IMG/VR virus record: IMGVR_UViG_3300030503_000566
Location: 21,558-85,557 of that record
From: a virus
Reading direction: 5' to 3' (one strand)
Length of the DNA: 64,000 nt
Made by a program: the position numbers and the translations under genes. Shown piece by piece: positions 1-64,000 of this stretch. Under the pieces are notes generated by a model. The model was not told the origin of the DNA. It worked only from the letters and a program-made list of their open reading frames with translations, and did no database searches. The first letter of the stretch is position 1; each line of letters starts with the position of its first letter.

Positions 1-382
1 ATTTAATGGTTTTAAGGTAATCTTCCCTCATTTCACTAAGAGCATGACACTCATCAAGAATGAGAATATCTACTTCTTCCTCTACGTATTTGTGTAGTGA
101 GGCATAGCATAGGAAGGTAACGCCAGTTAACAAGTAAGTTAACCCCCATTTGGAGAACTCATCTCTCCAGTTCTGCTCATGGTTTGTCTCTTTTAAAACT
201 ATATAAATCTTTGGATATAAGCAGCTTGCGCTCCTAAGGTTTTCTATTATTCTGATTGCAGTTAATGTCTTACTAGTGCCGGTTGCCCAAGCGAGAAGGA
301 GATTAAAATACTTATCAGAAAGCATTATTGCATTCTCTTGTATCATCCCCTTCTCTCTTGAAGCTTTTTCAATATCAAACAT
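1..382 (-). CDS. SF2/SNF2-like helicase, N-terminal part (cut by window edge)
   Basis: The first 127 codons of a leftward gene whose 3' part lies beyond base 1. The protein starts MFDIEKASREKG. It carries a Walker A-like motif, WATGTSKT, near residue 32, and a DEAD/DECH-type Walker B, ILDECH, near residue 111. This is the layout of the first RecA-like domain of superfamily 2 helicases of the SNF2/DEAD kind, which are standard replication-module genes of crAss-like phages. Walker A is unusual in having Ser where Gly is common (GTSKT). The gene overlaps the end of the upstream 80-residue gene by 8 bases. The role in replication, recombination or transcription remodelling is inferred from the family and the neighbours. 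Confidence 0.8.
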   Translation of the reverse strand, partial: MFDIEKASREKGMIQENAIMLSDKYFNLLLAWATGTSKTLTAIRIIENLRSASCLYPKIYIVLKETNHEQNWRDEFSKWGLTYLLTGVTFLCYASLHKYVEEEVDILILDECHALSEMREDYLKTIK

Positions 383-617
383 ATATTAGCATTAAATGGG
401 TAAATCCTTTTGCTTTTGACATTTGAAGAAATGCATTATATAGATTAGTAGGCACCCCATCACTTTGATCTTGTATATACATATCTGTCGGCACTATCAA
501 ATATCTATCCTGATGATCGGTAACCACAGGTTTATCCTCCTTACCTAGGACATGCATCCCTTTAAAGTACTCAAAAGAGAGGGCTAATTGTTCTTGTCTC
601 AACTGTAAAATATTCAA
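375..617 (-). CDS. hypothetical protein, 80 aa
   Basis: A small gene between the helicase and the DnaB-like cluster, overlapping the helicase start by 8 bases, so probably translationally coupled. No membrane segment, signal peptide or cysteine motif is seen. The segment KEDKPVVTDHQDRYLIVP suggests a small alpha/beta protein. I do not recognise it. Codons are AT-ended like those of the neighbours, which supports real coding. Confidence 0.6.
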   Translation of the reverse strand: MNILQLRQEQLALSFEYFKGMHVLGKEDKPVVTDHQDRYLIVPTDMYIQDQSDGVPTNLYNAFLQMSKAKGFTHLMLIYV

Positions 618-643
618 ATTATGGATTTAAAAGGTTATAAGTA

Positions 644-892
644 TCAACTATTTGTTTCAAACTGCCATTGCTGATCTATATTGAAATTATACTCTCTTGG
701 AAAAGGATTATTCTGAAATAGATATTTATCTGTTTGAAAGTCATTTTCCCCAATGGGGTTACCTACTGTTAATGTTTTTAATGATAAATAAGTACCTCCA
801 TTTACATACCCTAAAAGTTCTAGCTGTTTCGTAAATTCGTCCTTTCTTGATGCTTCTCCATTTAAAATTAAAGAGTGCTTAAATATACCCAT
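644..892 (-). CDS. hypothetical protein, 82 aa
   Basis: A small gene just downstream of the DnaB-like helicase (12-base gap). The protein is mixed in character: an N-terminal SLILNGEASRKDEF segment that could form a beta-strand and helix, and an aromatic, Asn/Gln-rich C-terminus. No known motif is recognised. Its position inside the replication operon is the only hint of function. Confidence 0.6.
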   Translation of the reverse strand: MGIFKHSLILNGEASRKDEFTKQLELLGYVNGGTYLSLKTLTVGNPIGENDFQTDKYLFQNNPFPREYNFNIDQQWQFETNS

Positions 893-904
893 TGTTGTTA
901 TGTT

Positions 905-1975
905 TTATATTGTTGGTAAAAAATAGGAACCATCCATTATACTCTGATAGGAAAAACTGGACATATTTGAAGGTTTAGGTAACTCCTTAAAGAAACCAGT
1001 TGCTCCTTGCATACCCATCCCTATATTTATGTCACTCTCACCATAAGAATTCTTTAGGATTGATATACTCCTGAAGTGCCTCTCACCATTCTCACTTACA
1101 AATTGATCTGCATCATAGGAGAGATTCTTAGTTCTATATCTTAAAGGTTCAAATATACTTAATAATTGATCACAATCCTCTGCTGGTCTACCACTCTCTT
1201 TAACATCATCGATGGTTGGCTCGAAGCTCTCTTGCTTACTGTAGAGAGGATTATTGAGACCTCTGGTAAGCTGAGCAACATCTACAGGAGCATACCCAAG
1301 ATAGTCCCTTGACCACTGTGCATATTCAGATAGCTTATCAATAGCTTCTTTTTTATTCATTTTACTCTCTACTTTTACTAGACCATGATGATCAAATATA
1401 GGAATAACTACCTCATTAGGGTCATTAGGGTGATAAATCTTGGTGAACTCATCTATAACTTCCTCAGTCCCATGGGATAAGGCGTATCTCTTAAGAACTT
1501 TATATATACCAGTAGGGTTTTGAGGGCCTTCAATAATCTCTACCATATTCATTAGTTCATCTATATAGTCTTCGTACATCTCAAAGTATGCCCTCTCTGT
1601 GTCATTTATTTTATTCTCCCACCATCCTAACAATTTTGCTATTGGTATAAGTACTCCATGATCTAGGAAGATTTTTCTTGAGACCCATTTAGCTAAAGTG
1701 AGTACCTTACTCCTCTCCATAGAGAAGAGAAAGACTTTCATTCTTATATTCCTTTTATTAGCTTTACTTCTTATAAAATCAAAGGGATTAAGGATAAATG
1801 CATTGTGAACAAATGCACTTTTACCACTCCCACTAGGTCCGAAAACTAAGGTATATATCCTTTTATTAAGGCGCACAAATTTATTTAATCTAGGAAAACC
1901 GATAGGGAGACCCTCATTTTCTCCGAGAATCCCCCTATCAACCTCCTGTCTTAGTAGTGAAAACTCTGAACTCAT
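905..1975 (-). CDS. DnaB-like replicative helicase (RecA fold)
   Basis: A 356-residue ATPase with Walker A GPSGSGKS at residues 46-53, FLFSMER at about 82-88 (the DnaB H1a-like strand), an acidic-histidine segment DHHGLVKVE near 207, and QLTRGLNNP, which matches the DnaB H3 signature QLsR. The protein has only the C-terminal ATPase half of cellular DnaB; the primase-binding N-terminal domain is missing, as in other crAss-like phages. It would unwind the replication fork as a hexamer. The ATG overlaps the stop codon of the RNA ligase gene (ATGA), which implies coupling. Confidence 0.8.
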   Translation of the reverse strand: MSSEFSLLRQEVDRGILGENEGLPIGFPRLNKFVRLNKRIYTLVFGPSGSGKSAFVHNAFILNPFDFIRSKANKRNIRMKVFLFSMERSKVLTLAKWVSRKIFLDHGVLIPIAKLLGWWENKINDTERAYFEMYEDYIDELMNMVEIIEGPQNPTGIYKVLKRYALSHGTEEVIDEFTKIYHPNDPNEVVIPIFDHHGLVKVESKMNKKEAIDKLSEYAQWSRDYLGYAPVDVAQLTRGLNNPLYSKQESFEPTIDDVKESGRPAEDCDQLLSIFEPLRYRTKNLSYDADQFVSENGERHFRSISILKNSYGESDINIGMGMQGATGFFKELPKPSNMSSFSYQSIMDGSYFLPTI

Positions 1976-3033
1976 TCCTTTTCTTTTAATAAGAATTGAT
2001 TAGATATTACCTTAAACGAAATTGTCCTCTCTAAGTTTCTCAACACCAAGCCCTCTCTTGAGGTTTTAGGGTTGAGCACTGATGGACCATCAGCAAGTTT
2101 AATCAAATCTTCAATTTCTTCTGGTAGTTCAAATCTATCACTTAAAAAAGGTACGTGCTCTATTTGTAGTAGGCCACAATAGTTTTGGAATTTAAACATA
2201 TTCATATATTGTTGATTGTCAATATCAAATATGTTAAAAGCTTTAATTGTATTACCTTTAAGATTATAAGGATTTCCTTGAATACCTTCACCTATTAATT
2301 CCCCTTGGAGGCAAATATTCTCATTAATTCCTCTCATATATTCTTCCAACCTTAAATTTCTGGTAGCTTTCCAAAATGCATTTCCTTCAGTTTCAATCAA
2401 TTCTAGGTTCCTACTACATACACCAAAAGTATCATTATTTAGATAACAGGTAAAGGAGGAACCATCTAATTTCTCACTGACATAATATTTACTCTTCTTT
2501 AAATTCTCATATATCCCTGAGAGATTTTGTATCCTCTCCTCATCTGTTTTCCTAAGGAAAGCTGGAAAATTACCTTTTACTTTACCCCCTAGTCGTGCGG
2601 GTACCGGTGGGTCCCACTTAACTACTCCTAGCTCATCAGTTACGTCATTCCCAATGTTAAATCCATCTCTTACAATATAATTTTCTGCACAGTCGCAGTA
2701 TCTTTTATCTGGTAAAATACTAATATCTGGTAAAATACTAACTGGTAATACCAACCCTTGAGATATTTGCCCCCTAAGTTTAATAGTTTTTAGTCTTAAA
2801 CCCTCTATATCCCCCATTTTTCTATAGGAGTTCTTCTTCAAAAACTCATACTTCTCCTCTAATGGTAGGAAGCTATCTACCTCAAAGTATACACAGAGAT
2901 CTCCTACCTTAAATTCTCCTTTTTTTACTACTACCTTCCATCCCCTGACTGTCGCAACCTCTATATTATCAGAATTTGGTATTTCTTCCAAATTCACTAT
3001 CTTTTCAATTGTTGCTAATTTTCTCTCTTCCAT
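1972..3033 (-). CDS. RNA ligase, DRB0094/Rnl-like family
   Basis: A 353-residue ATP-dependent RNA ligase. Motif I is SEKLDGSSF with the adenylated lysine at about K188. A motif III-like segment follows (QGELIGEG), then motif IV EGLVLR and motif V SFKVISNQFLLK near the C-terminus. The N-terminal 140 residues form the OB-fold-like extension typical of the DRB0094 (TIGR02306) family. Such ligases seal nicked RNA, for example tRNAs cut by host anticodon nucleases. An in-frame duplication repeats ISILPD at about residues 99-109. The gene overlaps the glycosyltransferase by 29 bases and the helicase by 4. Confidence 0.87.
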   Translation of the reverse strand: MEERKLATIEKIVNLEEIPNSDNIEVATVRGWKVVVKKGEFKVGDLCVYFEVDSFLPLEEKYEFLKKNSYRKMGDIEGLRLKTIKLRGQISQGLVLPVSILPDISILPDKRYCDCAENYIVRDGFNIGNDVTDELGVVKWDPPVPARLGGKVKGNFPAFLRKTDEERIQNLSGIYENLKKSKYYVSEKLDGSSFTCYLNNDTFGVCSRNLELIETEGNAFWKATRNLRLEEYMRGINENICLQGELIGEGIQGNPYNLKGNTIKAFNIFDIDNQQYMNMFKFQNYCGLLQIEHVPFLSDRFELPEEIEDLIKLADGPSVLNPKTSREGLVLRNLERTISFKVISNQFLLKEKE

Positions 3034-3736
3034 TATTTTCTAAGGTACTTTTATATATTAAAACTTTCCTAGTATCACTTGCTAAATGACCTAGATGTAC
3101 ATACATATCATATGCTTTATGATCTGGATCAGCTAATTTCTCACACTCTAGGTATAGAGCATCTTTTACCGCCTTGCCATTAGAATAATGTTTATGTTCA
3201 ATTATTATATCGGCAAAATAATGGATGTTATTAATCCTTATACCTAAATCTTTCCAATAATTGTCTATATAGAAATGAGTCAATGTGGGAGGAGCCATGG
3301 ACCCAACAGCTTCAACTATCTCTCTATGGATGAAGATATTATTAGGGAGTATCTCCCCTTGTAAAAGATCATTACAATAAACAATACCCCTATTCTCCTC
3401 TATCTTATTTACTACTCTATCTTCCCAGTTTTCAGTTTGAAAAACACAATCATCCCCCATAAATGCAACACCTATAGAGGGACCAAAGTCTCCTCTTATA
3501 ATTCCTTCAGCTACAATATTTAGCTTAGGTGTTAGCATATATCTTTTATCCAAAACTACTACAGTTACTCCCATCCTCACCTCTTCAAATAACCTTTTAT
3601 ATTTATTTGTTTCGTCTTTATCTATCACTACTAACATCTCTGTCCTCTCACCCCTAGTTTTAGTATAGCTATCTATTAGATCCCATAAAGACTCTCTACC
3701 TCCTCTTGAGGGTACTATAATAAATACTTTCTTCAT
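3005..3736 (-). CDS. GT-A fold glycosyltransferase-like protein
   Basis: A 243-residue protein with the opening strand of GT-A nucleotide-sugar transferases (KVFIIVPSRGG), then MLVVIDKDE, and an acidic FMGDDC motif near residue 94 that resembles the metal-binding DxD. The aromatic segment before the C-terminus (HFYIDNYW) is also usual for family 2-type enzymes. It probably moves a sugar to a phage or host acceptor; candidates are phage DNA, virion protein or surface glycan. It sits inside a replication operon between the RNA ligase and a winged-helix-like protein, which makes DNA a possible acceptor, but that is a guess. Confidence 0.68.
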   Translation of the reverse strand: MKKVFIIVPSRGGRESLWDLIDSYTKTRGERTEMLVVIDKDETNKYKRLFEEVRMGVTVVVLDKRYMLTPKLNIVAEGIIRGDFGPSIGVAFMGDDCVFQTENWEDRVVNKIEENRGIVYCNDLLQGEILPNNIFIHREIVEAVGSMAPPTLTHFYIDNYWKDLGIRINNIHYFADIIIEHKHYSNGKAVKDALYLECEKLADPDHKAYDMYVHLGHLASDTRKVLIYKSTLENNGREKISNN

Positions 3737-4419
3737 ATATCAATCCTTTTTGTTATTGCATCAACTGTTAATACTGCTTCCGGTGTTCTAAGTAGCTCAA
3801 TAAATGGCTCAAATGTCCTCTGATTTAAATACGTTAGGCTGTTCTGAAAATAAGACATCTTGTTATGTCCTACTCTTATACTTTCTTCCATCTTTTGTGT
3901 CTTCTCTAACTCCAAGGCACCTATCATCTCCTCTATAGTATATTCACCCTCCGTAAGTATTTTGTGTATCTTTGGTATACATTGCTCTTTATTCTGCCTG
4001 AGGGTTCTACTACCTTTAAATTGTTTACCTTTATAGGTAAAGTTATCAGTTCCCGGATATGCTTTCCACCATAAGTCGAAATTGTTCACTATAAGCTCCT
4101 GCTTTTCTCTTTTCTTCTTCACTATAGATATATTGCCTATTCCAATATCTGATAGTAGTTGATTCCCCGAAGGTAAGATTTCTCCTATAGCCGAAAGGTA
4201 TCCCTTCCTTATTAATGTTTGCTTCCATGATTCTCCTCTACCTGCATTTATATGTTTAGTTAAATCAGTCCCCTGAGCAAATCCCTCTAGTATGAAAATA
4301 TGATTTAAATCAATTCCCAACTGAAGGATTTGCTCAAAGGTCTTACTATTGATTGGAATTATGCTCTTTTCTTCCTGTAAATCTAGCGCTACGCCAGTTT
4401 GTTCTTCCATAGTGTACAA
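3733..4419 (-). CDS. possible replication accessory protein with winged-helix-like N-terminus
   Basis: A 228-residue protein. Residues 25-95 read like a winged helix (QILQLGIDLNH, WKQTLIRKGYL, GNQLLSDIGI). The second half has a Trp/Tyr-rich start (FDLWWKAYPG) and a helix-rich region ending in HNKMSYFQNSLTYLNQ. Two-domain proteins of this kind occur beside phage replicative helicases as initiator or loader factors. No catalytic motif is visible. It overlaps the glycosyltransferase by 4 bases (ATGA). A second in-frame ATG lies three codons downstream of the chosen start. Confidence 0.55.
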   Translation of the reverse strand: MYTMEEQTGVALDLQEEKSIIPINSKTFEQILQLGIDLNHIFILEGFAQGTDLTKHINAGRGESWKQTLIRKGYLSAIGEILPSGNQLLSDIGIGNISIVKKKREKQELIVNNFDLWWKAYPGTDNFTYKGKQFKGSRTLRQNKEQCIPKIHKILTEGEYTIEEMIGALELEKTQKMEESIRVGHNKMSYFQNSLTYLNQRTFEPFIELLRTPEAVLTVDAITKRIDI

Positions 4420-4454
4420 ATTTACTACGCTTTTTCATAGGTAACAAAACTACT

Positions 4455-5189
4455 TTATATACTTTCTCCTGATCCCCATCTTTTTCTAAATTCTCTATCT
4501 CCATCAATTTCTGACTGCTCTTTATCTGCCATTCCACAGGAGTCATCTCCAATCCAGTATGCTCTACCTGCTGCATGTGTTGTTCCTCCTCCATGACTTG
4601 CTGCCATAGGATATCCTGCTGCATCTGGTCTTCTGATATTATCAGGGCCCTCTCCTGTTGAGGTAACATCTCCCAATCTTGAGAGAGCCACACGATTTTC
4701 ATGTCCTTGGAGTTTATCATATTCTACAACTGTTAGATCCATATCCTTCAAATTGTCATTCATAATGGAGGAAACCATGGGTTGAAAAGCTCCTGCAAGG
4801 CCACACCCAACCCAAGGAAGACCTATCTTTTTTCCTGCATAAGTGAAGTTAATCTTCTTACAGATAACTGCAAATGCATCATAATCAAATGGTATATCAC
4901 ATCCGGGGGAAATATCTCCGGGCCACATTTGAGTATACATGTTGAGAATCACAAAGCTAGACTTTTCATCATTATAATAGAATGCACTATAATTTCCCAT
5001 CATGTCAATATAGTTGATCCCCGCATATCTTCTATATTCTCGATCTACTATATAAGCATCAGGAAACCTATGTGCTATCTGTGCAGCTATCCCTGCCCCC
5101 ATCACATTTTGGGTGTTACAACCATGTCCTATAAGGTCAAATTGGTTTTGTAAAGCGAGAGTAATTAGATTACCTTTAATGATTCTCAT
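4455..5189 (-). CDS. macro-domain protein (ADP-ribose-binding fold) with C-terminal extension
   Basis: Residues 1-158 form a macro domain: GNLITLA at 6-12, the ligand-binding loop GHGCNTQNVMGAGIA at 21-35, and LPWVGCGLAGAF at 124-135. Macro domains bind or hydrolyse ADP-ribose derivatives. The remaining 86 residues are Gly/Ala/Asp-rich with no known fold. A second leftward open frame (4346-4720) overlaps this tail, but the macro-domain frame keeps the AT-rich third codon positions of the genome there and the other frame is G-rich at third positions, so the extension is treated as real. It overlaps the upstream gene by 14 bases. Confidence 0.82.
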   Translation of the reverse strand: MRIIKGNLITLALQNQFDLIGHGCNTQNVMGAGIAAQIAHRFPDAYIVDREYRRYAGINYIDMMGNYSAFYYNDEKSSFVILNMYTQMWPGDISPGCDIPFDYDAFAVICKKINFTYAGKKIGLPWVGCGLAGAFQPMVSSIMNDNLKDMDLTVVEYDKLQGHENRVALSRLGDVTSTGEGPDNIRRPDAAGYPMAASHGGGTTHAAGRAYWIGDDSCGMADKEQSEIDGDREFRKRWGSGESI

Positions 5190-5592
5190 TTTTGATAGTT
5201 TTAACGATTTTATAATAAATGTACTGAGGAAATTCTCCGAACACCCATAGTGTTACATCAGAAAGCCATAAATATTTACTGTTATAGCCTGTATAATATT
5301 TACCAGTGATAGTGGGAATATAATCTGCCCTAATGAGATATTCCCAGTTGTGTGGTACAAATGCTGGCAATTTGTCGTGGATTCTGATTTCTTGAATATT
5401 AGGTGTTATAAGGAGGGTTATTTCATTCTCATTATCAGTTGTAGATGCTAGTTCGGCAAGGAATTTATCAGCCCCTAAAACCATCTGTAAATCAGCTTTG
5501 CTAGCTCCTAATACCTTCATATCCTCTAAATAATTAGGTATATCAGCATACCACACTCCATCTGGTTCTTTGTAGAATCTTATTTCTTGCAT
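5176..5592 (-). CDS. hypothetical protein, 138 aa
   Basis: A compact protein with an aromatic N-terminus (FYKEPDGVWYADIPNYL) followed by KADLQMVLGADKFLAELA and a beta-rich second half. The pattern of Trp-Tyr-Asp then a GAD-containing helix resembles a small family of uncharacterised bacterial and phage proteins, but I cannot name it surely. It is coupled to the macro-domain gene (14-base overlap), which may hint at a shared role. Confidence 0.62.
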   Translation of the reverse strand: MQEIRFYKEPDGVWYADIPNYLEDMKVLGASKADLQMVLGADKFLAELASTTDNENEITLLITPNIQEIRIHDKLPAFVPHNWEYLIRADYIPTITGKYYTGYNSKYLWLSDVTLWVFGEFPQYIYYKIVKTIKNENH

Positions 5593-5681
5593 TATAGATG
5601 ATGTATATATTTAGAGAATATCCCTAGTAAAACGAGGATTGAGGAGCCTATTAAGAAATAGATTATGCTTTTTTTATTCAT
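5592..5681 (-). CDS. single-span membrane micro-protein, 29 aa
   Basis: ATG at 5681 and TAA at 5592. The peptide starts MNKKS, has one hydrophobic stretch (IIYFLIGSSILVLLGIF) and ends in a short polar tail. Positive residues precede the span, so the N-terminus should be cytoplasmic. The start overlaps the end of the 93-residue gene by 8 bases and the stop abuts the next gene, which fits a true operon member. Confidence 0.5.
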   Translation of the reverse strand: MNKKSIIYFLIGSSILVLLGIFSKYIHHL

Positions 5682-5955
5682 GTTTAATGTTATTTTGTTC
5701 AAGATATTGTAATACTGCTAAATATGCATCCACCTCCCCCCTCTCATTAAAAGGAAAAGTCTTTCTAAAATAGTTTTTATCCCCCTTTCTTCCATATACC
5801 GCTGTCCATAAAGGGTGTCTTCCTTTTCTCATACCACTTACACCTACCCCATTCTGCATAGTATAAACATATTTATACCTAGAGGTAATTCTTACTCCCA
5901 TTCTATTTGCTTCCCATAAAAATTGAAGCTGATTTACTCCTTGTGGTATTACCAT
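5674..5955 (-). CDS. AP2-like small DNA-binding protein (tentative)
   Basis: A 93-residue basic protein. Residues 25-85 have the rhythm of AP2/integrase-type DNA-binding folds: repeated aromatic strands (YKYVYTMQNGV), PLWTAVYGRKG, FRKTFPFNERGE, then a helix DAYLAVLQYLE. Such domains occur alone or at the ends of phage homing endonucleases. It lies immediately downstream of the polymerase gene (7-base overlap). The fold assignment comes from pattern only. Confidence 0.5.
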   Translation of the reverse strand: MVIPQGVNQLQFLWEANRMGVRITSRYKYVYTMQNGVGVSGMRKGRHPLWTAVYGRKGDKNYFRKTFPFNERGEVDAYLAVLQYLEQNNIKHE

Positions 5956-8054
5956 AAAGTCTGTTGATTGGGATTATGAATACTCTTTTTGCCTTTCTTT
6001 TGACCTCTTTCAATACTATCTATGAATTCGTGAGCCGCTTCAAGATAGTATTTTTCACATACTCCTCTTTCTTTAAAAGTGGCTGATCCATAGTTATTAC
6101 ACTCTGTTGTTCTCCAATAACTTTGATCTCTAGCCTCACAATTGCTGATTTGGGGACCAGTAGCTTCACTACCCTCATTCTTAACTTTAATAAGAAGCTT
6201 TCCCTCATTGGATACATAATATCTAACAACCCTATTGTATTTGGTAATGTCCTTGCCAGAGGAATCTGTTGCTTCGTAGTGATAGTTTCTAGAAGCTTTG
6301 AGACCAATACAGAAGTCTGATATGTCTTCATAGGACTTAAGATAATCTTCTGGTGATACTCCTTTGGTAAAATACTGTTCATATATTAATGGTAGGATTC
6401 TCCTACTAGGATTCTTATTTAATTCAAACTCTGTCATAAAATCACCCTTCTTCTTCACTTTTCCCTCTATAGGCATAGCGATATAATCATTTACTGATTT
6501 CTGTACCATTTTGGAGTACTCTGTAAACTCTAGTGCTCCAAGTAATTGGCCCTCAACTATTGGCATTTGTACCTTTTTCTCCCATGCATGACAAATCTCA
6601 TAGTATTTATCAAGCTTGTTTTTATCAAAGAGACAAACAATACCATCAGTATTGGCACTAACTACATGTATACCGCCTTCTACTTCAAGAGCTTCAATTA
6701 GCATTAAGATTTCAAATTGATTACCAATAGTGCAGCTAAACGCAGCAAAAGGATCATATTGCCAATTAGTAGGCTCATTGAGCTTACCGAAGCCCCCCCC
6801 ATTCAAACTCAATTTGAGCATCTCTGCTACTCCTTTAGCTCGTTTATCAGTTTTACCCCTCGCTTTATATGATATACGTCGTACAATAGTGCTACCATAC
6901 ATAGTAAGCCATTCAGGACCCAAATGTGAGGGGAAGAGCTTGCGTTTGAATATGGCACAGGGATACTGACTCCCAATGTCAGCGTCCATAAGATGCTCGC
7001 TCTCAGATGGTATAAGAGTTCTATTTTTTTCATTGCTATGCAAGCCTCCTCTGGCTAGTGTGTATATAGTTCCATTAAATGTAAATTTGAAGAATTGGCT
7101 TCTTTTTTTACCGTCTTTGTCTTTTTTATCCCTTAGTTCTACTTTAACAGGTCCAATCCTCTCCAATAAATCCCTAAAAGCCGGAGTAGTAAAATTAATG
7201 TAATTAGGGATGCAATCACGATAAGTAAAACCTTTTCTAGCTTTTCTATTCTTTTTGAGATCATATAAAACTCTTTCATTTTGGATCTTTTTGAGCTTCA
7301 TATACCCCAGTTTATTCAACTCGTCTCCTATTTTCACATCACTATAGTTCATAGCCTCTGGGGGTAGGTTGAACTCTGTGATAATGTCAATTCTATCCTG
7401 TATCTTGTTTTTACCCTTATACACTTCATTTTCAACATTTCCTAGGGTATAATCCAGCAATTTACAAGTAGCCTTAACATCATTCCTTCTATAGTGATCT
7501 GTCATCTCAAACTCTTTGGGCCCCCATAGCCTATCCTTCGGAACCCTATGATTTCCAATCCATTCCCACTCTACGTGAGGTAGGGGCATTTCCTCTATAT
7601 CCTCCATATCCATAGTGTACTCACACCACTTAAGAGAAGTACTACGGGCATCATTATCAAAGTGATGTATTTTGAATAGATCCATTTGTTTTGCCCATAA
7701 GTACTTCTCTCTATATGGAGGGAATAAACCATTATTAGTCAAATCAATGACATCAGTAGCAAACTGCCAGATTAAGGCACATATCTCAGCCCCTGTTTTA
7801 TCTACCCATCTCTCTTGGTTATCAAGTACAAATTGGCAAACCTGAGCGTCAAATTGTACATTATTATAGCCGCACCAATAATTTACAGAAATATCCTGAA
7901 GAGCTTTACAAATACTATCAATTTGATTAGTGAATCTATTGATTCTCAAATCTAAAGGATTCTTAAATCCCGGGTCACTAATAGTAATAGAAAATTCTTC
8001 GAAGAGTGTTTCGATGTCATGGACCTTAATTATTAATTCATTCCAAGCTTTCAT
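5949..8054 (-). CDS. family B DNA polymerase
   Basis: A 701-residue replicative polymerase. The 3'-5' exonuclease shows Exo I HDIET (12-16), Exo II YNNVQFDAQV (63-72) and Exo III YRRNDV (188-193). The polymerase shows motif A MDADIGSQYP (356-365), motif B KLSLNGGGFGK (414-424) and motif C SANTDGI (466-472). Motif A has Gly-Ser-Gln where SLYP is usual, and motif C has TDG in place of DTDS, as in protein-primed-like and crAss-like polymerases. It is shorter than T4-type PolB enzymes. It would copy the genome together with the DnaB-like helicase encoded downstream in the same operon. Confidence 0.9.
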   Translation of the reverse strand: MKAWNELIIKVHDIETLFEEFSITISDPGFKNPLDLRINRFTNQIDSICKALQDISVNYWCGYNNVQFDAQVCQFVLDNQERWVDKTGAEICALIWQFATDVIDLTNNGLFPPYREKYLWAKQMDLFKIHHFDNDARSTSLKWCEYTMDMEDIEEMPLPHVEWEWIGNHRVPKDRLWGPKEFEMTDHYRRNDVKATCKLLDYTLGNVENEVYKGKNKIQDRIDIITEFNLPPEAMNYSDVKIGDELNKLGYMKLKKIQNERVLYDLKKNRKARKGFTYRDCIPNYINFTTPAFRDLLERIGPVKVELRDKKDKDGKKRSQFFKFTFNGTIYTLARGGLHSNEKNRTLIPSESEHLMDADIGSQYPCAIFKRKLFPSHLGPEWLTMYGSTIVRRISYKARGKTDKRAKGVAEMLKLSLNGGGFGKLNEPTNWQYDPFAAFSCTIGNQFEILMLIEALEVEGGIHVVSANTDGIVCLFDKNKLDKYYEICHAWEKKVQMPIVEGQLLGALEFTEYSKMVQKSVNDYIAMPIEGKVKKKGDFMTEFELNKNPSRRILPLIYEQYFTKGVSPEDYLKSYEDISDFCIGLKASRNYHYEATDSSGKDITKYNRVVRYYVSNEGKLLIKVKNEGSEATGPQISNCEARDQSYWRTTECNNYGSATFKERGVCEKYYLEAAHEFIDSIERGQKKGKKSIHNPNQQTLW

Positions 8055-8056
8055 AG

Positions 8057-9220
8057 TTAAATATGGAGTTTTTCTATTTCTTCTTTAGCTTTTATAGAGT
8101 CCTTTGGATTTCTTATACATATCTCCTGTATAGTGGCTATAGGGAGGGAGAAGTTACCTGCAAAGGTAGCATTTTCCTCATAAAATAAATCAAAATATGC
8201 TTTTATTTCTCTGTTGGTAGAGTAGGGGATTTCTTCTCTAATATCTACTCTACCATCTCTTAATAATGCAGGATCAAGCTTCTCTATATGATTGGTTGTC
8301 ATCATTATAACAGCACCATGCCTGCTAAAAGGACCATCTATACAGTTTAATAATCCCCCCAATGGTACGAAAGGCTTCTCATCCTCAAAAGCTCTATCAA
8401 TGTCTTCTAATAAGAGAATCCCATTACTAGGAACTAAGGAGAAAAGTTTCACTATTTCCTGTGCCGTTTTAACTGAAGTTAAATCAATTATATAGATATC
8501 TTTCTCCATACTTTTTGCTACAGATAAACAAAGAGAAGTCTTTCCTGTTCCCGGAGGCCCATAAAGACAATAGCATCTCTTATAAGGAATTCCTCTCTCT
8601 AGATACCATTTCTCCTGAGATTCAAACATTTCTAAATCCTCAAGAATTTTAGTACCTTTATCTTCAGGATACACCAAAGTTTTAATGTCCTTAGGGAACA
8701 CCTCTACCCTCTCACTCATAAAATCACTATAGGTATCCTTAGTACTAAACACACCCACTGCTCCTTTTTTTCTGTTCTTTGAATATTTCTTTGCGACATA
8801 AGCTAAAAGGTTTTCGATATTCCTTTTTGCTTTGTAACCTCTGATAGTTATTGTATGAAATGAAAAACCAAAGTCGGTTACCCTCTGGAGTTCTTTTTCT
8901 GCACTTGTAATAAACAACCTTTTACCCTCATATCTTATGCTGAAGAAGTCATTATTCTGCTTATAAGTCAGCTTAGGAACTGTAGCATATTTCTCTAGTT
9001 TTGCCGAAACATTATTAAATTTATTACTATAGTTCTCCTGCAACCACCTTGAAAAGCTATCATATATTAGGTTTTCTTCAGACAAAACCACTCTATATAC
9101 AAATTTTGCTTTTATTTTAGAGAGAAGGGTGAAGTGTAGGCTCTTCAATTGTGAAATTGCAGTAGCTCCAACCGAACCTATAAGTAAAAGAGCATATGGA
9201 TTACTTAATATTTGATGCAT
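8057..9220 (-). CDS. BCS1-like AAA+ ATPase with N-terminal membrane anchor
   Basis: A 387-residue AAA+ protein. A hydrophobic segment at residues 8-24 is followed by a BCS1-type middle domain and an ATPase: Walker A GPPGTGKT (221-228), Walker B LLLEDID (269-274), sensor 1 MMTTNH and an arginine-finger region LLRDGRVD. The order of anchor, middle domain and AAA matches BCS1, which moves folded proteins across mitochondrial membranes, and bacterial/phage relatives of unknown substrate. The gene directly precedes PolB (2-base gap) in transcription order. A role in membrane-linked remodelling during infection is inferred only. Confidence 0.85.
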   Translation of the reverse strand: MHQILSNPYALLLIGSVGATAISQLKSLHFTLLSKIKAKFVYRVVLSEENLIYDSFSRWLQENYSNKFNNVSAKLEKYATVPKLTYKQNNDFFSIRYEGKRLFITSAEKELQRVTDFGFSFHTITIRGYKAKRNIENLLAYVAKKYSKNRKKGAVGVFSTKDTYSDFMSERVEVFPKDIKTLVYPEDKGTKILEDLEMFESQEKWYLERGIPYKRCYCLYGPPGTGKTSLCLSVAKSMEKDIYIIDLTSVKTAQEIVKLFSLVPSNGILLLEDIDRAFEDEKPFVPLGGLLNCIDGPFSRHGAVIMMTTNHIEKLDPALLRDGRVDIREEIPYSTNREIKAYFDLFYEENATFAGNFSLPIATIQEICIRNPKDSIKAKEEIEKLHI

Positions 9221-9238
9221 CCGGCTTATATTTTAATT

Positions 9239-9745
9239 TTACTGATTATATTGAAAATCCTCAAGGTTTTTGAAATCTTGCTTCTCCCAATCTACAGGTT
9301 CCCACTTCTTAGGTTTCTTATTTGAAAGCACTCTGTTATTCCATATCTTTAGTGAGTTAATAATACCCGGTAGGAGCTTAAGATTTGTTAACGAACTCTT
9401 ATATTGAGTAATGGCATCTAATGCTTTTACACATACTATTGTGTTGGTTACATAAGAACCTTCCCAGAATCTATCTCCTTTTATCTGATATATATTATGT
9501 AGCTCACTCTGGGTAGAGGATAGAATTGCTGCCCACACTATGTTATCTTCAACTTTAAATATCAATGCTGGATGAGTGCCTAGTATATTAAACATAAACA
9601 CATCACCTACCTGTAGTGTTGAAATAGTTCCTCCTACTCTTCTACCTGTAATCTCAAAAGTCATCATCATACCCCTAACCTCTTCCGTACTCCAATTTTG
9701 CCGTGTACCTAACCTAGATAAAAACCTATTCATATTGTCTTCCAT
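9239..9745 (-). CDS. PemK/MazF-like SH3-barrel protein (tentative)
   Basis: A 168-residue protein. Residues 44-130 follow the strand order of the PemK/MazF/Kid fold: LQVGDVFMFNI, HPALIFKVEDNIVWAAIL, then a Ser-rich loop and NTIVCVKALDAIT, where MazF proteins have their second conserved strand pair. No antitoxin partner is adjacent. The catalytic Arg/Thr pair cannot be placed with certainty, so it may be a non-toxic relative. A start four codons later (MNRFLSR) is equally possible. Confidence 0.45.
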   Translation of the reverse strand: MEDNMNRFLSRLGTRQNWSTEEVRGMMMTFEITGRRVGGTISTLQVGDVFMFNILGTHPALIFKVEDNIVWAAILSSTQSELHNIYQIKGDRFWEGSYVTNTIVCVKALDAITQYKSSLTNLKLLPGIINSLKIWNNRVLSNKKPKKWEPVDWEKQDFKNLEDFQYNQ

Positions 9746-9772
9746 GTTAATCTTTTGTTTATGTAGTTAAAT

Positions 9773-9825
9773 AAAAGTAGGAAGTCTAGAGAGACCTCCC
9801 TTGATAGTCTTTAGACCCTGCTTTT
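9773..9825 (-). terminator. intrinsic terminator, leftward
   Basis: Read leftward, AAAGCAGG pairs with CCTACTTT around an inner stem made by GTCTAAAGAC and GTCTCTCTAGAC, followed by TTTTATTT. It lies directly after the stop codon of the 85-residue gene, separating the accessory region from the PolB operon. Confidence 0.65.
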
Positions 9826-10081
9826 AAAATTTTACATTTTTACCTTTGAGTGGGATTTTCTTACTTACATAGTTAAAGTATGATTGTGAGGGTTGATAAG
9901 AATAATAACCATTCACAATATGTACATTACCTTTATGAGTCTTTGACATACCTTTCCTTATTATAACCTCAATAAGGGGAGTCTCATAAACTGGTTCCGA
10001 AGGTCTACCCCACCCTGAGAGAAAGGGTGGGTGTATCCTGTAAAACATTGATCTCTTTACTCTGTTAATGGATACTGACAT
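9824..10081 (-). CDS. hypothetical basic protein, 85 aa
   Basis: A strongly basic protein (many Lys and Arg at both ends, with the C-terminus KKIPLKGKNVKF). No membrane segment or cysteine motif. The basic charge could suit nucleic-acid binding, but nothing in the sequence proves it. It is the last gene before a strong leftward terminator. Confidence 0.58.
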   Translation of the reverse strand: MSVSINRVKRSMFYRIHPPFLSGWGRPSEPVYETPLIEVIIRKGMSKTHKGNVHIVNGYYSYQPSQSYFNYVSKKIPLKGKNVKF

Positions 10082-10104
10082 ATGTTGGATATTTAGTTTG
10101 GTGA

Positions 10105-10551
10105 CTACTTAATACCATGAAGCTTACAAAGCTCCAAAAATCTACTTTTGGTTATAACCCTCTCCAAAATTAATTCCCTCGAAATTATATCTCCTCCTGT
10201 TCCCCTGTAATAAGGAGTGCCTTTAGGTATTGTACACTCTATAAGTCTTATAGAATAGCCTCTATTAAAGATGCTGCTTCTATTCTTATAATGCTTTATC
10301 TTATTTAGATCAAATGAGTGCATACCTTGATCAGTCATGGAATATGGAGCATTTTCTAGGGGAAAATTATCATTAATATAGTGATAACCAAGCTCATACT
10401 TAAATGCAAAATGAACTGATATGAATTCCCTTCTTTTAAAAGGTGGTCCAAATGACTTATTGGCCTCTGGAACTCTCTTTAGTTTTTTATATACGGTGAT
10501 ATCCCCTTTTGCTATTTTTGCTATAGGGGACCCTTTTCTGTCTAAACACAT
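10105..10551 (-). CDS. hypothetical protein, 148 aa
   Basis: The protein starts MCLDRKGSPIAKIAKGDITVYK, a style seen in conserved hypotheticals of Bacteroidetes phages. A central region is rich in aromatic residues (FAFKYELGYHY) and the C-terminus contains PKGTPYYRGTGGDIISREL, which looks like a surface loop plus helix. No catalytic motif is recognised. Confidence 0.6.
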   Translation of the reverse strand: MCLDRKGSPIAKIAKGDITVYKKLKRVPEANKSFGPPFKRREFISVHFAFKYELGYHYINDNFPLENAPYSMTDQGMHSFDLNKIKHYKNRSSIFNRGYSIRLIECTIPKGTPYYRGTGGDIISRELILERVITKSRFLELCKLHGIK

Positions 10552-10553
10552 TA

Positions 10554-10883
10554 TTAAAAGTTTAAGTTTTTAGTGAGTTGATACTCCCTCTCCCACTCTT
10601 TAACCATCTCCATAGTGAGAGGGGTACCCCCTAATGTAGCAAACCTTGTTACGTTCCAGTAGGGCTCTATCATAGTAGTTCCTAATATAGGATGAGCTAT
10701 TGGAACTTTTGGATTATTAATCTCATTAAGAAGAATACCGCTATTTCCCTCACTGTTTTTAGCTATTATCTCTCTTACTGTATATAGGACATCTTGTAAG
10801 GGATGAGTAACCCCCCAGTGTACCCAAAAGGCTAATTGGTCGGCTGTAAACTTTGCATCTACACATATTATTTGCTCATCCAT
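10554..10883 (-). CDS. hypothetical protein, 109 aa
   Basis: The chosen start is MDEQIICVDAKF at 10883. The frame stays open to 10952, but that extension would read through the intrinsic terminator at 10891-10926, so it is rejected. The protein has a Trp/His-rich segment (AFWVHWGVTHPL) and two PI-containing loops, and ends in a charged helix. Function unknown. Confidence 0.6.
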   Translation of the reverse strand: MDEQIICVDAKFTADQLAFWVHWGVTHPLQDVLYTVREIIAKNSEGNSGILLNEINNPKVPIAHPILGTTMIEPYWNVTRFATLGGTPLTMEMVKEWEREYQLTKNLNF

Positions 10884-10890
10884 AATAAGT

Positions 10891-10926
10891 AAATTGAAAA
10901 ATAGGAGGATATCAAGTCCTCCTATT
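10891..10926 (-). terminator. intrinsic terminator, leftward
   Basis: A ten-base perfect stem: read leftward, AATAGGAGGA pairs with TCCTCCTATT over a 7-base loop, followed by TTTCAATTT. It directly follows the stop codon of the membrane-protein gene at 10930. It also decides the start of the next gene. Confidence 0.8.
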
Positions 10927-10929
10927 GAG

Positions 10930-11283
10930 TTAAACTTTTTCGGTTTCTTCAATCTTTTTTAAATCCTCCTCATTGGGCAATTCAGGAACTTTATTCCTTA
11001 TGTTACCAACGTGGGCTACAAGTGCCTCTCCAAAAGGGATAGTTCCTATACCATGAACACCAAATCCAACAATCTCTCCAATATAATGGATAATATATAT
11101 ATCCCCCGTCAGATGGGAGATAACAACACCTATAGTCATCATAATAATACCTGCACCCATTCTATGATGTAAAGTGTGATCCTCACCTATTAGATGTATA
11201 CAGATAATCCTTGGAATATCTATTTTCAGCAGGGTTTTTTTTCTGTTGGATTTAGTTGGGGGAGGGCGCTTGTTTTTGGTCAT
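10930..11283 (-). CDS. hypothetical membrane protein, 117 aa
   Basis: A basic N-terminus (KNKRPPPTKSNRKK) is followed by a Met/Ile/Gly-rich hydrophobic core with two probable spans (about residues 40-62 and 65-90) and a charged C-terminal tail. Histidines are frequent between the spans. It could be an inner-membrane protein of infected cells; no family is recognised. Confidence 0.55.
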   Translation of the reverse strand: MTKNKRPPPTKSNRKKTLLKIDIPRIICIHLIGEDHTLHHRMGAGIIMMTIGVVISHLTGDIYIIHYIGEIVGFGVHGIGTIPFGEALVAHVGNIRNKVPELPNEEDLKKIEETEKV

Positions 11284-11309
11284 AGTTTTGCTTTTGATGA
11301 TGGTTGATT

Positions 11310-11759
11310 TTATTTATTTTTCCTACTCTCGCCGGGTTTTCCATTAATTTCCTCTGATTCTCTGATAATCTTTTTAATAGGATCTTCCTCCACATTCCCT
11401 GCTTGGAGACCTCCCAACTCTACTTTCAAAACATTTATTTTTGGCCCCCCACTCCTACCTGTTGTGATTGCTAGATAACCTCCAAAAGCATACATAGCAA
11501 GAGCTAATTCAGTGGGGGTTTTGCATTGTTCAGATATTTCTGTAATGCAAGGAATAGCAAGGGTATATTTCCCAATCTTTTTGTCCTCGCCAGTAGCACT
11601 ATCAAAAGCTTTTATAATCATCCCTGTAATTTCAGAACCTCTCTCATTAGAAATTCCAAAGAAAGAAAGTATAGAGCCCTCAAGGTCTAGAGAGTCAGGA
11701 TTATATACTTTACCTATAGTGAGATCAAAACCCTCGGGAACATTTTCAGTACCTTTCAT
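11310..11759 (-). CDS. paralogue family member 1 (LG-[IV]-x(3)-R family)
   Basis: A 149-residue protein and one of five related genes between 11.3 and 15.0 kb. The shared core is FFGISNERGSEITGMI, a charged middle region, then a helix TELALAMYAFGGYLA. This copy has an extra N-terminal segment and a Gly/Lys-rich tail. All copies are leftward and separated by unrelated small genes. An 11-base tandem repeat lies just upstream of its start. Function unknown; the small size and multiplication suggest structural or host-interaction duty. Confidence 0.65.
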   Translation of the reverse strand: MKGTENVPEGFDLTIGKVYNPDSLDLEGSILSFFGISNERGSEITGMIIKAFDSATGEDKKIGKYTLAIPCITEISEQCKTPTELALAMYAFGGYLAITTGRSGGPKINVLKVELGGLQAGNVEEDPIKKIIRESEEINGKPGESRKNK

Positions 11760-11763
11760 AACT

Positions 11764-11806
11764 GATTGATTTATAGTTGATTTATAGTTGATTTATAGTT
11801 GATTAA
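11764..11806. repeat. 11-bp tandem repeat, about 3.7 copies
   Basis: The unit TTGATTTATAG repeats head to tail and ends in TTGATTAATA. It sits between the start codon of the gene at 11759 and the gene-free stretch to the right, that is, within the leader of that leftward gene. Confidence 0.85.
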
Positions 11807-11814
11807 TAATTCAC

Positions 11815-12020
11815 AAATTGTAAATAAAAAGAGAGCCTAGCGTTAATGTCTTTATAAAATTAAGTATAATAGAGCTATCTTCGGTGTTTACGGCTGTTAA
11901 CCTACCGATCCCTATGTGGATAAATATCCTCTAAGTACTTTCGAGAGTTTCTCTTATTATAGAAATTGAGTATATTGCAGGCTCACACTGCTAAGGCTCC
12001 TTTACGTATCCCTACTAAGG
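11815..12020 (-). ncRNA. candidate structured leader or small RNA
   Basis: A 200-base stretch with no convincing gene. Read leftward it can form several local stems: GAGA/TCTC, GGATA/TATCC, and a nested ATAG/CTAT plus CGGT/ACCG element, ending near CTCTCTTTTTATTT, a T-rich exit. The T-arm-like CTCTCGAAAG element does not build a cloverleaf. It could be a leader RNA of the 149-residue gene or an independent small RNA. Hand folding only. Confidence 0.3.
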
Positions 12021-12024
12021 AAGA

Positions 12025-12087
12025 TTAGAATAATACTATAACTGCTACATAAGCAGCCAGCATTACTACAATTATTAGATTCTTCAT
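12025..12087 (-). CDS. single-span micro-protein, 20 aa
   Basis: ATG at 12087, TAA at 12025. After MKN the peptide is almost wholly hydrophobic (LIIVVMLAAYVAVIVLF). It starts one base after the stop codon of the preceding leftward gene, the spacing expected of an operon gene. Very short, so coding is uncertain. Confidence 0.35.
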   Translation of the reverse strand: MKNLIIVVMLAAYVAVIVLF

Positions 12088-12088
12088 A

Positions 12089-12535
12089 TTAAATTACTTG
12101 TTTTTGAAGGTCGATTTGAGCAATTGTGTCCTCTGCAATATCAAAAGCTTTTAGTGAGAGGGCTACCTCTTTCTTTATAATATAACAAGGGCAAGAAAAG
12201 GCACCAAACATTAAACCTACCATACCTCCAGTAAGATATTCAGGATAAAGTTTGCTCATTTCTGTCTCTATAGGTGAGTGTATAACTATGGGGTGGACAA
12301 TTCTTAAGTCCTCTTTTAGAGCTTCGAGATCTTTAGATGCGTTTAGAGCAATTTGCATTCCCTTATTAATAAACTCTTTTCGTCCGAATACCTCAATACC
12401 TTTAGAATTACCTTGGATAAAGGTTCCTGCCTCTGTGATAAACACAACAGAAAAGCCCTCACATGTAATACCATTGACTATTTGCTGTGATATTTCAATC
12501 TCTTCTCCGGTGTCTTCTAATATTATCTTTTTCAT
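12089..12535 (-). CDS. hypothetical protein, 148 aa
   Basis: Start MKKIILEDTGEEIEIS at 12535; the longer open frame to 12604 would cross a terminator hairpin and is rejected. The first half is beta-rich (EGFSVVFITEAGTFIQ). The second half has a Gly-rich hydrophobic stretch and FSCPCYIIKKEVALSL with a CxC pair. No known family is recognised. Confidence 0.6.
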   Translation of the reverse strand: MKKIILEDTGEEIEISQQIVNGITCEGFSVVFITEAGTFIQGNSKGIEVFGRKEFINKGMQIALNASKDLEALKEDLRIVHPIVIHSPIETEMSKLYPEYLTGGMVGLMFGAFSCPCYIIKKEVALSLKAFDIAEDTIAQIDLQKQVI

Positions 12536-12559
12536 GAATTTTTCTGTTGGATGTGCTAA

Positions 12560-12595
12560 AATGAAAATAGGAGGAGGGATACCGCCCTCCCCCCC
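12560..12595 (-). terminator. intrinsic terminator, leftward
   Basis: Read leftward, GGAGGG and CCCTCC enclose a 6-base loop (CGGTAT), extended by further G/C pairs, followed by TATTTTCATTTT. It follows the end of the 127-residue paralogue gene and overlaps the discarded N-terminal extension of the next gene. Confidence 0.65.
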
Positions 12596-12613
12596 ATAAA
12601 TCAAGCTGGTTAA

Positions 12614-12997
12614 CTAACTGTTATCATCATTGTCAGAGAGGGGACTGAAATCTTCTCCGTCCCCCTCACCTTTTCCCAAAGAGGCTAAAAGTGAAGAGAG
12701 AGGATTTTCACCACCCTCCTGATCTTCAAAACCACTTTGGTCATCATTCATGCCAATACCGTGGCCTATAGCCCATGCTGCAAAAAGCCTTTCACTCTCC
12801 ATGGGTAGGCCTACTGCTGCATTCCACACAGCACCTTTGATATTCTCTCCAAAACCATCAACTTTGGCACCCGCATTAATGAGGGCGACAATCTCTGTGG
12901 CACGGTCATTACTTACCCCAAGGTTCTCCCTTACATCTTCTGAGGTGGGGTTTGCGAGTGTAAATGCAGAGGCGACTGATGCTGTTGCTGTGTTCAT
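12614..12997 (-). CDS. paralogue family member 2
   Basis: A 127-residue acidic member of the five-gene family: VRENLGVSNDRATEIVALI, then ERLFAAWAIGHGIG in place of the NELA helix, and a long Gly/Asp/Ser tail. It is richer in Ala and slightly higher in GC than its neighbours. The acidic tail, GEDFSPLSDNDDNS, resembles that of member 3. It ends at a terminator. Confidence 0.65.
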   Translation of the reverse strand: MNTATASVASAFTLANPTSEDVRENLGVSNDRATEIVALINAGAKVDGFGENIKGAVWNAAVGLPMESERLFAAWAIGHGIGMNDDQSGFEDQEGGENPLSSLLASLGKGEGDGEDFSPLSDNDDNS

Positions 12998-13081
12998 TTT
13001 TCTGTTTTAAAATTGTTAATGAAAATTAATAAAAAAGGAAAGATTTAATGATTTCTGCTATTTGATTACTGTAACAAAGGA

Positions 13082-13414
13082 CTAATTACCATCATCCTCC
13101 AAATCATTATCAGTAATAGCACCGCCTAAGGCTGCTGCTAATGCTGCAAGGGGGTTTTGAGAATTCTGGCGATCTGCCATAAAACAACCAAAGATAAACA
13201 TGGTAAAAGCCAATTCATTGTGATTAGTAGTACTCGAAGCTACTATTGCCATTCTCTCAGAGATATCAAATTCATCTCCCTCAGCATTTTCTTCAATAAT
13301 ACCGCAAAGTTCATCTCTGCGAGTATCCTCAATACCAAGGGTCTCCGCAATGTACTTTCTGTTGGGTGTTAATGTAAGGCTGATTTTTTCTCCTGTTTGA
13401 GTGTTCGTTTCCAT
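13082..13414 (-). CDS. paralogue family member 3
   Basis: A 110-residue protein with the family core IAETLGIEDTRRDELCGII, a middle segment FDISERMAIVA, and HNELAFTMFIFGCFMA, then an Ala-rich helix (LAALAAALGGAI) and an acidic end. The start ATG is preceded by a long A-rich leader. Unknown function. Confidence 0.65.
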   Translation of the reverse strand: METNTQTGEKISLTLTPNRKYIAETLGIEDTRRDELCGIIEENAEGDEFDISERMAIVASSTTNHNELAFTMFIFGCFMADRQNSQNPLAALAAALGGAITDNDLEDDGN

Positions 13415-13441
13415 TTTACTGGTTTTTGTTTGTTATGAAAA

Positions 13442-13729
13442 TTAATCGTCTCCTAAAGTTGTCTCAACTATACCTCTCTTAAAATGCTTAGTACCAAAAT
13501 AATACATGCAATAAGAGAGTTCATTTGCATTATCAGCTATTTGCTGAATACCAGCCATAATAGTGAGGTTTGTGGGATTTGGACTGAGAACTACCTCCAA
13601 ATTGACAGCCTCTTCTAATTTTCTCCTTCTATGAGGGAGTATTCCTAACATAGTAGGCAAATCTGAGTTTTGATCCCCATTTGCAATGATTAAACCCAGA
13701 TTCTTTCTTCTAAGCAATGTAGAGTGCAT
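13442..13729 (-). CDS. paralogue family member 4
   Basis: A 95-residue, more divergent copy: LPTMLGILPHRRRKLEEAV, then IQQIADNANELSYCMYYFG. The N-terminus is basic rather than acidic, unlike members 2 and 3. Its spacing within the row of paralogues suggests tandem duplication followed by divergence. Confidence 0.6.
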   Translation of the reverse strand: MHSTLLRRKNLGLIIANGDQNSDLPTMLGILPHRRRKLEEAVNLEVVLSPNPTNLTIMAGIQQIADNANELSYCMYYFGTKHFKRGIVETTLGDD

Positions 13730-13740
13730 ATAGTTGGTTT

Positions 13741-14070
13741 TTAGTGTAATGTATTACTTTTACTAAAGTCAAGGATAAATCCTTCACCGTTCATTATAGG
13801 GATAAGATAGCTGTTTTTATTGTTTTTATTGTTATTAATAAGGTATCCTCGATCCTGAAGAGCTTTCTTTTCTATTAAAGTATCCTCTTTTGGGTTATAG
13901 ATATTGAAGGTATCATCTATCCAACCTGTAGCAACTGTATCTCCATATTTAACATTAAGTACCGTTTGAGAAACTATTATGTACTTACTATGTTGAGATC
14001 TTTTACACTCAAATAAAAATAAAAGGCTAATAAGAAATGTTAGCGTCAAATAAAACTTTGTTGATTGCAC
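13741..14070 (-). CDS. exported or membrane-anchored hypothetical protein, 109 aa
   Basis: A hydrophobic N-terminus (FYLTLTFLISLLFLFECKRS) acts as signal peptide or anchor; the cysteine at residue 22 could be a lipoprotein acceptor, although the FEC box is not canonical. The rest is a soluble beta-rich domain with an Asn/Lys-rich loop. It should face the periplasm. Confidence 0.6.
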   Translation of the reverse strand: MQSTKFYLTLTFLISLLFLFECKRSQHSKYIIVSQTVLNVKYGDTVATGWIDDTFNIYNPKEDTLIEKKALQDRGYLINNNKNNKNSYLIPIMNGEGFILDFSKSNTLH

Positions 14071-14074
14071 GAAA

Positions 14075-14404
14075 TCATTTTTTTGATGGTATATATAGGT
14101 AAGATCCTGAATAGGTTACTCCATCCCACTTAAGATCTTCGTCTATCTCCAATCCTGTTTCCGCATTAAAATCCCACTCTGGCATTTGTGAAAATTCAGG
14201 AACATTAAGAAGACCCAAGGCTTGGAGGGTTTGCCTTATCTCTTTTAAAACCTCTTCTTTTGACCTAGGGACTGATACAGTAATAATCTTATCGTCTCTT
14301 CTAATCACAATGCACTTTATTCCTACAATTCCTGCTAGGAATCTCTCGACTATATCCCCCACCTCTAATTCATCTAGCTGTTCTCTTGTCGCTTTTGTAT
14401 GCAT
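14075..14404 (-). CDS. hypothetical protein, 109 aa
   Basis: The N-terminal part has a compact beta pattern (LEVGDIVERFLAGIVGIKCIVIRRDDKI split by turns), resembling SH3-like barrels. A charged helix follows (KEEVLKEIRQTLQALGLL) and the C-terminus is Trp/Asp-rich. Function unknown. Confidence 0.6.
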   Translation of the reverse strand: MHTKATREQLDELEVGDIVERFLAGIVGIKCIVIRRDDKIITVSVPRSKEEVLKEIRQTLQALGLLNVPEFSQMPEWDFNAETGLEIDEDLKWDGVTYSGSYLYIPSKK

Positions 14405-14405
14405 A

Positions 14406-14675
14406 TTAAAGATATTCAGTTATAATACAAGTAGTCATAGGGATAGTCTTTTTTATAGCTTTCCCTTGCTCATTTACTCCTGTAATTTGTAAGGTGTATT
14501 GGTAAAAGCCCTTCAGTGGGTCATATACACCCTTATCCACAGTGATCTTATCCTCATTTGGTGGAGTGATAACCTCATTTATTAGCCCACTCATGAAATC
14601 CCTCTCATCAGGATAGCTAACCTCTACTCTCTCAATAGTGTCCTGATCTTTGTAATATACATTAACATAAATCAT
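14406..14675 (-). CDS. hypothetical protein, 89 aa
   Basis: A small beta-rich protein beginning MIYVNVYYKDQDTIERVEV, with a Thr-rich C-terminus. It has one base between its stop and the next start, so it is cotranslated with the 109-residue gene. No family recognised. Confidence 0.58.
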   Translation of the reverse strand: MIYVNVYYKDQDTIERVEVSYPDERDFMSGLINEVITPPNEDKITVDKGVYDPLKGFYQYTLQITGVNEQGKAIKKTIPMTTCIITEYL

Positions 14676-14686
14676 AATTATGAATT

Positions 14687-15001
14687 TTACAGTCCAAATA
14701 TATCTCTAAAAGCATCTGAGGTGTAATTTACCTTTGCCTTGGCTAGCTGTATAGCACTTATGACTACTGTTGATATGACATAGCTAATAAAACACAATTC
14801 TTCAGGTGTTTCGGGGGAAGCCTTTTTTATAAATTCTATTAATATATCTCCACTGTTAAGTTTATCCCCTTTCTTTGCATTATTAACAAAAGCGGCTGCT
14901 GCTTCAGCAATCTTATCAGTAAGTTCTGTATATCTTTCATCAGATAATCCGAGAGTTAAATACATATTTGATTGTCCTTTATTTAATGTGAGATTTATCA
15001 T
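14687..15001 (-). CDS. paralogue family member 5
   Basis: A 104-residue protein: NMYLTLGLSDERYTELTDKI, an Ala-rich helix, LIEFIKKASPETPEELCFI and a hydrophobic C-terminal helix. It matches the order of conserved positions of members 1 to 4 (LG-aliphatic, Arg, Glu-Leu, then Glu-Leu in a second helix). It is first in the transcript after the terminator at 15021-15061. Confidence 0.6.
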   Translation of the reverse strand: MINLTLNKGQSNMYLTLGLSDERYTELTDKIAEAAAAFVNNAKKGDKLNSGDILIEFIKKASPETPEELCFISYVISTVVISAIQLAKAKVNYTSDAFRDIFGL

Positions 15002-15020
15002 TTTGTTACTTTATACGTTA

Positions 15021-15061
15021 AAAATAAAAATGGGGGTAGTAGTTTTACCTACTTTCCCCCC
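15021..15061 (-). terminator. intrinsic terminator, leftward
   Basis: Read leftward: GGGGG, inner AGTAG/CTACT, CCCCC, then ATTTTTATTTTT. It lies between the genes at 15113 and 15001 and marks the end of the transcript coming from the right. Confidence 0.8.
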
Positions 15062-15112
15062 TAACACCTAACAAGCTCCTGAAAGGCACCCACCCATAAG
15101 AGAGCTATAATC

Positions 15113-15442
15113 TTAACAGTTTTCGTTAATTCTTTTGAGTTTTAGCTTTACTATAGGTATACCAATGAGGCTTACTTTTGCTTCTTCTGATATTCTATTA
15201 ATATCCTCTATACTATACGATTTTTTCCAAGGCTTTAGATTTGGACCAACTTCCCCCCATCTATAGGGAATTTTATATTTCTGACCCCCCTCATCCCAAA
15301 TAAAGAGAAAAGTACTCCCAACCTCGGAACGATATCCCTTCCTTTTAAGAGCCTGATATAGAGGACATTGCTCAGAACCATAATATCCATGATTAGCATC
15401 CCTAAAATCCTCAGGTGTTATAGTTACCTTAATTGATGACAT
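15113..15442 (-). CDS. hypothetical protein, 109 aa
   Basis: The sequence contains YGSEQCPLYQALKRKGY followed by short beta strands and a basic C-terminus (VKLKLKRINENC). A pattern of one Cys near an aromatic helix and a terminal Cys is visible. The style is common in crAss-like accessory genes. Not recognised further. Confidence 0.58.
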   Translation of the reverse strand: MSSIKVTITPEDFRDANHGYYGSEQCPLYQALKRKGYRSEVGSTFLFIWDEGGQKYKIPYRWGEVGPNLKPWKKSYSIEDINRISEEAKVSLIGIPIVKLKLKRINENC

Positions 15443-15453
15443 AAATTAATATT

Positions 15454-15813
15454 TTAAAACTTTCCAGTTAATGAGTACTCCATAATAGTATGATCCTCAG
15501 GATCACACTCAGCAGGTTCAAGTTTCAGGTGAAGTTCAAACACTCCTGTACCATGATTCTCTGCTGCTTGGAGGAGGGCTTTTGCTGCTACTTGGCACAT
15601 TATTTCACAGGAACCAACATGGTTTTGGAGAGCATCAGTAACAACAGCTTTTATCTCTTTATTATCAAGGATAAAGCCATCTTTGTCCATATTACTCTCC
15701 AAGCATACTATAGATGCAGAGTATTTATACTTCTTCCATCCTCTATCCCAACATTGGGTGTCAGAAGTATGCTCAATATCTACCTTCCCCAAACGGGTGA
15801 TTTTTAGAAACAT
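15454..15813 (-). CDS. hypothetical protein, 119 aa, possibly T-fold-like
   Basis: The ATG at 15813 is preferred over a TTG seven codons upstream. The protein has paired long strands (KYKYSASIVCLES, DGFILDNKEIKAVVTDALQNHV) and a final strand FELHLKLEP, the strand-helix order of the 6-pyruvoyl-tetrahydropterin synthase T-fold. The zinc-binding His triad of that enzyme is not evident, so catalysis is unlikely or different. Fold guess only. Confidence 0.5.
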   Translation of the reverse strand: MFLKITRLGKVDIEHTSDTQCWDRGWKKYKYSASIVCLESNMDKDGFILDNKEIKAVVTDALQNHVGSCEIMCQVAAKALLQAAENHGTGVFELHLKLEPAECDPEDHTIMEYSLTGKF

Positions 15814-15839
15814 GATACTTGTTTTAGTTGTCAATAATA

Positions 15840-16043
15840 TTAAGTGCCCTGAGGGGGTTGAATAATAGGATATCTGGGTCCTCTATCACTATCAGGGTAC
15901 ATCCATCCGGGGTCTGTAGGCTCAAAATCCTTATCAATTGCTCCTCCCCTTGGTAAATCTGGAGCATAAGGATTAATAAGATCAAATTCTTGCAATAACT
16001 CTTCAAAACCTTTTTTGGTGGACTTTCTCTTCTTGGTGGGCAT
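15840..16043 (-). CDS. hypothetical protein, 67 aa, Pro-rich
   Basis: A basic start (PTKKRKSTKKG), a short helix (FEELLQEFDLIN), then a Pro/Asp-rich tail with little predicted structure. Codon use is AT-ended in this frame, unlike the other open frame covering the same bases. Possibly a flexible adaptor. Confidence 0.5.
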   Translation of the reverse strand: MPTKKRKSTKKGFEELLQEFDLINPYAPDLPRGGAIDKDFEPTDPGWMYPDSDRGPRYPIIQPPQGT

Positions 16044-16055
16044 TTTAGGTGGGTT

Positions 16056-16154
16056 TTAACTATTACGATGTTTTATACAGTATCCTGCTAAACAAAGGCA
16101 TAAGATAAGAGCTAATATAAGCACTACTCTTATTGGTATTTGGGTGGGGTCCAT
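16056..16154 (-). CDS. single-span micro-protein, 32 aa
   Basis: ATG at 16154 and TAA at 16056. MDPTQIPIR precedes a hydrophobic span (VVLILALILCLCLAGYCI) and a short basic tail, KHRNS. The start overlaps the end of the next upstream gene by 25 bases. Charge distribution suggests the C-terminus stays in the cytoplasm. Confidence 0.45.
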   Translation of the reverse strand: MDPTQIPIRVVLILALILCLCLAGYCIKHRNS

Positions 16155-16639
16155 AGATATTGATTTTTAGGTAAATATAATTTGTCTAACAGATCTCCTT
16201 TAAGACTAAAGAGCCTACAAACTTCATTGATTAGTTCTTCCTCCCTTTTTCTCTCTTTAATAGCACCCATCACAAGCTGTATAGCTATTTTCTCATATTT
16301 AACGGCCTCTAATAGATGTTTAGTCTTTATACTTGAATCAGAGGCACTGTCTGCCCTACCCTTGCAAACTGTACTCATCGAATCCCATAAATTAGATTCA
16401 ACTACTAATCTATTTTCATCGCTATCAAGATATGCTAAAGAGTCAAGAATAATTAGTCCTCTCTCAATGCTATCAATATTTGTAAGAGTACATTGCATAA
16501 ATGGTGTAACGGCATTCCACCCAGCTACTGAATCTGTATCTTTTTGATGTATTACCCAAGGACCCAGTGTGTCCTTAATTTGTGCAAATCCACCCATAGA
16601 GATAAAAGTACTAAAGATCCAAATGATTGCTTGTTTCAT
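16130..16639 (-). CDS. secreted/periplasmic protein with signal peptide, 169 aa
   Basis: MKQAIIWIFSTFISMGGFAQ is a typical Bacteroidetes type I signal peptide with cleavage after Gln or Ala. The mature part is helical, with two charged helices near the C-terminus (AIKERKREEELINEVCRL). Such an exported helical protein could serve in lysis (spanin-like) or superinfection exclusion, but no lipobox or partner confirms this. Two Cys could form a disulphide. Confidence 0.6.
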   Translation of the reverse strand: MKQAIIWIFSTFISMGGFAQIKDTLGPWVIHQKDTDSVAGWNAVTPFMQCTLTNIDSIERGLIILDSLAYLDSDENRLVVESNLWDSMSTVCKGRADSASDSSIKTKHLLEAVKYEKIAIQLVMGAIKERKREEELINEVCRLFSLKGDLLDKLYLPKNQYLWTPPKYQ

Positions 16640-16642
16640 GAT

Positions 16643-16876
16643 TTAATTTTTAGCGCGTGTAAATTTTTGTACCCAAAATTCAGTTCCATAGAGCTTGGTT
16701 TTCTCCCCTTTTATAATAGAGGACAATTTATCATCTAAGTAGTTGTCATTTAAGGAGATATGGAACTGAGATTTAATATCCTCAAGGGTAGGTTCCTCCC
16801 AATATACTATCTCTAGTGAGCTAGTGGGACTCTGGTGCTCTTGGGATTGCGACAAAAGGATCCAAATCTGTTCCAT
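16643..16876 (-). CDS. hypothetical protein, 77 aa
   Basis: A small protein with an aromatic, acidic centre (LEIVYWEEPTLEDI) and the segment ISLNDNYLDDKL. The stop is three bases from the start of the signal-peptide gene, so the two are probably cotranslated. Not recognised. Confidence 0.55.
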   Translation of the reverse strand: MEQIWILLSQSQEHQSPTSSLEIVYWEEPTLEDIKSQFHISLNDNYLDDKLSSIIKGEKTKLYGTEFWVQKFTRAKN

Positions 16877-16919
16877 CTTTGTTTAATTTAATGATTAAAG
16901 CGCATTCTAATAAAGGGCA

Positions 16920-17054
16920 CTAACTGGGTTGTGTATCCCTCTCATAGCTACCTATCCATAGGGGTGGTGCTGCTGGATGCTGACAAAATTCCTCATACGA
17001 ATCATATAATGGACAATTAAGACAGTTTCTTACATTAGTTTCTTGTAGCATCAT
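16920..17054 (-). CDS. small Cys/His protein, 44 aa
   Basis: Starting at MMLQETNVRN, the protein has CLNCPLYDSYEEFCQHP: a CxxC followed by C and H spaced as in a small zinc knuckle. The frame is open further upstream, but that part overlaps the coding sequence of the preceding gene by 68 bases, so a short overlap was preferred. The start could also be one codon later. Confidence 0.5.
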   Translation of the reverse strand: MMLQETNVRNCLNCPLYDSYEEFCQHPAAPPLWIGSYERDTQPS

Positions 17055-17331
17055 AAAATACCTTTTGTCTTTTGTTGTATAAATCAATAAGATATCTCTC
17101 AAATCTCCTCCTAATACTCTCTATTTCCCACTCAACTCTATAGGCTGCATGAAGGGCATTATATATATCCTCTCCCTCTACTCTATGAGTAGTATCACTA
17201 TAGGTAAGTATAAGGTAGCCCATCTCATTATTACCAAATGGACCTTTACTAGGAGGCTGTATAGTTCCCGTACATCCTCTACCTATCATATACTCAACTA
17301 ACTGTAATACTATTGGATCTTTATCCCACAT
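17035..17331 (-). CDS. hypothetical protein, 98 aa
   Basis: A mixed alpha/beta protein with a Gly/Pro loop (GTIQPPSKGPFGNN), strand GYLILTYSD, and a long charged helix containing EIESIRRRFERYL. It ends with an 11-20 base overlap into its neighbours on both sides, consistent with a compact operon. Unknown function. Confidence 0.58.
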   Translation of the reverse strand: MWDKDPIVLQLVEYMIGRGCTGTIQPPSKGPFGNNEMGYLILTYSDTTHRVEGEDIYNALHAAYRVEWEIESIRRRFERYLIDLYNKRQKVFYDATRN

Positions 17332-17524
17332 TCTTCAAGGATTTAACTCTAAAGATATATTGTGTAGGTTCTGTACAACTATAGATAAAGGCTGTATATA
17401 GGTTTCCATCATCGAGATAAACATGCAGTGTCCCTCCCCCCTCTATTTGTTTGAATACCTCTATCACACTATCTACTTTTAATTTTTTCCCTGTAGTATT
17501 ATAAGAATAGGTAAATGGTTCCAT
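17321..17524 (-). CDS. hypothetical protein, 67 aa
   Basis: A beta-rich small protein (VDSVIEVFKQ, GTLHVYLDDGNLYTAFIYS). The ATG shares a base with the stop of the upstream gene (position 17524), a coupled junction. No motif recognised. Confidence 0.55.
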   Translation of the reverse strand: MEPFTYSYNTTGKKLKVDSVIEVFKQIEGGGTLHVYLDDGNLYTAFIYSCTEPTQYIFRVKSLKNVG

Positions 17525-17754
17525 TAGTATTTGATTTTTGACATTTGATCTAATGCTTGATCCATCTCTTCATTAGCATCTACAAACTTATTCTCACTCT
17601 CAGTATGAGCATTGAGAACATCAGTAATTCCATTAGCTGCATCAAGACTCTCCTCACTAAGATCTTGAATAATCTGATAGGTATAGTATTTGTTTTTTCC
17701 TATATAGAGTTCGTGAATCCACTTATTTATCTGGTCAATAGTGTAAGATTTCAT
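17524..17754 (-). CDS. hypothetical helical protein, 76 aa
   Basis: The N-terminal part is aromatic (YYTYQIIQDL) and the C-terminal half forms an acidic amphipathic helix (NEEMDQALDQMSKI). It could be a small coiled-coil partner protein. Not recognised. Confidence 0.55.
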   Translation of the reverse strand: MKSYTIDQINKWIHELYIGKNKYYTYQIIQDLSEESLDAANGITDVLNAHTESENKFVDANEEMDQALDQMSKIKY

Positions 17755-17757
17755 ATA

Positions 17758-18327
17758 CTAAGGTTTAAATGTTCCTTTATTAGCGATAATATTTTTGCAG
17801 ATACCTATTAATCTCTCATTATCTTTTTTATAAGTTCTTCCAAATTCTTTGGCTTTACTCGTAACATCATTGACATTCCAAAAGGTAAGAGTATCTTTTT
17901 CATCTGTTATACCTCTCTTTTCAAAAGCACTCTCTATAAGACTTAACTGGCGTGGAGTAAACGCTCTTCTTAGGTATTTTCTCCAGTTGTAATCATCTTG
18001 TAATGCCTCAATACTCCAGCTTCTATAAAACGCACTCTCAGACCCCTCTATATCAGATAATCTTAAATTATCACCCAAATTGACTAGACTTATAAAGCAA
18101 GAGCCTAGAGCACACGCCTGACATGTGTTATTTGAAAAAACACTATCAAGAGGTATATCCTCATTATTGATCTTTTTTTTATTTTTTATATGTATATAAA
18201 GACCCTCTTTAGGTTTTATTTTACCTTTGGAGATTTGTTTGATAATATCTTTTGCAATAGCTACCCTTTTCTCAGATTTACTAAGCCTCCAAAAAGCTTT
18301 ATTTTTAGCTGATAATTTCTGTTTCAT
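17758..18327 (-). CDS. conserved-looking hypothetical protein, 189 aa
   Basis: Residues 12-35 (FWRLSKSEKRVAIAKDIIKQI) resemble a segment found in several Bacteroidetes phage and prophage proteins. A Cys-rich part (NTCQACALGSCFISL) follows and could bind metal or form a reactive site. The C-terminal half is helical, with TPRQLSLIESAFEKRG. It is the first gene after the terminator at 18347-18373, so it may open a transcript. Confidence 0.58.
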   Translation of the reverse strand: MKQKLSAKNKAFWRLSKSEKRVAIAKDIIKQISKGKIKPKEGLYIHIKNKKKINNEDIPLDSVFSNNTCQACALGSCFISLVNLGDNLRLSDIEGSESAFYRSWSIEALQDDYNWRKYLRRAFTPRQLSLIESAFEKRGITDEKDTLTFWNVNDVTSKAKEFGRTYKKDNERLIGICKNIIANKGTFKP

Positions 18328-18346
18328 TATTAGTTATTTTAAAAGT

Positions 18347-18373
18347 TAAAAAAAGTGCCATAGAAATGGCACT
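18347..18373 (-). terminator. intrinsic terminator, leftward
   Basis: A perfect 8-bp stem AGTGCCAT/ATGGCACT with a TTCT loop and a run of seven T when read leftward. It follows the 70-residue basic gene. Confidence 0.88.
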
Positions 18374-18403
18374 ACATCACTCAAATCGTAAGTATAACAC
18401 GTC

Positions 18404-18616
18404 CTAAACTCTTTCTTTAAGGATTGCTATCTCCTTAGTAATACGTTTTTTGTCATGTTCTGAATAAAGAGGGAAACTTGGTCTTTGCTTGAGATAACTA
18501 TTATTTACAATTTTGTCAAAATCTTTTGTTTGCTCCTGTAATCTCATCAATGCCCCTTGTCTTCTAGCTTTAGCTTTGGGACCCTGTGATAGGTGCCCTC
18601 TTTTCCAAATTGTCAT
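18404..18616 (-). CDS. basic hypothetical protein, 70 aa
   Basis: A Lys/Arg-rich protein (WKRGHLSQGPKAKARRQG at the start). Overlaps the upstream gene by 47 bases. High positive charge suggests nucleic-acid or ribosome contact; this is inference. Ends before a strong terminator. Confidence 0.5.
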   Translation of the reverse strand: MTIWKRGHLSQGPKAKARRQGALMRLQEQTKDFDKIVNNSYLKQRPSFPLYSEHDKKRITKEIAILKERV

Positions 18617-18878
18617 CTTCTACTTGTTGTTTTGTTTTAAATAATCCATGGGGAAAATATATTCTATCCCCACAACATGAACATGTTTCATGAAATTCCT
18701 CCAAATAAAAGTAAGGATTGGGATATGCTTTTAACATAGCTTTAACAGATTCAACATTTTCAGGTCCTTTATCGTTAATATCAAAATTAAAGCTTTCCTC
18801 AACATGATATCTGTTACCTATAATGAGATCTTCATAAGGTTTCCTATTTGAAATACAAACTACATAATTATCTTCCAT
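18570..18878 (-). CDS. hypothetical protein with CxCC motif, 102 aa
   Basis: An N-terminal small beta domain (YHVEESFNFDIND) is followed by EEFHETCSCCGDRIYFPHG, which could bind zinc through Cys and His. The C-terminus is unstructured. It starts right after a terminator. Confidence 0.58.
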   Translation of the reverse strand: MEDNYVVCISNRKPYEDLIIGNRYHVEESFNFDINDKGPENVESVKAMLKAYPNPYFYLEEFHETCSCCGDRIYFPHGLFKTKQQVEDDNLEKRAPITGSQS

Positions 18879-18888
18879 GATAGAGTGT

Positions 18889-18927
18889 TAAAAAATCAGC
18901 CCACTATAGGTGAATATAATGGGCTGA
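18889..18927 (-). terminator. intrinsic terminator, leftward
   Basis: An 8-bp stem TCAGCCCA/TGGGCTGA over a 16-base loop, followed by TTTTTT read leftward. It lies between the acidic 68-residue gene and the CxCC gene. Confidence 0.85.
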
Positions 18928-18953
18928 GACCATTAATAATTATCAGATAGCTA

Positions 18954-19160
18954 CTATTCTGCACCCTCTAACTCCTCCTCAAGGAGTTCTTCTTTGAGGT
19001 CAAGGCACTCTTCCTCTGCATCCTTTGCTACGGGATTATCACTATCAGATTTTGTGGGATCAAATGAAGCTACTTCGCCCTCCAGAGTCTCAGGATTACG
19101 AACTTCTTTTGCTCTGTTGTGTGCTGCGGGTCTCTCTGCATGTTTTACATTCTTGTGCAT
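18954..19160 (-). CDS. acidic hypothetical protein, 68 aa
   Basis: A basic first third (HKNVKHAERPAAHNRAKE) turns into a very acidic tail (LKEELLEEELEGAE). No hydrophobic core, so it is probably disordered. Such charge-split peptides can bind DNA-binding or ribosomal proteins, but no function can be assigned. It has a slightly higher GC content than its neighbours. Confidence 0.55.
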   Translation of the reverse strand: MHKNVKHAERPAAHNRAKEVRNPETLEGEVASFDPTKSDSDNPVAKDAEEECLDLKEELLEEELEGAE

Positions 19161-19204
19161 TGTTTTCGTTTTTATGATGAATAAATAGAGAATTAACTTA
19201 GATA

Positions 19205-19531
19205 TTATCTATCCTTAATTTGTAGAAATAAAGTATCATTTCTACTCCATACTAATAGCTCACTAGGATTCCCCCTGTCTCCTACACTATCAATGTCATG
19301 ATCATCAGGCCAATCTATATAACTATATTTAGTAGGGCAATTAGGAGAATGGTGATGTACACTGCTAGTACTTGTGTCACTTAAAGCCTCTTGTATATCA
19401 CCATTATCATTTGAGGCAGGTAATAAAAGTCGCTCTTCATCCCTATGACCATTATAATAGCCAATGGTATAAATAACACCAAATCCAAAAACTGCCACTA
19501 GTATTACTAATAATATACCTAATAGTTTCAT
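19205..19531 (-). CDS. membrane-anchored hypothetical protein, 108 aa
   Basis: ATG at 19531 (the frame is open two codons further, to a TTG). One N-terminal span (LLGILLVILVAVFGFGVIY) is followed by a soluble domain with SSVHHHSPNCP, Asp-rich loops and a terminal strand. Orientation by charge: the soluble part outside the membrane. Confidence 0.6.
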   Translation of the reverse strand: MKLLGILLVILVAVFGFGVIYTIGYYNGHRDEERLLLPASNDNGDIQEALSDTSTSSVHHHSPNCPTKYSYIDWPDDHDIDSVGDRGNPSELLVWSRNDTLFLQIKDR

Positions 19532-19556
19532 AAACAACGATTTAAAAGTTGATAAA

Positions 19557-19793
19557 TTAGAGTGGATTCATAAGGAGGATATTTACCTCATATAAATAAC
19601 CTAGTTTTCCCAGTGCTAGTAATACTCCCTCCTTGTTATTTGAGGGGCCAAGATTGGGAAGAATCTCTCCACATGTACTAGAGGTGGGTTGAAGTTCTAC
19701 TATTTCAAAAGTGAGTAATAATGGGCTCATCTCTGTGCCCCCACCTGTAGTGATCTCTTTTTTGTATGTGAATGAGACAAAGTATTTTTTCAT
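19557..19793 (-). CDS. hypothetical protein, 78 aa
   Basis: A beta-rich protein (KKYFVSFTYKKEITTGGG) with SSTCGEILPN in the middle. No known family. Its start overlaps the stop of the 42-residue membrane peptide by 4 bases, a coupled pair. Confidence 0.55.
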   Translation of the reverse strand: MKKYFVSFTYKKEITTGGGTEMSPLLLTFEIVELQPTSSTCGEILPNLGPSNNKEGVLLALGKLGYLYEVNILLMNPL

Positions 19794-19918
19794 TCGTATA
19801 ACGTATTTAATAGAGTTAATATTCCAATTATGATAATAAAAAACAGAAAGATAATTGTAGTGACTTTTCTATCCCTATCATCATCGTTAGGAGTAAATGA
19901 AGTTGTATCATGAATCAT
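19790..19918 (-). CDS. single-span micro-protein, 42 aa
   Basis: ATG at 19918, TGA at 19790. A polar start (THD/PNDDDRDRK) is followed by one span (TTIIFLFFIIIIGILTLL). Both ends overlap neighbouring genes by 4 bases, the junction style of the operon, which makes it more credible than length alone would. Confidence 0.55.
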   Translation of the reverse strand: MIHDTTSFTPNDDDRDRKVTTIIFLFFIIIIGILTLLNTLYE

Positions 19919-20079
19919 ATACCTTTGGTTTTATCTTTCTCAAGATCGGATATTCTTTTTTCCAATCCCTCAACCTTTGTAGCAAGGTTAATGATACTGG
20001 CTGATATCTTGCTAATTAACTGATCTAAACTACTCATTGTTATAGCTATCTCGATCATTTGTTGGGCTAATTCTTCCAT
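19915..20079 (-). CDS. small coiled-coil protein, 54 aa
   Basis: Start MEELAQQMIEI at 20079; a longer open frame would run through the terminator at 20105-20140. The peptide is one long helix with heptads of Ile/Leu (SSLDQLISKISASI, VEGLEKRISDLEKD). It probably makes a homo-oligomeric coiled coil. Confidence 0.58.
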   Translation of the reverse strand: MEELAQQMIEIAITMSSLDQLISKISASIINLATKVEGLEKRISDLEKDKTKGI

Positions 20080-20104
20080 AAAATTGTTAATTTTAACATT
20101 AATA

Positions 20105-20140
20105 ATAAATAAAATGGCCCCTTGTAGAAACAAGAGGCCC
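20105..20140 (-). terminator. intrinsic terminator, leftward
   Basis: Read leftward: GGCCTCTTGT, TTCT loop, ACAAGGGGCC (one G:T pair), then ATTTTATTTATT. It ends the transcript of the 75-residue gene at 20170. Confidence 0.75.
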
Positions 20141-20169
20141 AACTTAACTCTAAATTACAAACGCTACAA

Positions 20170-20397
20170 TTACTTTAATTGAGGGAATATTAGCATCTCC
20201 CATACACTGAGTTTAGATTCAGTAGTTTCAGGGGTAGCCTCCATCAGATCTTTACTAAGATCCCTGAAGAATTGTAATTTGGTAGCATCTGCAAACGGTT
20301 GGGTACTTATACCCTCCATTAGAGTTATTAATTTCTCGAAATTAGGACTAGAGCCTCTTATTTGAGCAAGCTCTTGCTCTGTCAATAAATGTTGCAT
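20170..20397 (-). CDS. hypothetical helical protein, 75 aa
   Basis: All-helical, with LTEQELAQIRGS and a C-terminal WEMLIFPQLK. Its leader carries the motif AACTCTAAAT 11 bases before the start codon. It stands alone between that leader and a terminator, so it may be a single-gene transcript. Confidence 0.58.
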   Translation of the reverse strand: MQHLLTEQELAQIRGSSPNFEKLITLMEGISTQPFADATKLQFFRDLSKDLMEATPETTESKLSVWEMLIFPQLK

Positions 20398-20408
20398 AGA
20401 TTTTTGTT

Positions 20409-20418
20409 ATTTAGAGTT
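20409..20418 (-). promoter_or_regulatory. leader motif AACTCTAAAT (copy 1)
   Basis: An exact copy of a 10-base motif found seven times in this window, always just before a leftward start codon. Here it is 11 bases from the ATG at 20397. Confidence 0.55.
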
Positions 20419-20423
20419 TAAAA

Positions 20424-20621
20424 TTACACACTCCCACTTCTACTCCAACTCCCACTCCAACCCCAACTCCCACTCCCACTCCCACTTCTACTCCAACTCC
20501 CACTTCTACTCCCACTTCTACTCCCACTTCTACTTCTACTCCAACTCCCACTCCCACTCCCACTCCCACTCCCACTCCCACTTCTACTCCTGTATAATTT
20601 ATTCTGATGTGAGGTAATCAT
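20424..20621 (-). CDS. Ser-Gly/Ser-Arg repeat protein, 65 aa
   Basis: After MITSHQNKLY the whole protein is a repeat of SG, SR and SW dipeptides, encoded by a hexanucleotide microsatellite. The start codon overlaps the stop of the gene at 20618 (ATGA), which supports translation by coupling. The protein would be disordered and basic. It may also be a neutral microsatellite that happens to be open. Confidence 0.4.
   Translation of the reverse strand: MITSHQNKLYRSRSGSGSGSGSGSGSWSRSRSGSRSGSRSGSWSRSGSGSGSWGWSGSWSRSGSV
20431..20590. repeat. hexanucleotide microsatellite, about 27 units
   Basis: On the + strand the units are CTCCCA, CTTCTA and CTCCAA in mixed order over 160 bases without interruption. 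The length is a multiple of three in the unit, so unit gain or loss would keep the reading frame of the overlapping leftward gene. Confidence 0.95.
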
Positions 20622-20896
20622 AAAGTTGATTTAAAAGATTCACCGAAAGATTCAATTGCTGAATTTTGTATATACCATTCAGAGGCAAGTTTTTGAGCAT
20701 CTTTAAATTTACTATCACTAAAAGCTCCTGTTTCAAAGACTTGATATACATCCTTTAATTTAATACAACTTTCATTTACTCCTACTAATTCACCATAGTA
20801 AAAGTAATTAAAGCAAAAAATAAGAACTTTCTTACCTAATAGTGCAAATAAACCCTCTATAGGGACATCGATAACTTGTGTTGGTAACATTTTCAT
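20618..20896 (-). CDS. hypothetical protein, 92 aa
   Basis: The first part has LLGKKVLIFCFNYFYYGELVGV, a hydrophobic beta-sheet core typical of small SH3/Sm-like folds, followed by a helix (KFKDAQKLASEWYI). No motif recognised. Confidence 0.55.
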   Translation of the reverse strand: MKMLPTQVIDVPIEGLFALLGKKVLIFCFNYFYYGELVGVNESCIKLKDVYQVFETGAFSDSKFKDAQKLASEWYIQNSAIESFGESFKSTL

Positions 20897-20921
20897 TTTA
20901 TTTGATTTAAGTGTTTATAAA

Positions 20922-21173
20922 TTATTTAATACCTGCGTGTTGTTTTATATAATCAAGATTGTTATTGATGGATATGATCTCTTCTGGTAATAAGGGGAAG
21001 CCCATTCTATATCTGCATTTAAATTCTCCCTCCTTAAAGTCAAATAGATGACGAGGGCTAGTGTTCTTATAAGTATTGCGATATAACCTACTCATCGCAG
21101 AGTAGGCATCAGAATCTAAAAGTGATTCCATGTATAAAGGTGGTCCCTCTTCAATTCTCTTTTCCATCTTCAT
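20922..21173 (-). CDS. hypothetical protein, 83 aa
   Basis: A charged, mostly helical protein with a Tyr/Arg-rich centre (SRLYRNTYKNTSPRHLF). Overlaps the gene upstream by 23 bases. Not recognised. Confidence 0.55.
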   Translation of the reverse strand: MKMEKRIEEGPPLYMESLLDSDAYSAMSRLYRNTYKNTSPRHLFDFKEGEFKCRYRMGFPLLPEEIISINNNLDYIKQHAGIK

Positions 21174-21330
21174 GTTGGTTTATATATTCAAGGGTGGTAT
21201 TATAGGCAGTTTTTTGGCTCCCTTTTCTTATAAGCTTATGGAGATCTTTAGGCTCCTCAAGCATTAGCTGATTCCACTCCTCTTGGAGCTTATTAATCCT
21301 CATTTTTAACCAAGATTTAATCTCTTCCAT
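21151..21330 (-). CDS. hypothetical helical protein, 59 aa
   Basis: ATG at 21330, TGA at 21151. The start MEEIKSWLKMRINKLQEEW forms an amphipathic helix, followed by a second charged helix. Overlaps both neighbours (14 and 23 bases), as other genes here do. Function unknown. Confidence 0.5.
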   Translation of the reverse strand: MEEIKSWLKMRINKLQEEWNQLMLEEPKDLHKLIRKGSQKTAYNTTLEYINQHEDGKEN

Positions 21331-21409
21331 TATTGTGTGTATTCGGTTGTATTATTACTGCTAGGATTATAAATACTAACAGTAGAATGAATGCCATAGT
21401 AAATAACAT
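21317..21409 (-). CDS. single-span micro-protein, 30 aa
   Basis: ATG at 21409, TAA at 21317. MLFT then a span (MAFILLLVFIILAVII) and a polar tail, QPNTHNNGRD. It overlaps the 59-residue gene by 14 bases. Confidence 0.45.
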   Translation of the reverse strand: MLFTMAFILLLVFIILAVIIQPNTHNNGRD

Positions 21410-21421
21410 AAAATGGTGTAT

Positions 21422-21874
21422 TTAATAGTTTTTTAGCAAGAATTCCTCCTGCAATTCATGTTTAAACTCATAGTGAAACCTCTCTTTCTCCTCTTTAATA
21501 GCATCTTTGACTGACCATCCAAGAGCTACTCTAGCCAATACAGAGAATGTAGAAGTTCTACCATGCCCATGAGTACAGTGTATAAGAGCAGGTTCTCTAA
21601 GCTTTGTTACATCTGCAATGAACCTGTTAGCCTGTATCACAGTAGGAATTTCATGATCCTTGACTCTGAACTGTTTTATCTTTATCCCTATACCTTTTAC
21701 TGATCTTATATCAATATTCTCAGGTCTAAGATCAAATATTACCTTGATTCCCAATACGTTATGTAACCACTTATATTCATACCTATAGAGAGGTTGAGCA
21801 CTACGGTATATATTTCTCCCCTCATCTAGTATACCAAAATTCCTAAGGGGAACTAGTCCAAACTCCTTTTTCAT
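21422..21874 (-). CDS. tyrosine/dual-specificity-type protein phosphatase
   Basis: A 150-residue phosphatase of the Cys-based class: the P-loop HCTHGHGRT (residues 99-107) gives C100-x5-R106, and the upstream loop VKDHEIP (71-77) can supply the general acid Asp73. The entry segment, IYRSAQP, and strand GIKVIFDLRPEN are typical of bacterial and viral DSP-like enzymes. Substrates may be phosphoproteins, RNA 5' ends or small phosphates; the sequence does not decide. No kinase gene is near. A tRNA gene lies 23 bases upstream of the start. Confidence 0.82.
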   Translation of the reverse strand: MKKEFGLVPLRNFGILDEGRNIYRSAQPLYRYEYKWLHNVLGIKVIFDLRPENIDIRSVKGIGIKIKQFRVKDHEIPTVIQANRFIADVTKLREPALIHCTHGHGRTSTFSVLARVALGWSVKDAIKEEKERFHYEFKHELQEEFLLKNY

Positions 21875-21896
21875 TAGTTTAAATTTAAGAATTAAG

Positions 21897-21970
21897 TAGG
21901 CTCATCAAGACTTGAACTTGAAACCCCCAAGGTATAAGCTTGGTGCTCTAACCAATTGAGCTATAAGCCC
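21897..21970 (-). tRNA. tRNA-Ile (anticodon UAU)
   Basis: A full cloverleaf on the - strand. Acceptor GGGCTTA/TGAGCCT has two G:T pairs; D-stem is GCTC/GAGC. The anticodon stem CCAAG/CTTGG holds loop CTTATAC with UAU at 34-36; the T-stem TCAAG/CTTGA holds loop TTCAAGT. Discriminator A; CCA is not encoded. It would read the AUA codon, which is frequent in this AT-rich genome. Confidence 0.88.
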
Positions 21971-21972
21971 AT

Positions 21973-22055
21973 AAAAATACAACCTACAATTAGCTCGGTT
22001 GTCTTATGGCTTATTACTGAGCATGTCCCTCCTCAGTTTATCTGGCTAATCAGAT
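21973..22055 (-). ncRNA. three stacked hairpins before tRNA-Ile, last one terminator-like
   Basis: Read leftward: ATCTG/CAGAT (22040-22055), ACTGAG/CTCAGT (22016-22037) and ACAACC/GGTTGT (21979-22002) followed by ATTTTT. The last looks like an intrinsic terminator a few bases before the tRNA. It could end the upstream transcript, or form a leader or processing structure for the tRNA. Confidence 0.4.
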
Positions 22056-22067
22056 ATTTGCAGCTAC

Positions 22068-22163
22068 CTATATATTGCTGTTTTGCCATAGGCCCAAACC
22101 CCTATGATCCTGAACTTTCGCCCTTACAGCAGCTTTTTTCCTTGTACTTCGGTATACAGGCAT
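22068..22163 (-). CDS. possible basic micro-protein, 31 aa
   Basis: ATG at 22163, TAG at 22068. A strongly basic peptide (YRSTRKKAAVRAKVQDHRG). No overlap with neighbours and no clear leader signal, so coding is weakly supported. The antisense open frame over the same bases is no better. Confidence 0.2.
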   Translation of the reverse strand: MPVYRSTRKKAAVRAKVQDHRGLGLWQNSNI

Positions 22164-22218
22164 ATTAAAAATCAAGGCTAGATCTTATTGGAACCCTGCA
22201 AATAGTACTCCAATGAGT

Positions 22219-22317
22219 TTATTTATGAAGAAACAACATTACAATCATGAGCTTACTATGATGAGGTCTTGCCTCAATAAACTTCATTGCTATAGCATCT
22301 AAGTCTATCTTATCCAT
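22219..22317 (-). CDS. hypothetical protein, 32 aa
   Basis: ATG at 22317, TAA at 22219. The peptide MDKIDLDAIAMKFIEARPHH plus a hydrophobic end forms one helix. The leader has the AT-rich AACTTTTAAAT element, a variant of the motif before other genes of the region. Confidence 0.45.
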   Translation of the reverse strand: MDKIDLDAIAMKFIEARPHHSKLMIVMLFLHK

Positions 22318-22334
22318 AGTAATAAATTTAAAAG

Positions 22335-22742
22335 TTAAAGTCTTTTATCAGTATGAAACTGTTGAATTTGCTGACCCTGATTTACCCAGCTTCCCGGCCC
22401 CATATCATCAGGACGATAATAGACTGTATGACAACTCTCACATTGCTTTTTCTCCTTGTTCAGAGTACTGATATCATGCAGTCGACCACCATCTTCAGGA
22501 CATTCATTATTGCATATCTTTTCGTAGTTGTTCATAGATAACTTGTTTAAACGTTCTGTTTTTGCTGTATCCAGTTTAAGCATAATAACATCTTGATCAG
22601 TGGAAATCATAGATAATTGATTTAAAGAATTAAATAAAGCTAGTTCTTTGTGTTTTACTCTTAGGGTAGCTGTACCTCTCACCACTGGAAAACTAGCAAG
22701 CCGCTGCTTCTTTAGTAAGTTAATGATACCCAAGTTATACAA
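22335..22742 (-). CDS. hypothetical protein with two CxxC-type pairs, 135 aa
   Basis: The last third has CNNEC and, after 21 residues, CESC, a spacing that fits a zinc ribbon. A Lys/Leu-rich helical part precedes it. Possibly a nucleic-acid-binding or adaptor protein. The C-terminus is Gln-rich. Confidence 0.58.
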   Translation of the reverse strand: MYNLGIINLLKKQRLASFPVVRGTATLRVKHKELALFNSLNQLSMISTDQDVIMLKLDTAKTERLNKLSMNNYEKICNNECPEDGGRLHDISTLNKEKKQCESCHTVYYRPDDMGPGSWVNQGQQIQQFHTDKRL

Positions 22743-22838
22743 GGTTCATAACCCCTTGAATCAGTATACGTCTATACTGCTTGTACATGGTCTAATCCAT
22801 ACGCTACTCCTTTGAGATATAACTTAAGTATCAAAGAG

Positions 22839-23243
22839 TTATGCAAACTGTAATTCCTCAATAGCTGGTAATGAGGATATTAATTCTTCCGCTGTAATAG
22901 GGGGATCGCTAATCTCAACCGATAATCTTCTTTGATAGAAAGACACCAAGCTTCTAATATCCATCAATGCAGCTAATACTCTTTGTTTAGGAGTTTCTTG
23001 GTTATAGGAATTAGATAACCCATCATTTATACTAGTAACCTCTGATTCAAGGTATGTCCTTATTATTCTTTGGAGTGCAACTGCCTCTTTAGTAACTTCT
23101 AAAAGACCAGTACGGCTGGATCCACTCCCACAATGCCCCAATGCACAGAATGCTGTTCTCTCTGTATTGTTATAGTTACCCTCGTACCAATTTTCCTCAG
23201 GTATTGCCTGAAACTTTGCGATAAAATAATCGACTGTGTACAT
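22839..23243 (-). CDS. paralogue pair member A, 134 aa
   Basis: Start MYTVDYFIAKFQAIPEENW at 23243. Related to the gene at 25101-25415: both have IAKF/IKKF, a CALGHCG / CAYGQCG motif, an aliphatic helix, then INDGLS-x-Y-x-QETPKQRVLAAL. The CxxGxCG motif may bind metal. This copy has a longer C-terminus. Function unknown. Confidence 0.62.
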   Translation of the reverse strand: MYTVDYFIAKFQAIPEENWYEGNYNNTERTAFCALGHCGSGSSRTGLLEVTKEAVALQRIIRTYLESEVTSINDGLSNSYNQETPKQRVLAALMDIRSLVSFYQRRLSVEISDPPITAEELISSLPAIEELQFA

Positions 23244-23254
23244 AATAAATGTTT

Positions 23255-23422
23255 TTAATGTGATAAATAATATAAACATGACCATAGGAGTATCGCAATA
23301 AAGAAGGTTATCACATTAAGATTGTTTTTTTTAACCCCTCCTTCGAGAGAATCTTCGATAAAGCTAATAAGATATAGCCATGTAAAAACTAGAGCAAATG
23401 CAAAAACGAATGTAGGTAACAT
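23255..23422 (-). CDS. two-span membrane protein, 55 aa
   Basis: Start MLPTFVFAFALVF at 23422, just after the end of the upstream membrane gene; the longer frame to 23479 would overlap it. Two hydrophobic spans flank a short loop, EDSLEGGVKKNN. It forms a cluster with the next membrane gene. Confidence 0.55.
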   Translation of the reverse strand: MLPTFVFAFALVFTWLYLISFIEDSLEGGVKKNNLNVITFFIAILLWSCLYYLSH

Positions 23423-23433
23423 AAATATGATTT

Positions 23434-23739
23434 TTATAATATGAAAGTAAAGCCCCAAAGGACTAATAGGGTAATCCATGGTCCAATTAATGCCCCTGCC
23501 AATTCATACCAGACCTCTCCTTTTTTCTGTTGCTCGTTCTTCATGCGGAGAGGCCTAAATATTCCCACAATTAGCATTACAGCAACTGAACCATAAAAGG
23601 AAAGATTGAAATGGAGACCTATAATAGGAAAGTACCATAAACAGGCTTTGTAAAGCACAAAACCCTGTATAAATGCTCCCAATATTATAAGAATGGGAAT
23701 GAGAAATATTCCTCCTACCACTGCAAGAAATGATTTCAT
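23434..23739 (-). CDS. multi-span membrane protein, 101 aa
   Basis: Four probable spans (residues 4-22, 23-40, 45-60 and 80-98) with a basic loop, RPLRMKNEQQKKGE, between the third and fourth. Could be an exclusion or holin-type protein, but no family features are seen and it is far from the lysozyme gene. Confidence 0.6.
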   Translation of the reverse strand: MKSFLAVVGGIFLIPILIILGAFIQGFVLYKACLWYFPIIGLHFNLSFYGSVAVMLIVGIFRPLRMKNEQQKKGEVWYELAGALIGPWITLLVLWGFTFIL

Positions 23740-23762
23740 AAATAGAGTTTTTAAATTGTTGA

Positions 23763-23939
23763 TTAATTATCATGTTCCTCATCATAATCAGGATCATCCA
23801 AAGGGTCAATGGTATTAGCCCCCCTTATGTTCTCTGCTGAGAGATTATATATTATATCACCCCTTGAGTTCTGTGACAGCAAATACTTCCTTATCTCCTC
23901 AATAGTGAATTTGTCTTCAATATCATATGTTTGTGACAT
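23763..23939 (-). CDS. acidic hypothetical protein, 58 aa
   Basis: ATG at 23939, TAA at 23763. Starts MSQTYDIEDKFTIEEIRKYL, ends in an acidic tail (DDPDYDEEHDN). The leader and downstream spacing match other genes of the region. Not recognised. Confidence 0.5.
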   Translation of the reverse strand: MSQTYDIEDKFTIEEIRKYLLSQNSRGDIIYNLSAENIRGANTIDPLDDPDYDEEHDN

Positions 23940-23983
23940 AAATGATATTTTAAATGGTTAATTATTCCTCAAAGAGCTTTATA

Positions 23984-24058
23984 TCAGCTTCCATGAGTTT
24001 ATAGAGTGCAATAGCCCATAATAGAGCTACTATACCAAAAGCAATATTTCCTAGCATA
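23984..24058 (-). CDS. single-span micro-protein, 24 aa
   Basis: ATG at 24058, TGA at 23984. One hydrophobic helix (NIAFGIVALLWAIALY) with almost no polar flank. Preceded by a leader element AACTTCTAAT. Coding is plausible but not proven. Confidence 0.35.
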
Positions 24059-24089
24059 AAATTAGAAGTTTAAGTGGTTATTAAAATGA

Positions 24090-24320
24090 TTAATGATTTG
24101 ATGGTTTGTAAAAAGGGCACATTTTCTCATCTTTTAAGAATCTATCAAGATGGTCTCTAACAGCTATTAATCTCTCTTTTACCTTTAGATAGTCCTCAGA
24201 GTGATCAAAATGAGTCCACATTGAGACATCATCTTTACCCCAAACATCAAACTCTAATATCAAATTAGGTTGTCCATGCTTAGAGATTAATGCCTCCCTT
24301 TGTTTGTTTGAGAATGACAT
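24090..24320 (-). CDS. hypothetical protein, 76 aa
   Basis: A charged helical protein with a Trp/His/Asp cluster (FDVWGKDDVSMWTHFDHSED). The start MSFSNKQREALISKHG is typical of a small regulator. Not recognised. Confidence 0.55.
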   Translation of the reverse strand: MSFSNKQREALISKHGQPNLILEFDVWGKDDVSMWTHFDHSEDYLKVKERLIAVRDHLDRFLKDEKMCPFYKPSNH

Positions 24321-24359
24321 GTTTAATGATTTTTGGTGTTAATGCTATATAATGTGGTG

Positions 24360-24575
24360 TTAATTAATGCCCCTATAGGTAAGAATGGCCTTAAGTTTGT
24401 CAATAAATACCTGCCGTTGTGATATCCCACTTTCAGCAAATATTATTTCTTTTTTGTATTGAGGAGGATTTCTCCTATAAACAGCTAAAAGTGCATTTTT
24501 CTCATCTATTTCAGCTTGAGTATCAGCTATATCTTGCTGTATCTCATTAGTGGAAATATGATCGAACTCTTTCAT
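24360..24575 (-). CDS. small helical protein, 71 aa
   Basis: A pair of charged helices: EIQQDIADTQAEIDEKNALL and a basic second half. Probably a coiled-coil protein. No further clue. Confidence 0.5.
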   Translation of the reverse strand: MKEFDHISTNEIQQDIADTQAEIDEKNALLAVYRRNPPQYKKEIIFAESGISQRQVFIDKLKAILTYRGIN

Positions 24576-24596
24576 AATAAATTGATTTATAAAGGT

Positions 24597-24809
24597 CTAT
24601 GATGCACTCCTAATAGTTATAGTTTTACCTAGATTGTTAGTTCTATTCTTACCTTTCCTCTTCATAGTCTCTTGGACTCTTGAGGTAGTAAGACCTAAAG
24701 CTTTGGCACAACCAGTAATAGTCTCAAATACTCCTATAACTCTCTTAGTTTCAACATCATAGACCTTACATTTTGTCTTATCAAATGCAAATCCCTTAAT
24801 ATTACTCAT
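24597..24809 (-). CDS. NUMOD1-like stand-alone DNA-binding protein, 70 aa
   Basis: Residues 15-66 follow the NUMOD1/helix-turn-helix pattern of homing endonucleases: VYDVETKRVIGVFETITG, then AKALGLTTSRVQETMKRKG, then a beta strand KTITIRS. No nuclease domain is attached. It may be a remnant of a homing endonuclease or a small regulator. Confidence 0.62.
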   Translation of the reverse strand: MSNIKGFAFDKTKCKVYDVETKRVIGVFETITGCAKALGLTTSRVQETMKRKGKNRTNNLGKTITIRSAS

Positions 24810-24948
24810 TGGTTATACCTCTACTGATCAAAATGGATTTCAGTTTATGAATTTCTTTTCTTGTATCACCTGCCTTTTTTAATTCAGCACGTTTATCCCG
24901 GATATCTTGTAATATCTTTGCTGTAGGCCATTTGCTAAAATCTTCCAT
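24802..24948 (-). CDS. hypothetical protein, 48 aa
   Basis: ATG at 24948, TAA at 24802. A Lys-rich helical peptide (LQDIRDKRAELKKAGDTRKE). Overlaps the NUMOD1-like gene by 8 bases (ATGAGTAA), so the two are coupled. Confidence 0.5.
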   Translation of the reverse strand: MEDFSKWPTAKILQDIRDKRAELKKAGDTRKEIHKLKSILISRGITNE

Positions 24949-24956
24949 AAATAGTT

Positions 24957-25067
24957 TTATTCAGCCCTCTCATAAAGGTCATTCTCCTGATCTATAGTAA
25001 GGCTATTGTCTGCTGTAATGACTAATAGCCTTATATAATTTGCTGGATTGTTGGGAAATGTGTACAT
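24957..25067 (-). CDS. hypothetical protein, 36 aa
   Basis: ATG at 25067, TAA at 24957. MYTFPNNPANYIRLLVITAD then an acidic end. The leader has the AACTCTAAAT motif 9 bases before the start, which supports its being a gene. Confidence 0.5.
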   Translation of the reverse strand: MYTFPNNPANYIRLLVITADNSLTIDQENDLYERAE

Positions 25068-25076
25068 AGATGGTTG

Positions 25077-25086
25077 ATTTAGAGTT
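25077..25086 (-). promoter_or_regulatory. leader motif AACTCTAAAT (copy 2)
   Basis: Nine bases before the ATG at 25067. Confidence 0.55.
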
Positions 25087-25100
25087 ATTTAATATATTTA

Positions 25101-25415
25101 CTACAATTTGTTTAGTTTGCCTTGCTTTATATCATTAAGGTAGGCCAATATCCTTAGTTTAGGAGTATCCTGTGTGTACAGTGGACTTAGATTATCATTT
25201 ACGACATCTATCCTGGGGAAATAATTCACTGTTAAACTGTATAGAGCAGAAGCTTCTACTGAATCATCTATTTCATTCTTAGCTCCACATTGCCCATAAG
25301 CACAATACCTAACTGAAGATCCCTGATCATCCCTACAGATAAACTGGTACATACACCACTTATCATCAGGTATATCTTCAAACTTCTTAATATAGTGGTC
25401 GATATCGTATTTCAT
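25101..25415 (-). CDS. paralogue pair member B, 104 aa
   Basis: Start MKYDIDHYIKKFEDIPDDKW at 25415. Shares with the gene at 22839 the opening helix, a YCAYGQCG motif and a C-terminal QDTPKLRILAYLNDIK block. The two copies lie about 2 kb apart with unrelated genes between. Shorter by 30 residues at the C-terminus. Confidence 0.6.
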   Translation of the reverse strand: MKYDIDHYIKKFEDIPDDKWCMYQFICRDDQGSSVRYCAYGQCGAKNEIDDSVEASALYSLTVNYFPRIDVVNDNLSPLYTQDTPKLRILAYLNDIKQGKLNKL

Positions 25416-25437
25416 AATACATTGATTTTTAACTGGT

Positions 25438-25626
25438 TTATAATATTTTAAAATCAATCTCAGCACTTGTAATATAAGAGAAGAGTTTATAATAACCCTC
25501 TTCAGTCATACTGTAGGTATAAGCGTTTGAGGTTGCACCCTCCCATTTAACATAATATTGGTAAATATCATTACCAAATCTTCTATCAATAGGATCTCTT
25601 GAGCGAGCTACATATATCTTCTTCAT
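25438..25626 (-). CDS. hypothetical protein, 62 aa
   Basis: A Tyr-rich small protein (FGNDIYQYYVKWEGATSN). Leader motif copy 3 lies 8 bases upstream of its ATG. Not recognised. Confidence 0.55.
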   Translation of the reverse strand: MKKIYVARSRDPIDRRFGNDIYQYYVKWEGATSNAYTYSMTEEGYYKLFSYITSAEIDFKIL

Positions 25627-25634
25627 AGTTAATA

Positions 25635-25644
25635 ATTTAGAGTT
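25635..25644 (-). promoter_or_regulatory. leader motif AACTCTAAAT (copy 3)
   Basis: Eight bases before the ATG at 25626; overlaps the stop of the 20-residue peptide. Confidence 0.55.
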
Positions 25645-25705
25645 AAAATAGAAGTATTAAGACCAGAAGTAGCATGATAAATAGCACGTATAGTATAATC
25701 TTCAT
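25643..25705 (-). CDS. single-span micro-protein, 20 aa
   Basis: ATG at 25705, TAA at 25643. MKIILYVLFIMLLLVLILLF is almost one pure hydrophobic helix, similar in kind to the 20-residue peptide at 12025. Leader motif copy 4 lies 8 bases upstream, which raises its credibility. Confidence 0.45.
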   Translation of the reverse strand: MKIILYVLFIMLLLVLILLF

Positions 25706-25707
25706 AA

Positions 25708-25806
25708 TCAATGATTTAGAGTTTTGATAAATACCATTTGAACACTTGTCTCGCTATTCTTAATTACTAAGTATAGCTCACCCTGATTTGAGAGTATTAA
25801 ATACAT
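25708..25806 (-). CDS. hypothetical protein, 32 aa
   Basis: ATG at 25806, TGA at 25708. Starts MYLILSNQGELYLVIKNS. The first residues match those of the 37-residue gene at 26137 (MYLIL-x3-GE), which suggests a small duplicated family. Confidence 0.45.
   Translation of the reverse strand: MYLILSNQGELYLVIKNSETSVQMVFIKTLNH
25714..25723 (-). promoter_or_regulatory. leader motif AACTCTAAAT (copy 4)
   Basis: Eight bases before the ATG at 25705; lies inside the last codons of the 32-residue gene. Confidence 0.5.
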
Positions 25807-25839
25807 AGTAATAAGATTTAATGGTTAATAATTAAATGA

Positions 25840-26115
25840 TTAGAGAGTCATTGTGTTATAGATAGTCTCAAGATTATCAATAACATACTGAGAATCAGCC
25901 TCTTGCAATGGTTTCTCTACTCTATTTTTGGTAGTGACAACCGCTGTATCCTTTATACCCCTCCTCGGATTACTATCTAGCCCAAAAGCAATTGCATTAT
26001 CCTTATCTATAGTACACCCAATTAGTAAAAGACCATCACTGTACTGTATCTTATCAATAATACCAAGGGCTAAGGCTTTATTAAGAAGCCTAACTTGTTG
26101 TTCTGAGAGTTTCAT
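25840..26115 (-). CDS. hypothetical protein, 91 aa
   Basis: Helix (EQQVRLLNKALALGII) followed by a beta hairpin (GLLLIGCTIDKD) and a second helical part. The layout resembles small phage regulators but no HTH is evident. Not recognised. Confidence 0.55.
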   Translation of the reverse strand: MKLSEQQVRLLNKALALGIIDKIQYSDGLLLIGCTIDKDNAIAFGLDSNPRRGIKDTAVVTTKNRVEKPLQEADSQYVIDNLETIYNTMTL

Positions 26116-26136
26116 GTTAATATAAATTAATGATTA

Positions 26137-26250
26137 TCAATTAAATAAAGAATTGGGTTGCATAAATGTTGACCACTTCATTAAATACTCAAAGAAGCGC
26201 CACTCATTATCCTCATTCACCTCACCATATTTGGTTAATATTAAGTACAT
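26137..26250 (-). CDS. hypothetical protein, 37 aa
   Basis: ATG at 26250, TGA at 26137. MYLILTKYGEVNEDNEWRFF plus an aromatic helix. Shares its opening with the gene at 25708. Follows the terminator at 26287 in transcription order. Confidence 0.45.
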   Translation of the reverse strand: MYLILTKYGEVNEDNEWRFFEYLMKWSTFMQPNSLFN

Positions 26251-26286
26251 GATTTACAATTTATGAATTGTTAATTAGTTGAAAAT

Positions 26287-26315
26287 GAGAGTGATATACA
26301 TTAGATACCACTCTC
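26287..26315 (-). terminator. intrinsic terminator, leftward
   Basis: Stem GAGAGTG/CACTCTC over a 15-base loop, then ATTTTC read leftward. It follows the 103-residue gene. Confidence 0.6.
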
Positions 26316-26332
26316 CAATCCGAACCCTAACC

Positions 26333-26644
26333 TCAACCAATAGCATTTGGTTCAAATAATATAATAAAAGTCTCAAATCTCCTACCTTCATAATTAAACT
26401 GAGCTTTACCATTCACTAGATCAACATCAAATGATTTATACCAAAGGTCACAATCTTTAGCATGTTTATACTCAGGGCCATATATACACTTAATATAAGA
26501 GAGATCATTAAGTCTCATCTTAGTGGTAAGGTTGTATAAATGGCCAAATATTTCAGGGAATACGGCCAATAACTCATTCCTTTCCTTCATATTCTTGGAA
26601 TGTTTATACATTCTAACCAAATATGCGATTTGTGCGGTAGTCAT
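26333..26644 (-). CDS. hypothetical protein, 103 aa
   Basis: The first half is helical and basic (YLVRMYKHSKNMKERNELL). The second half is beta-rich with CIYGPEYKHAKDCDLWY, two Cys that could pair. The leader motif lies one base before the start codon. Unknown function. Confidence 0.58.
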   Translation of the reverse strand: MTTAQIAYLVRMYKHSKNMKERNELLAVFPEIFGHLYNLTTKMRLNDLSYIKCIYGPEYKHAKDCDLWYKSFDVDLVNGKAQFNYEGRRFETFIILFEPNAIG

Positions 26645-26645
26645 A

Positions 26646-26655
26646 ATTTAGAGTT
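26646..26655 (-). promoter_or_regulatory. leader motif AACTCTAAAT (copy 5)
   Basis: One base before the ATG at 26644. Confidence 0.55.
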
Positions 26656-26691
26656 TTAATGTTAATAAAATAGTATTAATATAACAATGAG

Positions 26692-26943
26692 CTACTCGAT
26701 AGCCAAGTAATAGCTGGCGACCAGCTTAACCAGCTTAACCAGCTTACGCAATACGAGTTTAAGCCTCAGCTTAATCTGGCATGGAGTATTATTTATAGCA
26801 AGCGTACACTCTTTATGCTCATTAGTATTCCTATTAGAAGAGAACATAATATGACCGGTATTTTGACATGCAACTATACAATTGCACCAGTAAGTCACAA
26901 TAGGTTTAGCCTCCTCAAAATAGATTTGTTGTAAGTCTTTCAT
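26692..26943 (-). CDS. hypothetical protein with amphipathic C-terminus, 83 aa
   Basis: A Cys-rich N-terminal half (WCNCIVACQN, then two more Cys) and a C-terminal cationic amphipathic helix, LKLVLRKLVKLVKLVASYY. The KLV repeat is encoded by three tandem copies of a 9-base unit. The helix could bind membranes or nucleic acid. Confidence 0.55.
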   Translation of the reverse strand: MKDLQQIYFEEAKPIVTYWCNCIVACQNTGHIMFSSNRNTNEHKECTLAINNTPCQIKLRLKLVLRKLVKLVKLVASYYLAIE

Positions 26944-26951
26944 TTTCAGAT

Positions 26952-26961
26952 ATTTAGAGTT
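26952..26961 (-). promoter_or_regulatory. leader motif AACTCTAAAT (copy 6)
   Basis: Eight bases before the ATG at 26943. Confidence 0.55.
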
Positions 26962-26982
26962 AAGTCAATGATAATGAATAGT

Positions 26983-27132
26983 TTATAACGAATCTCTATA
27001 TGAGTATATCATAAGAGCTTCATCATAGGGAAAAAGATAAACAGCACCCTTAATAGAATCAGCTAGTCTTTTAGCTTCTTCTTTGTTATCAAGAGTAATA
27101 AAGTGCTTAAAATCACAGGTAATAGTATACAT
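26983..27132 (-). CDS. hypothetical protein, 49 aa
   Basis: ATG at 27132, TAA at 26983. MYTITCDFKHFITLDNKEEA then a helix and a beta strand, a compact alpha/beta peptide. It is the first leftward gene after the palindrome-rich block, so probably expressed early or under its control. Confidence 0.55.
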   Translation of the reverse strand: MYTITCDFKHFITLDNKEEAKRLADSIKGAVYLFPYDEALMIYSYRDSL

Positions 27133-27134
27133 AG

Positions 27135-27144
27135 ATTTAGAGTT
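27135..27144 (-). promoter_or_regulatory. leader motif AACTCTAAAT (copy 7)
   Basis: Two bases before the ATG at 27132. Confidence 0.55.
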
Positions 27145-27189
27145 TAATTAGTTGTTAATGCCATATAGAGCTAATACCGTTACTGTTTA

Positions 27190-27219
27190 TAACACTGTTA
27201 TTTTATCCTAACACTGTTA
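27190..27219. promoter_or_regulatory. operator-like pair: two TAACACTGTTA palindromes
   Basis: Perfect 11-base palindromes at 27190-27200 and 27209-27219, 19 bases centre to centre (about two helical turns). They lie upstream of the leftward gene starting at 27132. This is the geometry of a dimeric repressor site bound by two dimers. Confidence 0.6.
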
Positions 27220-27307
27220 GATATGGGTGATATTACACCATTTATAGACTTGAGTAGTCTAAACACGTAAGTCTTCAGTGTAATACAATATATAATGGAG
27301 TAAAACA

Positions 27308-27321
27308 TTGACAATTGTCAA
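27308..27321. promoter_or_regulatory. 14-base palindrome TTGACAATTGTCAA
   Basis: A perfect inverted repeat without a loop, followed by no T-run, so it is more like a protein-binding site than a terminator. About 50 bases before the orphan promoter. Confidence 0.5.
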
Positions 27322-27369
27322 CAAATGGATATAAATGAGTAAGAAATGTAGTAAATAAAGGGGAATATA

Positions 27370-27401
27370 TTTGGTTATGTCAGTAATACTGCATACATTT
27401 G
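27370..27401 (+). promoter_or_regulatory. Bacteroides-type promoter without a gene
   Basis: TTTG (27370-27373), 20 bases, TACATTTG (27394-27401): a full match to the Bacteroidetes sigma-ABfr consensus. No open reading frame of any size begins within the next 300 bases rightward. Confidence 0.6.
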
Positions 27402-27407
27402 CATTTC

Positions 27408-27545
27408 AGTTTAACATTTCATTAGGACACATAGATAAGTTATAGGCTACGGACTCACTGGCTACTATACCCCTAAGTAATTGATTCACTGAAAGTTGCC
27501 TCATTTGTCCCACCTTTTTCACTACCTTAGTGTCAAAGGTTTTGT
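27408..27545 (+). ncRNA. candidate small RNA from the orphan promoter
   Basis: The predicted start is about 7 bases after the -7 box. The 5' part TTTCAGT can pair with ACTGAAA about 85 bases later, and TAGG with CCTA inside that. A short ACCTT/AAGGT stem followed by TTTTGTTG at 27524-27546 could end it. Without expression data this remains a proposal. Confidence 0.35.
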
Positions 27546-27637
27546 TGTTTGTGTTACTGTAGGTAATTGAGTAAAGAGGGTTGCTAAAGTTTTATACCAT
27601 TATATATAGTAACACTCAACCTACCCATAGTGTGAAT

Positions 27638-27668
27638 AATGTAGTACATTACTGAAAAATGTAGTACA
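27638..27668. promoter_or_regulatory. operator-like pair: two TGTAGTACA palindromes
   Basis: The 11-mer AATGTAGTACA occurs at 27638-27648 and 27658-27668. Its core TGTAGTACA is a perfect palindrome. Spacing is 20 bases. It lies just beyond the terminator of the 120-residue gene. Confidence 0.55.
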
Positions 27669-27691
27669 AGGGAGAACCTATATACTGTTAT

Positions 27692-27724
27692 AATAGGGAC
27701 CAGCCATTACAGCCAGTCCCTATT
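27692..27724. terminator. terminator-like hairpin
   Basis: A 9-bp stem, AATAGGGAC/GTCCCTATT, over a 15-base loop, 15 bases after the stop of the leftward gene at 27740. T-tracts are short on both sides, so strength and direction are uncertain. Confidence 0.55.
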
Positions 27725-27739
27725 AATCAGCCATTTACA

Positions 27740-28102
27740 TTAGAAGGCAGCACCCGCCAGTTTGGCAACAGCAGCCTCAGAGAGATTGAGAGTCTTAGCG
27801 ACCTTCTGCACTTCGGCAGCAACCTCTGCTTCGAGAGTACCAACCTCAGCAGCAGCCTCGATAGCACTCACTTTGTCAGGAAAGGTAGCAGTGATCTGCC
27901 AGATTTCGCGAGGTGTCTCCAGTTTAACCAGATTGCCATCTTCGTCAGTGGTCATTGTCTGTGTAGTCTTGATGGCATAGGCATACTGGCCTGCTACAAG
28001 CTCCATGGTCTTAGTCCTTGGAAAGAATACTCTGCCTGTGATGTCATTGGCATAAGTCCTGTCGCTGCCACTTTTGGCAACATTTGCGATTTTGATTAAC
28101 AT
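27740..28102 (-). CDS. hypothetical protein, 120 aa, high-GC gene
   Basis: Soluble protein beginning MLIKIANVAKSGSDRTYAND, with a beta-rich first half and a long Ala-rich helical second half (AEVGTLEAEVAAEVQKVAKTL). Codons are visibly richer in G and C than in neighbouring genes (GCC, GCA, GAG, CTG), a feature of highly expressed or recently gained genes. It is the first leftward gene next to the transcription switch point. Confidence 0.65.
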   Translation of the reverse strand: MLIKIANVAKSGSDRTYANDITGRVFFPRTKTMELVAGQYAYAIKTTQTMTTDEDGNLVKLETPREIWQITATFPDKVSAIEAAAEVGTLEAEVAAEVQKVAKTLNLSEAAVAKLAGAAF

Positions 28103-28272
28103 GATTAAAAGTTTAAATGTTTAAGAAATTACTAATCAGGCAGGCAGCTACCCGGGGGTACCCACCTACCGCTATAATACCTAGGGGGTTTTGGGATGGT
28201 GTATACTTACCTCCCATAAAAATGAAAACTTTTTCTGGAGAAAAAAAATTATTTTCCAAACCCAAAATAACC
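28103..28272. other. divergent intergenic region
   Basis: Leftward genes end their run here and rightward genes start. It includes a GC-rich island with CCCGGG and GGTACC sites (about 28150-28165) in an AT-rich surrounding, and a run of eight A before the rightward -7 box. No reliable gene was found. An origin or promoter cluster is plausible. Confidence 0.4.
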
Positions 28273-28280
28273 TACCTTTG
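28273..28280 (+). promoter_or_regulatory. Bacteroides -7 box TACCTTTG
   Basis: The box ends five bases before the ATG of the 65-residue gene, so the transcript would be leaderless or nearly so. The -33 box is weak (TTTT/TTTC). Confidence 0.55.
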
Positions 28281-28285
28281 TAATT

Positions 28286-28483
28286 ATGGATCATGCAATA
28301 AACATAAATGTAGACTATCTTGGGTACTCAGAAGATTTCTCCCTGACAATGGAGTTCATTAGGCAGTTACCTGATAAGGGTAAAATTGCCTTAGTTAATA
28401 GGATTGTTAAGGTGAGTAAAAGACTTGAGTTTATTAGGAATCAGGGTAGTGCTATACCCTTACCTGCTGATTTAAGAGATTAA
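28286..28483 (+). CDS. hypothetical protein, 65 aa
   Basis: First rightward gene. The protein MDHAININVDYLGYSEDFSL continues with an amphipathic helix rich in Lys/Arg (KIALVNRIVKVSKRLEFIR). The start codon is fixed by the promoter position. Function unknown. Confidence 0.6.
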   Translation: MDHAININVDYLGYSEDFSLTMEFIRQLPDKGKIALVNRIVKVSKRLEFIRNQGSAIPLPADLRD

Positions 28484-28496
28484 TAAAGAATATAAT

Positions 28497-28727
28497 ATGA
28501 ACTTTATAGTAATGATATACCCCGATGGGTTAGTACATAAGCTTCCTCAGGATGATCCTATGTATACGGACCTTATGACAAAGATAAAAAATGCTGCCCC
28601 TACCTTTACTCCTTACTCAGATGATGGAGATTTAGGTTTGTTCTTTGATGTTGTAGGCTCTAAGGGTCCTGTCAGGTTTAAGGTACCTACTACCAGTAGC
28701 ACAACTACAACAAGCACAACTCAGTAA
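28497..28727 (+). CDS. hypothetical protein with Thr-rich tail, 76 aa
   Basis: Alpha/beta start (NFIVMIYPDGLVHKLP), then VRFKVPTTSSTTTTSTTQ at the C-terminus. The same kind of Thr/Ser tract ends the structural protein at 44579 and splits the fibre at 48331. Perhaps an attachment or spacer for virion proteins. A terminator follows. Confidence 0.6.
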   Translation: MNFIVMIYPDGLVHKLPQDDPMYTDLMTKIKNAAPTFTPYSDDGDLGLFFDVVGSKGPVRFKVPTTSSTTTTSTTQ

Positions 28728-28733
28728 AAAATA

Positions 28734-28768
28734 AACCCCTAAGTATAGAGATACTCGTGGGGTTTTCT
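28734..28768 (+). terminator. intrinsic terminator, rightward
   Basis: AACCCC/GGGGTT outer stem with inner AGTAT/ATACT, then TTCTT. Follows the stop of the 76-residue gene. Confidence 0.75.
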
Positions 28769-28807
28769 TAAACACAATATTTTATCCCAAGATTAATGAT
28801 ATTTTAA

Positions 28808-28839
28808 TTTGGTGGTTATGAGAATGTAGCATATCTTTG
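28808..28839 (+). promoter_or_regulatory. Bacteroides-type promoter
   Basis: TTTG (28808-28811), 20 bases, TATCTTTG (28832-28839). The ATG at 28845 lies five bases after the -7 box, the same spacing as for the gene at 28286, so transcription would begin at the start codon. Confidence 0.75.
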
Positions 28840-28844
28840 TGAGC

Positions 28845-29150
28845 ATGATAATTACATTAATTATACTATTGGTATCCATAGGATTAGGATATGGTCTATT
28901 TACTTCCCATTTCTTTTATTGGGGATATAATATTTTATCCCTAAAGTACCCCTATTATAATTTTGGTGTCTCTTTTAAGGGTTTTCACCTAACAACTTCC
29001 GAGGGTAAACAGTTCCTACGAAATACTTTTATCTTAGGGCTTGTACTGGTTGAGATTTGGGTTTCCTTTTATATAAGAATTGATGGTGACAAAATAGAAC
29101 AAGAAGATGATATTACAACTATCCCCACCCCTACCTCTCTGGTCAGTTGA
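28845..29150 (+). CDS. membrane protein, 101 aa
   Basis: Chosen ATG at 28845; the GTG two codons upstream lies inside the promoter box. Two spans (MIITLIILLVSIGLGYG and an internal ILGLVLVEIWVSFYI), with a polar Tyr-rich stretch between. The C-terminal tail is acidic and cytoplasmic. First gene of the operon that carries the sugar-modifying enzymes. Confidence 0.62.
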   Translation: MIITLIILLVSIGLGYGLFTSHFFYWGYNILSLKYPYYNFGVSFKGFHLTTSEGKQFLRNTFILGLVLVEIWVSFYIRIDGDKIEQEDDITTIPTPTSLVS

Positions 29151-29376
29151 TCACCAAGAGGAGTGCTATGCTTTTATAGCCTTAGACTATGGTATTGAGG
29201 ATTTTATGTATTTTGTAGTAGCATTGGAGAAAACAGGAGAGATTTGGGTTATACCCTCCTCTAAACTTAGAGCATCAAAGAATTTCACTGCTGGTAGGCC
29301 CTCACTCAATAAGGAACCCTACTCAGCATATTTACAACATGGATCGCCGGAGATCAAACCACTTGCAAAGGATTAA
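29107..29376 (+). CDS. hypothetical protein, 89 aa
   Basis: Overlaps the membrane gene by 44 bases. A core FIALDYGIEDFMYFVVALEK followed by EIWVIPSSKL looks like a small beta-alpha fold. Cys appears once. It is one base from the next ATG. Function unknown. Confidence 0.55.
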   Translation: MILQLSPPLPLWSVDHQEECYAFIALDYGIEDFMYFVVALEKTGEIWVIPSSKLRASKNFTAGRPSLNKEPYSAYLQHGSPEIKPLAKD

Positions 29377-29377
29377 A

Positions 29378-30112
29378 ATGAGGACGTACTATTGGACTAA
29401 AAAACCTAATTTTGGAGATCTCCTAACCCCTCTTCTATTAAAGAGGTTTACGGGCTTGCCCTCCACCCTCTCTACTCCACAGGATGCTGAATTAGTTATG
29501 GTGGGTTCTATCCTGCATCATTTATCATCTGACTATAAAGGGGTAATTGCTGGGTGTGGTGCTTTACAACCACTTCATTATTGGTTTCCTAAAGCTAATA
29601 TATTAGCAGTAAGGGGGCCATTGACATTACACTCTATTAAAAGTAAAAAGGGCTATATAGTACTAGGTGATCCGGGGTTATTAGCTGATGAACTTGTGCC
29701 TCCTCAAGATAGGATATATGAGTTGGGAGTAGTACCACATTGGAGTGATACACAACTTGCTAAAGATGAACGCTTTACTAAATATGATCCTAAGATTATA
29801 GATGTAACTCAAGACCCACTGAAGGTGATTACTGAGATTGCTCAGTGTAAAAAGATTGTCTCCTCATCCCTACATGGTATCATATTAGCAGATGCTTTTT
29901 ATATCCCTAGGAGGATTGAATTGGCTCCCGATATGATAAGTAATCCTTTTGAGGGGGGAACATTTAAATGGGAAGACTATTCCCTCTCTATAGGTATGAA
30001 ATTTAAGACAGGGCTTACACAGGAACCTGAAAGAAATAAAATCACAGAACGGCAACATGAACTTTATGATGTTATGCAGGAGATCAAGGGAATTTTTAAA
30101 AAGACTATATAG
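29378..30112 (+). CDS. polysaccharide pyruvyl transferase family protein
   Basis: A 244-residue enzyme starting MRTYYWTKKPNFGDLLTP, the N-F-G-D-x-L opening of the WcaK/PssM pyruvyltransferase family. GVIAGCGALQP and AVRGPLT match the middle of the family, and SSSLHGIILADAFYIP is its hallmark C-terminal motif. Such enzymes transfer pyruvate from phosphoenolpyruvate to sugars of surface polysaccharides. A longer start at 29339 would overlap the previous gene and lacks family similarity. It is followed after one base by a glycosyltransferase gene. Confidence 0.85.
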   Translation: MRTYYWTKKPNFGDLLTPLLLKRFTGLPSTLSTPQDAELVMVGSILHHLSSDYKGVIAGCGALQPLHYWFPKANILAVRGPLTLHSIKSKKGYIVLGDPGLLADELVPPQDRIYELGVVPHWSDTQLAKDERFTKYDPKIIDVTQDPLKVITEIAQCKKIVSSSLHGIILADAFYIPRRIELAPDMISNPFEGGTFKWEDYSLSIGMKFKTGLTQEPERNKITERQHELYDVMQEIKGIFKKTI

Positions 30113-30113
30113 A

Positions 30114-30998
30114 ATGTTTTTTAAGAAGAGACCTGTTATTTCCTTATTGATACCCTTCTCCTCGAAGGACCCACTTAGAAAGAAGAACTTCAAGTGGCTT
30201 CTTCAGTATTGGAGGTATGAGTTACCTGAGGCTGAGGTAGTTGTAGGTAAATCCTCCTCCAAGATCTTTTGTAAAGGAGAGGCACTTAACGATGCAGCCT
30301 CAAGAGCTAGGGGAGATATATTTGTTATACTGGATGCAGATGCCTACCTGAATGGATATATACTTAGGGAGTGTGCTAATTCAATATTGCAATCACTTAA
30401 GGAGGGATACCCTTTGTGGTATGTACCTTATAGAAATCTGTATAGGCTAAAAGAGGGTATAACTAAAGCTGTAGTAGCCTCTAATCCTCGTAATCCCCTA
30501 AGACTAACCCCATTAGATAACTGGATTTTGGCTGAGGAGGGTGGTGCTAAAGCAAGATATGGACATAGGTATGGTGCTATGTGTATGATGTTCCCTAGGG
30601 AGGCCTATGATCTTATAGGTAACTTTGACGAGAGATTTAAAGGATGGGGTGGAGAGGATGTTGCTCTACTCAGAATGCTGGATACTCTATATGGGAAACA
30701 TAAAACAGTTGAGGAGAATATATATCATCTTTGGCATCCCACTATAGGTGATAGCTATGATACTAGGAGATGGGTGGGCCAAGATTCTGGATCTATAAAT
30801 TGGTCACTAGCAAAGCGTTATAATAGGGCGGTTAGATGGCCCTCCCGTATGCAGGAGATACTTGAGGAGAGTCAGTACTATTATAAGTACAAGGTTGAGA
30901 GTAAGGATGAGTATCCTGACTATGAGACTGCTGTAAAGCGAGGACATCTCCCCTCCATAGAGAATATTAGAGATCTTTTAAAAAGAATAAATAAATAA
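30114..30998 (+). CDS. family 2 glycosyltransferase
   Basis: A 294-residue GT-A enzyme: PVISLLIPFSS at the start, EALNDAASRARGD, the metal site ILDADAY near residue 82, and FKGWGGEDVALLRML, the acceptor/base motif of galactosyltransferase-like GT2 enzymes. The start at 30114 avoids overlap with the pyruvyltransferase; one base separates the two genes. Together they could build or decorate a pyruvylated glycan on the host surface or virion. Confidence 0.85.
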   Translation: MFFKKRPVISLLIPFSSKDPLRKKNFKWLLQYWRYELPEAEVVVGKSSSKIFCKGEALNDAASRARGDIFVILDADAYLNGYILRECANSILQSLKEGYPLWYVPYRNLYRLKEGITKAVVASNPRNPLRLTPLDNWILAEEGGAKARYGHRYGAMCMMFPREAYDLIGNFDERFKGWGGEDVALLRMLDTLYGKHKTVEENIYHLWHPTIGDSYDTRRWVGQDSGSINWSLAKRYNRAVRWPSRMQEILEESQYYYKYKVESKDEYPDYETAVKRGHLPSIENIRDLLKRINK

Positions 30999-31000
30999 TT

Positions 31001-31804
31001 ATGGCAAGTACTTTCAGCGTAAAAGGTTATTGGAAACATAAGAAATTAGGTAGGAAGGCTGTATCAAAAGCACCTACCTTAAAACTATCTAAGTATTTGA
31101 ATTATAAGTCATTACCTCCTATTCCTGCTGAACTAGAGAGGTATACCTCCCTCACAGATTGGACTATGATGGGTAATGATACTTATGGTGATTGTACCTG
31201 TGCTGCTGCTGGACATGGGATTATGGCTTGGACTAGTGAGTACTCCCTCATTACACCTTCAGAAACTTCTGTACTTGCGGTATATACTGCCGTAACTGCT
31301 AAGGAGTGCTCATGTGCAGGTTTTAATGCTACAACTGATGCTAATGATAATGGTTGCATTATTACAGATGTTCAGGATTATTGGAAGACGGTAGGTGTAG
31401 ATGGTCATAAGATTGATTTATATACCTCAGTAGATATTACCAATCATGGTGAGGTTAGAAATGCCACCTACCTATTCGGCCTATTGAATATTGGACTGGC
31501 TCTCCCATTAACTGCTCAGGATCAACCTACTTTATGGGATGTAACTGATACCACCCTTAGTGGTAATGCTGCCCCCGGTTCTTGGGGAGGACATGATGTT
31601 ATTATAGTAGGGTATAACGCAACTACTCTAGATCTGATCACTTGGGGTGAGAGGATTAAGATGACTTGGGCTTTTTGGAATGCTTATGTAGATGAGGCAT
31701 ACGCTATACTTGCACCAGATTGGTTCTCAACCTCTTCTCCACATCACATCTCACCAACAGGCTTAAGCTTGGCACAGTTGGAGGCTGATATGAAACTAGT
31801 TTAA
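31001..31804 (+). CDS. papain-like cysteine peptidase fold protein
   Basis: A 267-residue protein with GNDTYGDCTCAAAGHGIMAW, placing a Cys at the start of a helix as in clan CA peptidases, and SWGGHDVIIVGYN with a catalytic-type His, followed by a Trp-rich strand. Cys-His order and spacing (about 140 residues) match papain-like enzymes. It is Thr/Asn-rich and Cys-rich, so it could be a virion or extracellular enzyme. A proper active-site Asn cannot be fixed by eye. Its end overlaps the antisense HNH gene by 9 bases. Confidence 0.65.
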   Translation: MASTFSVKGYWKHKKLGRKAVSKAPTLKLSKYLNYKSLPPIPAELERYTSLTDWTMMGNDTYGDCTCAAAGHGIMAWTSEYSLITPSETSVLAVYTAVTAKECSCAGFNATTDANDNGCIITDVQDYWKTVGVDGHKIDLYTSVDITNHGEVRNATYLFGLLNIGLALPLTAQDQPTLWDVTDTTLSGNAAPGSWGGHDVIIVGYNATTLDLITWGERIKMTWAFWNAYVDEAYAILAPDWFSTSSPHHISPTGLSLAQLEADMKLV

Positions 31805-32257
31805 ATTATCAAACTCCCAATGACAGTTTGGGCATAAACCTCTTAAATTATCAGGATGGTTTATTTCAGATAATTTTGTATCTGGAGAGAATGAAGATAC
31901 TGCTCTGATATGACAGGCTTCTATATGTTTATCATAACCGCAATTTTGACAAGATACAATTCCTAATTGTTTAAGAATAGATCTAGCTCTACTTCGTACT
32001 AGAGCGAAAGCCGAGCTTCTATGATGTTTGATATAAATTGCTTTTTCTAATGTGAGATCATCTATTTGAGGAATTGTTCTTATACCTCTGCAATCTTCAC
32101 AATATGTCCAAGCAGATCGTATAGATCTGCCACAATTTTTACAATTTCCTTCTTTTTTTCTTCTTGGGTTAAGTTTATTATTGTAACTTACAGAGCAAGA
32201 ACGAGAACAAAATTTAGGATTATTAGTTTCTTCGTTGCAATTTATACAGTTATTCAT
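31796..32257 (-). CDS. HNH homing endonuclease
   Basis: A 153-residue protein, antisense to the surrounding operon. Zinc-finger pairs CINCNEE.., CSRSC, CKNCG and CEDC fill the N-terminal half; the nuclease core is CQNCGYDKHIEACHIRAV and NLRGLCPNCHWEFD. Start MNNCINC at 32257 is chosen because longer starts would run through the tRNA-Arg gene. It is AT-rich. It is most likely a selfish endonuclease gene that settled between the peptidase gene and the tRNA. Confidence 0.85.
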   Translation of the reverse strand: MNNCINCNEETNNPKFCSRSCSVSYNNKLNPRRKKEGNCKNCGRSIRSAWTYCEDCRGIRTIPQIDDLTLEKAIYIKHHRSSAFALVRSRARSILKQLGIVSCQNCGYDKHIEACHIRAVSSFSPDTKLSEINHPDNLRGLCPNCHWEFDNLN

Positions 32258-32258
32258 T

Positions 32259-32331
32259 GGGAGATATAGTTCAACTGGAAAGAATAGAGGCCTTCTAAGC
32301 CCCTGATGATGGATCATCCCCATCTATCTCC
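32259..32331 (+). tRNA. tRNA-Arg (anticodon UCU)
   Basis: Acceptor GGAGATA/TATCTCC is a perfect 7-bp stem; D-stem GTTC/GAAT; the anticodon loop CTTCTAA gives UCU; T-stem GATGG/CCATC is perfect. Unusual points: one A-C mismatch in the anticodon stem and a T-loop reading ATCATCC in place of the usual TTCRANT. It would read AGA/AGG, which this phage uses as its main Arg codons. Confidence 0.72.
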
Positions 32332-32406
32332 TCAAATATATGAATTGAAAGTGAATGTACAAAATTTATTTTTTATTTAGATTCGATTCCCAAATGAGGC
32401 CTTTAT

Positions 32407-32479
32407 GGCGGGTTAGAGAAGTGGTTATCTCGCTAGGCTCATAACCTAGAGATCGTTGGTTCGAATCCTTCACTCGCTA
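32407..32479 (+). tRNA. tRNA-Met-type (anticodon CAU)
   Basis: Acceptor GGCGGGT/ACTCGCT with G:T pairs, D-stem GAGA/TCTC, anticodon stem CTAGG/CCTAG with loop CTCATAA (CAU), T-loop TTCGAAT. The T-stem GTTGG/CCTTC has two T:T mismatches. CAU could mean Met or, after lysidine modification, Ile. Confidence 0.75.
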
Positions 32480-32481
32480 CT

Positions 32482-32568
32482 ATGATAAGTGTATTAGAAG
32501 GAGTATTGATTATATTTGTATTTTGTTACATATGTTACAAGGTCATGAAATGGGTAATCAACGGGTAG
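32482..32568 (+). CDS. single-span micro-protein, 28 aa
   Basis: ATG at 32482, two bases after the tRNA; TAG at 32568. MISVLEG then a span (VLIIFVFCYICY) and a basic end. Possibly expressed from the tRNA transcript. Confidence 0.4.
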   Translation: MISVLEGVLIIFVFCYICYKVMKWVING

Positions 32569-32697
32569 TTCGGTAATATATACGAACTGTCTGTTATTCC
32601 GTACAAAATACCGAACTTTGTTTGTTATATCAGACATTAAAAAGATTTGGCTATTCCGTAAAAAGTTCTTATCTTTATATTCACTAAATTATTTTAT
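32569..32697 (+). other. short noncoding stretch with repeated ATTCCGTA and GTTCGGTA/TACCGAAC
   Basis: ATTCCGTA occurs twice (about 32604 and 32656) and GTTCGGTA has its complement TACCGAAC about 50 bases away. These may form a hairpin or mark protein-binding sites between the two micro-genes. Confidence 0.35.
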
Positions 32698-32784
32698 ATG
32701 TTAACAGTAATTGTGGGCGTACTCGCTTATTTTGCAGGGGTGATTACAGTATATGTGGTTAGAAATAATAAGAATAGTCTATAA
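32698..32784 (+). CDS. single-span micro-protein, 28 aa
   Basis: ATG at 32698, TAA at 32784. A hydrophobic helix MLTVIVGVLAYFAGVITVYV with a basic, Asn-rich tail. It stands before a strong terminator, as the last gene of its transcript. Confidence 0.45.
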   Translation: MLTVIVGVLAYFAGVITVYVVRNNKNSL

Positions 32785-32819
32785 GATATTAATCTAATTA
32801 GTCCGTCCCATTGCAGGTA

Positions 32820-32850
32820 ACTCTCTAGCCCCTAGGCTAGGGAGTTTTTT
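32820..32850 (+). terminator. intrinsic terminator, rightward
   Basis: An 11-bp stem ACTCTCTAGCC/GGCTAGGGAGT (one wobble), 4-base loop, TTTTTT. It ends the transcript of the tRNA/micro-protein region. Confidence 0.92.
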
Positions 32851-32910
32851 GTTTTTAATAAAAAACTTTGCTCTATATAGCATTAATCCAAAAAGATTGC
32901 TATAATCAAT

Positions 32911-32941
32911 TTTGTTAGGATTGTAATACTTACTACCTTTG
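32911..32941 (+). promoter_or_regulatory. Bacteroides-type promoter of the packaging/capsid operon
   Basis: TTTG (32911-32914), 19 bases, TACCTTTG (32934-32941). The next start codon lies 21 bases on. It is the only consensus promoter before the TerL-portal-capsid genes. Confidence 0.8.
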
Positions 32942-32962
32942 TTCTCAAACCAGTATAACTAA

Positions 32963-33313
32963 ATGGGTGATTTTCTTGTACAGACGCTCAAAAAAGAGTT
33001 TGAGGATCCATTGGAGAAAGCGGAGAAATATTATTCCCTTCTTTCTGTATGGAATAACCTATATCTTACCCAAAGAGAAATTGAGCTTTTGGCATATACT
33101 GCTGTGGAGGGTACAATCTCCTATGGAGCCTCTAAAGAGAAATTCTCCCAGTTATATAACTCATCACCAGCCACTGTTAATAACATGATTTCCAAGTTAA
33201 AGGGGATGGGTTTATTGGTTAAAAATGGGGGTAAATATAAAGTTAATCCAAAGATTCAATTAGACTTTTCTCGTGAAATAGTTCTTGGTTTTAAACTTAT
33301 TGATCATGCTTAG
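32963..33313 (+). CDS. winged-helix DNA-binding protein, 116 aa
   Basis: Helices YLTQREIELLAYTAVEGTI, then SPATVNNMISKLKGMGLL (recognition helix style) and a wing, VKNGGKYKVNP. First gene of the structural operon. It could be a transcription regulator of late genes or a terminase-associated DNA-recognition protein; similar proteins lead packaging operons in crAss-like phages. Confidence 0.65.
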   Translation: MGDFLVQTLKKEFEDPLEKAEKYYSLLSVWNNLYLTQREIELLAYTAVEGTISYGASKEKFSQLYNSSPATVNNMISKLKGMGLLVKNGGKYKVNPKIQLDFSREIVLGFKLIDHA

Positions 33314-33761
33314 CCCCCATGAGGATATAAAGCCTAAGAATCTTAAGCTTCATGATTTCCTTGTCAGGAAAACAGGAGTGAAGTTGATGATAGATGAAAC
33401 TGTTGTGGAGAAGGTTATCTCCTTTGAGAAGAGGGGAATTCATCAAGCTCTAAAGGAGTTCACAGAAGTTGAGATCTCTGGTTTTGGAAAACTCTTCATC
33501 TCACCCGTCAAACTACATAAACGGATAAAGAAACAATTATATATAATTGAGTGCTTAGAAGCTAAAGCCGCTAGGGGTGAGGATGTTACTAGGGGGATGG
33601 AAATTGCTACAAGAGACTTAGAATTTTATCAGAAAAAGCTAGGAGATTATGAAAATAGATGTACGGGGAATATTAGAGGCTCTAAAGAATACCCACTTTC
33701 CAGCGAAAGAGTTGAAGGAATTGATAGATCAAACAGCGGAGCAGAGGAAGGAGATATGTAA
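33306..33761 (+). CDS. IHF/HU-like DNA-binding protein, 151 aa
   Basis: Start MLSPHEDIKPKN at 33306, overlapping the previous stop by 8 bases. Residues 25-70 (ETVVEKVISFEKRGIHQALKEF, then VEISGFGKLFISPVK) match the helices plus the V-x-I-x-GFG strand of the HU/IHF fold. A helical region and a low-complexity tail follow. It probably bends DNA during packaging or transcription. Confidence 0.62.
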   Translation: MLSPHEDIKPKNLKLHDFLVRKTGVKLMIDETVVEKVISFEKRGIHQALKEFTEVEISGFGKLFISPVKLHKRIKKQLYIIECLEAKAARGEDVTRGMEIATRDLEFYQKKLGDYENRCTGNIRGSKEYPLSSERVEGIDRSNSGAEEGDM

Positions 33762-33996
33762 TACTTGTCCTTTTTTCTCCCCGAATGCAGAGATACAAGG
33801 TTATAAACCCTCAGTTCCCCGTTTTGATCAGCACTGTATCAGTTGTGGGTGTAGTATCTTTTACAAGACTAGATGCCTTTCTTGTGAGTGCCCGCAAGGT
33901 AAATGGGGGGCTGTTGTCACAGAAGTAGAGGATCAGAAGCTATTTGATAGAGCAAAGGAAGAAAATGAAAAGAGTAATAAGAAACATACCAACTAA
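33649..33996 (+). CDS. zinc-ribbon protein, 115 aa
   Basis: An amphipathic start (VRGILEALKNTHFPAKELKEL) is followed by four Cys pairs: CNTC, CISCGC, CLSCECP. This fits a two-ribbon zinc domain. It overlaps the previous gene by 113 bases; both frames look coding. Perhaps a packaging or transcription cofactor. Confidence 0.62.
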   Translation: MKIDVRGILEALKNTHFPAKELKELIDQTAEQRKEICNTCPFFSPNAEIQGYKPSVPRFDQHCISCGCSIFYKTRCLSCECPQGKWGAVVTEVEDQKLFDRAKEENEKSNKKHTN

Positions 33997-34174
33997 AGAT
34001 CTTCTACTGTTATTGGCTCAGGCCAATAAATTAAGCTGTCCTTTTGTCGATCTAGGTTTTGATACAGAGAGAAAAGTAGTCAGTGTTACTCCTATTACTA
34101 CTGCTGAGGGTAATAAAAGATTTGATCAAGGCAAGGAGGGAACTAGTATGGAAGACTTAATAAATGAATCATGA
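33965..34174 (+). CDS. hypothetical protein, 69 aa
   Basis: Start MKRVIRNIPTKDLL at 33965 (overlap 32 bases). A helix with LLLLLAQANKL, then a beta hairpin (KVVSVTPITTAEG). Not recognised. Overlaps the next gene by 4 bases (ATGA). Confidence 0.55.
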   Translation: MKRVIRNIPTKDLLLLLAQANKLSCPFVDLGFDTERKVVSVTPITTAEGNKRFDQGKEGTSMEDLINES

Positions 34175-34479
34175 GCAAAGTTACTGAGCACTCTCAGATT
34201 ATAGAGATACTGAGACAACTAAAGGTAGAGTATCCCAATCAGGGGATTGGTAGACATCTCTCTAATATACTCTCTGATTACCCAAATTACTGGGGAATGT
34301 CAGATAAAGAATTTTTATTTGCATTAGAGAAGTACAAATTTGAGTTAGATGATAATCACTTACCCCCAGAGAAAGAAATTGAAAAACTTGTAGATGAATC
34401 TTCATCTATTGAGAATCTTAGAGAAGGTATTGATGAGTATACAGAATTTGATGAGGAGGGGGATGATTATGGCGACTAA
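34171..34479 (+). CDS. hypothetical protein, 102 aa
   Basis: A helical protein with HSQIIEILRQLKVEYPNQG and YWGMSDKEFLFALEKYKFEL, and a very acidic tail. Sits two genes before TerL, where helper or small-terminase genes are usual. No certain match. Confidence 0.58.
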   Translation: MSKVTEHSQIIEILRQLKVEYPNQGIGRHLSNILSDYPNYWGMSDKEFLFALEKYKFELDDNHLPPEKEIEKLVDESSSIENLREGIDEYTEFDEEGDDYGD

Positions 34480-34804
34480 AAAGAATAACTATATAACTGC
34501 TGAATTAGACTTTGCAGAAGAGCAACTTGCTACTTGGAAGCAATATATATTAGACCGGCCAGTAGATCAATTAAAAGATAGAATTGAGTGGAAGCAAACT
34601 AAGGGTGGGGGGATGATGCCTATGGTTATCGCCTCTATAGAGGCACAAGGTAAATTCCTACAAGAGACTCTCAAGAATTATCTCTCATTATTAGAGGTAG
34701 TAAATAAGTTAAGAGAACAAGAGGAGGCTAAAGTTGAAGCTAGAGGAGGCAAGGAGATAAAGGGTGGAATGATGGGTAGACTTGTTAAAGGAGAAGATGA
34801 ATGA
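34469..34804 (+). CDS. candidate small terminase-like protein, 111 aa
   Basis: Start MATKKNNYITAELD at 34469. The central helix pair (SIEAQGKFLQETLKNYLSLL, EVVNKLREQEE) and its place immediately before TerL with a 4-base overlap suit a small terminase subunit or TerL partner. No helix-turn-helix is obvious, so this is an inference from position and helical form. Confidence 0.5.
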   Translation: MATKKNNYITAELDFAEEQLATWKQYILDRPVDQLKDRIEWKQTKGGGMMPMVIASIEAQGKFLQETLKNYLSLLEVVNKLREQEEAKVEARGGKEIKGGMMGRLVKGEDE

Positions 34805-36840
34805 GCATAATTACATCACCTGAGTTTTTTAGAAATGTCAAGAGACCTCCAACTCCAGATTCTGCGGAGTATGAGCATTTCTTTGAATATGAATTGGATA
34901 AAATCAAGTATGGTGTAACCATTAATGGAGTCTTTATAGATCCTTGGCTCTATTGGCATCTTAATCATTGGAATATTTATATTAATGATAAAGATGAGAG
35001 AGATGACTCTACCAAAAGAGTGTTTACTCACCCTACTCCCAGAGATAATGAGTGGGCCTTGGCTGAGGCAAGAGCAGAAGCTATTAAGCAGAAAAAAGGA
35101 TTAGTAGCTATTGGTATTCGTAGGTTTGGTAAATCTGAGATAGAGGCTTCTATTATAGCAAGATCAGCAACTATTTACCAAGGTTCTGAAAATGTTGTTT
35201 CCTCCGGTAATGATAAAGATTTAGGGCTTATAACTGATAAACTTGAGAGAGGCCTGACCTCCGTACACCCTTATTTTCAATGGCAAAGGGTAGAGGATAA
35301 TTGGAAGAGGCAGGTTACACTAGGGATAAAAAAGAAAAGTGGTGAGAAATTACCATTCTCTTATATATTAATAAGGAACTATGATGATGGTATCAATAGT
35401 GAAGCAGCCGCAGGTATCACAGCCAAAGAGTTTATTATTGACGAAATTGGAAAATTCCTCTTTCTTCGAGCATTTGAGGCAGCAATGCCAGCTTTTACCT
35501 CAGAATTCGGGTGGATATGTAGTCCTCTCCTTGTAGGGACAGGAGGGGCTTTCGAGAAAGGTAGTGATGCAGAGAAGGTTTTCTTAGATCCTGAGGGACA
35601 TAATATGCTAGGTTTCCAATGGAAGGAGGAACCTAAGAAAATTGGTTTCTTTGTTGGGCATAAAAATAGACTTGAGGCCAAAGTGGATACTACACTGGGG
35701 GATTGGATAACTACAGAGAAGGGAATTATAATCCCCGCAGGTTCAGAGCTTTACACAATCCCCTTTAAGGCATCTGATGCTGAGAAAGCTGAGAAAATAA
35801 CTGATGAGAAAAGAGCACAGAAGAAAAAGGCTAACGATCCTCAGGCTTACCTTAAAGAAGTAATGTACTTCCCCAAGAATCCACAGGAATGCTTCTTAAC
35901 TCTAGGTAATTCGTTCTATAATAGTGAGATGGCTAGAGCACAAAAGGCCAGATTACTCTCTATGGGTAGGAATGGTACCCCCGTAGTCCTCTTTGAGGAT
36001 GGGCAGGAGATAAAACATCAGTTCTCAGATAAGGGTCCAGTAATGAATTGGCCAGCTAAGGCCATGGATGATAAAGATGCTCCTATTATCATATATGAGT
36101 TTCCAATGGAGAATCCACCATTTGGATTATATGTAGCTGGTGTTGACCCTTATAAACAAGATCAGGCTAAGTACTCAGAATCCCTTGGGTCTGTTTACAT
36201 TTACAAAAGAATACATGATATTCTCGGAGAGGGATATAGAGATGTGTTTGTAGCCTCCTACGCAGCAAGACCTAAAAATATTGATACGTGGAATGAACAA
36301 AGTCGTCTCTTAATAAAGTTCTATAACGCTAGAACATTATGTGAGAATGAGGATATGGGATTTATTAACTATATGATTTATAAGGGAGATGGGCATTTTA
36401 TGGAGGATCAACCTGAGTGGTTAAGGGAGATAGTCCCCAATACACAGGTGAATCGTAAGAAGGGGATACATCGTTCCTCTTCCCAAATAAGAACTTATCT
36501 ACACTCAGTTCTTAAACATTATTTCGAAGAGAAGATAGGTGTTCGTCGTAATGATAAAGATGAAGTTATAGGTGATGTGTTAGGAATAACACGAGTACCT
36601 GATGTTATGTTATGTGAGGAAATTGCCCGTTTTAATGAAGAGGATAACTTTGATAGAGAAGTAGCAGCTTCTCTAGCAGTAGCATTAGCAAGACATCTTG
36701 ATCCTCAATTTGTTGTCTCATCTATAGAGAAAGATATTAGAATAAGAGCTTATTTTGATAGAGCTAAATCACAACAGAATCAAAGCTTCATAGATAGAAA
36801 GACCCCAAGCTTCTTAAATAGGAAGACTAAATTTGTATAA
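34801..36840 (+). CDS. terminase large subunit (TerL)
   Basis: A 679-residue packaging motor. ATPase: Walker A-like GIRRFGKSEI (105-114) and Walker B FIIDEIGKF (210-218). The RNase H-like nuclease starts at YVAGVDPYKQDQ, with later acidic residues in LCENEDMG and a C-terminal VPDVMLCEEI. The length and the R-R-F-G-K-S form fit TerL of crAss-like phages. It threads DNA through the portal encoded next. Start ATG overlaps the previous stop. Confidence 0.93.
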   Translation: MSIITSPEFFRNVKRPPTPDSAEYEHFFEYELDKIKYGVTINGVFIDPWLYWHLNHWNIYINDKDERDDSTKRVFTHPTPRDNEWALAEARAEAIKQKKGLVAIGIRRFGKSEIEASIIARSATIYQGSENVVSSGNDKDLGLITDKLERGLTSVHPYFQWQRVEDNWKRQVTLGIKKKSGEKLPFSYILIRNYDDGINSEAAAGITAKEFIIDEIGKFLFLRAFEAAMPAFTSEFGWICSPLLVGTGGAFEKGSDAEKVFLDPEGHNMLGFQWKEEPKKIGFFVGHKNRLEAKVDTTLGDWITTEKGIIIPAGSELYTIPFKASDAEKAEKITDEKRAQKKKANDPQAYLKEVMYFPKNPQECFLTLGNSFYNSEMARAQKARLLSMGRNGTPVVLFEDGQEIKHQFSDKGPVMNWPAKAMDDKDAPIIIYEFPMENPPFGLYVAGVDPYKQDQAKYSESLGSVYIYKRIHDILGEGYRDVFVASYAARPKNIDTWNEQSRLLIKFYNARTLCENEDMGFINYMIYKGDGHFMEDQPEWLREIVPNTQVNRKKGIHRSSSQIRTYLHSVLKHYFEEKIGVRRNDKDEVIGDVLGITRVPDVMLCEEIARFNEEDNFDREVAASLAVALARHLDPQFVVSSIEKDIRIRAYFDRAKSQQNQSFIDRKTPSFLNRKTKFV

Positions 36841-39444
36841 ATGATCATTTTACATACTAAAGATACCGATATTCGGTATGCATATCTTAACCTATATCCA
36901 GACCAATTTGTCTCTGAGGAAGAGAAGAAGACTGATGACTGGATAAAGCCCACGTTAGATTATTTTGCAAATGTAGCATACGCTCAGTATAATAAGAATG
37001 TTATGACCTTTACCAGAAACTACAAACTGGTTAAAGGCATTATTGATAGAGGAGATTTTTTTGAGAATCCTGTTGAGGTTCAAAGCTTTACAGATACCTT
37101 AATGCAGAATGTTGACCTTCCCTCAAATATAGTCCATTATCCTATTCTCAATCCTCCCCTTAATACCCTTGTTGGTGAATTAGCCAAAAGGCCAGATAAT
37201 ACCTTTGTTAGAGCTTTTGATGATGAGAGTAAATCTGAAGAATTGGAAGCAAAGACAGATATGCTCATGCAGTTTATTATGCAGCAGGGTAAACAGGAGG
37301 TTTTAAGAAAGCTTGCATTGCAAGGTGAGAAAGTTCCAGATGAAAAGGATTTAGATCAAATGACTATGGATGAGGTTGAGGAGTATATGACTGATTACAC
37401 CTCCTTAGCTGAACAATGGTCTAATCATATATTAAAAGCCATGAAGATGGAGTTTAATATGAAGGAGAAATCTGAGGATGCCTTTAGAGACTTGTTAATT
37501 AGTGGAAGACAGTTCTATCATATATTTGAAGATAACTCTAAATTAGGATTTAATATCGAGGTAGCTAACGTAAAAAATGTATGGTTTTTAACAGTCCCCG
37601 ATAGGAAATATACCTCCGAACCTACCTCCAGAGAAGGTTGTTATGCAGGAGGAATTATAGAGGTAATGGAACTCTCCGAAATTATAGAGAAGTTTGATCT
37701 CACAAAAGAGGAGATTGATCATCTTAAAAATGGTGTTAAACAGTTCAACTTATTAAATGTCAGGGAGTCCAACTTAATCAATACTAGAAATGTAGGTATA
37801 AACTCAGTCACATATGATGTGTATGATCCTTTAGTATTACAGGAGAGACTAAAGGCTGAAAGCTTCCTCAAAGAAAATAATGACCAACTTAAAGACTTTC
37901 TAGGCCTCTCTAATAACGTAACGGCTTATGGTAATAAATATGCTGTAATGAGGGCTTACTGGATTTCTAAGAAAAAGATGGGGAAACTAACCTTTCTAGA
38001 TGAACAAGGGGTAGAGCAGGTGATCCAAGTAGATGAACATTATGTAGAGGGTTCCATACCTACAGAGATATCAATTGAGTGGGGATTTATCAATCAGTGG
38101 TATCAGGGAGTTAAGATAGGACCAGATATTTACCAACTAAAACCTTTTACCCTTCTAGATTATTGCCCCCTTATAGGTCTTGTACACGAGATCAAGAATA
38201 CAGAGTCTCGTGCCCTAGTGGATTTGATGAAGAATTATCAGACAATTTATAATGTCTGTATGAATCAAATCTTCCAGTTACTCTCTAAGGAGATAGGTAA
38301 CGTGTATCTTACCTCTATAAGGCAGGTTCCTACTCCTAAGGATGGAGATGGACAGGATGCATTAGAACTATTTGAGGAACAGGCTCGTAAAAATGGTATC
38401 CTTTATGTGGATGATAGTCCTGAGAATATGAAGGCCCCCTCCAATTTCAATCAGAATAGGAATGTAGATCTCACAAGAACTCAAGAAATAGAATCTCGCT
38501 TTAAGATAGCTACACAAATGAAACAGGAGTGCTGGCAGCTAGTGGGGGTCTCTGAGCAAAGAGTAGGTGAGGTAGCAGCTACCGAGACTGCAACAGGCAC
38601 ACAAGCTGCTCTCTCTCAATCATTTGCACAGACAGAGCCTTATTTTGCAGCCCACTCGTATGTTCTAAATATGCTTTATCAGGCTATCTTAGATGCTGCC
38701 CAATATGTAGAGAGTACTAAACCTCTCTCCACTATTAAGTATGTATCCTCTGAGGGTGAGAATGCTTTTATACAAGTTAATGGTAAGGATATTAAGAATA
38801 GGGATCTTAAAGTATTTGTTACTGATAGAGCAGATGATTTACGTAACTTACAGGATATCAGGGGTTTATCTCAAGAGATGTTACAAAATGGTGCCTCTGC
38901 TTATGAGATAATTAAATTCTATAACACCACCTCCATGAGGAAGATGGAACAGATTGCCAAAAAGCTTAAGGATCAAAATGATCAAATGCAGCAGCAGGCA
39001 ATGCAACAGAAACAGCAAGAGCTTGATCAGCAACAGAAACAACATGAGGCTGAACTTGAACAAGCTGCTCAACAGCATGAATCTGACCAAGAAAATCAAG
39101 ATAATCAAAACGATCTTGATAGGATTAATAAGAGAGAGATTGCTCTTATTACCGCCCTCGCAGGAAAGAATGATCCATTTGGTCCAACAACTCCAGAGGG
39201 AGAACCAGACATTCTTGCTTATACTAGCTTGCAAAATGACCAAGCTAAGGATGCACAAGATCATGATCTTGAGAATAGAAAGTTCCTACAACAGCAAAAA
39301 GAGCATAGTGATAAAATGGGAGTGGAATACAAGAAGATTCAGGCTGAGAAGGAGAGAACTAAAGCGGATTTAGCTAAAGGAAGAATGGAACTTAAGAAGG
39401 CTAAGATTGCAAAAGCTGCTCAAGCAAAGAAAACCAAGAAGTAA
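36841..39444 (+). CDS. portal protein
   Basis: An 867-residue protein directly after TerL, with no gap. The N-terminal half has the mixed alpha/beta wing pattern of large phage portals; a long region around residue 440-560 resembles the clip/stem. The last 150 residues are a Gln/Lys/Glu-rich coiled coil (QQQAMQQKQQELDQQQ), unusual for portals but known as a tail or barrel region in large-headed podoviruses. It forms the dodecameric DNA gate. Confidence 0.85.
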   Translation: MIILHTKDTDIRYAYLNLYPDQFVSEEEKKTDDWIKPTLDYFANVAYAQYNKNVMTFTRNYKLVKGIIDRGDFFENPVEVQSFTDTLMQNVDLPSNIVHYPILNPPLNTLVGELAKRPDNTFVRAFDDESKSEELEAKTDMLMQFIMQQGKQEVLRKLALQGEKVPDEKDLDQMTMDEVEEYMTDYTSLAEQWSNHILKAMKMEFNMKEKSEDAFRDLLISGRQFYHIFEDNSKLGFNIEVANVKNVWFLTVPDRKYTSEPTSREGCYAGGIIEVMELSEIIEKFDLTKEEIDHLKNGVKQFNLLNVRESNLINTRNVGINSVTYDVYDPLVLQERLKAESFLKENNDQLKDFLGLSNNVTAYGNKYAVMRAYWISKKKMGKLTFLDEQGVEQVIQVDEHYVEGSIPTEISIEWGFINQWYQGVKIGPDIYQLKPFTLLDYCPLIGLVHEIKNTESRALVDLMKNYQTIYNVCMNQIFQLLSKEIGNVYLTSIRQVPTPKDGDGQDALELFEEQARKNGILYVDDSPENMKAPSNFNQNRNVDLTRTQEIESRFKIATQMKQECWQLVGVSEQRVGEVAATETATGTQAALSQSFAQTEPYFAAHSYVLNMLYQAILDAAQYVESTKPLSTIKYVSSEGENAFIQVNGKDIKNRDLKVFVTDRADDLRNLQDIRGLSQEMLQNGASAYEIIKFYNTTSMRKMEQIAKKLKDQNDQMQQQAMQQKQQELDQQQKQHEAELEQAAQQHESDQENQDNQNDLDRINKREIALITALAGKNDPFGPTTPEGEPDILAYTSLQNDQAKDAQDHDLENRKFLQQQKEHSDKMGVEYKKIQAEKERTKADLAKGRMELKKAKIAKAAQAKKTKK

Positions 39445-39447
39445 TAT

Positions 39448-39636
39448 ATGGCAAAACAATCATATAAGTACGAATTAGGCCAATTGGTATACCTCGTGCA
39501 TGACCCAGATCAATATCTGAGAATGATTACAACAATACATCTGAACCTGACAGGAGTTAATTATCAAGTATCATGCGGAGCAGAAGTACTTGATGTTTAT
39601 GAAGAAGAGATAGCACTAGATAAAAAAGTATTCTAA
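39448..39636 (+). CDS. hypothetical protein, 62 aa
   Basis: A small beta-barrel-like protein (YKYELGQLVYLVHDPDQYLR, then LTGVNYQVSCGAEVLDVYEEEI). The pattern of four or five strands recalls small SH3/DUF-type proteins between portal and scaffold in related phages. Function unknown. Confidence 0.65.
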   Translation: MAKQSYKYELGQLVYLVHDPDQYLRMITTIHLNLTGVNYQVSCGAEVLDVYEEEIALDKKVF

Positions 39637-39665
39637 TTGACTTAGTTAAGGAGAATTTTTGATTA

Positions 39666-39749
39666 ATGCCATATAGAGCGATAAAAATCAAGCTTTTACC
39701 TATTTTTCCTTTGCTAGTATCAATAGTAACCTTAATTTTACATCCATAA
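39666..39749 (+). CDS. single-span micro-protein, 27 aa
   Basis: ATG at 39666, TAA at 39749. MPYRAIKIK then a span (LLPIFPLLVSIVTLIL). A run AAGGAG lies 15 bases before the start. Surrounded by structural genes, so its membrane type is out of place. Uncertain. Confidence 0.35.
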   Translation: MPYRAIKIKLLPIFPLLVSIVTLILHP

Positions 39750-39773
39750 ACCACTCATAAATAACTACATTAT

Positions 39774-41012
39774 ATGCCTGCTGAAGCTAAAGAGAAACTT
39801 AGCCTTGATTTTGGTATTGAGGACACGGTGGATGCTGGGGATAAGGAAGTGCTAAATTCATTTTTCGGTACCTCTTCCTCTGCCAATCCAGACGATGTTA
39901 TTAGTAATGATACTGATTCATCCACTACAGATAAGACTACAACCAAAACTCCTGCTAAACCTGATCCTAATAAGAAACCAGACTCGAAGAAGCCTGAAGA
40001 AAAGAAGGATGAGAATACAATAGAGGTTGATCTTGAGGAAGAAGTTCTTGGTGGTGACACTGAGGGTGATGATAAAAAGGTTAAACCTGATGAGGCAAAT
40101 ACCAACACTAATAACCAACAGGAAGATGCTAAGAGCACAATGGCTGCTTTAGCAGAAGAATTCGTTGGTATGGGAATTTTTGCACTTGACGAAGGTGAAA
40201 CTATTGATCCTACCTTAGCTCCAGAAGAATTCTTAAAGTTATATGACAGGAATCAGAAGAGGCAAATCAATGATACTATTGAGAATTTCCTCGAAAAGTT
40301 TGGGGAAGATTACAAAGAGATGTTTGATGCAGTCTTTGTGAATGGTGTTGACCCAAGAGCCTATCTACAGACATTTACCAAATTACAGGATATTGCTTCT
40401 CTTGATATGACCCAAGAGGCCTCACAGGAGAAAGTCTTCAAGGAGTATTGGAGAAGACAAGGATTTCCTGAAGATAAGATTGAGGCAAGATTAGCCAAAA
40501 CTAAAGTTAATGGAGATCTAGAAGATGATTCTACCGAGTTTCACAAAGCCCTTGTTGAGCAAGACTCTAAAGATCTTGAGGTAAAGGCTGAGGATGCAAA
40601 AAGGAAGAATGTAGAAGAGAGAAGAGTTAAGCAGGAATTTGCACAGAACATTAATAAAATTTTGGTTGAGAAGGCAAGGGATAAAGATTTCGAAGGAATC
40701 CCTGTTACTGATCAAATTGCAAAAAGCGCTTTTGAGTTCCTCACACAGGAAAAATACAAACTGCCTACTGGCGAACCTCTTACAGAGTTTGACAAGGCAA
40801 TCCTAGAACTCAGAAGACCTCAGAACCATTCACTTAAAGTGAAATTAGCTCTCTTGCTAATGAATGGTCTGGACCTTACTAAGGTTAAAGTAAAAGAACA
40901 AAATACTACTACTTCCAAGGCCTTCGATTGGGCTACTAAAGGTAGGGGTATTACAAATACCACCAAGAGTGGAAAACAGGCTCAGGTTAAAGAAACCGAA
41001 CCCTTTATATAA
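39774..41012 (+). CDS. probable capsid scaffolding protein
   Basis: A 412-residue acidic protein placed between portal and MCP. The first 120 residues are Asp/Thr/Lys/Pro-rich and disordered; the rest is helical with charged heptads (EVKAEDAKRKNVEERRVKQEF). Position, charge and helical nature match scaffolds of HK97-type phages, where a C-terminal segment binds MCP. No protease domain is visible. Confidence 0.7.
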   Translation: MPAEAKEKLSLDFGIEDTVDAGDKEVLNSFFGTSSSANPDDVISNDTDSSTTDKTTTKTPAKPDPNKKPDSKKPEEKKDENTIEVDLEEEVLGGDTEGDDKKVKPDEANTNTNNQQEDAKSTMAALAEEFVGMGIFALDEGETIDPTLAPEEFLKLYDRNQKRQINDTIENFLEKFGEDYKEMFDAVFVNGVDPRAYLQTFTKLQDIASLDMTQEASQEKVFKEYWRRQGFPEDKIEARLAKTKVNGDLEDDSTEFHKALVEQDSKDLEVKAEDAKRKNVEERRVKQEFAQNINKILVEKARDKDFEGIPVTDQIAKSAFEFLTQEKYKLPTGEPLTEFDKAILELRRPQNHSLKVKLALLLMNGLDLTKVKVKEQNTTTSKAFDWATKGRGITNTTKSGKQAQVKETEPFI

Positions 41013-41037
41013 AAGCAAATCTAAATAGATAAGTACA

Positions 41038-42588
41038 ATGGCTTTACAAACAATTCCCGGGTTTACTGGGTACGCTGCCGCTAGAGTTTCTTCTCTTGAT
41101 AAAAGAGCAGTAGGTAAACTGACAGATACCAATCACTTGGAATCCTTACACCAGATTGAACCTGCTCATTATGACAAGAAGATAATCTCCCTGTATACAC
41201 AGACTTCTTTGTATAGCAACGACTTCTTGGAGATGATTAATCAATCCACTCCATATTACATTGAGAGTAATTCGGATAGCTGGCAGTGGGATATTCAGGT
41301 TCCATACAAGTTTCCTAAGATCATCCAAGTTCCTGATGCAACTAACTCGTTAACCAGACCGGGTATTGATGGGCAGGACTTTCAGTTGGTACTTGATACC
41401 AATGAATTTGTCTTGAATGATGTGGTCACCCCCCATAAGATGTATTGTGATACTCCCTTAGTAGTTGCAAAAGATCCACTTCCTTATGCTGATGGATTCC
41501 TTTATGATTTTACTATCCTTAGTGAGAATCCCCTGACTACTTTTATTCAATCCAACTTTATTCAGCCGGGTGTTGAATTACAACAGATTGATAACAGTAC
41601 TGGTGAATTTGATCAGGATCTCTCTGGTCTACCTAGATTGGGAGAAAGAATTACATTGTATGAAACATTGGGTTCTGGTTACTCTGTTGAGCACTCCATA
41701 ACTGGTTGGGCTGATGACAGAATGCTGAGAGATGGAGATGGTAAACCACTGGATATCACCATCTTTGCTAAACTACGTAGAAATGAAATTGGTACTAATG
41801 ACCTCCAAGGGGTTAGATGGGAACCTTATGTAGAGACAATGATGAGGAAGAAGATGCTGGATCTGAAGGTTAATAGAATGGTATGGGGTAAACCCGGTAC
41901 TACTAAGACCAGAGGTTCTCGTCAGGAACTCAAGAAAGTCTCTGGTGGCATATACTACAAGATGAGAAATAACGGGAATAGAGTTACCTATAATAGAGGT
42001 GAGTTCTCGCTAGAGCTTTTGAGAGATGTATTTGGTGATTTATTCTATCGTAGGGTTGATATTAAAGATAGAAGGGTTAAGATCTACACTAATGAAGCAG
42101 GGTTTGATCTTTTTAATCAGGCTAACAAGCAGGATTTGCTGAACTCTGGTTTGACTATTATCGCTGATGACAGGTTCATCGAAGGTAAAGGTCAGCATAT
42201 GACCATCAGTTATGGTTTTGATGCAATGGTTACTCGTGAAACTGGTAGGATTGATTTAGTTCACCTTAGAGAACTTGATCTTCCACAGACTAACTTGGAA
42301 TTTGGTCAGAACAAAAAGTCCACTCCTCTATTCATGGTATTTGATGTATCTACCACTGGGGATGGTACTCTAAAGAATAATATTAGAGAAGTAAGATTGA
42401 AGGGTAGACCTTCAATGACTTGGGGTTATATAGATGGTAGAAGACACCACCTTGGTTTTGCCAAGTCTCAGGGCCACTCTGCTGCTAACAAGTTTGATGG
42501 CTATACAATATTTATGGATGATAGATGTGATGTATTTATTGAAGATCTCTCTAGAACAGTGATCATCGAAGAAGTTCCGCAATTCTAA
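41038..42588 (+). CDS. major capsid protein, HK97 fold
   Basis: A 516-residue protein following the scaffold. The size, the location and strand-rich second half (IKDRRVKIYTNEAGFDLFNQ, MTISYGFDAMVTRETGRI) fit the MCP of crAss-like phages. It uses more GGT, GAC and CTG codons than most neighbours, as expected of the most abundant virion protein. It is followed by a structured noncoding stretch of 230 bases, which may tune the expression ratio between MCP and the next genes. Confidence 0.83.
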   Translation: MALQTIPGFTGYAAARVSSLDKRAVGKLTDTNHLESLHQIEPAHYDKKIISLYTQTSLYSNDFLEMINQSTPYYIESNSDSWQWDIQVPYKFPKIIQVPDATNSLTRPGIDGQDFQLVLDTNEFVLNDVVTPHKMYCDTPLVVAKDPLPYADGFLYDFTILSENPLTTFIQSNFIQPGVELQQIDNSTGEFDQDLSGLPRLGERITLYETLGSGYSVEHSITGWADDRMLRDGDGKPLDITIFAKLRRNEIGTNDLQGVRWEPYVETMMRKKMLDLKVNRMVWGKPGTTKTRGSRQELKKVSGGIYYKMRNNGNRVTYNRGEFSLELLRDVFGDLFYRRVDIKDRRVKIYTNEAGFDLFNQANKQDLLNSGLTIIADDRFIEGKGQHMTISYGFDAMVTRETGRIDLVHLRELDLPQTNLEFGQNKKSTPLFMVFDVSTTGDGTLKNNIREVRLKGRPSMTWGYIDGRRHHLGFAKSQGHSAANKFDGYTIFMDDRCDVFIEDLSRTVIIEEVPQF

Positions 42589-42599
42589 ACTCCTTATGG

Positions 42600-42791
42600 T
42601 TCTGGGTTATCCTTCAAAACCCTGAAACTAATTCCCACCGGGGGAGAGAAATCACTGGTTCAAGGACTTTCCCCCACAATCTCTTTACTCAGCTTTATGG
42701 CTGTGGTTCGAAACTAAGTAAAGAACATAAACAAGACAGGATAAGCATCTGGGCAGCCGCAAGGCAGGATATCTTAACTAGGCAGTCTTGT
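42600..42791 (+). ncRNA. structured RNA between MCP and next gene
   Basis: Four hairpins in a row: TTC-GGGTT/AACCC-GAA (42600-42626); GGGGGA/TCCCCC (42640-42675); CTTTACT/AGTAAAG with inner CAGC/GCTG (42683-42723); ACAAGAC/GTCTTGT (42731-42791) with inner GATA/TATC and a GNRA-capped GCC-GCAA-GGC. No gene fits here. It may be a regulatory element, attenuator, RNA stabiliser or intron remnant. Confidence 0.45.
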
Positions 42792-42819
42792 AAAAAACCA
42801 CAAATAAACAACTACAGTT

Positions 42820-43785
42820 ATGGCTAAGATGGGCAAGATTTCCAGCATTAAGAAAGCATACCCAAAAGGTATTAGCAGTCTTGAAGCTTCTCTCTCTGAT
42901 AAAGGATATGACAGGTTTCCCGGTACTTATAGCATGATGCTCCCTTTTAGGGAAATGTCTGGTAAGTATAGAACAGGGCTTGATGTTGATGCAGGATATC
43001 TTAATAAGCTCTCCCCTGAAAACAAAGTGTTAAAGGTGAAAGAAATTATTGAGACCAAGAAGAGATTGGAGGAAGCCACAGGATTGGATTTGGGTCCCCG
43101 TTCCTCTTATTATAATCTTGCTGCTAAAGGAAAGGATGGAGAACCTATCACAAAAGTTAGCGCCGTGAAGCTCTATCAAGGTGATAATTTATACACCTTT
43201 AATGATCCAATTCAAGAAATTACGTTTATCTGGCTCTCTGTCCATCCACAAATTGCTTCCTCCTACAAAGCATATGAGAGAGGAGAATACACTTCTCAGA
43301 CTCAGTTTTATGTAAATAGCGAGGATATTGAACAGGAACAGATCTTTAGTAAGAAAGTCCTTCAAAATAAGGCTATTGCTGAACTGGAGGATATGACTCC
43401 CGAAAAGAAGAAAAAGATTGCCAGATTACTCGGTTTGCCAGTATCTGATAATACTAAGGAAAGTCAGGTCTATAATCTACTCGATTCTTGGATTAAGCAG
43501 GGGGATATCAGAGCAGGAGACTTTAAGGGTCAAAACCCAATCACTCTTTTCAATAAGTTAGTAGGTTTAGATAATAAGCTTCTCGAAGTTAAGAACTTGG
43601 TAGAGCAAGCCATAACCAACTCCATCTATAGGGTCCATAAAGCAGGTCGTATATATGAGGGTAATGTAGAACTGTTCAAATCTAAAGATGAGCTAATTGA
43701 GTATTTATACTCGGAAAAAGGACAAGAAGATTTCTTAGCTCTCACAGACAAACTTGAAGCCAAAAAATCTATGACAGTTCAATAA
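42820..43785 (+). CDS. structural protein candidate, 321 aa
   Basis: The protein opens KMGKISSIKKAYPKGISSLE, has a Tyr-rich middle (RSSYYNLAAKGKDG) and a helical second half (TPEKKKKIARLLGLPVSDN). It follows MCP, the place for capsid-associated or head-completion proteins. No fold is recognised. Confidence 0.65.
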   Translation: MAKMGKISSIKKAYPKGISSLEASLSDKGYDRFPGTYSMMLPFREMSGKYRTGLDVDAGYLNKLSPENKVLKVKEIIETKKRLEEATGLDLGPRSSYYNLAAKGKDGEPITKVSAVKLYQGDNLYTFNDPIQEITFIWLSVHPQIASSYKAYERGEYTSQTQFYVNSEDIEQEQIFSKKVLQNKAIAELEDMTPEKKKKIARLLGLPVSDNTKESQVYNLLDSWIKQGDIRAGDFKGQNPITLFNKLVGLDNKLLEVKNLVEQAITNSIYRVHKAGRIYEGNVELFKSKDELIEYLYSEKGQEDFLALTDKLEAKKSMTVQ

Positions 43786-43791
43786 GGTATT

Positions 43792-44520
43792 ATGATTAGT
43801 GTATACAGTTTGCTTTACAAAATTGATTTAAGGCTTAATAAACTGGCTACAAATGATCATCAAGCGATACCAGTTGAAAATAAGATTGTTTCGCTTAATT
43901 CAGCACAGGATAAGCTTATTAAGCTCAGGCTTGATGAGAACAATATATACCATCAAGGCTTAGATGCCTTTAAAAAGAGATATGAGGATCTACAACATTT
44001 GATAGAACCCTTTCATCTCCACCCTCTTTCCCTAGAACTTGTTGATCCCCAACTAAATAAGTGGTCTGCTCAGTTAAGCAACCTGATCCCCTTATATATG
44101 TTCTACATAGATTCCTATGTATTAGCTAATAAGGGAGTTTGTCGGGATCATACTATATATGTTAATAGAGATTTGACAAAACATGCAGATATAACAGTCT
44201 TGCTTGCAAATAATAATGTCAATCCCTCTTTTGAGTATCAAGAGACATTTTGTACTATCTCCTCTGACGCTTATGAGGCATATACTGATGGTAGTTTTAA
44301 CTTTACTAATGCTTACATCTCATATCTTAGATATCCAGTTAGAATAGATGCTCCGGGATATATACATGGCGATGGAGTTACCTCTACAGAGGTTGATTGT
44401 GAATTAGCAGCCTATTTAGAAGATGATATTGTAGATCTTGCTATTCAAGATCTTGCTATGAGTACTGAGAATATGGCTGCCTCACAGGCTTCGCAACAAA
44501 GAACACAGACAAATGAATAG
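43792..44520 (+). CDS. head-tail connector/ring protein candidate, 242 aa
   Basis: The N-terminus (ISVYSLLYKIDLRLNKLAT) is the helical start typical of connector proteins of crAss-like phages, with a long helix and later strands (YISYLRYPVRIDAPGYIHG). It ends in a Gln/Ser/Thr tail. Likely part of the neck below the portal; inferred from position and helix pattern. Confidence 0.6.
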   Translation: MISVYSLLYKIDLRLNKLATNDHQAIPVENKIVSLNSAQDKLIKLRLDENNIYHQGLDAFKKRYEDLQHLIEPFHLHPLSLELVDPQLNKWSAQLSNLIPLYMFYIDSYVLANKGVCRDHTIYVNRDLTKHADITVLLANNNVNPSFEYQETFCTISSDAYEAYTDGSFNFTNAYISYLRYPVRIDAPGYIHGDGVTSTEVDCELAAYLEDDIVDLAIQDLAMSTENMAASQASQQRTQTNE

Positions 44521-44524
44521 TATA

Positions 44525-44542
44525 GTATAGTACTAAAAGTAC
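44525..44542. repeat. inverted repeat TAGTACT-AAA-AGTACTA
   Basis: A 7-base perfect inverted repeat with a 3-base spacer just after the stop codon of the 242-residue gene. There is no T-run, so it is not a usual terminator. It might act as a weak processing site. Confidence 0.5.
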
Positions 44543-44578
44543 TAGCTAATAACTAACAAACTTAAAATTTGAATAAAA

Positions 44579-45706
44579 ATGGATTTTTCACTCACAACCC
44601 TCTTCGTTGTTCCTCAGAGCAACTCACTGCCTACAACTGGAGATACTTCGGCTTTAGCTGCTAGTCAGTTTGGGGTGTTTCTTAATACCTATCAGGCGGC
44701 TACTACTGGGAATATTGCTGCTGCACCTTATATTTATCTAGCTCAGGGAAGACCAATTCCCTTACCGGGGGTTGGCACTAAAAGATCTGATAAGATCAAT
44801 GTGGGTCAAGTTGTTGAGTGGTACTTAAATCCTGCTGTAACTACTTATAGCCCCGAGATCTACAACATTAACACATTTACTGTTACTTGTGGTCAGACTA
44901 TCACATTTACCTTTGTCCTTCACTCTAGTTATATTGATACAGCATTCTTCAATGGTTTGACAAAAAGTTATACTGTAACTGCACCTTGTTGCAATTGTGG
45001 TGTTACTCCTTGTACTGATATTGATGTAACAGCTACTTTAGGACAATTGCTTGCAGCTATTGCAGCAGATACTTCAGCAGAAGCTTATTACCTTGGTCAT
45101 TACTTGACTTTTCAGATTGTTGGTACTGGTACTAATATCTCCATTCAGGTTACTACTAACCCGCTGGACATTTATGGACAGCCTTGTGATATTGCTGCTT
45201 ACCCCTACGAGTATGATAGAATCTGGCTTAGAATTTTCGTTCTGCCTGCTCCTGCCACTACTCAGGATTATGAAACATATCCTAACAATTGTAATCAGGT
45301 AGCTAATGTTACATTACTTCAGAGATCTACTTACCCCTCTGGTGGTTCTCCTGAAATTGCACAGCTTGAAAAGAACTTCTATAGCTATCAAGCTCTCCAT
45401 AAACATCTGTTTAGATGGGTAATTTTTAATGAGGCTTTCCAATCTGAGGTAGTTTCTGGGATTTATTATGATCAGTACACAATTAAGTGTAAGGAATACC
45501 CCGGAAATCAGTCTTGGAATATGGGAATGTCTGAGGATTTCACTTGTATTATAGCTGTTCCCTCAGGATCAGGTGGTTCTCTTACAACCCTTTTGACAGA
45601 TTACCTTGGAACGCCAACTAGTTATACAGTTACAGTTCCTACGACTACAAGTACTACAAGTACTACTTCGACAAGTACTACTTCTACCTCAACTCTGGAA
45701 CCATAA
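44579..45706 (+). CDS. capsid-associated or head-fibre protein with Thr/Ser tail, 375 aa
   Basis: A soluble beta-rich protein with a Cys cluster (APCCNCGVTPCTD) and a C-terminal Thr/Ser tract (TTTSTTSTTSTSTTST). Such tails occur on decoration or fibre-associated proteins in Bacteroidetes phages. It is followed by a very strong terminator, so it ends the first structural transcript. Confidence 0.62.
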   Translation: MDFSLTTLFVVPQSNSLPTTGDTSALAASQFGVFLNTYQAATTGNIAAAPYIYLAQGRPIPLPGVGTKRSDKINVGQVVEWYLNPAVTTYSPEIYNINTFTVTCGQTITFTFVLHSSYIDTAFFNGLTKSYTVTAPCCNCGVTPCTDIDVTATLGQLLAAIAADTSAEAYYLGHYLTFQIVGTGTNISIQVTTNPLDIYGQPCDIAAYPYEYDRIWLRIFVLPAPATTQDYETYPNNCNQVANVTLLQRSTYPSGGSPEIAQLEKNFYSYQALHKHLFRWVIFNEAFQSEVVSGIYYDQYTIKCKEYPGNQSWNMGMSEDFTCIIAVPSGSGGSLTTLLTDYLGTPTSYTVTVPTTTSTTSTTSTSTTSTSTLEP

Positions 45707-45732
45707 TATTAAGATAACCCTTTAAAGATATA

Positions 45733-45773
45733 AAAGGTGAAAGGAGTGTTCCAACTATCCTTTCACCTTTTTT
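45733..45773 (+). terminator. strong intrinsic terminator
   Basis: A perfect 13-bp stem AAAGGTGAAAGGA/TCCTTTCACCTTT with a 12-base loop, followed by TTT. It separates the capsid genes from lysozyme and tail genes. Confidence 0.92.
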
Positions 45774-45782
45774 AGTTATAAT

Positions 45783-46253
45783 ATGCAACCATCAGTAAAT
45801 TTCTTTCCTTTTTTGGCAGGTTGGGAGGGCGAAGAACTTTGCCCTTATAAGGATCAAGCTGGGATTCCTACTATAGGTATAGGAAGTACCTTCTACCCTA
45901 ATGGGACTAAGGTTACAATGGCAGATCCTTGTATAACCAAGGAACAGGCTGTAGAAATTTGCCAAGTTAATCTGAAGAGTTTTATTGATGAGGTAAATGA
46001 GTATGTTAAAGTCCCAATAAATCAGAATCAATTTGATGCAGTTTTAGATTTTACCTATAATGAGGGAGATGGGGCCTTAGCAGAATCCACTCTCCTAAAA
46101 AGGATAAATGCTAATCCTAGTGACCCAACAATAAGAGATGCATTCATGATGTGGGTAAAGGTTAAAGAAAATGGAGTTTTAGTTACAGATAGTTGGCAGG
46201 TCAAAAGAAGAACTGGTGACGCTAATCTGTACTTCACACCTATAGTAGAATAA
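45783..46253 (+). CDS. phage lysozyme (GH24, T4-like muramidase)
   Basis: A 156-residue endolysin. The catalytic triad region GWEGEELCPYKDQAGIPTIG has Glu in the first motif, Asp in KDQAG and Thr in PTIG, as in T4 lysozyme. The second part, QNQFDAVLDFTYNEG, is the usual family helix. It cleaves peptidoglycan beta-1,4 bonds. No signal peptide, so it needs a holin or acts from the virion. It starts ten bases after the terminator without an evident promoter; perhaps read-through expression. Confidence 0.93.
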   Translation: MQPSVNFFPFLAGWEGEELCPYKDQAGIPTIGIGSTFYPNGTKVTMADPCITKEQAVEICQVNLKSFIDEVNEYVKVPINQNQFDAVLDFTYNEGDGALAESTLLKRINANPSDPTIRDAFMMWVKVKENGVLVTDSWQVKRRTGDANLYFTPIVE

Positions 46254-46255
46254 TA

Positions 46256-46825
46256 ATGGCAGTTACTTCACCTATATTAGGTATCTTAGTATTGGATACT
46301 CATAACTTGAGTACACTAGCAATTGCGGATAATTCACAGTATCCTAGTGGATATTCAATTATTAGCCCCTCATTATCTATCATACCCCCCTCTTTTCCTG
46401 TAATTACTGTTCCTTTTACTGCTGGTTCTCTTAACTTACTTAGTAGTAATACTGTAGGTATAACATGTAATGATCCTAGTTGTGAAAGTTGTGAATTACC
46501 AGATGGATACTGGGACTTCAAATATACAATTTCACCTGCTCAAACATACTTTGCTGAGATTGGATTCATGAGAACTGCCATGCTTGGCAAGAAATTAGAT
46601 GAGGCCTTCTTAGCCTTAGATCTTGATAGGTGTGACCAAACTATCAAGGATCAAGATATGAGAGAATTAGATGAGATAAATTATTATATCCAAACCTCCA
46701 TAGCTGCCGGAAATAGATGTAACCCTAAACTTGCTATTGATCTTTACAATATAGCTGAGAGAATGGTAGATAGGTTTTTAAATCGTAGATGTTATGGGAG
46801 AAATAGATCAAATACTTGGAGTTAA
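46256..46825 (+). CDS. structural protein candidate, 189 aa
   Basis: A Ser/Pro-rich beta-type first half (SPILGILVLDTHNLSTLAI) turns into CNDPSCESCELPDGYWDF, then two helices. The CxxC pair next to an aromatic block recurs in crAss-like tail genes. Likely a minor virion component. Two bases from the lysozyme stop. Confidence 0.6.
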   Translation: MAVTSPILGILVLDTHNLSTLAIADNSQYPSGYSIISPSLSIIPPSFPVITVPFTAGSLNLLSSNTVGITCNDPSCESCELPDGYWDFKYTISPAQTYFAEIGFMRTAMLGKKLDEAFLALDLDRCDQTIKDQDMRELDEINYYIQTSIAAGNRCNPKLAIDLYNIAERMVDRFLNRRCYGRNRSNTWS

Positions 46826-46836
46826 AATGAAATAAG

Positions 46837-46989
46837 ATGGCAGCTATTTGCCCCGGTTGTGGGATTAATGTAGGATGTGGATGTAATTTAATTCGTGGGT
46901 ATTGCGTAACCTGTAATAATAGGCTAGCTTTAGGGTTACCCTTTATTAGAGTAAATAAATCTTTCTATCGTGTTAAGTTTTTTGACTAG
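46837..46989 (+). CDS. small zinc-ribbon protein, 50 aa
   Basis: ATG at 46837, TAG at 46989. The core CPGCGINVGCGC followed by CVTC can bind one or two zinc ions. It overlaps the next gene by 20 bases. The short length and Cys spacing suggest a DNA or protein adaptor. Confidence 0.6.
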   Translation: MAAICPGCGINVGCGCNLIRGYCVTCNNRLALGLPFIRVNKSFYRVKFFD

Positions 46990-47248
46990 ACAAGCCTGTG
47001 ATGATTGCTTTTCAGCTTCTTTTCTGTTGAAATCTATTAACGTAGCATTAGAGAGTTATGGGTTAAGGATATGGAGAAATAGAGTTTTTGTACTTGGGAG
47101 ACCCGTAGAAGATGTTAGATTAAAAAAGATCCTATATTACAAAGGTATACTTGAAAACCTTTTATTTAATCCCTTTTACTACGGCCCAAAGTATTCATAC
47201 CAAGATATTGACTCAAGAATAAAAGCACTTATAAATGGCCTGCATTAA
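46970..47248 (+). CDS. hypothetical protein, 92 aa (GTG start)
   Basis: GTG at 46970 inside the end of the zinc-ribbon gene. The protein SFLTRQACDDCFSASFLLKS has a CxxC near the start and a basic, Tyr-rich remainder. It may form a pair with the 50-residue gene. The ATG of the next gene overlaps its end by 14 bases. Confidence 0.55.
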   Translation: MLSFLTRQACDDCFSASFLLKSINVALESYGLRIWRNRVFVLGRPVEDVRLKKILYYKGILENLLFNPFYYGPKYSYQDIDSRIKALINGLH

Positions 47249-48317
47249 TTGTTTACAAAACTGTGGAGGTAGATCAACCTCTGATCAATGTACAGAGTAT
47301 ACTGGTGATCCAGTTCCCTCTTTGAATATTTGTACAGGGGATCAGTTATCATCTGTTGAGGCAAATATCATAAATGGTTTACTCACAGCACTCAATGGTA
47401 CTGGTATATCTCCTACAGGTGTAACTCTACAGGCCTGTACTTGGCTAGCCAATCAATTTATAGGCCAGTTGCCCACTCTTGCTAATTATCTACAACTATT
47501 AGCCAATGGGGAGTGTAGCTTATACACTATGATCCAAAATCTCACTGCGCTAATAGCGGGGGAGAATTCTACTTTTGCTACTGGATGTCTTACTGGATTG
47601 CCCACTAATGCTACAGCAAATGAAGTACTTCAAGGACTACTTACAGCATATTGTGCAACACAAGTTACAGTAGCTGCTATTCCCACTACTTATGTACAAC
47701 AGAGCGATCTTGATACTCTTGTAACAACTATTCTTACAAACCTTGGCCTGATAGGTGGAAGTACACAAATTGCATATGCGCAATACATACCTATAGGCAT
47801 GGCATTTCCATATTTTGGTTCATTAGCTAACTTTGATAATACAGGTAAGGGATTAGTATCTGCTGGATTTTCTGGCATTTATCTTATGAATGGCTTGAAT
47901 GGTACTATAGATGCTAGGGGGAGGGCTTTTGTAGGAGCTATAAATAATGTACCCGGTGCTACATTATCGCCAGTTGTAGATCCTACACAACCATGGAATC
48001 CTAATACTAATTGGACCATGGGACAGACTTCTGGGGAAAACTATCATACTTTAACTACAAGTGAAATACCTTCTCATAGTCATGGAGTTACTGATCCGGG
48101 GCACTATCATACTTCTCTAATTCCTGAAGATTTTAAAGGGGAGGGTACCTCTGGATATGCAGTGCTATCTACTGCTCCACCTACAAGAACTGGTACTTAT
48201 AATCAGCTTACAAATACTGTTGTAACTAATATAAGTATTAATAATACTGGGGGTAATTCTTTCCATAATAATGTTCAACCTTCCCTATTCACTTATTGGG
48301 TTATCAGAGTATTCTAA
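47235..48317 (+). CDS. tail-collar fibre protein
   Basis: A 360-residue virion protein. A Cys-rich N-terminus (CINCLQNCGG) is followed by helical linkers and a C-terminal tail-collar domain: IPIGMAFPYFG, then GLNGTIDARGRAFVGA, the histidine motif SHSHGVTDPGHYH and the terminal NVQPSLFTYWVIRVF. In T4 gp12-like collars these residues bind iron in a trimer. It probably anchors or forms part of the receptor-binding fibre. Confidence 0.82.
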   Translation: MACINCLQNCGGRSTSDQCTEYTGDPVPSLNICTGDQLSSVEANIINGLLTALNGTGISPTGVTLQACTWLANQFIGQLPTLANYLQLLANGECSLYTMIQNLTALIAGENSTFATGCLTGLPTNATANEVLQGLLTAYCATQVTVAAIPTTYVQQSDLDTLVTTILTNLGLIGGSTQIAYAQYIPIGMAFPYFGSLANFDNTGKGLVSAGFSGIYLMNGLNGTIDARGRAFVGAINNVPGATLSPVVDPTQPWNPNTNWTMGQTSGENYHTLTTSEIPSHSHGVTDPGHYHTSLIPEDFKGEGTSGYAVLSTAPPTRTGTYNQLTNTVVTNISINNTGGNSFHNNVQPSLFTYWVIRVF

Positions 48318-48330
48318 AACGTATATATCA

Positions 48331-50226
48331 ATGAGTTGTTCTTCATGCAATAATAGCAGTTCTATAGTGGTCGGGGGTTTGAATCAAATTCTTGCAACAA
48401 TTAATTCCCCCTGCAATACATCTTTATGTCCGTCTCCACAGGATTCCTCATGCACCTTCTATACTGCTGCTAATCTTCCTTGCTCTGGAATTAATACTCA
48501 AGACTCTATTGAGGTAGCTTTGCAGAAGATTGATACCTTGTTATGTGCCTCTTCTGGTAATTATGCATCTTATAATACTTATTGCCTAGCTCCTATTACC
48601 ACCCAGCAGCAGTTTGTACAGACTATTTCTGCTTATGTATGTGCTACGCAGTCCTCTTTAACTACTTTTACAGGAACCACTTTCCCTGCCTATCAGGCCA
48701 CTATTAACTCCACTTTAGCATCTTTACAGGTTCCGGGTACCACCAATGCTACATGCTCTAGTAATACAATTCTTAATACCGATACCCTCCAGACAGTTCT
48801 ACAAAAGCTGTCTAATATGGCATCTGATATCTATTGTAATCAGTTAAGCCTTTCTTCTGTTAACTGGAATCAATGTTTTACTGTATCCCCTACTCCTACG
48901 ACTGTAGCTCAGGGTTTCTCCACTCTTGCTTCTCAGATATGTACTCTACAGACTAGTATAGGCTCTGCCTCCCTGCCAGTATTTAATAATGTGGGATCCT
49001 GCCTCCCAACACCTGTTACCTCTGCCGATACTCTTGTATCTACAGTAAACAAGATCAAGACTTTATTGTGCCAAACTCCCACATTTAATATAAATACATT
49101 AACTTGGAATTGTATAACGCAGCCTTCTAATGTAGCAACTGATTTACAAGATGCTTTTCAAGCTGTACTAAATAAGATTAATATCATATGTCAGAGTTTA
49201 CCTACATTTTCAGGTAATTTCTCAGTGACTGCTACAAATCCGAGTAACCCATGTTCAGGGGTAACTGTTGATCTTTCTGGCTCCGTAGCTGATAGATTAG
49301 TTGCTGCCACCACTAATGATAATACCCCGGGGGTACTCTCAGCAAAACTTGTCGGTGATGGTACAACCATCTCAGTTAACTATGGTTCTACTACCCAAGG
49401 TATTATTAGTTATATAGGTGGTGGCACTGGAGGTGGGAATGGCAAGGTTATGTCTGATTCTGGGGATAGCACCTCAGATTATCTTTTCCCCAAGCTTGAG
49501 GTAGGGCCAGAGGTTTCTGGTATAAGTATCTCTCCTTATCTAGATACAACAAATGCCTATCATCAGGTTGGATTTAAGGCAAACCTTAGCCCCATTGCCC
49601 TATTTACAGCACTTCTTCAGGCAATTCCAACTGACACAACTGGTGCCTTACAGGCAGCATTTTGTGCAGCAGTAAATGCATGCCCTTCTCCTTGTGCAGC
49701 ACCAACTAATGTAAGCATAGTGTATGGAGGTACAACTTCCTCGACTACAACCACTACTACTACAGGCGGACCTACTACCACCACCACTAGCACTACAACG
49801 ACAACCACTACAACTACAGGTGGACCAACAACTACTACAACAAGTACTAGTTCAACTACTACGACTACAACAACAACTATTGTAGCCACTATATATGTAG
49901 GTGCCCAAACCTCCGGTACTCCCCCAATTGCCTCGGTAATTGAGGCTGGTAATACTTCTTCTCAGAATCCTGCGAATGATGTGAATGCTGATTGGACACC
50001 ATTTAATTCGACTCCTCAATATTGCTGGGTTGCTATACCTGCTGCTTATGTTAAAACATGGTGGGAGGTTACCTCTATCAACCAAGGGGCTATAGGTGGT
50101 GGAGATAATACATTTGGTACGCCAACAGCGGTTACTCTTTTCAGTCAATCATATTTACTTTACTTTACAAACTTCCAAACCCAATTTGAAGGGGTCTGTG
50201 CAATGCAAGCTTCAGAAGGAGTATAA
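48331..50226 (+). CDS. tail fibre/receptor-binding protein with Thr-rich linker, 631 aa
   Basis: Start MSCSSCNNSS at 48331. Repeated helical modules (SIEVALQKIDTLLCA, TLQTVLQKLSNMA, TLVSTVNKIKTLLCQ) with Cys between them form a trimeric shaft. Two copies of a Thr tract with GGP lie near residues 480-520, then a C-terminal globular domain (NADWTPFNSTPQYCWVAI). The N-terminal Cys-rich part resembles that of the collar protein upstream, so the two may pair in one fibre. Confidence 0.7.
   Translation: MSCSSCNNSSSIVVGGLNQILATINSPCNTSLCPSPQDSSCTFYTAANLPCSGINTQDSIEVALQKIDTLLCASSGNYASYNTYCLAPITTQQQFVQTISAYVCATQSSLTTFTGTTFPAYQATINSTLASLQVPGTTNATCSSNTILNTDTLQTVLQKLSNMASDIYCNQLSLSSVNWNQCFTVSPTPTTVAQGFSTLASQICTLQTSIGSASLPVFNNVGSCLPTPVTSADTLVSTVNKIKTLLCQTPTFNINTLTWNCITQPSNVATDLQDAFQAVLNKINIICQSLPTFSGNFSVTATNPSNPCSGVTVDLSGSVADRLVAATTNDNTPGVLSAKLVGDGTTISVNYGSTTQGIISYIGGGTGGGNGKVMSDSGDSTSDYLFPKLEVGPEVSGISISPYLDTTNAYHQVGFKANLSPIALFTALLQAIPTDTTGALQAAFCAAVNACPSPCAAPTNVSIVYGGTTSSTTTTTTTGGPTTTTTSTTTTTTTTTGGPTTTTTSTSSTTTTTTTTIVATIYVGAQTSGTPPIASVIEAGNTSSQNPANDVNADWTPFNSTPQYCWVAIPAAYVKTWWEVTSINQGAIGGGDNTFGTPTAVTLFSQSYLLYFTNFQTQFEGVCAMQASEGV
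49735..49880 (+). repeat. Thr-codon repeat with two GGP units
   Basis: A stretch of ACT/ACA/ACC codons including two near copies of a Thr-Gly-Gly-Pro-Thr block about 42 bases apart. It encodes the linker of the fibre protein. Replication slippage could change its length in frame. Confidence 0.9.
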
Positions 50227-50804
50227 TGAGTACAACAACAGTAACCATAAATTGGACACCGGCCCCCGGCTCTCTAGGTGTATTAGTGCAATATAGGGTA
50301 CAGGGGACTACTCCTTGGATAACAGCAACTGGGGCACCAAATCCTACGGTATATCCATACTATACACTTACAGTACTATATGATACATACTATGATGTAA
50401 TGCTTACTGCACAAGGGGGTGCTACTTGTAGTCCCTCTTCAGTGACATTTCAATTTCTCTCAACTCCACCTCCACCTCCTGCTATAGTAACCTTCAGGGA
50501 TACAAGTGGAGTAGTGACAGTAACAAATATCACTATAGGTGGTGTAAGTGTATCAGGTATTACTTTCCCTATAGCTCCAAGTAGCTCAGTTAGTGGAACA
50601 ACCCCTAGTATAGGCAGTGAGACTATTGCAGTAACTTTCTCCTCTACCTCCAGTGATATTAATATAGCAGTTACTGATAGTTTAGGAACTGTTAGCTGTC
50701 AGGATATTACCTCGTCTGGCACACATACACTCACTTTCAGTTCAGAAACTGTAAATTCAGGTGGTACCATCTCAATAGTAAGCTCTGTTGGACCTTGTAC
50801 TTAA
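50226..50804 (+). CDS. fibronectin type III-like virion protein, 192 aa
   Basis: The first 80 residues follow an FN3 domain: VTINWTPAPGS, VLVQYRVQGTTPW and YYTLTVLYDTYYDVMLTA. A Pro run joins it to a second beta domain rich in Thr/Ser. Start shares a base with the previous stop (TAATG). Probably a fibre or tail decoration. Confidence 0.68.
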   Translation: MSTTTVTINWTPAPGSLGVLVQYRVQGTTPWITATGAPNPTVYPYYTLTVLYDTYYDVMLTAQGGATCSPSSVTFQFLSTPPPPPAIVTFRDTSGVVTVTNITIGGVSVSGITFPIAPSSSVSGTTPSIGSETIAVTFSSTSSDINIAVTDSLGTVSCQDITSSGTHTLTFSSETVNSGGTISIVSSVGPCT

Positions 50805-50814
50805 AACATGAAAA

Positions 50815-51057
50815 ATGGCATCGATAGAATTTAATTATACTATTCCTTTTGGAACCTCACTGAGGGTAGGGTATAGAGCTACTGGTTCATCTGGGCCTTT
50901 TACTTATATAGCTACTTATCCTGCTTATGATGAATCTCCCTATACTCTATCTGGTATACCCTCAGGATTAACAGATATAGAACTTACTACCTTATGTCCC
51001 TCCTGCTCTGGGGGGTTAGCATCTTCATCATACGTTTTTACTGCAACTGCAAGTTAA
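50815..51057 (+). CDS. FN3-like small virion protein, 80 aa
   Basis: One FN3-type domain: FNYTIPFGTSLRVGYRATGS, then FTYIATYPAYD and a Cys-Pro-Ser-Cys-Ser loop. Similar to the FN3 part of the upstream gene, so it may come from duplication. A double terminator follows. Confidence 0.65.
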   Translation: MASIEFNYTIPFGTSLRVGYRATGSSGPFTYIATYPAYDESPYTLSGIPSGLTDIELTTLCPSCSGGLASSSYVFTATAS

Positions 51058-51120
51058 CACCTTTGTTTTTATGGTTTTCAAAGGTGTGCCCCCAAGTCTT
51101 TGTGACCAAGGGGGTTTTTT
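51057..51120 (+). terminator. double terminator
   Basis: Hairpin one ACACCTTTG/CAAAGGTGT (51057-51087) without a T-run; hairpin two CCCCC/GGGGG with inner GTC/GAC (51089-51114) followed by TTTTTT. Together they close the tail-fibre transcript. Confidence 0.85.
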
Positions 51121-51179
51121 ATTTCTAATCTACTTCGTTAAGGAGATTTGTCAAAAATAATCAATTTCATTAGAAAGGA

Positions 51180-51211
51180 TTTGGTAATGTCAAAAAGATT
51201 TTGTAGTTTTA
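51180..51211 (+). promoter_or_regulatory. near-consensus Bacteroides promoter
   Basis: TTTG (51180-51183), 20 bases, TAGTTTTA (51204-51211), differing from the -7 consensus only at the last base. It lies 43 bases before the phosphoesterase start, directly after the double terminator. Confidence 0.5.
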
Positions 51212-51253
51212 CACTTCTTCAGGTCTTCTATTATCTAACAACAACAATAGTAA

Positions 51254-52573
51254 ATGAGTATAAGACAAGAATTCTTTGATGATTTGGCTTTAAATGGTAA
51301 GGGTGAGAGGAGTTGGAATTATTTAGCTAAACAATATGGATTTGGAACTGGAGAATCTGCCAGAGGCACATGGAAAAGTTATAGAAAACTTAATGAAATA
51401 GTTGAAAAACAGCAAGTTAACAATTATATAGCAACCCTACAAGATAGGGTAATATCTCTAGAAGAGGATTTAAAAACCTCAAAAGCAGAGTTAGTTTACA
51501 GATCAAAAGATGAAATCAAAACTCTTGAGGAACTTATACAGAGAACAAATATTGACCTTAAAAAGTGGAATATTGTAAGATGGAGGCAAAACTATTGGGG
51601 CAACTTAAATGACCCTCATTGGCAGGTAAGAGCAGAGTTAGAACCTAGAGTCCTAGATAAAGACCCACAACTACAGAAAGAGTTTCTCCTAAATGAGATA
51701 AAAGCTTATCAAAAAGAGTCCTCTTTAAATCTGTTTGGAACTGCTGGAGAGTTTGACTACTCTGATCTCTCAGAATTTCTGGGATTACCCAAAAGAGAAT
51801 ATTTACTAGAGATATCAATACCTGACCTACATATAGGCAAATTAGCATGGGGTCTTGAGAGTGGTGAAGATTATGATACTAAAATAGCTTGTGATCGATT
51901 TAAAGCAGCAGTTAATAATCTCCTTAAACGCACTCCTGTCTCCAGTATTGCTAAAATAGTACTTCCTATTGGCAATGATCTTATCCATATAGATAATGCT
52001 GAGAATCAAACTACTGCCGGTACTCAAGTAGATGCAGATAGTAGATTTGCCAAGATAGTAAAGACAGCAAAGGCACTATTGGTAGAGATAATTGATGAAC
52101 TTAAGCAGATAGCCCCAGTAGAGGTAATTATAGTAAGAGGAAATCATGATAGTACCACAACATTCCTATTAGGAGAAGTGATTGAAGCATGGTTTCACGC
52201 CGATCCTTTAGTTAAAGTAGATAACAGCCCTAAGTGGAGGAAGTATTATCAATATGGTCAAGTAGGTGTACAACTTACTCATGGTGAAAAAGAGAATCAT
52301 CAGGAATTAGGGCTTATATTTGCTACAGAAGAACCCCAACTGTGGGCGGATACTAAGTATAGGTTCTGCAAATTAGGCCACTTCCATAAGACAAAGAAGA
52401 TGAATTATGTATCTGTAGATAACCATCAAGGTTTCCAGATAGAGATACTTCCTTCACTATCAGCAGCAGATGAGTGGCATAGTGCAAAGGGATATATCTC
52501 AAACCCACAAGCTAAAGCTTTTTTATACCATAAAGAAGAGGGTGAAATAGCTGAGTACACATATACAGTATAA
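51254..52573 (+). CDS. calcineurin-like metallophosphoesterase
   Basis: A 439-residue protein. After an N-terminal helical/coiled-coil part (residues 40-110) come the metal-binding motifs SIPDLHIGK (188-196), GNDLIH, RGNHD, LTHGE and GHFHK, the full set of the calcineurin-like family. Homologues (MPP) are conserved in crAss-like phages next to tail-assembly genes. Nucleic-acid or nucleotide phosphodiesters are the likely substrates; it may be DNA- or tail-associated. The stop overlaps the start of the next gene (TAATG). Confidence 0.9.
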   Translation: MSIRQEFFDDLALNGKGERSWNYLAKQYGFGTGESARGTWKSYRKLNEIVEKQQVNNYIATLQDRVISLEEDLKTSKAELVYRSKDEIKTLEELIQRTNIDLKKWNIVRWRQNYWGNLNDPHWQVRAELEPRVLDKDPQLQKEFLLNEIKAYQKESSLNLFGTAGEFDYSDLSEFLGLPKREYLLEISIPDLHIGKLAWGLESGEDYDTKIACDRFKAAVNNLLKRTPVSSIAKIVLPIGNDLIHIDNAENQTTAGTQVDADSRFAKIVKTAKALLVEIIDELKQIAPVEVIIVRGNHDSTTTFLLGEVIEAWFHADPLVKVDNSPKWRKYYQYGQVGVQLTHGEKENHQELGLIFATEEPQLWADTKYRFCKLGHFHKTKKMNYVSVDNHQGFQIEILPSLSAADEWHSAKGYISNPQAKAFLYHKEEGEIAEYTYTV

Positions 52574-53319
52574 TGCCGACAGTTAGAGATGTAATATCAA
52601 ATAAATATTATATTTATCGTCATATAAGAGAAGATAAAAATGAGCCTTTTTATATAGGAATTGGTACTATATGGGGGAAGGACAAAAATTCTAGCTGTGA
52701 TGCCAAGAAGTATGGAAGAGCTTTTGCAAAAATAAATAGAAGTGAATTTTGGAAGAATATTATATCCAAGTCAAATTATACTGTAGAAATTTTAATGGAA
52801 TCTGATAATTTAGATTTTATTAAAAATAAAGAAAGGGAATTTATCATTTTATATGGAAGAAGAGATTTAAAAACTGGTACTTTAGTTAATTTAACAGATG
52901 GTGGAGATGGTATAATAAATCTTTCTGAAATGTCAAGAGATAAAATTAGAAATAAATTATTAGGAAAGAAACTATCAGAAGAACACAGAATAAAATGTGG
53001 AAATGCTAGGAGGGGTTCAAAGCTAGAGGAATGGCACAAGAAAAGAATATCTGAAGCAAATTTAGCTAGGAATAATAAGTCTGGAAACAATCCTCAATCT
53101 AAAGAAGTTTACCAATACAATTTACAAGGAGATTTTGTCAAAAAGTGGAATTGTACAAAAGATATTGAGAGAGAACTGGGTATACCAAATCAAAGAATAT
53201 CAGAAGTTTGTTCTGGTAAAGTATTGACTTATCATGGATGTGTTTGGTCATATACCTTTCTTGGACAAAAAGTTATGATAAAGAAAAAAGGTAAAAGAAA
53301 AGAATTATGCCTACTTTGA
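52573..53319 (+). CDS. GIY-YIG homing endonuclease with NUMOD modules
   Basis: A 248-residue endonuclease: KYYIYRHIREDKNEPFYIGIG is the GIY-YIG core, with Arg/Glu later. NUMOD3-like (RNKLLGKKLSEEHRIK) and NUMOD1/4-like (VYQYNLQGDFVKKWN, then HGCVWSY) DNA-binding modules follow. The first nine residues MPTVRDVIS copy those of the downstream gene (MPTLRSVIS), as if the endonuclease gene was spliced into the 5' end of that gene. AT-rich composition supports foreign origin. It overlaps the next gene by 13 bases. Confidence 0.88.
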   Translation: MPTVRDVISNKYYIYRHIREDKNEPFYIGIGTIWGKDKNSSCDAKKYGRAFAKINRSEFWKNIISKSNYTVEILMESDNLDFIKNKEREFIILYGRRDLKTGTLVNLTDGGDGIINLSEMSRDKIRNKLLGKKLSEEHRIKCGNARRGSKLEEWHKKRISEANLARNNKSGNNPQSKEVYQYNLQGDFVKKWNCTKDIERELGIPNQRISEVCSGKVLTYHGCVWSYTFLGQKVMIKKKGKRKELCLL

Positions 53320-54017
53320 GGAGTGTTATTTCAAGAGTGCGTACAACTAACAAACTCTTATCTAGTGACAATATCATAAGTGATAGAGCCGTGGAAAAGG
53401 AGCTTAAAAGTAAAGCTATTACCTTAATCCGTAGGGAAACTAACTTACGAAGGTTATGGTCTACCTCCACCATCTTCAGTGAAATTCCTTGTCTGGAAAT
53501 GATCCAAGTACCTCTCTCTGAATGCTGTGATTATCATTCTGATAGGGTTGTAGCAAGGAGCAAACATAAATTGCCAGCTATGGCGGAGGGTATTTATGGA
53601 TATCTTATCCAGTGGGTTAGGAATGTAGAGAGAACCACCAAAGAGAGTAAGCGGATAAATGAGATGTCTATTAATAGATATGTGAATTTCCTTGGTATTA
53701 ATCCAAGATATAATAGACTTGTTTACTGGATTGATAACAGATATCTATATTGCTCAAATCCAGATGTACAGGTATTAAGCATCTCTGCCTACTTTGAGGA
53801 CGATATTCCTAAGTATTTATTGTTCCCTGAGTGCAAATGTGACTCAAGAAAACCATCTTATGACGAGTGTAAAAATCCTCTGGATCTACAGTTTAAATGT
53901 CCGGGGTATCTTGAGGACAATTGTGTATCTATGACTTCCAAATATCTAATTGAAACATATTTTAGATTGGTAGATGATAAGACCTCTGATAATAGAGATG
54001 ATGAAACAGTGAAATAA
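53307..54017 (+). CDS. tail-module structural protein, 236 aa
   Basis: Starts MPTLRSVISRVRTT. Helical start, then a beta-rich part with Cys clusters (FPECKCDSRK, DECKNPL, CPGYLEDNC). Homologous in position to the conserved gene between MPP and the IHF-like gene of crAss-like phages; probably a ring or tail protein. Its natural start is followed, one gene upstream, by the homing endonuclease insertion. Confidence 0.65.
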   Translation: MPTLRSVISRVRTTNKLLSSDNIISDRAVEKELKSKAITLIRRETNLRRLWSTSTIFSEIPCLEMIQVPLSECCDYHSDRVVARSKHKLPAMAEGIYGYLIQWVRNVERTTKESKRINEMSINRYVNFLGINPRYNRLVYWIDNRYLYCSNPDVQVLSISAYFEDDIPKYLLFPECKCDSRKPSYDECKNPLDLQFKCPGYLEDNCVSMTSKYLIETYFRLVDDKTSDNRDDETVK

Positions 54018-54057
54018 TACTATAAAATAGATAAACCGTACTATAAAACACATATAA

Positions 54058-54543
54058 TTGCCAAGAGTTACAGTAGAATGGATCAGTGCCAGTAGGAAAA
54101 ACTATAACGAGTTCTTAGAAAAGAATCCCGACATAAAACTGTCGGCAAAACAGTTCTACGACATAATTAGGACCTATAATGTCATGTTTAGGGACTATAT
54201 ATTGGAAACTGGTGAAAAGGTAAAGCTACCTCAGGGCATTGGATATTTTTCCATTAACAAGAAAAAGACTCGCAAATACGGTTATAACAAGAAAAGAGAA
54301 AGAGTTATTCGTCTACCTATAGATTGGCCCAAAAGTAGGGCTGCCGGGAAGCACATCTACAACTTCAACTACCATACAGAAGGATACAAATTTAGATGGG
54401 TTTGGTTTCAAGATACAGCATACTTTCTCAAATCAGATATTTGGTGTTTTAAGCCTTCTAGAGAATCTTCACGGGCAATTGCAGATAAAATCTTACGTAG
54501 TAAAGATAAGAATTACGCTGATGTTTATCATGAGTGGAAGTAA
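54058..54543 (+). CDS. IHF-like structural protein (TTG start), 161 aa
   Basis: The frame opens with a stop at 54055, and TTG at 54058 is the only start before residue 43, so a TTG start is used. Residues 30-75 (FYDIIRTYNVMFRDYILETG, then VKLPQGIGYFSINKKKT) follow the helix pair and the GIG strand of HU/IHF-like folds, as in the IHF_54 gene conserved in crAss-like phages. It is highly basic. It may bind DNA in the neck or act in genome ejection. Confidence 0.68.
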   Translation: MPRVTVEWISASRKNYNEFLEKNPDIKLSAKQFYDIIRTYNVMFRDYILETGEKVKLPQGIGYFSINKKKTRKYGYNKKRERVIRLPIDWPKSRAAGKHIYNFNYHTEGYKFRWVWFQDTAYFLKSDIWCFKPSRESSRAIADKILRSKDKNYADVYHEWK

Positions 54544-54552
54544 ATAATACAC

Positions 54553-55470
54553 ATGTCTTATTATTATAAATATAATTTTGTCTCTCCTGAGCCAATTTTT
54601 TCTGTTATCAAAGAAGAATTAAGAACTTACTTTGAGGCAGGTGCTGTTGATGATGTTATGTTCTCTGTATGGATGGATAGGGCATTAAAGAAGTTAGGTA
54701 GAGCCACTAATCAAATAAGGGAAACAATTCTTGAGGTGCATGATTACCAAGCTAAATTGCCACCAGAGTTTCTGGCAGTTAGAGAAGCTTGGTTATGTAC
54801 AGAAATAGAGCCTTGGGTACAGAGACCGAATGCTAAATATGATCAGGTTTTCTGTAGAATTACCCCTGTCTATAATGATAGTCCTTGTGTAGATTGTGTT
54901 CCTGAAATATTGAGAGTAACTTATAAGAATACTGAATTTGGGCCATATCCAGATATGAAAATAAGGAGAATATATCTTCTTAAACCGGGGTCCATCTCAG
55001 CAAAAGACAATTGTGGTCTACCCTTAGTGCAATATGAGGGGGCTAATTATGAGGATGTATCTCCTCTAGAGAGACCAATGGCTAATCTAAATTCCTCTGC
55101 TCCAGATAGTTATGATATTCATGGTAATAAGTTTGTCCTAAACTTCAGAAAGGGAATTGTTCATCTGATATATTATGCAGAGGAGAGAGATGGGGAAGAT
55201 TATCAGCTTGTTCCAGATAACTATTGGATTCAGGAATATGTTAAACGCTTTATAAAATTTAAAGTGTTTGAGCAGTTGTGGAATCAAACCACAGATGAAA
55301 CTTACAACCAGATCAAACAGAAAATGGATTATTACAAATCCTCTTATGACGAGGGTTGGATTATGGCAGATATAGAGATAAAGAAGAAAGATTCTACTAC
55401 TATTCAAAGGTCGATTAAGAGAGATATGAATAGGTTACATCATTATAAGCTTGATCATTATAGACATTAA
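54553..55470 (+). CDS. tail tubular/head-tail adaptor protein (P22 gp4-like)
   Basis: A 305-residue protein placed where the Ttub gene lies in crAss-like phages. N-terminal helices (EELRTYFEAGAVDDVMFSVW, RALKKLGRAT) fit the adaptor fold that sits below the portal. A beta-rich domain and a C-terminal helix follow. The stop overlaps the next start (TAATG). Confidence 0.75.
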   Translation: MSYYYKYNFVSPEPIFSVIKEELRTYFEAGAVDDVMFSVWMDRALKKLGRATNQIRETILEVHDYQAKLPPEFLAVREAWLCTEIEPWVQRPNAKYDQVFCRITPVYNDSPCVDCVPEILRVTYKNTEFGPYPDMKIRRIYLLKPGSISAKDNCGLPLVQYEGANYEDVSPLERPMANLNSSAPDSYDIHGNKFVLNFRKGIVHLIYYAEERDGEDYQLVPDNYWIQEYVKRFIKFKVFEQLWNQTTDETYNQIKQKMDYYKSSYDEGWIMADIEIKKKDSTTIQRSIKRDMNRLHHYKLDHYRH

Positions 55471-58400
55471 TGGCTGAACAGGAAGACGATAATCAGCAGC
55501 AGCAACAACCTCCCCAACAGGGAAATGTATCCCTTAATCCAAATCAGGCTATTGGGGGTATGAATCTGAACTCCATCTTGAGAGAGGTGAAGCCGGGACA
55601 GTTAACTTATGCCCTAAATGCTCAGGTAGAGAATTTTGATGGGGGTGGTATCTCATACCAAAACGAAAGTGGTAATACTCTATGTTACAACTTTCCTATA
55701 GGTTATGTTGATATAGGGCACCATTTTATCCCAGAGCAAGATAGAACAGTATGGTTCTTAGTAAATCCCACAACGGGGGGATCTGAAATAGGAGTTGGAA
55801 GTACATTAACATGCACTTATACAACCCTAGTGAACCAATCTTGCTTAAATTTTAATATAAATTACCCGATACATAAATCAGTACATAAAATAACAGCTTG
55901 TGGCACAGAAGTTTATTGGACAGATACATATAATGGCCGTCGATATATGGATATCGATAATCTCCCTTATGCACAAACTTTCGATGGAACAGCACAGTCC
56001 CCATGTGCAAGCACTACTCTCAGTACTATTGACTGTAATAAATTAAGTATACAGCCAAATTTTGCTATTCCACAGATTGTATATGAAGCAGTTCTTGGTG
56101 GGGGAAATGTGATAGAGGGGACTTATCAATTTGCAGTCCAGTATTGTAATTTTGAAGGAAGTGCATACACTTCCTACTATTCCCATACTAACCCAATGCC
56201 CATCTTGAATCCATTTATAGTGGGTCCTGACTTCAATTATAATACTGGGAAATCAATTAAGTTCAAAGTAAGTAATATAGATATAACTGGACTATTTGAT
56301 TATTTTAACATTGCTGTTATAAAGACCATAAATAATATAACAAGTGTAGATCTTGTAGCTACCTATCAAATTACTCAGGCTACTCAGACTGTCATTTATA
56401 CAGGCCAATCCAAGGCAGATATTGCACTAACCATTGATGATGTATTCGAGAGATTTGTGTATTTTGATACTGCTCAGGGTGTAACTACAGTACAGGATGT
56501 ACTTGTTTGGAATGGTCTAACTACTAATGAGAGGCTCTCATATGCTAGTATATTTAATCAAGTCACTCTACAGTGGGTTAGTTTTAAAGTTCCCCCAAGT
56601 AGCAATCAATTCGCAGATCCATTAAACTCTGCCAACTACGAAGGATACATGAGAGATGAGATTTATCCTTTTGATGGTGTAGTTATCTTAAAGAACGGTT
56701 ATCAATCTGATAGGTTTCCCATCCCTAATAGAGTGGCCACATCAGCAGATTTACTTATCATAAGTAATGGTGATGTTCAAGCTGGTGGGACTGTATGTGA
56801 ACCTGTAACAGGCTTACCAACATGGCAAGTGTATAATACAGCTACTGTAGAGGGGTATTGCCCACAATATGTAGGCAATGAGAATAATGACTGTTATGAG
56901 GGGCCTTATCAGTATGGTAATTTTGGCTTTTGGCAATCAACAGAGACATACCCTTGCAATGAGGGTATATTTGGCTCCCTATCTGGACAACAGATTAGGC
57001 ATCATTTATTCCCTGATAATGCCGTAAGTAACCACCATGATAATGAGGGCAATATTTATCCACTAGGGGTGCAAGTAGATGCTTATCAATTATATACACT
57101 TATTCAGCAGTCAGGTCTTACACAAGAACAAATAGACCAAATTGCTTGTATTAAGATAATTAGAGGGGATAGGGCAGCAAATAAATCGATAATTGCTAAG
57201 GGTCTATTATATAATGTGGGTTCTTACACAAATAACGATATTAATAACACAGGTAATAATGGGACCTTCTTCTTCCCGAATTACCCTTTTAATGATTTAA
57301 GGGAAGATCCTTTTATTAAAGGTAGTAATGATGCAGTTTCTGGATCTACAGTCGTAAGTAATTACAATTCAGTAAACAATTCCGGTAATACAAACACGAC
57401 TCTCTATACAGCGATTATACCTGCAAACACTTTAGTTAATATTGGTGACCAATTAATTGCAACCTATCAAGGAGAGTATAACGGGAGCAATAACCAAAAT
57501 CAACTATTGACCGTCGATATTAATAATATTAACATAGGAGGACTATTAATAGATGCCTCTAGTGGTACTACTTGGAGTATAACATCCACTATAACTTTGA
57601 CGGGGCCAGATGCCATATCAGTCTCAAATCAATATACTACTTTTGGGGTTGTTACTTTTAATGACACCACTACTACTACAAAGTCTGGAATAGATACCTC
57701 CTCACCTCTCACCATTACTTTATATGGAGTTGCTCCACAAGGCTCTAATAATGAGGTAACTATCTCAACAATCTCTGAAGTAATTAACTATTCTCCCGGA
57801 GGAGCCAATGTTGCTCCCCCCTCTCCTTATTTGGATGCTTTTTCAAGTAGTGGTTCATTGCAGAGATTTACCTTTCATTCTCCAGATACTTCATTTTACC
57901 AGCCATCTCTAGGTAATATTCTTAAACTAGAAACTATAGAAACAGGTCAGGCTAGGCAGCATTTCGTACAAACAAAAGGGCATGCTAGATATAAATTTCC
58001 CTCACTAGGTTCTTATTTAACGTCACTGGGGATAGGAATAGCAATAGGATTTGCCTCCTCTAGTATAGGTGTATCTACACAGATATTTAATGGGGCAGCA
58101 GCATTTACAGCCTTTGCAACCTTTAATGATATAATCTATAAATTAATTCCTCGTAGGAATTTTGCTTATCAATTTAATTCTATAGGATATTATGATAATA
58201 CTCAAACTATACCTAACTATAATGGAAATAAAATAAGAACTATAGATATAGCTTCTTATTTATCCTCTGGCTTACAGGGAAATAGTGATACCTATCCAAT
58301 TAATAACTGGCAAAGAGAGTCCTCCGTATATCTAAGGACAACTGCTACTCTGCCATTTCCAGATACGTACCCAAATGTGACACCAGAGACCTCTAGATAT

Positions 58401-60521
58401 GTAGCTTCTCAAGTAGGATGTGACTTGGGCTTCAAACAAAATCCTATTTGTTCTTATTATGCTTCATTGAAAAATCCAATAGAGGATCAATATGGACAAA
58501 TATACTCTTATCCAACAGTGGATACAGGTTTTCAATTAGCCATTGACCCCACACAGCCAATATCACAATTCTCCCAACAATTTTATTTTGTCTTTGGAGG
58601 AGATACCTTTATTAATAGATTTGCATTTAAGAGAAAATTTCCTTTTTTTCTTGATAATAGAGTGAATTTTCCAGATGACAGTGATGTTTTTTACGATGAA
58701 TTAGGAAATGTTTGCAATCCTTCATTCTGGTTTAGTACTGACGTGACTCAAGGTAATGGTGGATCATTTGGCCTAGGTTCTTTATTTGGGGTAAAGGTGA
58801 ACAGTTTCGATTGCAAGGATGGTTCCTTCTTTTATGATAGTGGCAAGTTCTATCTTTTTGCATATGGCCTACCTTACTTTTATGTTGAGTCTCAAGTGAA
58901 TGTAGATTATAGACAAGCGGCTAATGACTTAGCTGGTGAGTTCTGGCCTCATGTTAATAATGATGTTCCTGATGAGTGGTTACAAGAAATTAATGTTTCC
59001 ATAGGCCTAGATAACTCATATAATTATAATAAATCCTTCTCTAAGCAAAATGATGAGAATGTATTTACCACATTACCTCTGAATTGGGCACCTAATATGC
59101 CATGTTTGGATACTTATCAGAATAAAGCTATCTGGTCTGATAAGCAAGCAGACCCTGTATACTACTATAAAAATAGCTGGTTGTTATATAGGCCGACTTC
59201 ATATTATGATTTTCCTCTGAACTATGGAAAACTGATTGATCTAGAGGGGATTGAGAATAGGGAAATTATTGCACGTTTTGAGAATAGGATGGTAACTTAT
59301 AACTCTTTACTTACAATAAACACCTCTACCCCCCAAGGAGCATATCTGGGCAATGATAGTTTATTTAAAGGTAGCCCTCCAATAGACTTCTCTGACACAG
59401 ATGCTGGACATGCAGGCACTCAACATAAAATGTTTATCAAGACCTTTGAGGGTCATATATCAGTAGATGCTAAAAGGGGTCAAATTCTCCTGATTCCTGC
59501 TGTTTCTCCCTATTGGGGTAGAAGACAGTTAGAAGATTTGGCTGGTATTAAATATGGGATGAAGGAGTTCTTCTGTGAGAACCTTGAGTTCAAAATTCTT
59601 AAGACTTTCCCTAACTATCCCATTGATAATCATTTTAACTTTATAGGATTACATGGGGTATTTGATAATAAGTATAATAGGATTATTCTTACTAAAATAG
59701 ATTATGAGGTTATTAATCCAGTTTTAACCTATAATCCCATTCTTAACGTTTTTAATGATAGTTATGGCAATATTATTGCCCTTGGAGATCCAGCGTATTT
59801 CTGTAATAGATCATGGACACTCTCCTTCAATTTTGAAACCAGATCTTGGATTAGTTTCCATAGTTACATCCCTAATTTCTACATCCCCGGACCCTCGTAT
59901 TTCTTTAGTGGTATAAACGGTGCTCAATCCTCTAACTGGATACACAACAGGAGTTATACCCTCTTTAATAATTTCTATGGTAATCAAGCCCCTTATGTGA
60001 TCGAGTATCCTTTTGCTTATCAAATGCAAGATGAAATAGTACAGAATGTTAAGGATTATACAAAGGTTATTCAATACTTAAGTAATGTTGATTATCAGTC
60101 TTTTGTAGAGGTCAATGATATTTATTTTAATAAGGCTATTCTTTATAATAATCAACAGACCTCTGGACTTTTAAACCTTGTTCCCAAACCTCCTCACAAT
60201 CTTCAGATCCTCAGGCAGTACCCAAAGTATAATAGTGATTCAAAATCTATTTTAGTAACTAAATCTAACAATTTCTACAACTATAACTTCTTCTGGGATG
60301 TTGTAGCTAATAAAAATAATCCCATATTCTCAAGAGACTGCAACTCTCTATCCTTTGACAAGAGGTTAGTACAGTCCAATATGGATTACTCAATGAGAAG
60401 CTTTAAAAAAGCTCCATTGATGGCAAAAGATCTCCGTATAAGACATATTCTTGATAATCAGTCTCAGTACAAATTAATTTCCCAATTCGTTTTAGCGCCT
60501 TCGCAAAAATCTTACAAGTAA
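55470..60521 (+). CDS. tail hub/muzzle-type protein (Tstab-like), 1683 aa
   Basis: A giant beta-rich protein. After a Gln-rich N-terminus it has many Asn/Gly/Tyr-rich repeats (propeller-like strands such as TYQFAVQYCNFEGSAY). A hydrophobic stretch near residue 850-880 (SLGIGIAIGFASSSIG) could insert in a membrane. Its size and place match the tail-stabilisation/muzzle protein of crAss-like phages, which surrounds the exit of the DNA tube. It probably contacts the host envelope and plugs the tail. Confidence 0.78.
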   Translation: MAEQEDDNQQQQQPPQQGNVSLNPNQAIGGMNLNSILREVKPGQLTYALNAQVENFDGGGISYQNESGNTLCYNFPIGYVDIGHHFIPEQDRTVWFLVNPTTGGSEIGVGSTLTCTYTTLVNQSCLNFNINYPIHKSVHKITACGTEVYWTDTYNGRRYMDIDNLPYAQTFDGTAQSPCASTTLSTIDCNKLSIQPNFAIPQIVYEAVLGGGNVIEGTYQFAVQYCNFEGSAYTSYYSHTNPMPILNPFIVGPDFNYNTGKSIKFKVSNIDITGLFDYFNIAVIKTINNITSVDLVATYQITQATQTVIYTGQSKADIALTIDDVFERFVYFDTAQGVTTVQDVLVWNGLTTNERLSYASIFNQVTLQWVSFKVPPSSNQFADPLNSANYEGYMRDEIYPFDGVVILKNGYQSDRFPIPNRVATSADLLIISNGDVQAGGTVCEPVTGLPTWQVYNTATVEGYCPQYVGNENNDCYEGPYQYGNFGFWQSTETYPCNEGIFGSLSGQQIRHHLFPDNAVSNHHDNEGNIYPLGVQVDAYQLYTLIQQSGLTQEQIDQIACIKIIRGDRAANKSIIAKGLLYNVGSYTNNDINNTGNNGTFFFPNYPFNDLREDPFIKGSNDAVSGSTVVSNYNSVNNSGNTNTTLYTAIIPANTLVNIGDQLIATYQGEYNGSNNQNQLLTVDINNINIGGLLIDASSGTTWSITSTITLTGPDAISVSNQYTTFGVVTFNDTTTTTKSGIDTSSPLTITLYGVAPQGSNNEVTISTISEVINYSPGGANVAPPSPYLDAFSSSGSLQRFTFHSPDTSFYQPSLGNILKLETIETGQARQHFVQTKGHARYKFPSLGSYLTSLGIGIAIGFASSSIGVSTQIFNGAAAFTAFATFNDIIYKLIPRRNFAYQFNSIGYYDNTQTIPNYNGNKIRTIDIASYLSSGLQGNSDTYPINNWQRESSVYLRTTATLPFPDTYPNVTPETSRYVASQVGCDLGFKQNPICSYYASLKNPIEDQYGQIYSYPTVDTGFQLAIDPTQPISQFSQQFYFVFGGDTFINRFAFKRKFPFFLDNRVNFPDDSDVFYDELGNVCNPSFWFSTDVTQGNGGSFGLGSLFGVKVNSFDCKDGSFFYDSGKFYLFAYGLPYFYVESQVNVDYRQAANDLAGEFWPHVNNDVPDEWLQEINVSIGLDNSYNYNKSFSKQNDENVFTTLPLNWAPNMPCLDTYQNKAIWSDKQADPVYYYKNSWLLYRPTSYYDFPLNYGKLIDLEGIENREIIARFENRMVTYNSLLTINTSTPQGAYLGNDSLFKGSPPIDFSDTDAGHAGTQHKMFIKTFEGHISVDAKRGQILLIPAVSPYWGRRQLEDLAGIKYGMKEFFCENLEFKILKTFPNYPIDNHFNFIGLHGVFDNKYNRIILTKIDYEVINPVLTYNPILNVFNDSYGNIIALGDPAYFCNRSWTLSFNFETRSWISFHSYIPNFYIPGPSYFFSGINGAQSSNWIHNRSYTLFNNFYGNQAPYVIEYPFAYQMQDEIVQNVKDYTKVIQYLSNVDYQSFVEVNDIYFNKAILYNNQQTSGLLNLVPKPPHNLQILRQYPKYNSDSKSILVTKSNNFYNYNFFWDVVANKNNPIFSRDCNSLSFDKRLVQSNMDYSMRSFKKAPLMAKDLRIRHILDNQSQYKLISQFVLAPSQKSYK

Positions 60522-63500
60522 TGGCAGAGAAAATTAACTATCACGTTACTATCGACGAAATCTTTTCCCCCCTAAAGGCCAAAAGTGGTATTAGTATTAA
60601 GCCTGAGAATAAGGGTAAATTCAATGCCACTAAGAAGGCTACTGGTAAGAGTACTGAGGAATTAACTCATTCGAAGAATCCTACTACTAAGAAGAGAGCA
60701 ATATTTGCTCAAAGCGCCTCACGTTGGCACCATGCAGAGGATGGTGACACTTTAGGTCCTGTGGTAGATCCTATTGATCTGAATACTGTATACCCAGCAG
60801 CTAAAAGTAATATTACCACTGGTATCCAACCTGTTGGAGCTACAGGACCAAACACTAATAGTATAGCTGGACCAGAGGCCATGAGTAATCCGGGAACTAA
60901 TACCCCCGCTGGGGCAACTAGACCCCCAAAAGCCCCCCCTACTGATAGCAAGAATTCAATACAAGGTGTTGGTAATAGCGTACTTTTTGGTCTTACTGCA
61001 TTTGATGCAATGCTCTCTAATGGAAAAGTAAGAAATCAACAAGTAGTACGCCCTCCGAGAGCCTATAATCAGCATCCTTATGGTACTGGTTCTGAAGCTT
61101 TAATGAAGAAAGGGGGGAAAATTAAAGCCAAGAAGGGTCTATTCACCCAGCAAACTATGGATGAGGGTGGGGGAATTTATAATCCTCCTTTCCATAATAT
61201 GATTGCTCAAAATGTGGCTGAGGATAAAGGAGGTGCCCCTAAGCATTATTATCATGCAGATGATGATTATTATGAGGAGGGAGGTGCTGTTGAGAACTTA
61301 TTTAATCAGTTTGGTGGAATGAGTAAGGTACCTACAAGCATAATGTCAGGTGCTGGTGGGGCTTCTAGTGCAGGAGGTTTTGCTAAGATAGCTGGTATGG
61401 CAGCTATGGCAGATAATGGTGCCCAATTTGGAGGATATGAACTAGCCCCTCCCTCTAAGTATGTAAAGCAAGATCAGAGTAGTAATCTTAATGTATTTAC
61501 TAATGGAGGTGAATTAAAAGAAGATGATAAAAATAACCTTCTAGTATTCAAAAAAGGTGGTAAAGTTCCTAAAGGCAAGTATGGCTATAGAATGCACCAA
61601 GATGAGACTAGGAATAGACCTACTTTTAAGAATGGTGGTGCTGTGACAGATGAAGATAATCTGTTGGTGTGGGAAAATGGTGGTTCTACTGATAAGGATA
61701 ATCTTTTAGTTTGGGATGATGGGGGCTATATTAAAAAGCTAAATTCTAAAGGGAAAGTTATACCCAATATTCTTGCTAATGGCTCCAAGATTTCTCCTAA
61801 CCAAGCTAGGGCAGATAGACCATATAACCAAATGACTTATTATGATAAGGATATTGTGGCTGAACATGGTTCTGTGATTAGCCCAGAACAGGCTCACAGT
61901 GATTATCCTTATACCCAAGAGTGGTATGAGAATGGTGGTATTTTACCTTCATCCTATGGTAAAGACGAGGATGTAAATAAACTTGTTTTTCATGGTGGTG
62001 GTTCTATCTCTGGTCACTCTATTGCAGGAAAAATGAGCAAAGGAGCAAATGCTCCTAGTGATGGTTCTTTAAGGAAGAGCAGGATTAAAAATCCTAAAGC
62101 GGTCCCCGAGATGGAGGAGGGTGGAAGAATGATTGCTAGTGGATTAGGGGGTCCGGGTAAAACTTACAAGAATCATAAATATCTGGATTCTTTTGATGAT
62201 AGCAAGTTACTTACTGCTGAATATTTTAACGGAGGTTCTGTAGAGAAACCATTTATACCTAAGAATTATAAAAATGTGGCCCAAAAAGGCCAAAAGAAGG
62301 CCCCTCCTATAATGGATTATGGGGGACCTGTAGGTCAAAAACCAGTATCACAAATGACTGATGCTGAAGTACATGCAGAATTAACTAGACCAATGCCTCA
62401 TCCTGCTGACTTAATTAGAGTAAGGGATACCAGAACTACTAATCCGGTGACTAATCAGAAGTTAAGACCAGATCAGCTAGGTGGTAGGAGTACTATAGTT
62501 AATTCCGATGTTATTAAAGCAATTGTTGCTCAGGCCAAAGCTAAAGGTGTAGACCCTAATGAGGCTCTTGCTATAGCTTCTCAAGAGAGTGACTTTGGAA
62601 AAGCAGACTATGTACCACGGTTCAAGAAAATTGATGACTATTTAAGTAGTTGGGGGGGTATAGACCCTAACGCCAGAAAGGAAATGGATAAAGCCAGAAG
62701 CAATGCATATAATGAAGCAATGGGTTCTTTAGGACATGCTTGGGCTTATAGGGATACAAATATGATACCGGGTTATCAAGAGCCTAGTCAAGTTGGTAAA
62801 AATACAGGCCAAGATTTTATGAATGCTGGGGCCGATGCTTTAGCAAAGGCTCTTAAAGAGAAAAATACATATGCTAGACAACTTGGTTATACCGATGATG
62901 CACATAGATTACAGACTTACAATGGTTTAGGTAAATTGGGGTACAATAAGACAATGGGTGGAAAACAGAGTGCTTATGGTGTTCCTCTGGCTCCCGGACA
63001 ACCTTTAGACCTTAGAAAAAACCCTGCTTATGGTAAGAATATAATTTCTATTAGAGATTCCGTAATAAGAAATAACCCTGCGCTTGAGAATATAGTTAAT
63101 AGTACACCTGCATATAAATCAACTACTGATAATTCTACTGCTAAAATGGATAATGGTGGTTCTGTTGATGTTAATAGAGTAATACCTCATCCCCTTAAAT
63201 TCTATTATGGTGGGGATGCAGATACTATTAGTAATAATCCCTATGCTGGACCCACAGTGGAATTTAAAGGGCCATCCCATGAAGAGGGAGGTATAGGAAT
63301 GTCTTATGGTGGAAAGAAAGTAGAAGTTGAGGGTGGAGAAACCGGTGTTGTAGACCAGCAAGGTGATTTTAATGTAATGGGTAATATGGTATTCCCCGGT
63401 ACAAATACTAAGTTTAAAGCACTTTCTAAAAAGATATCAGATCAGGAGAATAGTACTAATAGGAAGCTGAATAAAGGTACCAAGCTAATGGATGAATCTA

Positions 63501-64000
63501 ATCCTGATGATTCTTATGACTATCTGAGATTTAACTCTGGTAGGGCATTGACTATAGGTGCAGATATGAGAATGAAACAATTAGCCACAGCAAGAGAAAA
63601 ACTTGGTGATGTACAGAAAACTATCTTGGACACTGCTGATAGGTTAAATATTGATCCTCAGGAACTTTCTCAAGGTAAATATAAAGCTAAGAATGGGGCT
63701 AAGATTAACTATGCAGATGGTGGTTCTATAGGTGAGGGTGGAGATCCTAATAAGCCCTCAAGATCTGATAGAAACCATAATCCCGGCAATATTAAATATG
63801 GACCTTGGGCAAAAGCCCACGGAGCTACTAGTAAGGATGCTGATGGCTTTGCTATATTTGATAGTGATGATGCTGGGAAAACTGCTATGACAAGTCTTTT
63901 ACAATCAAAGACTTACAATAATCTTTCGGTAAAAGATGCTATTAATAAATGGACTGATAATAAACCATATAGCTATGATTTAGGCCCTCTTGCCTCTAAA
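60521..64000 (+). CDS. giant virion protein, N-terminal 1160 residues (cut by window edge)
   Basis: An open frame from ATG 60521 to the window end without stop. Many short segments contain an NGG or xGG core (FTNGGE, FKKGGK, WENGGS, WDDGGY, YENGGI). Two peptidoglycan-enzyme-like parts are visible: VDPNEALAIASQESDFG (lytic transglycosylase style) and, near the end, NHNPGNIKYGPWAKA with GFAIFDSDDAGKTAM. Such huge proteins follow the muzzle gene in crAss-like phages and are ejected with the genome; the remainder may continue toward RNA-polymerase-like proteins. Confidence 0.82.
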   Translation, partial: MAEKINYHVTIDEIFSPLKAKSGISIKPENKGKFNATKKATGKSTEELTHSKNPTTKKRAIFAQSASRWHHAEDGDTLGPVVDPIDLNTVYPAAKSNITTGIQPVGATGPNTNSIAGPEAMSNPGTNTPAGATRPPKAPPTDSKNSIQGVGNSVLFGLTAFDAMLSNGKVRNQQVVRPPRAYNQHPYGTGSEALMKKGGKIKAKKGLFTQQTMDEGGGIYNPPFHNMIAQNVAEDKGGAPKHYYHADDDYYEEGGAVENLFNQFGGMSKVPTSIMSGAGGASSAGGFAKIAGMAAMADNGAQFGGYELAPPSKYVKQDQSSNLNVFTNGGELKEDDKNNLLVFKKGGKVPKGKYGYRMHQDETRNRPTFKNGGAVTDEDNLLVWENGGSTDKDNLLVWDDGGYIKKLNSKGKVIPNILANGSKISPNQARADRPYNQMTYYDKDIVAEHGSVISPEQAHSDYPYTQEWYENGGILPSSYGKDEDVNKLVFHGGGSISGHSIAGKMSKGANAPSDGSLRKSRIKNPKAVPEMEEGGRMIASGLGGPGKTYKNHKYLDSFDDSKLLTAEYFNGGSVEKPFIPKNYKNVAQKGQKKAPPIMDYGGPVGQKPVSQMTDAEVHAELTRPMPHPADLIRVRDTRTTNPVTNQKLRPDQLGGRSTIVNSDVIKAIVAQAKAKGVDPNEALAIASQESDFGKADYVPRFKKIDDYLSSWGGIDPNARKEMDKARSNAYNEAMGSLGHAWAYRDTNMIPGYQEPSQVGKNTGQDFMNAGADALAKALKEKNTYARQLGYTDDAHRLQTYNGLGKLGYNKTMGGKQSAYGVPLAPGQPLDLRKNPAYGKNIISIRDSVIRNNPALENIVNSTPAYKSTTDNSTAKMDNGGSVDVNRVIPHPLKFYYGGDADTISNNPYAGPTVEFKGPSHEEGGIGMSYGGKKVEVEGGETGVVDQQGDFNVMGNMVFPGTNTKFKALSKKISDQENSTNRKLNKGTKLMDESNPDDSYDYLRFNSGRALTIGADMRMKQLATAREKLGDVQKTILDTADRLNIDPQELSQGKYKAKNGAKINYADGGSIGEGGDPNKPSRSDRNHNPGNIKYGPWAKAHGATSKDADGFAIFDSDDAGKTAMTSLLQSKTYNNLSVKDAINKWTDNKPYSYDLGPLASK

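Follow-up and report, generated by a model that had tools for sequence, protein, structure and literature searches.

How can a free-standing homing endonuclease gene, which normally must land between genes, come to lie at the very start of a virion gene that still appears intact? The question is raised by a locus in the 64,000-nt window, the whole stretch of DNA analysed here, which comprises bases 21558–85557 of the 85,557-base IMG/VR virus record IMGVR_UViG_3300030503_000566. A single metagenomic record lies behind the locus. Gene order and matches to the Pfam families CrAss_Ring_2 and CrAss_Ring_1 identify the source phage as crAss-like. The relevant features are listed below; labels such as L066 or L184 used further on designate individual relatives' loci in the comparison set.

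51254..52573 (+): upstream gene, a calcineurin-like phosphoesterase/DNA repair exonuclease of 439 aa (phrog_704, E=1.1e-75)
52573..52600 (+): putative captured Ring2 start ATGCCGACAGTTAGAGATGTAATATCAA, nine codons plus one base, probably now serving the endonuclease as N-terminus and site of translation start, predicted to be disordered
52573..53319 (+): gene of a free-standing GIY-YIG homing endonuclease, 248 aa, with a C-terminal NUMOD1-like DNA-binding region (phrog_314, E=4.8e-20)
52601..53306 (+): body of the endonuclease gene minus the start copy, 28% GC
53307..53319 (+): 13-nt overlap between endonuclease and Ring2, the endonuclease ending ...LCLL-stop within Ring2 codons 1–5
53307..53334 (+): second Ring2 start copy ATGCCTACTTTGAGGAGTGTTATTTCAA, with five of six synonymous codons unlike the captured copy
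53307..54017 (+): gene of Ring protein 2 (Ring2, a tail or virion ring protein), 236 aa, presumably invaded and re-started (CrAss_Ring_2, PF25702)

The Ring2 protein matches the Pfam family with E=2.7e-14 and 53.8 bits, above the curated cut-off of 27. Both junctions of the endonuclease gene are as compact as the first-pass annotation had described them. Upstream, its ATG overlaps the TAA of the phosphoesterase as TAATG; downstream, the gene takes its TGA stop from the second Ring2 start ACTTTGAGG, where ACT TTG AGG in another frame yields TGA. The endonuclease would be translated from the former initiation site of Ring2, in coupling with the stop of the phosphoesterase. Translation of Ring2 is probably coupled in turn to that of the endonuclease because the endonuclease stop falls inside the second Ring2 start. 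The GC content of the endonuclease body contrasts with the ~36% of the neighbouring genes, while the 27-nt tail, a short stretch, has 37%.

The N-terminus of the endonuclease (MPTVRDVIS followed by NKYYIYRHI) and that of Ring2 (MPTLRSVIS followed by RVRTTNK) share seven of nine residues, with 18 of 27 nucleotides identical, and the homology between the two start copies stops at nt 28 (TCAA). This likeness, already remarked upon at first pass, is confirmed as real and beyond chance. With the residue frequencies of ~675 other gene starts, a match of at least 7/9 including the initial M is expected with p ~4e-6 per gene pair, and the endonuclease and Ring2 form the sole 7/9 pair among the 2,415 ORF-start pairs of the window. 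As an independent check, a profile was made without the window phage, from 17 distinct start peptides of Ring2 in other phages; it gives the endonuclease start 11.0 bits (p 9e-5), the best of ~610 unrelated starts reaching 4.9. The companion claim that the DNA of the two copies is clearly related needs correcting: the DNA says no more than the peptide does, since 18/27 nt would be expected if the two peptides had been coded independently (mean 18.0). In fact, the endonuclease start DNA agrees at 22/27 positions with the Ring2 start of L060, at 21/27 with L017 and at 20/27 with L030, compared to 18/27 for its own neighbour. The endonuclease-side copy is on average closer to the family DNA than the second copy (17.1/27 vs 15.9/27), a difference that lies within codon-usage noise (p ~0.1) over a mere 27 nt with saturated synonymous sites. 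Since a Pro at position 2 is common to both copies and occurs in 0 of 64 distinct Ring2 starts of relatives, the two copies probably stem from one lineage. No near relative with >55% identity in Ring2 was found, and a scan of the genome collection for close relatives produced one Ring2 locus, without a recognised phosphoesterase upstream.

The shared peptide appears foreign to the endonuclease. Residues Y15, Y27-I-G29, R49, E87 and N106 are invariant across 27 homologues and constitute the GIY-YIG motif with the catalytic Arg, Glu and Asn. A NUMOD1 motif at residues 177–208 reaches E=0.005 in the window protein, under the Pfam cut-off, but is present in 16 of the 27 homologues (best 1.4e-12), and we count it as the C-terminal DNA-binding region of the enzyme. 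The Pfam GIY-YIG model itself gave no match to the window endonuclease and sequence searches of the PDB with it returned nothing. The AlphaFold model has a mean pLDDT of 82.7, with weak fold matches in the PDB to I-HmuI (E=1.9e-3) and to the GIY-YIG domain of UvrC (E=2.7); its pLDDT is <50 at residues 1–7, ahead of a first strand that starts at residue 12. Homologous endonucleases begin at the catalytic domain or a few residues before it (MAYVYRHI, MKYYLYRHI, MKKYYLYRHI, MENKYYLYRHI). The nine N-terminal residues are extra to the window enzyme because it aligns with these homologues only from NKYYIYRHI onward. It is the sequence of this tail, rather than its length, that is telling, since natural N-terminal tails of 0–11 residues occur in the homologous endonucleases. 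Among 76 of these scanned for a tail resembling the start of the next gene no further case emerged, none carrying a MPTVRDVIS-like tail, and a degenerate pattern combining a Ring2-type start with YxYRHI, run over the whole of IMG/VR, recovered the window itself as control and no other match.

What the site looks like when empty can be seen in the relatives. A junction survey of 160 Ring2 loci from two alignment-based scans, five further loci and the window yielded 113 distinct loci. In 90 of them the phosphoesterase directly adjoins Ring2 (gap −4 to +19), its stop lying on or beside the Ring2 ATG; 46 of these show the exact TAATG overlap that the first-pass annotation had anticipated for relatives lacking the endonuclease. 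An insert is present in 14 distinct loci, window included, and is always a GIY-YIG or HNH endonuclease-like ORF; the remaining loci are without a recognised phosphoesterase at that place. Relatives thus differ by presence or absence of an insert at a fixed site, although the ratio of occupied to empty loci is no unbiased frequency because four occupied loci came through endonuclease queries. The inserts are distributed as follows:

GIY-YIG-type inserts at the joint: window, L086, L092, L097, L158, L221, L066, L224
HNH-type inserts at the joint: L034, L058, L085/L091, L038, L176

L045 carries an HNH gene at the same place on a contig that stops short of the phosphoesterase. Among the inserts are two GIY-YIG types, two HNH types and one HNH enzyme that is extended N-terminally by an HTH-like domain. 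Homing-endonuclease-like genes have repeatedly landed at the phosphoesterase/Ring2 junction of crAss-like phages, which is a hotspot for them and, with its several kinds of endonuclease, would make a good natural test bed for the choice of insertion sites. The other endonucleases at the joint entered around the start codon and carry no copy of the Ring2 start (best 9-residue match 3/9). Start capture is therefore a one-off in the window phage, on top of a recurrent insertion habit, and no general property of the endonuclease family. The first-pass annotation had held that its proposal would suffer if homologous endonucleases and genes lacked the nine-residue match; the endonucleases do lack it while the Ring2 genes possess it, which again is the pattern of a one-off capture.

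The left junction in the window (cagtataATG) resembles native junctions such as that of L184 (aaagtataATG). The window phosphoesterase is nearest to those of L066 (49%) and of the Leptolyngbya phage L005 (46%) and ~30% identical to the rest, while the 80-aa gene upstream is found only in the L013 clade. Since the nearest relatives of the phosphoesterase (L066/L005) and of the flanking genes (L013 clade) conflict, exchange has occurred around the site. The phosphoesterase itself is variable at this place because some relatives are without it (L030, L036, L041, L078, L079, L090), Ring2 there following directly after structural or repeat-rich genes. In L066 the joint is occupied by a Seg-like endonuclease (3354–4015) and Ring2, whose ATG stands right after the endonuclease stop, has apparently lost codon 2 through the insertion (MTARKIVSD vs MATARKIVSD in relatives). 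L124 has a close GIY-YIG relative (2495–3262) on the other side of Ring2, before the next (IHF-like) gene and in a TAATG overlap with the Ring2 stop.

Two other candidates for captured starts had to be rejected. The HNH endonucleases at the joint display a motif M.SN.ISDER that recalls MST.RKLVSD.R, yet it is native to that HNH family since it is internal in L176 (ITDSRNIEINDPNY). In FpV4, KQINPV occurs in both the gp66 and gp65 starts, but here a group I intron splits a gene that is whole in Fpv1. Indeed, FpV4 gp67 and gp65 (L009, 1233–3736) are two exons of one helicase-like gene (cf. L179, Fpv1 gp74), and the unannotated group I intron encodes the endonuclease gp66. In L179 the DNA polymerase gene (3837–6904, Fpv1 gp68–gp70) is annotated in two pieces with the homing endonuclease gp69 between them, possibly representing an intron or a split gene. 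Elsewhere in the window an HNH endonuclease ORF as called (31796–32323, −) is antisense, at its 5′ end, to a tRNA (32260–32332, +); its real start is probably the internal MNNCINC, beside the tRNA pair at 32260–32332 and 32407–32479.

Taken as a whole, the locus is best explained, with moderate confidence, by an endonuclease that entered Ring2 after codon 9 and took its start, while Ring2 kept or received a second, orthologous one. A GIY-YIG gene would have inserted within Ring2 of a crAss-like phage just past codon 9, exchanging its own start codon for the native, in-frame start of Ring2 and acquiring nine Ring2 residues as a loose N-terminal tail. Ring2 would remain intact because its first nine codons recur, spelled differently, right behind the endonuclease. 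The likeliest route would be asymmetric homing. In this scheme an endonuclease-free phage would suffer a break at about nt 28 of Ring2, or one that resection extends to there. Repair to the right of it would use a donor that has the endonuclease together with an intact Ring2; on the left, the broken end would escape trimming as far as the phosphoesterase and be joined to the start of the endonuclease. The product would consist of recipient start, endonuclease and donor Ring2, the left copy being the recipient's own and the right copy the donor's. The start copy, the empty site, the hotspot, the lack of an intron and the lack of the copy in other endonucleases are all observed; the direction of transfer, the repair route and any present cutting activity we infer. 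The first-pass annotation had suggested an insertion at the 5′ end of Ring2 with reuse of its start; reuse is well supported because the captured peptide fits the Ring2 family and homologous endonucleases are without it, and the proposal overall gains partial support. The capture is well supported as a single case, by a presumed route. The single example speaks against the explanation given here, as do the other endonucleases at the joint that lack a copy and the shared Pro2, which would also fit an old duplication in place.

Such an old duplication is the main rival of asymmetric homing. The endonuclease would have landed at the joint without a copy, a later unequal recombination or slippage would have put the Ring2 start at the head of its reading frame, and the copies would then have diverged in one lineage. 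Since all other endonucleases at the joint are without a copy the capture could indeed be secondary, and a Pro2 found only in the two copies fits descent within one lineage. However, a recent duplication is unlikely because the copies share seven of nine residues and yet use different codons at five of the six synonymous positions, with nucleotide identity at the level of independent coding, so that one would have to assume long protein constraint on both copies even though the tail lies outside the endonuclease fold. We thus consider duplication in place possible but rather unlikely. Put more generally, the two copies would be either an old duplication or alleles from two phages.

Resemblance without common descent, whether because the endonuclease tail happens to look like a Ring2 start or because selection for translation initiation made the starts alike, could draw on the natural tails of homologous endonucleases and on a DNA identity no better than the peptides imply. 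It is nevertheless quite improbable: the per-pair chance of ~4e-6 still amounts to only ~6e-4 after some 160 neighbour comparisons, the profile score is far over all unrelated starts, and initiation selection acts on DNA and not on seven shared residues with different codons. A spliced element, intron or intein, with MPTVRDVIS as 5′ exon would join TCA to AGAGTG upon removal and give Ring2 MPTVRDVISRVRTT, and exact removal of 52600–53333 would leave an open Ring2 frame. Rfam at a permissive threshold, though, detects no group I or II intron at E<=5 in 52400–53600, while the endonuclease-bearing group I intron of FpV4 (L009), the positive control, is found at E=8e-9 in the same test. Moreover, coding sequence takes up nearly the whole insert, Ring2 possesses its own complete start and the relatives' endonucleases stand exactly between phosphoesterase and Ring2, which makes splicing highly improbable. 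We attach just as little credence to a mis-assembly that merged two phage variants of the metagenome; the single metagenomic record would allow for it, but neither ORF is broken, the overlaps are compact, the endonuclease has its full length and its conserved catalytic residues, and the gene order matches that of relatives.

On the capture explanation favoured above, an endonuclease would need neither intron nor intein to reside within an essential virion gene, since it takes over the start of that gene and a second start is left behind. A more far-reaching idea, which we regard as doubtful, is that the endonuclease and the recoded nine-codon Ring2 start form one mobile cassette that cuts Ring2 of naive phages near codon 9, inserts there and carries a cleavage-resistant, synonymously recoded replacement start, a natural 'home and rescue' drive. 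If the second start does travel with the endonuclease, nature would have its own version of the recoded-rescue designs of synthetic gene drives, and the terminus-replacing logic of fungal mitochondria would have arisen, mirrored, in phages as well.

In this context it is useful to compare the locus with known systems. T4-like phages harbour free-standing Seg (GIY-YIG) and Mob (HNH) enzymes that lie between essential genes and spread by intronless homing, through break repair and co-conversion of the flanks, cutting hundreds to thousands of bp from their own gene, according to the part of the T4 account available (PMC2988022). The window gene resembles them in being a free-standing phage endonuclease. 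Unlike it, the Seg and Mob genes are described in that part of the account (PMC2988022) with no copied start of an invaded gene, and the insertions into gene interiors that it mentions, mobE in nrdA of Aeh1 and mobA in gene 60 of T4, are presented as insertions into the genes themselves. Homing endonucleases of ICP1 and other phages cluster beside essential genes and mark boundaries of genetic exchange, as stated in the portion of that work available (PMC10448857), and the conflicting relatives of the window phosphoesterase and the genes upstream recall such boundaries; the same portion is concerned with placement and domain shuffling, with no captured gene starts. As in the window, gp66 in the split helicase-like gene of FpV4 is a GIY-YIG-type endonuclease in a phage gene, with the difference that FpV4 has a group I intron and the window none.

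The closest parallel is provided by the mobile ORFs (mORFs) of fungal mitochondria, in Glomus atp6, atp9, cox2 and nad3 and in Allomyces macrogynus atp6, which insert near the 3′ ends of genes and bring a foreign C-terminus such that the gene stays open (PMC3630166). The endonuclease of the Glomus atp9 case is of the GIY-YIG type and the others are LAGLIDADG enzymes (PMC3630166). As in these mORFs, a free-standing endonuclease lies in a gene end that is present in two diverged copies (52573–52600 and 53307–53334 in the window) and the host gene remains open. The window copies are 67% identical in DNA (18/27) and 78% in protein (7/9), compared to 63.5% and 91%, respectively, for the two copies of Glomus atp6 (PMC3630166). 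A description of a 5′ version, with a captured gene start, was not found in the open-access literature. In the fungal elements it is the 3′ end that occurs twice, with the inserted foreign copy placed ahead of the endonuclease. In the window the host is a phage and the 5′ end is duplicated, the first copy serving as the start of the endonuclease. Because the duplicated part is the 5′ end, the window case falls outside the mORF class as described, working like its members without being one of them, and is best viewed as their 5′ mirror image in a phage.
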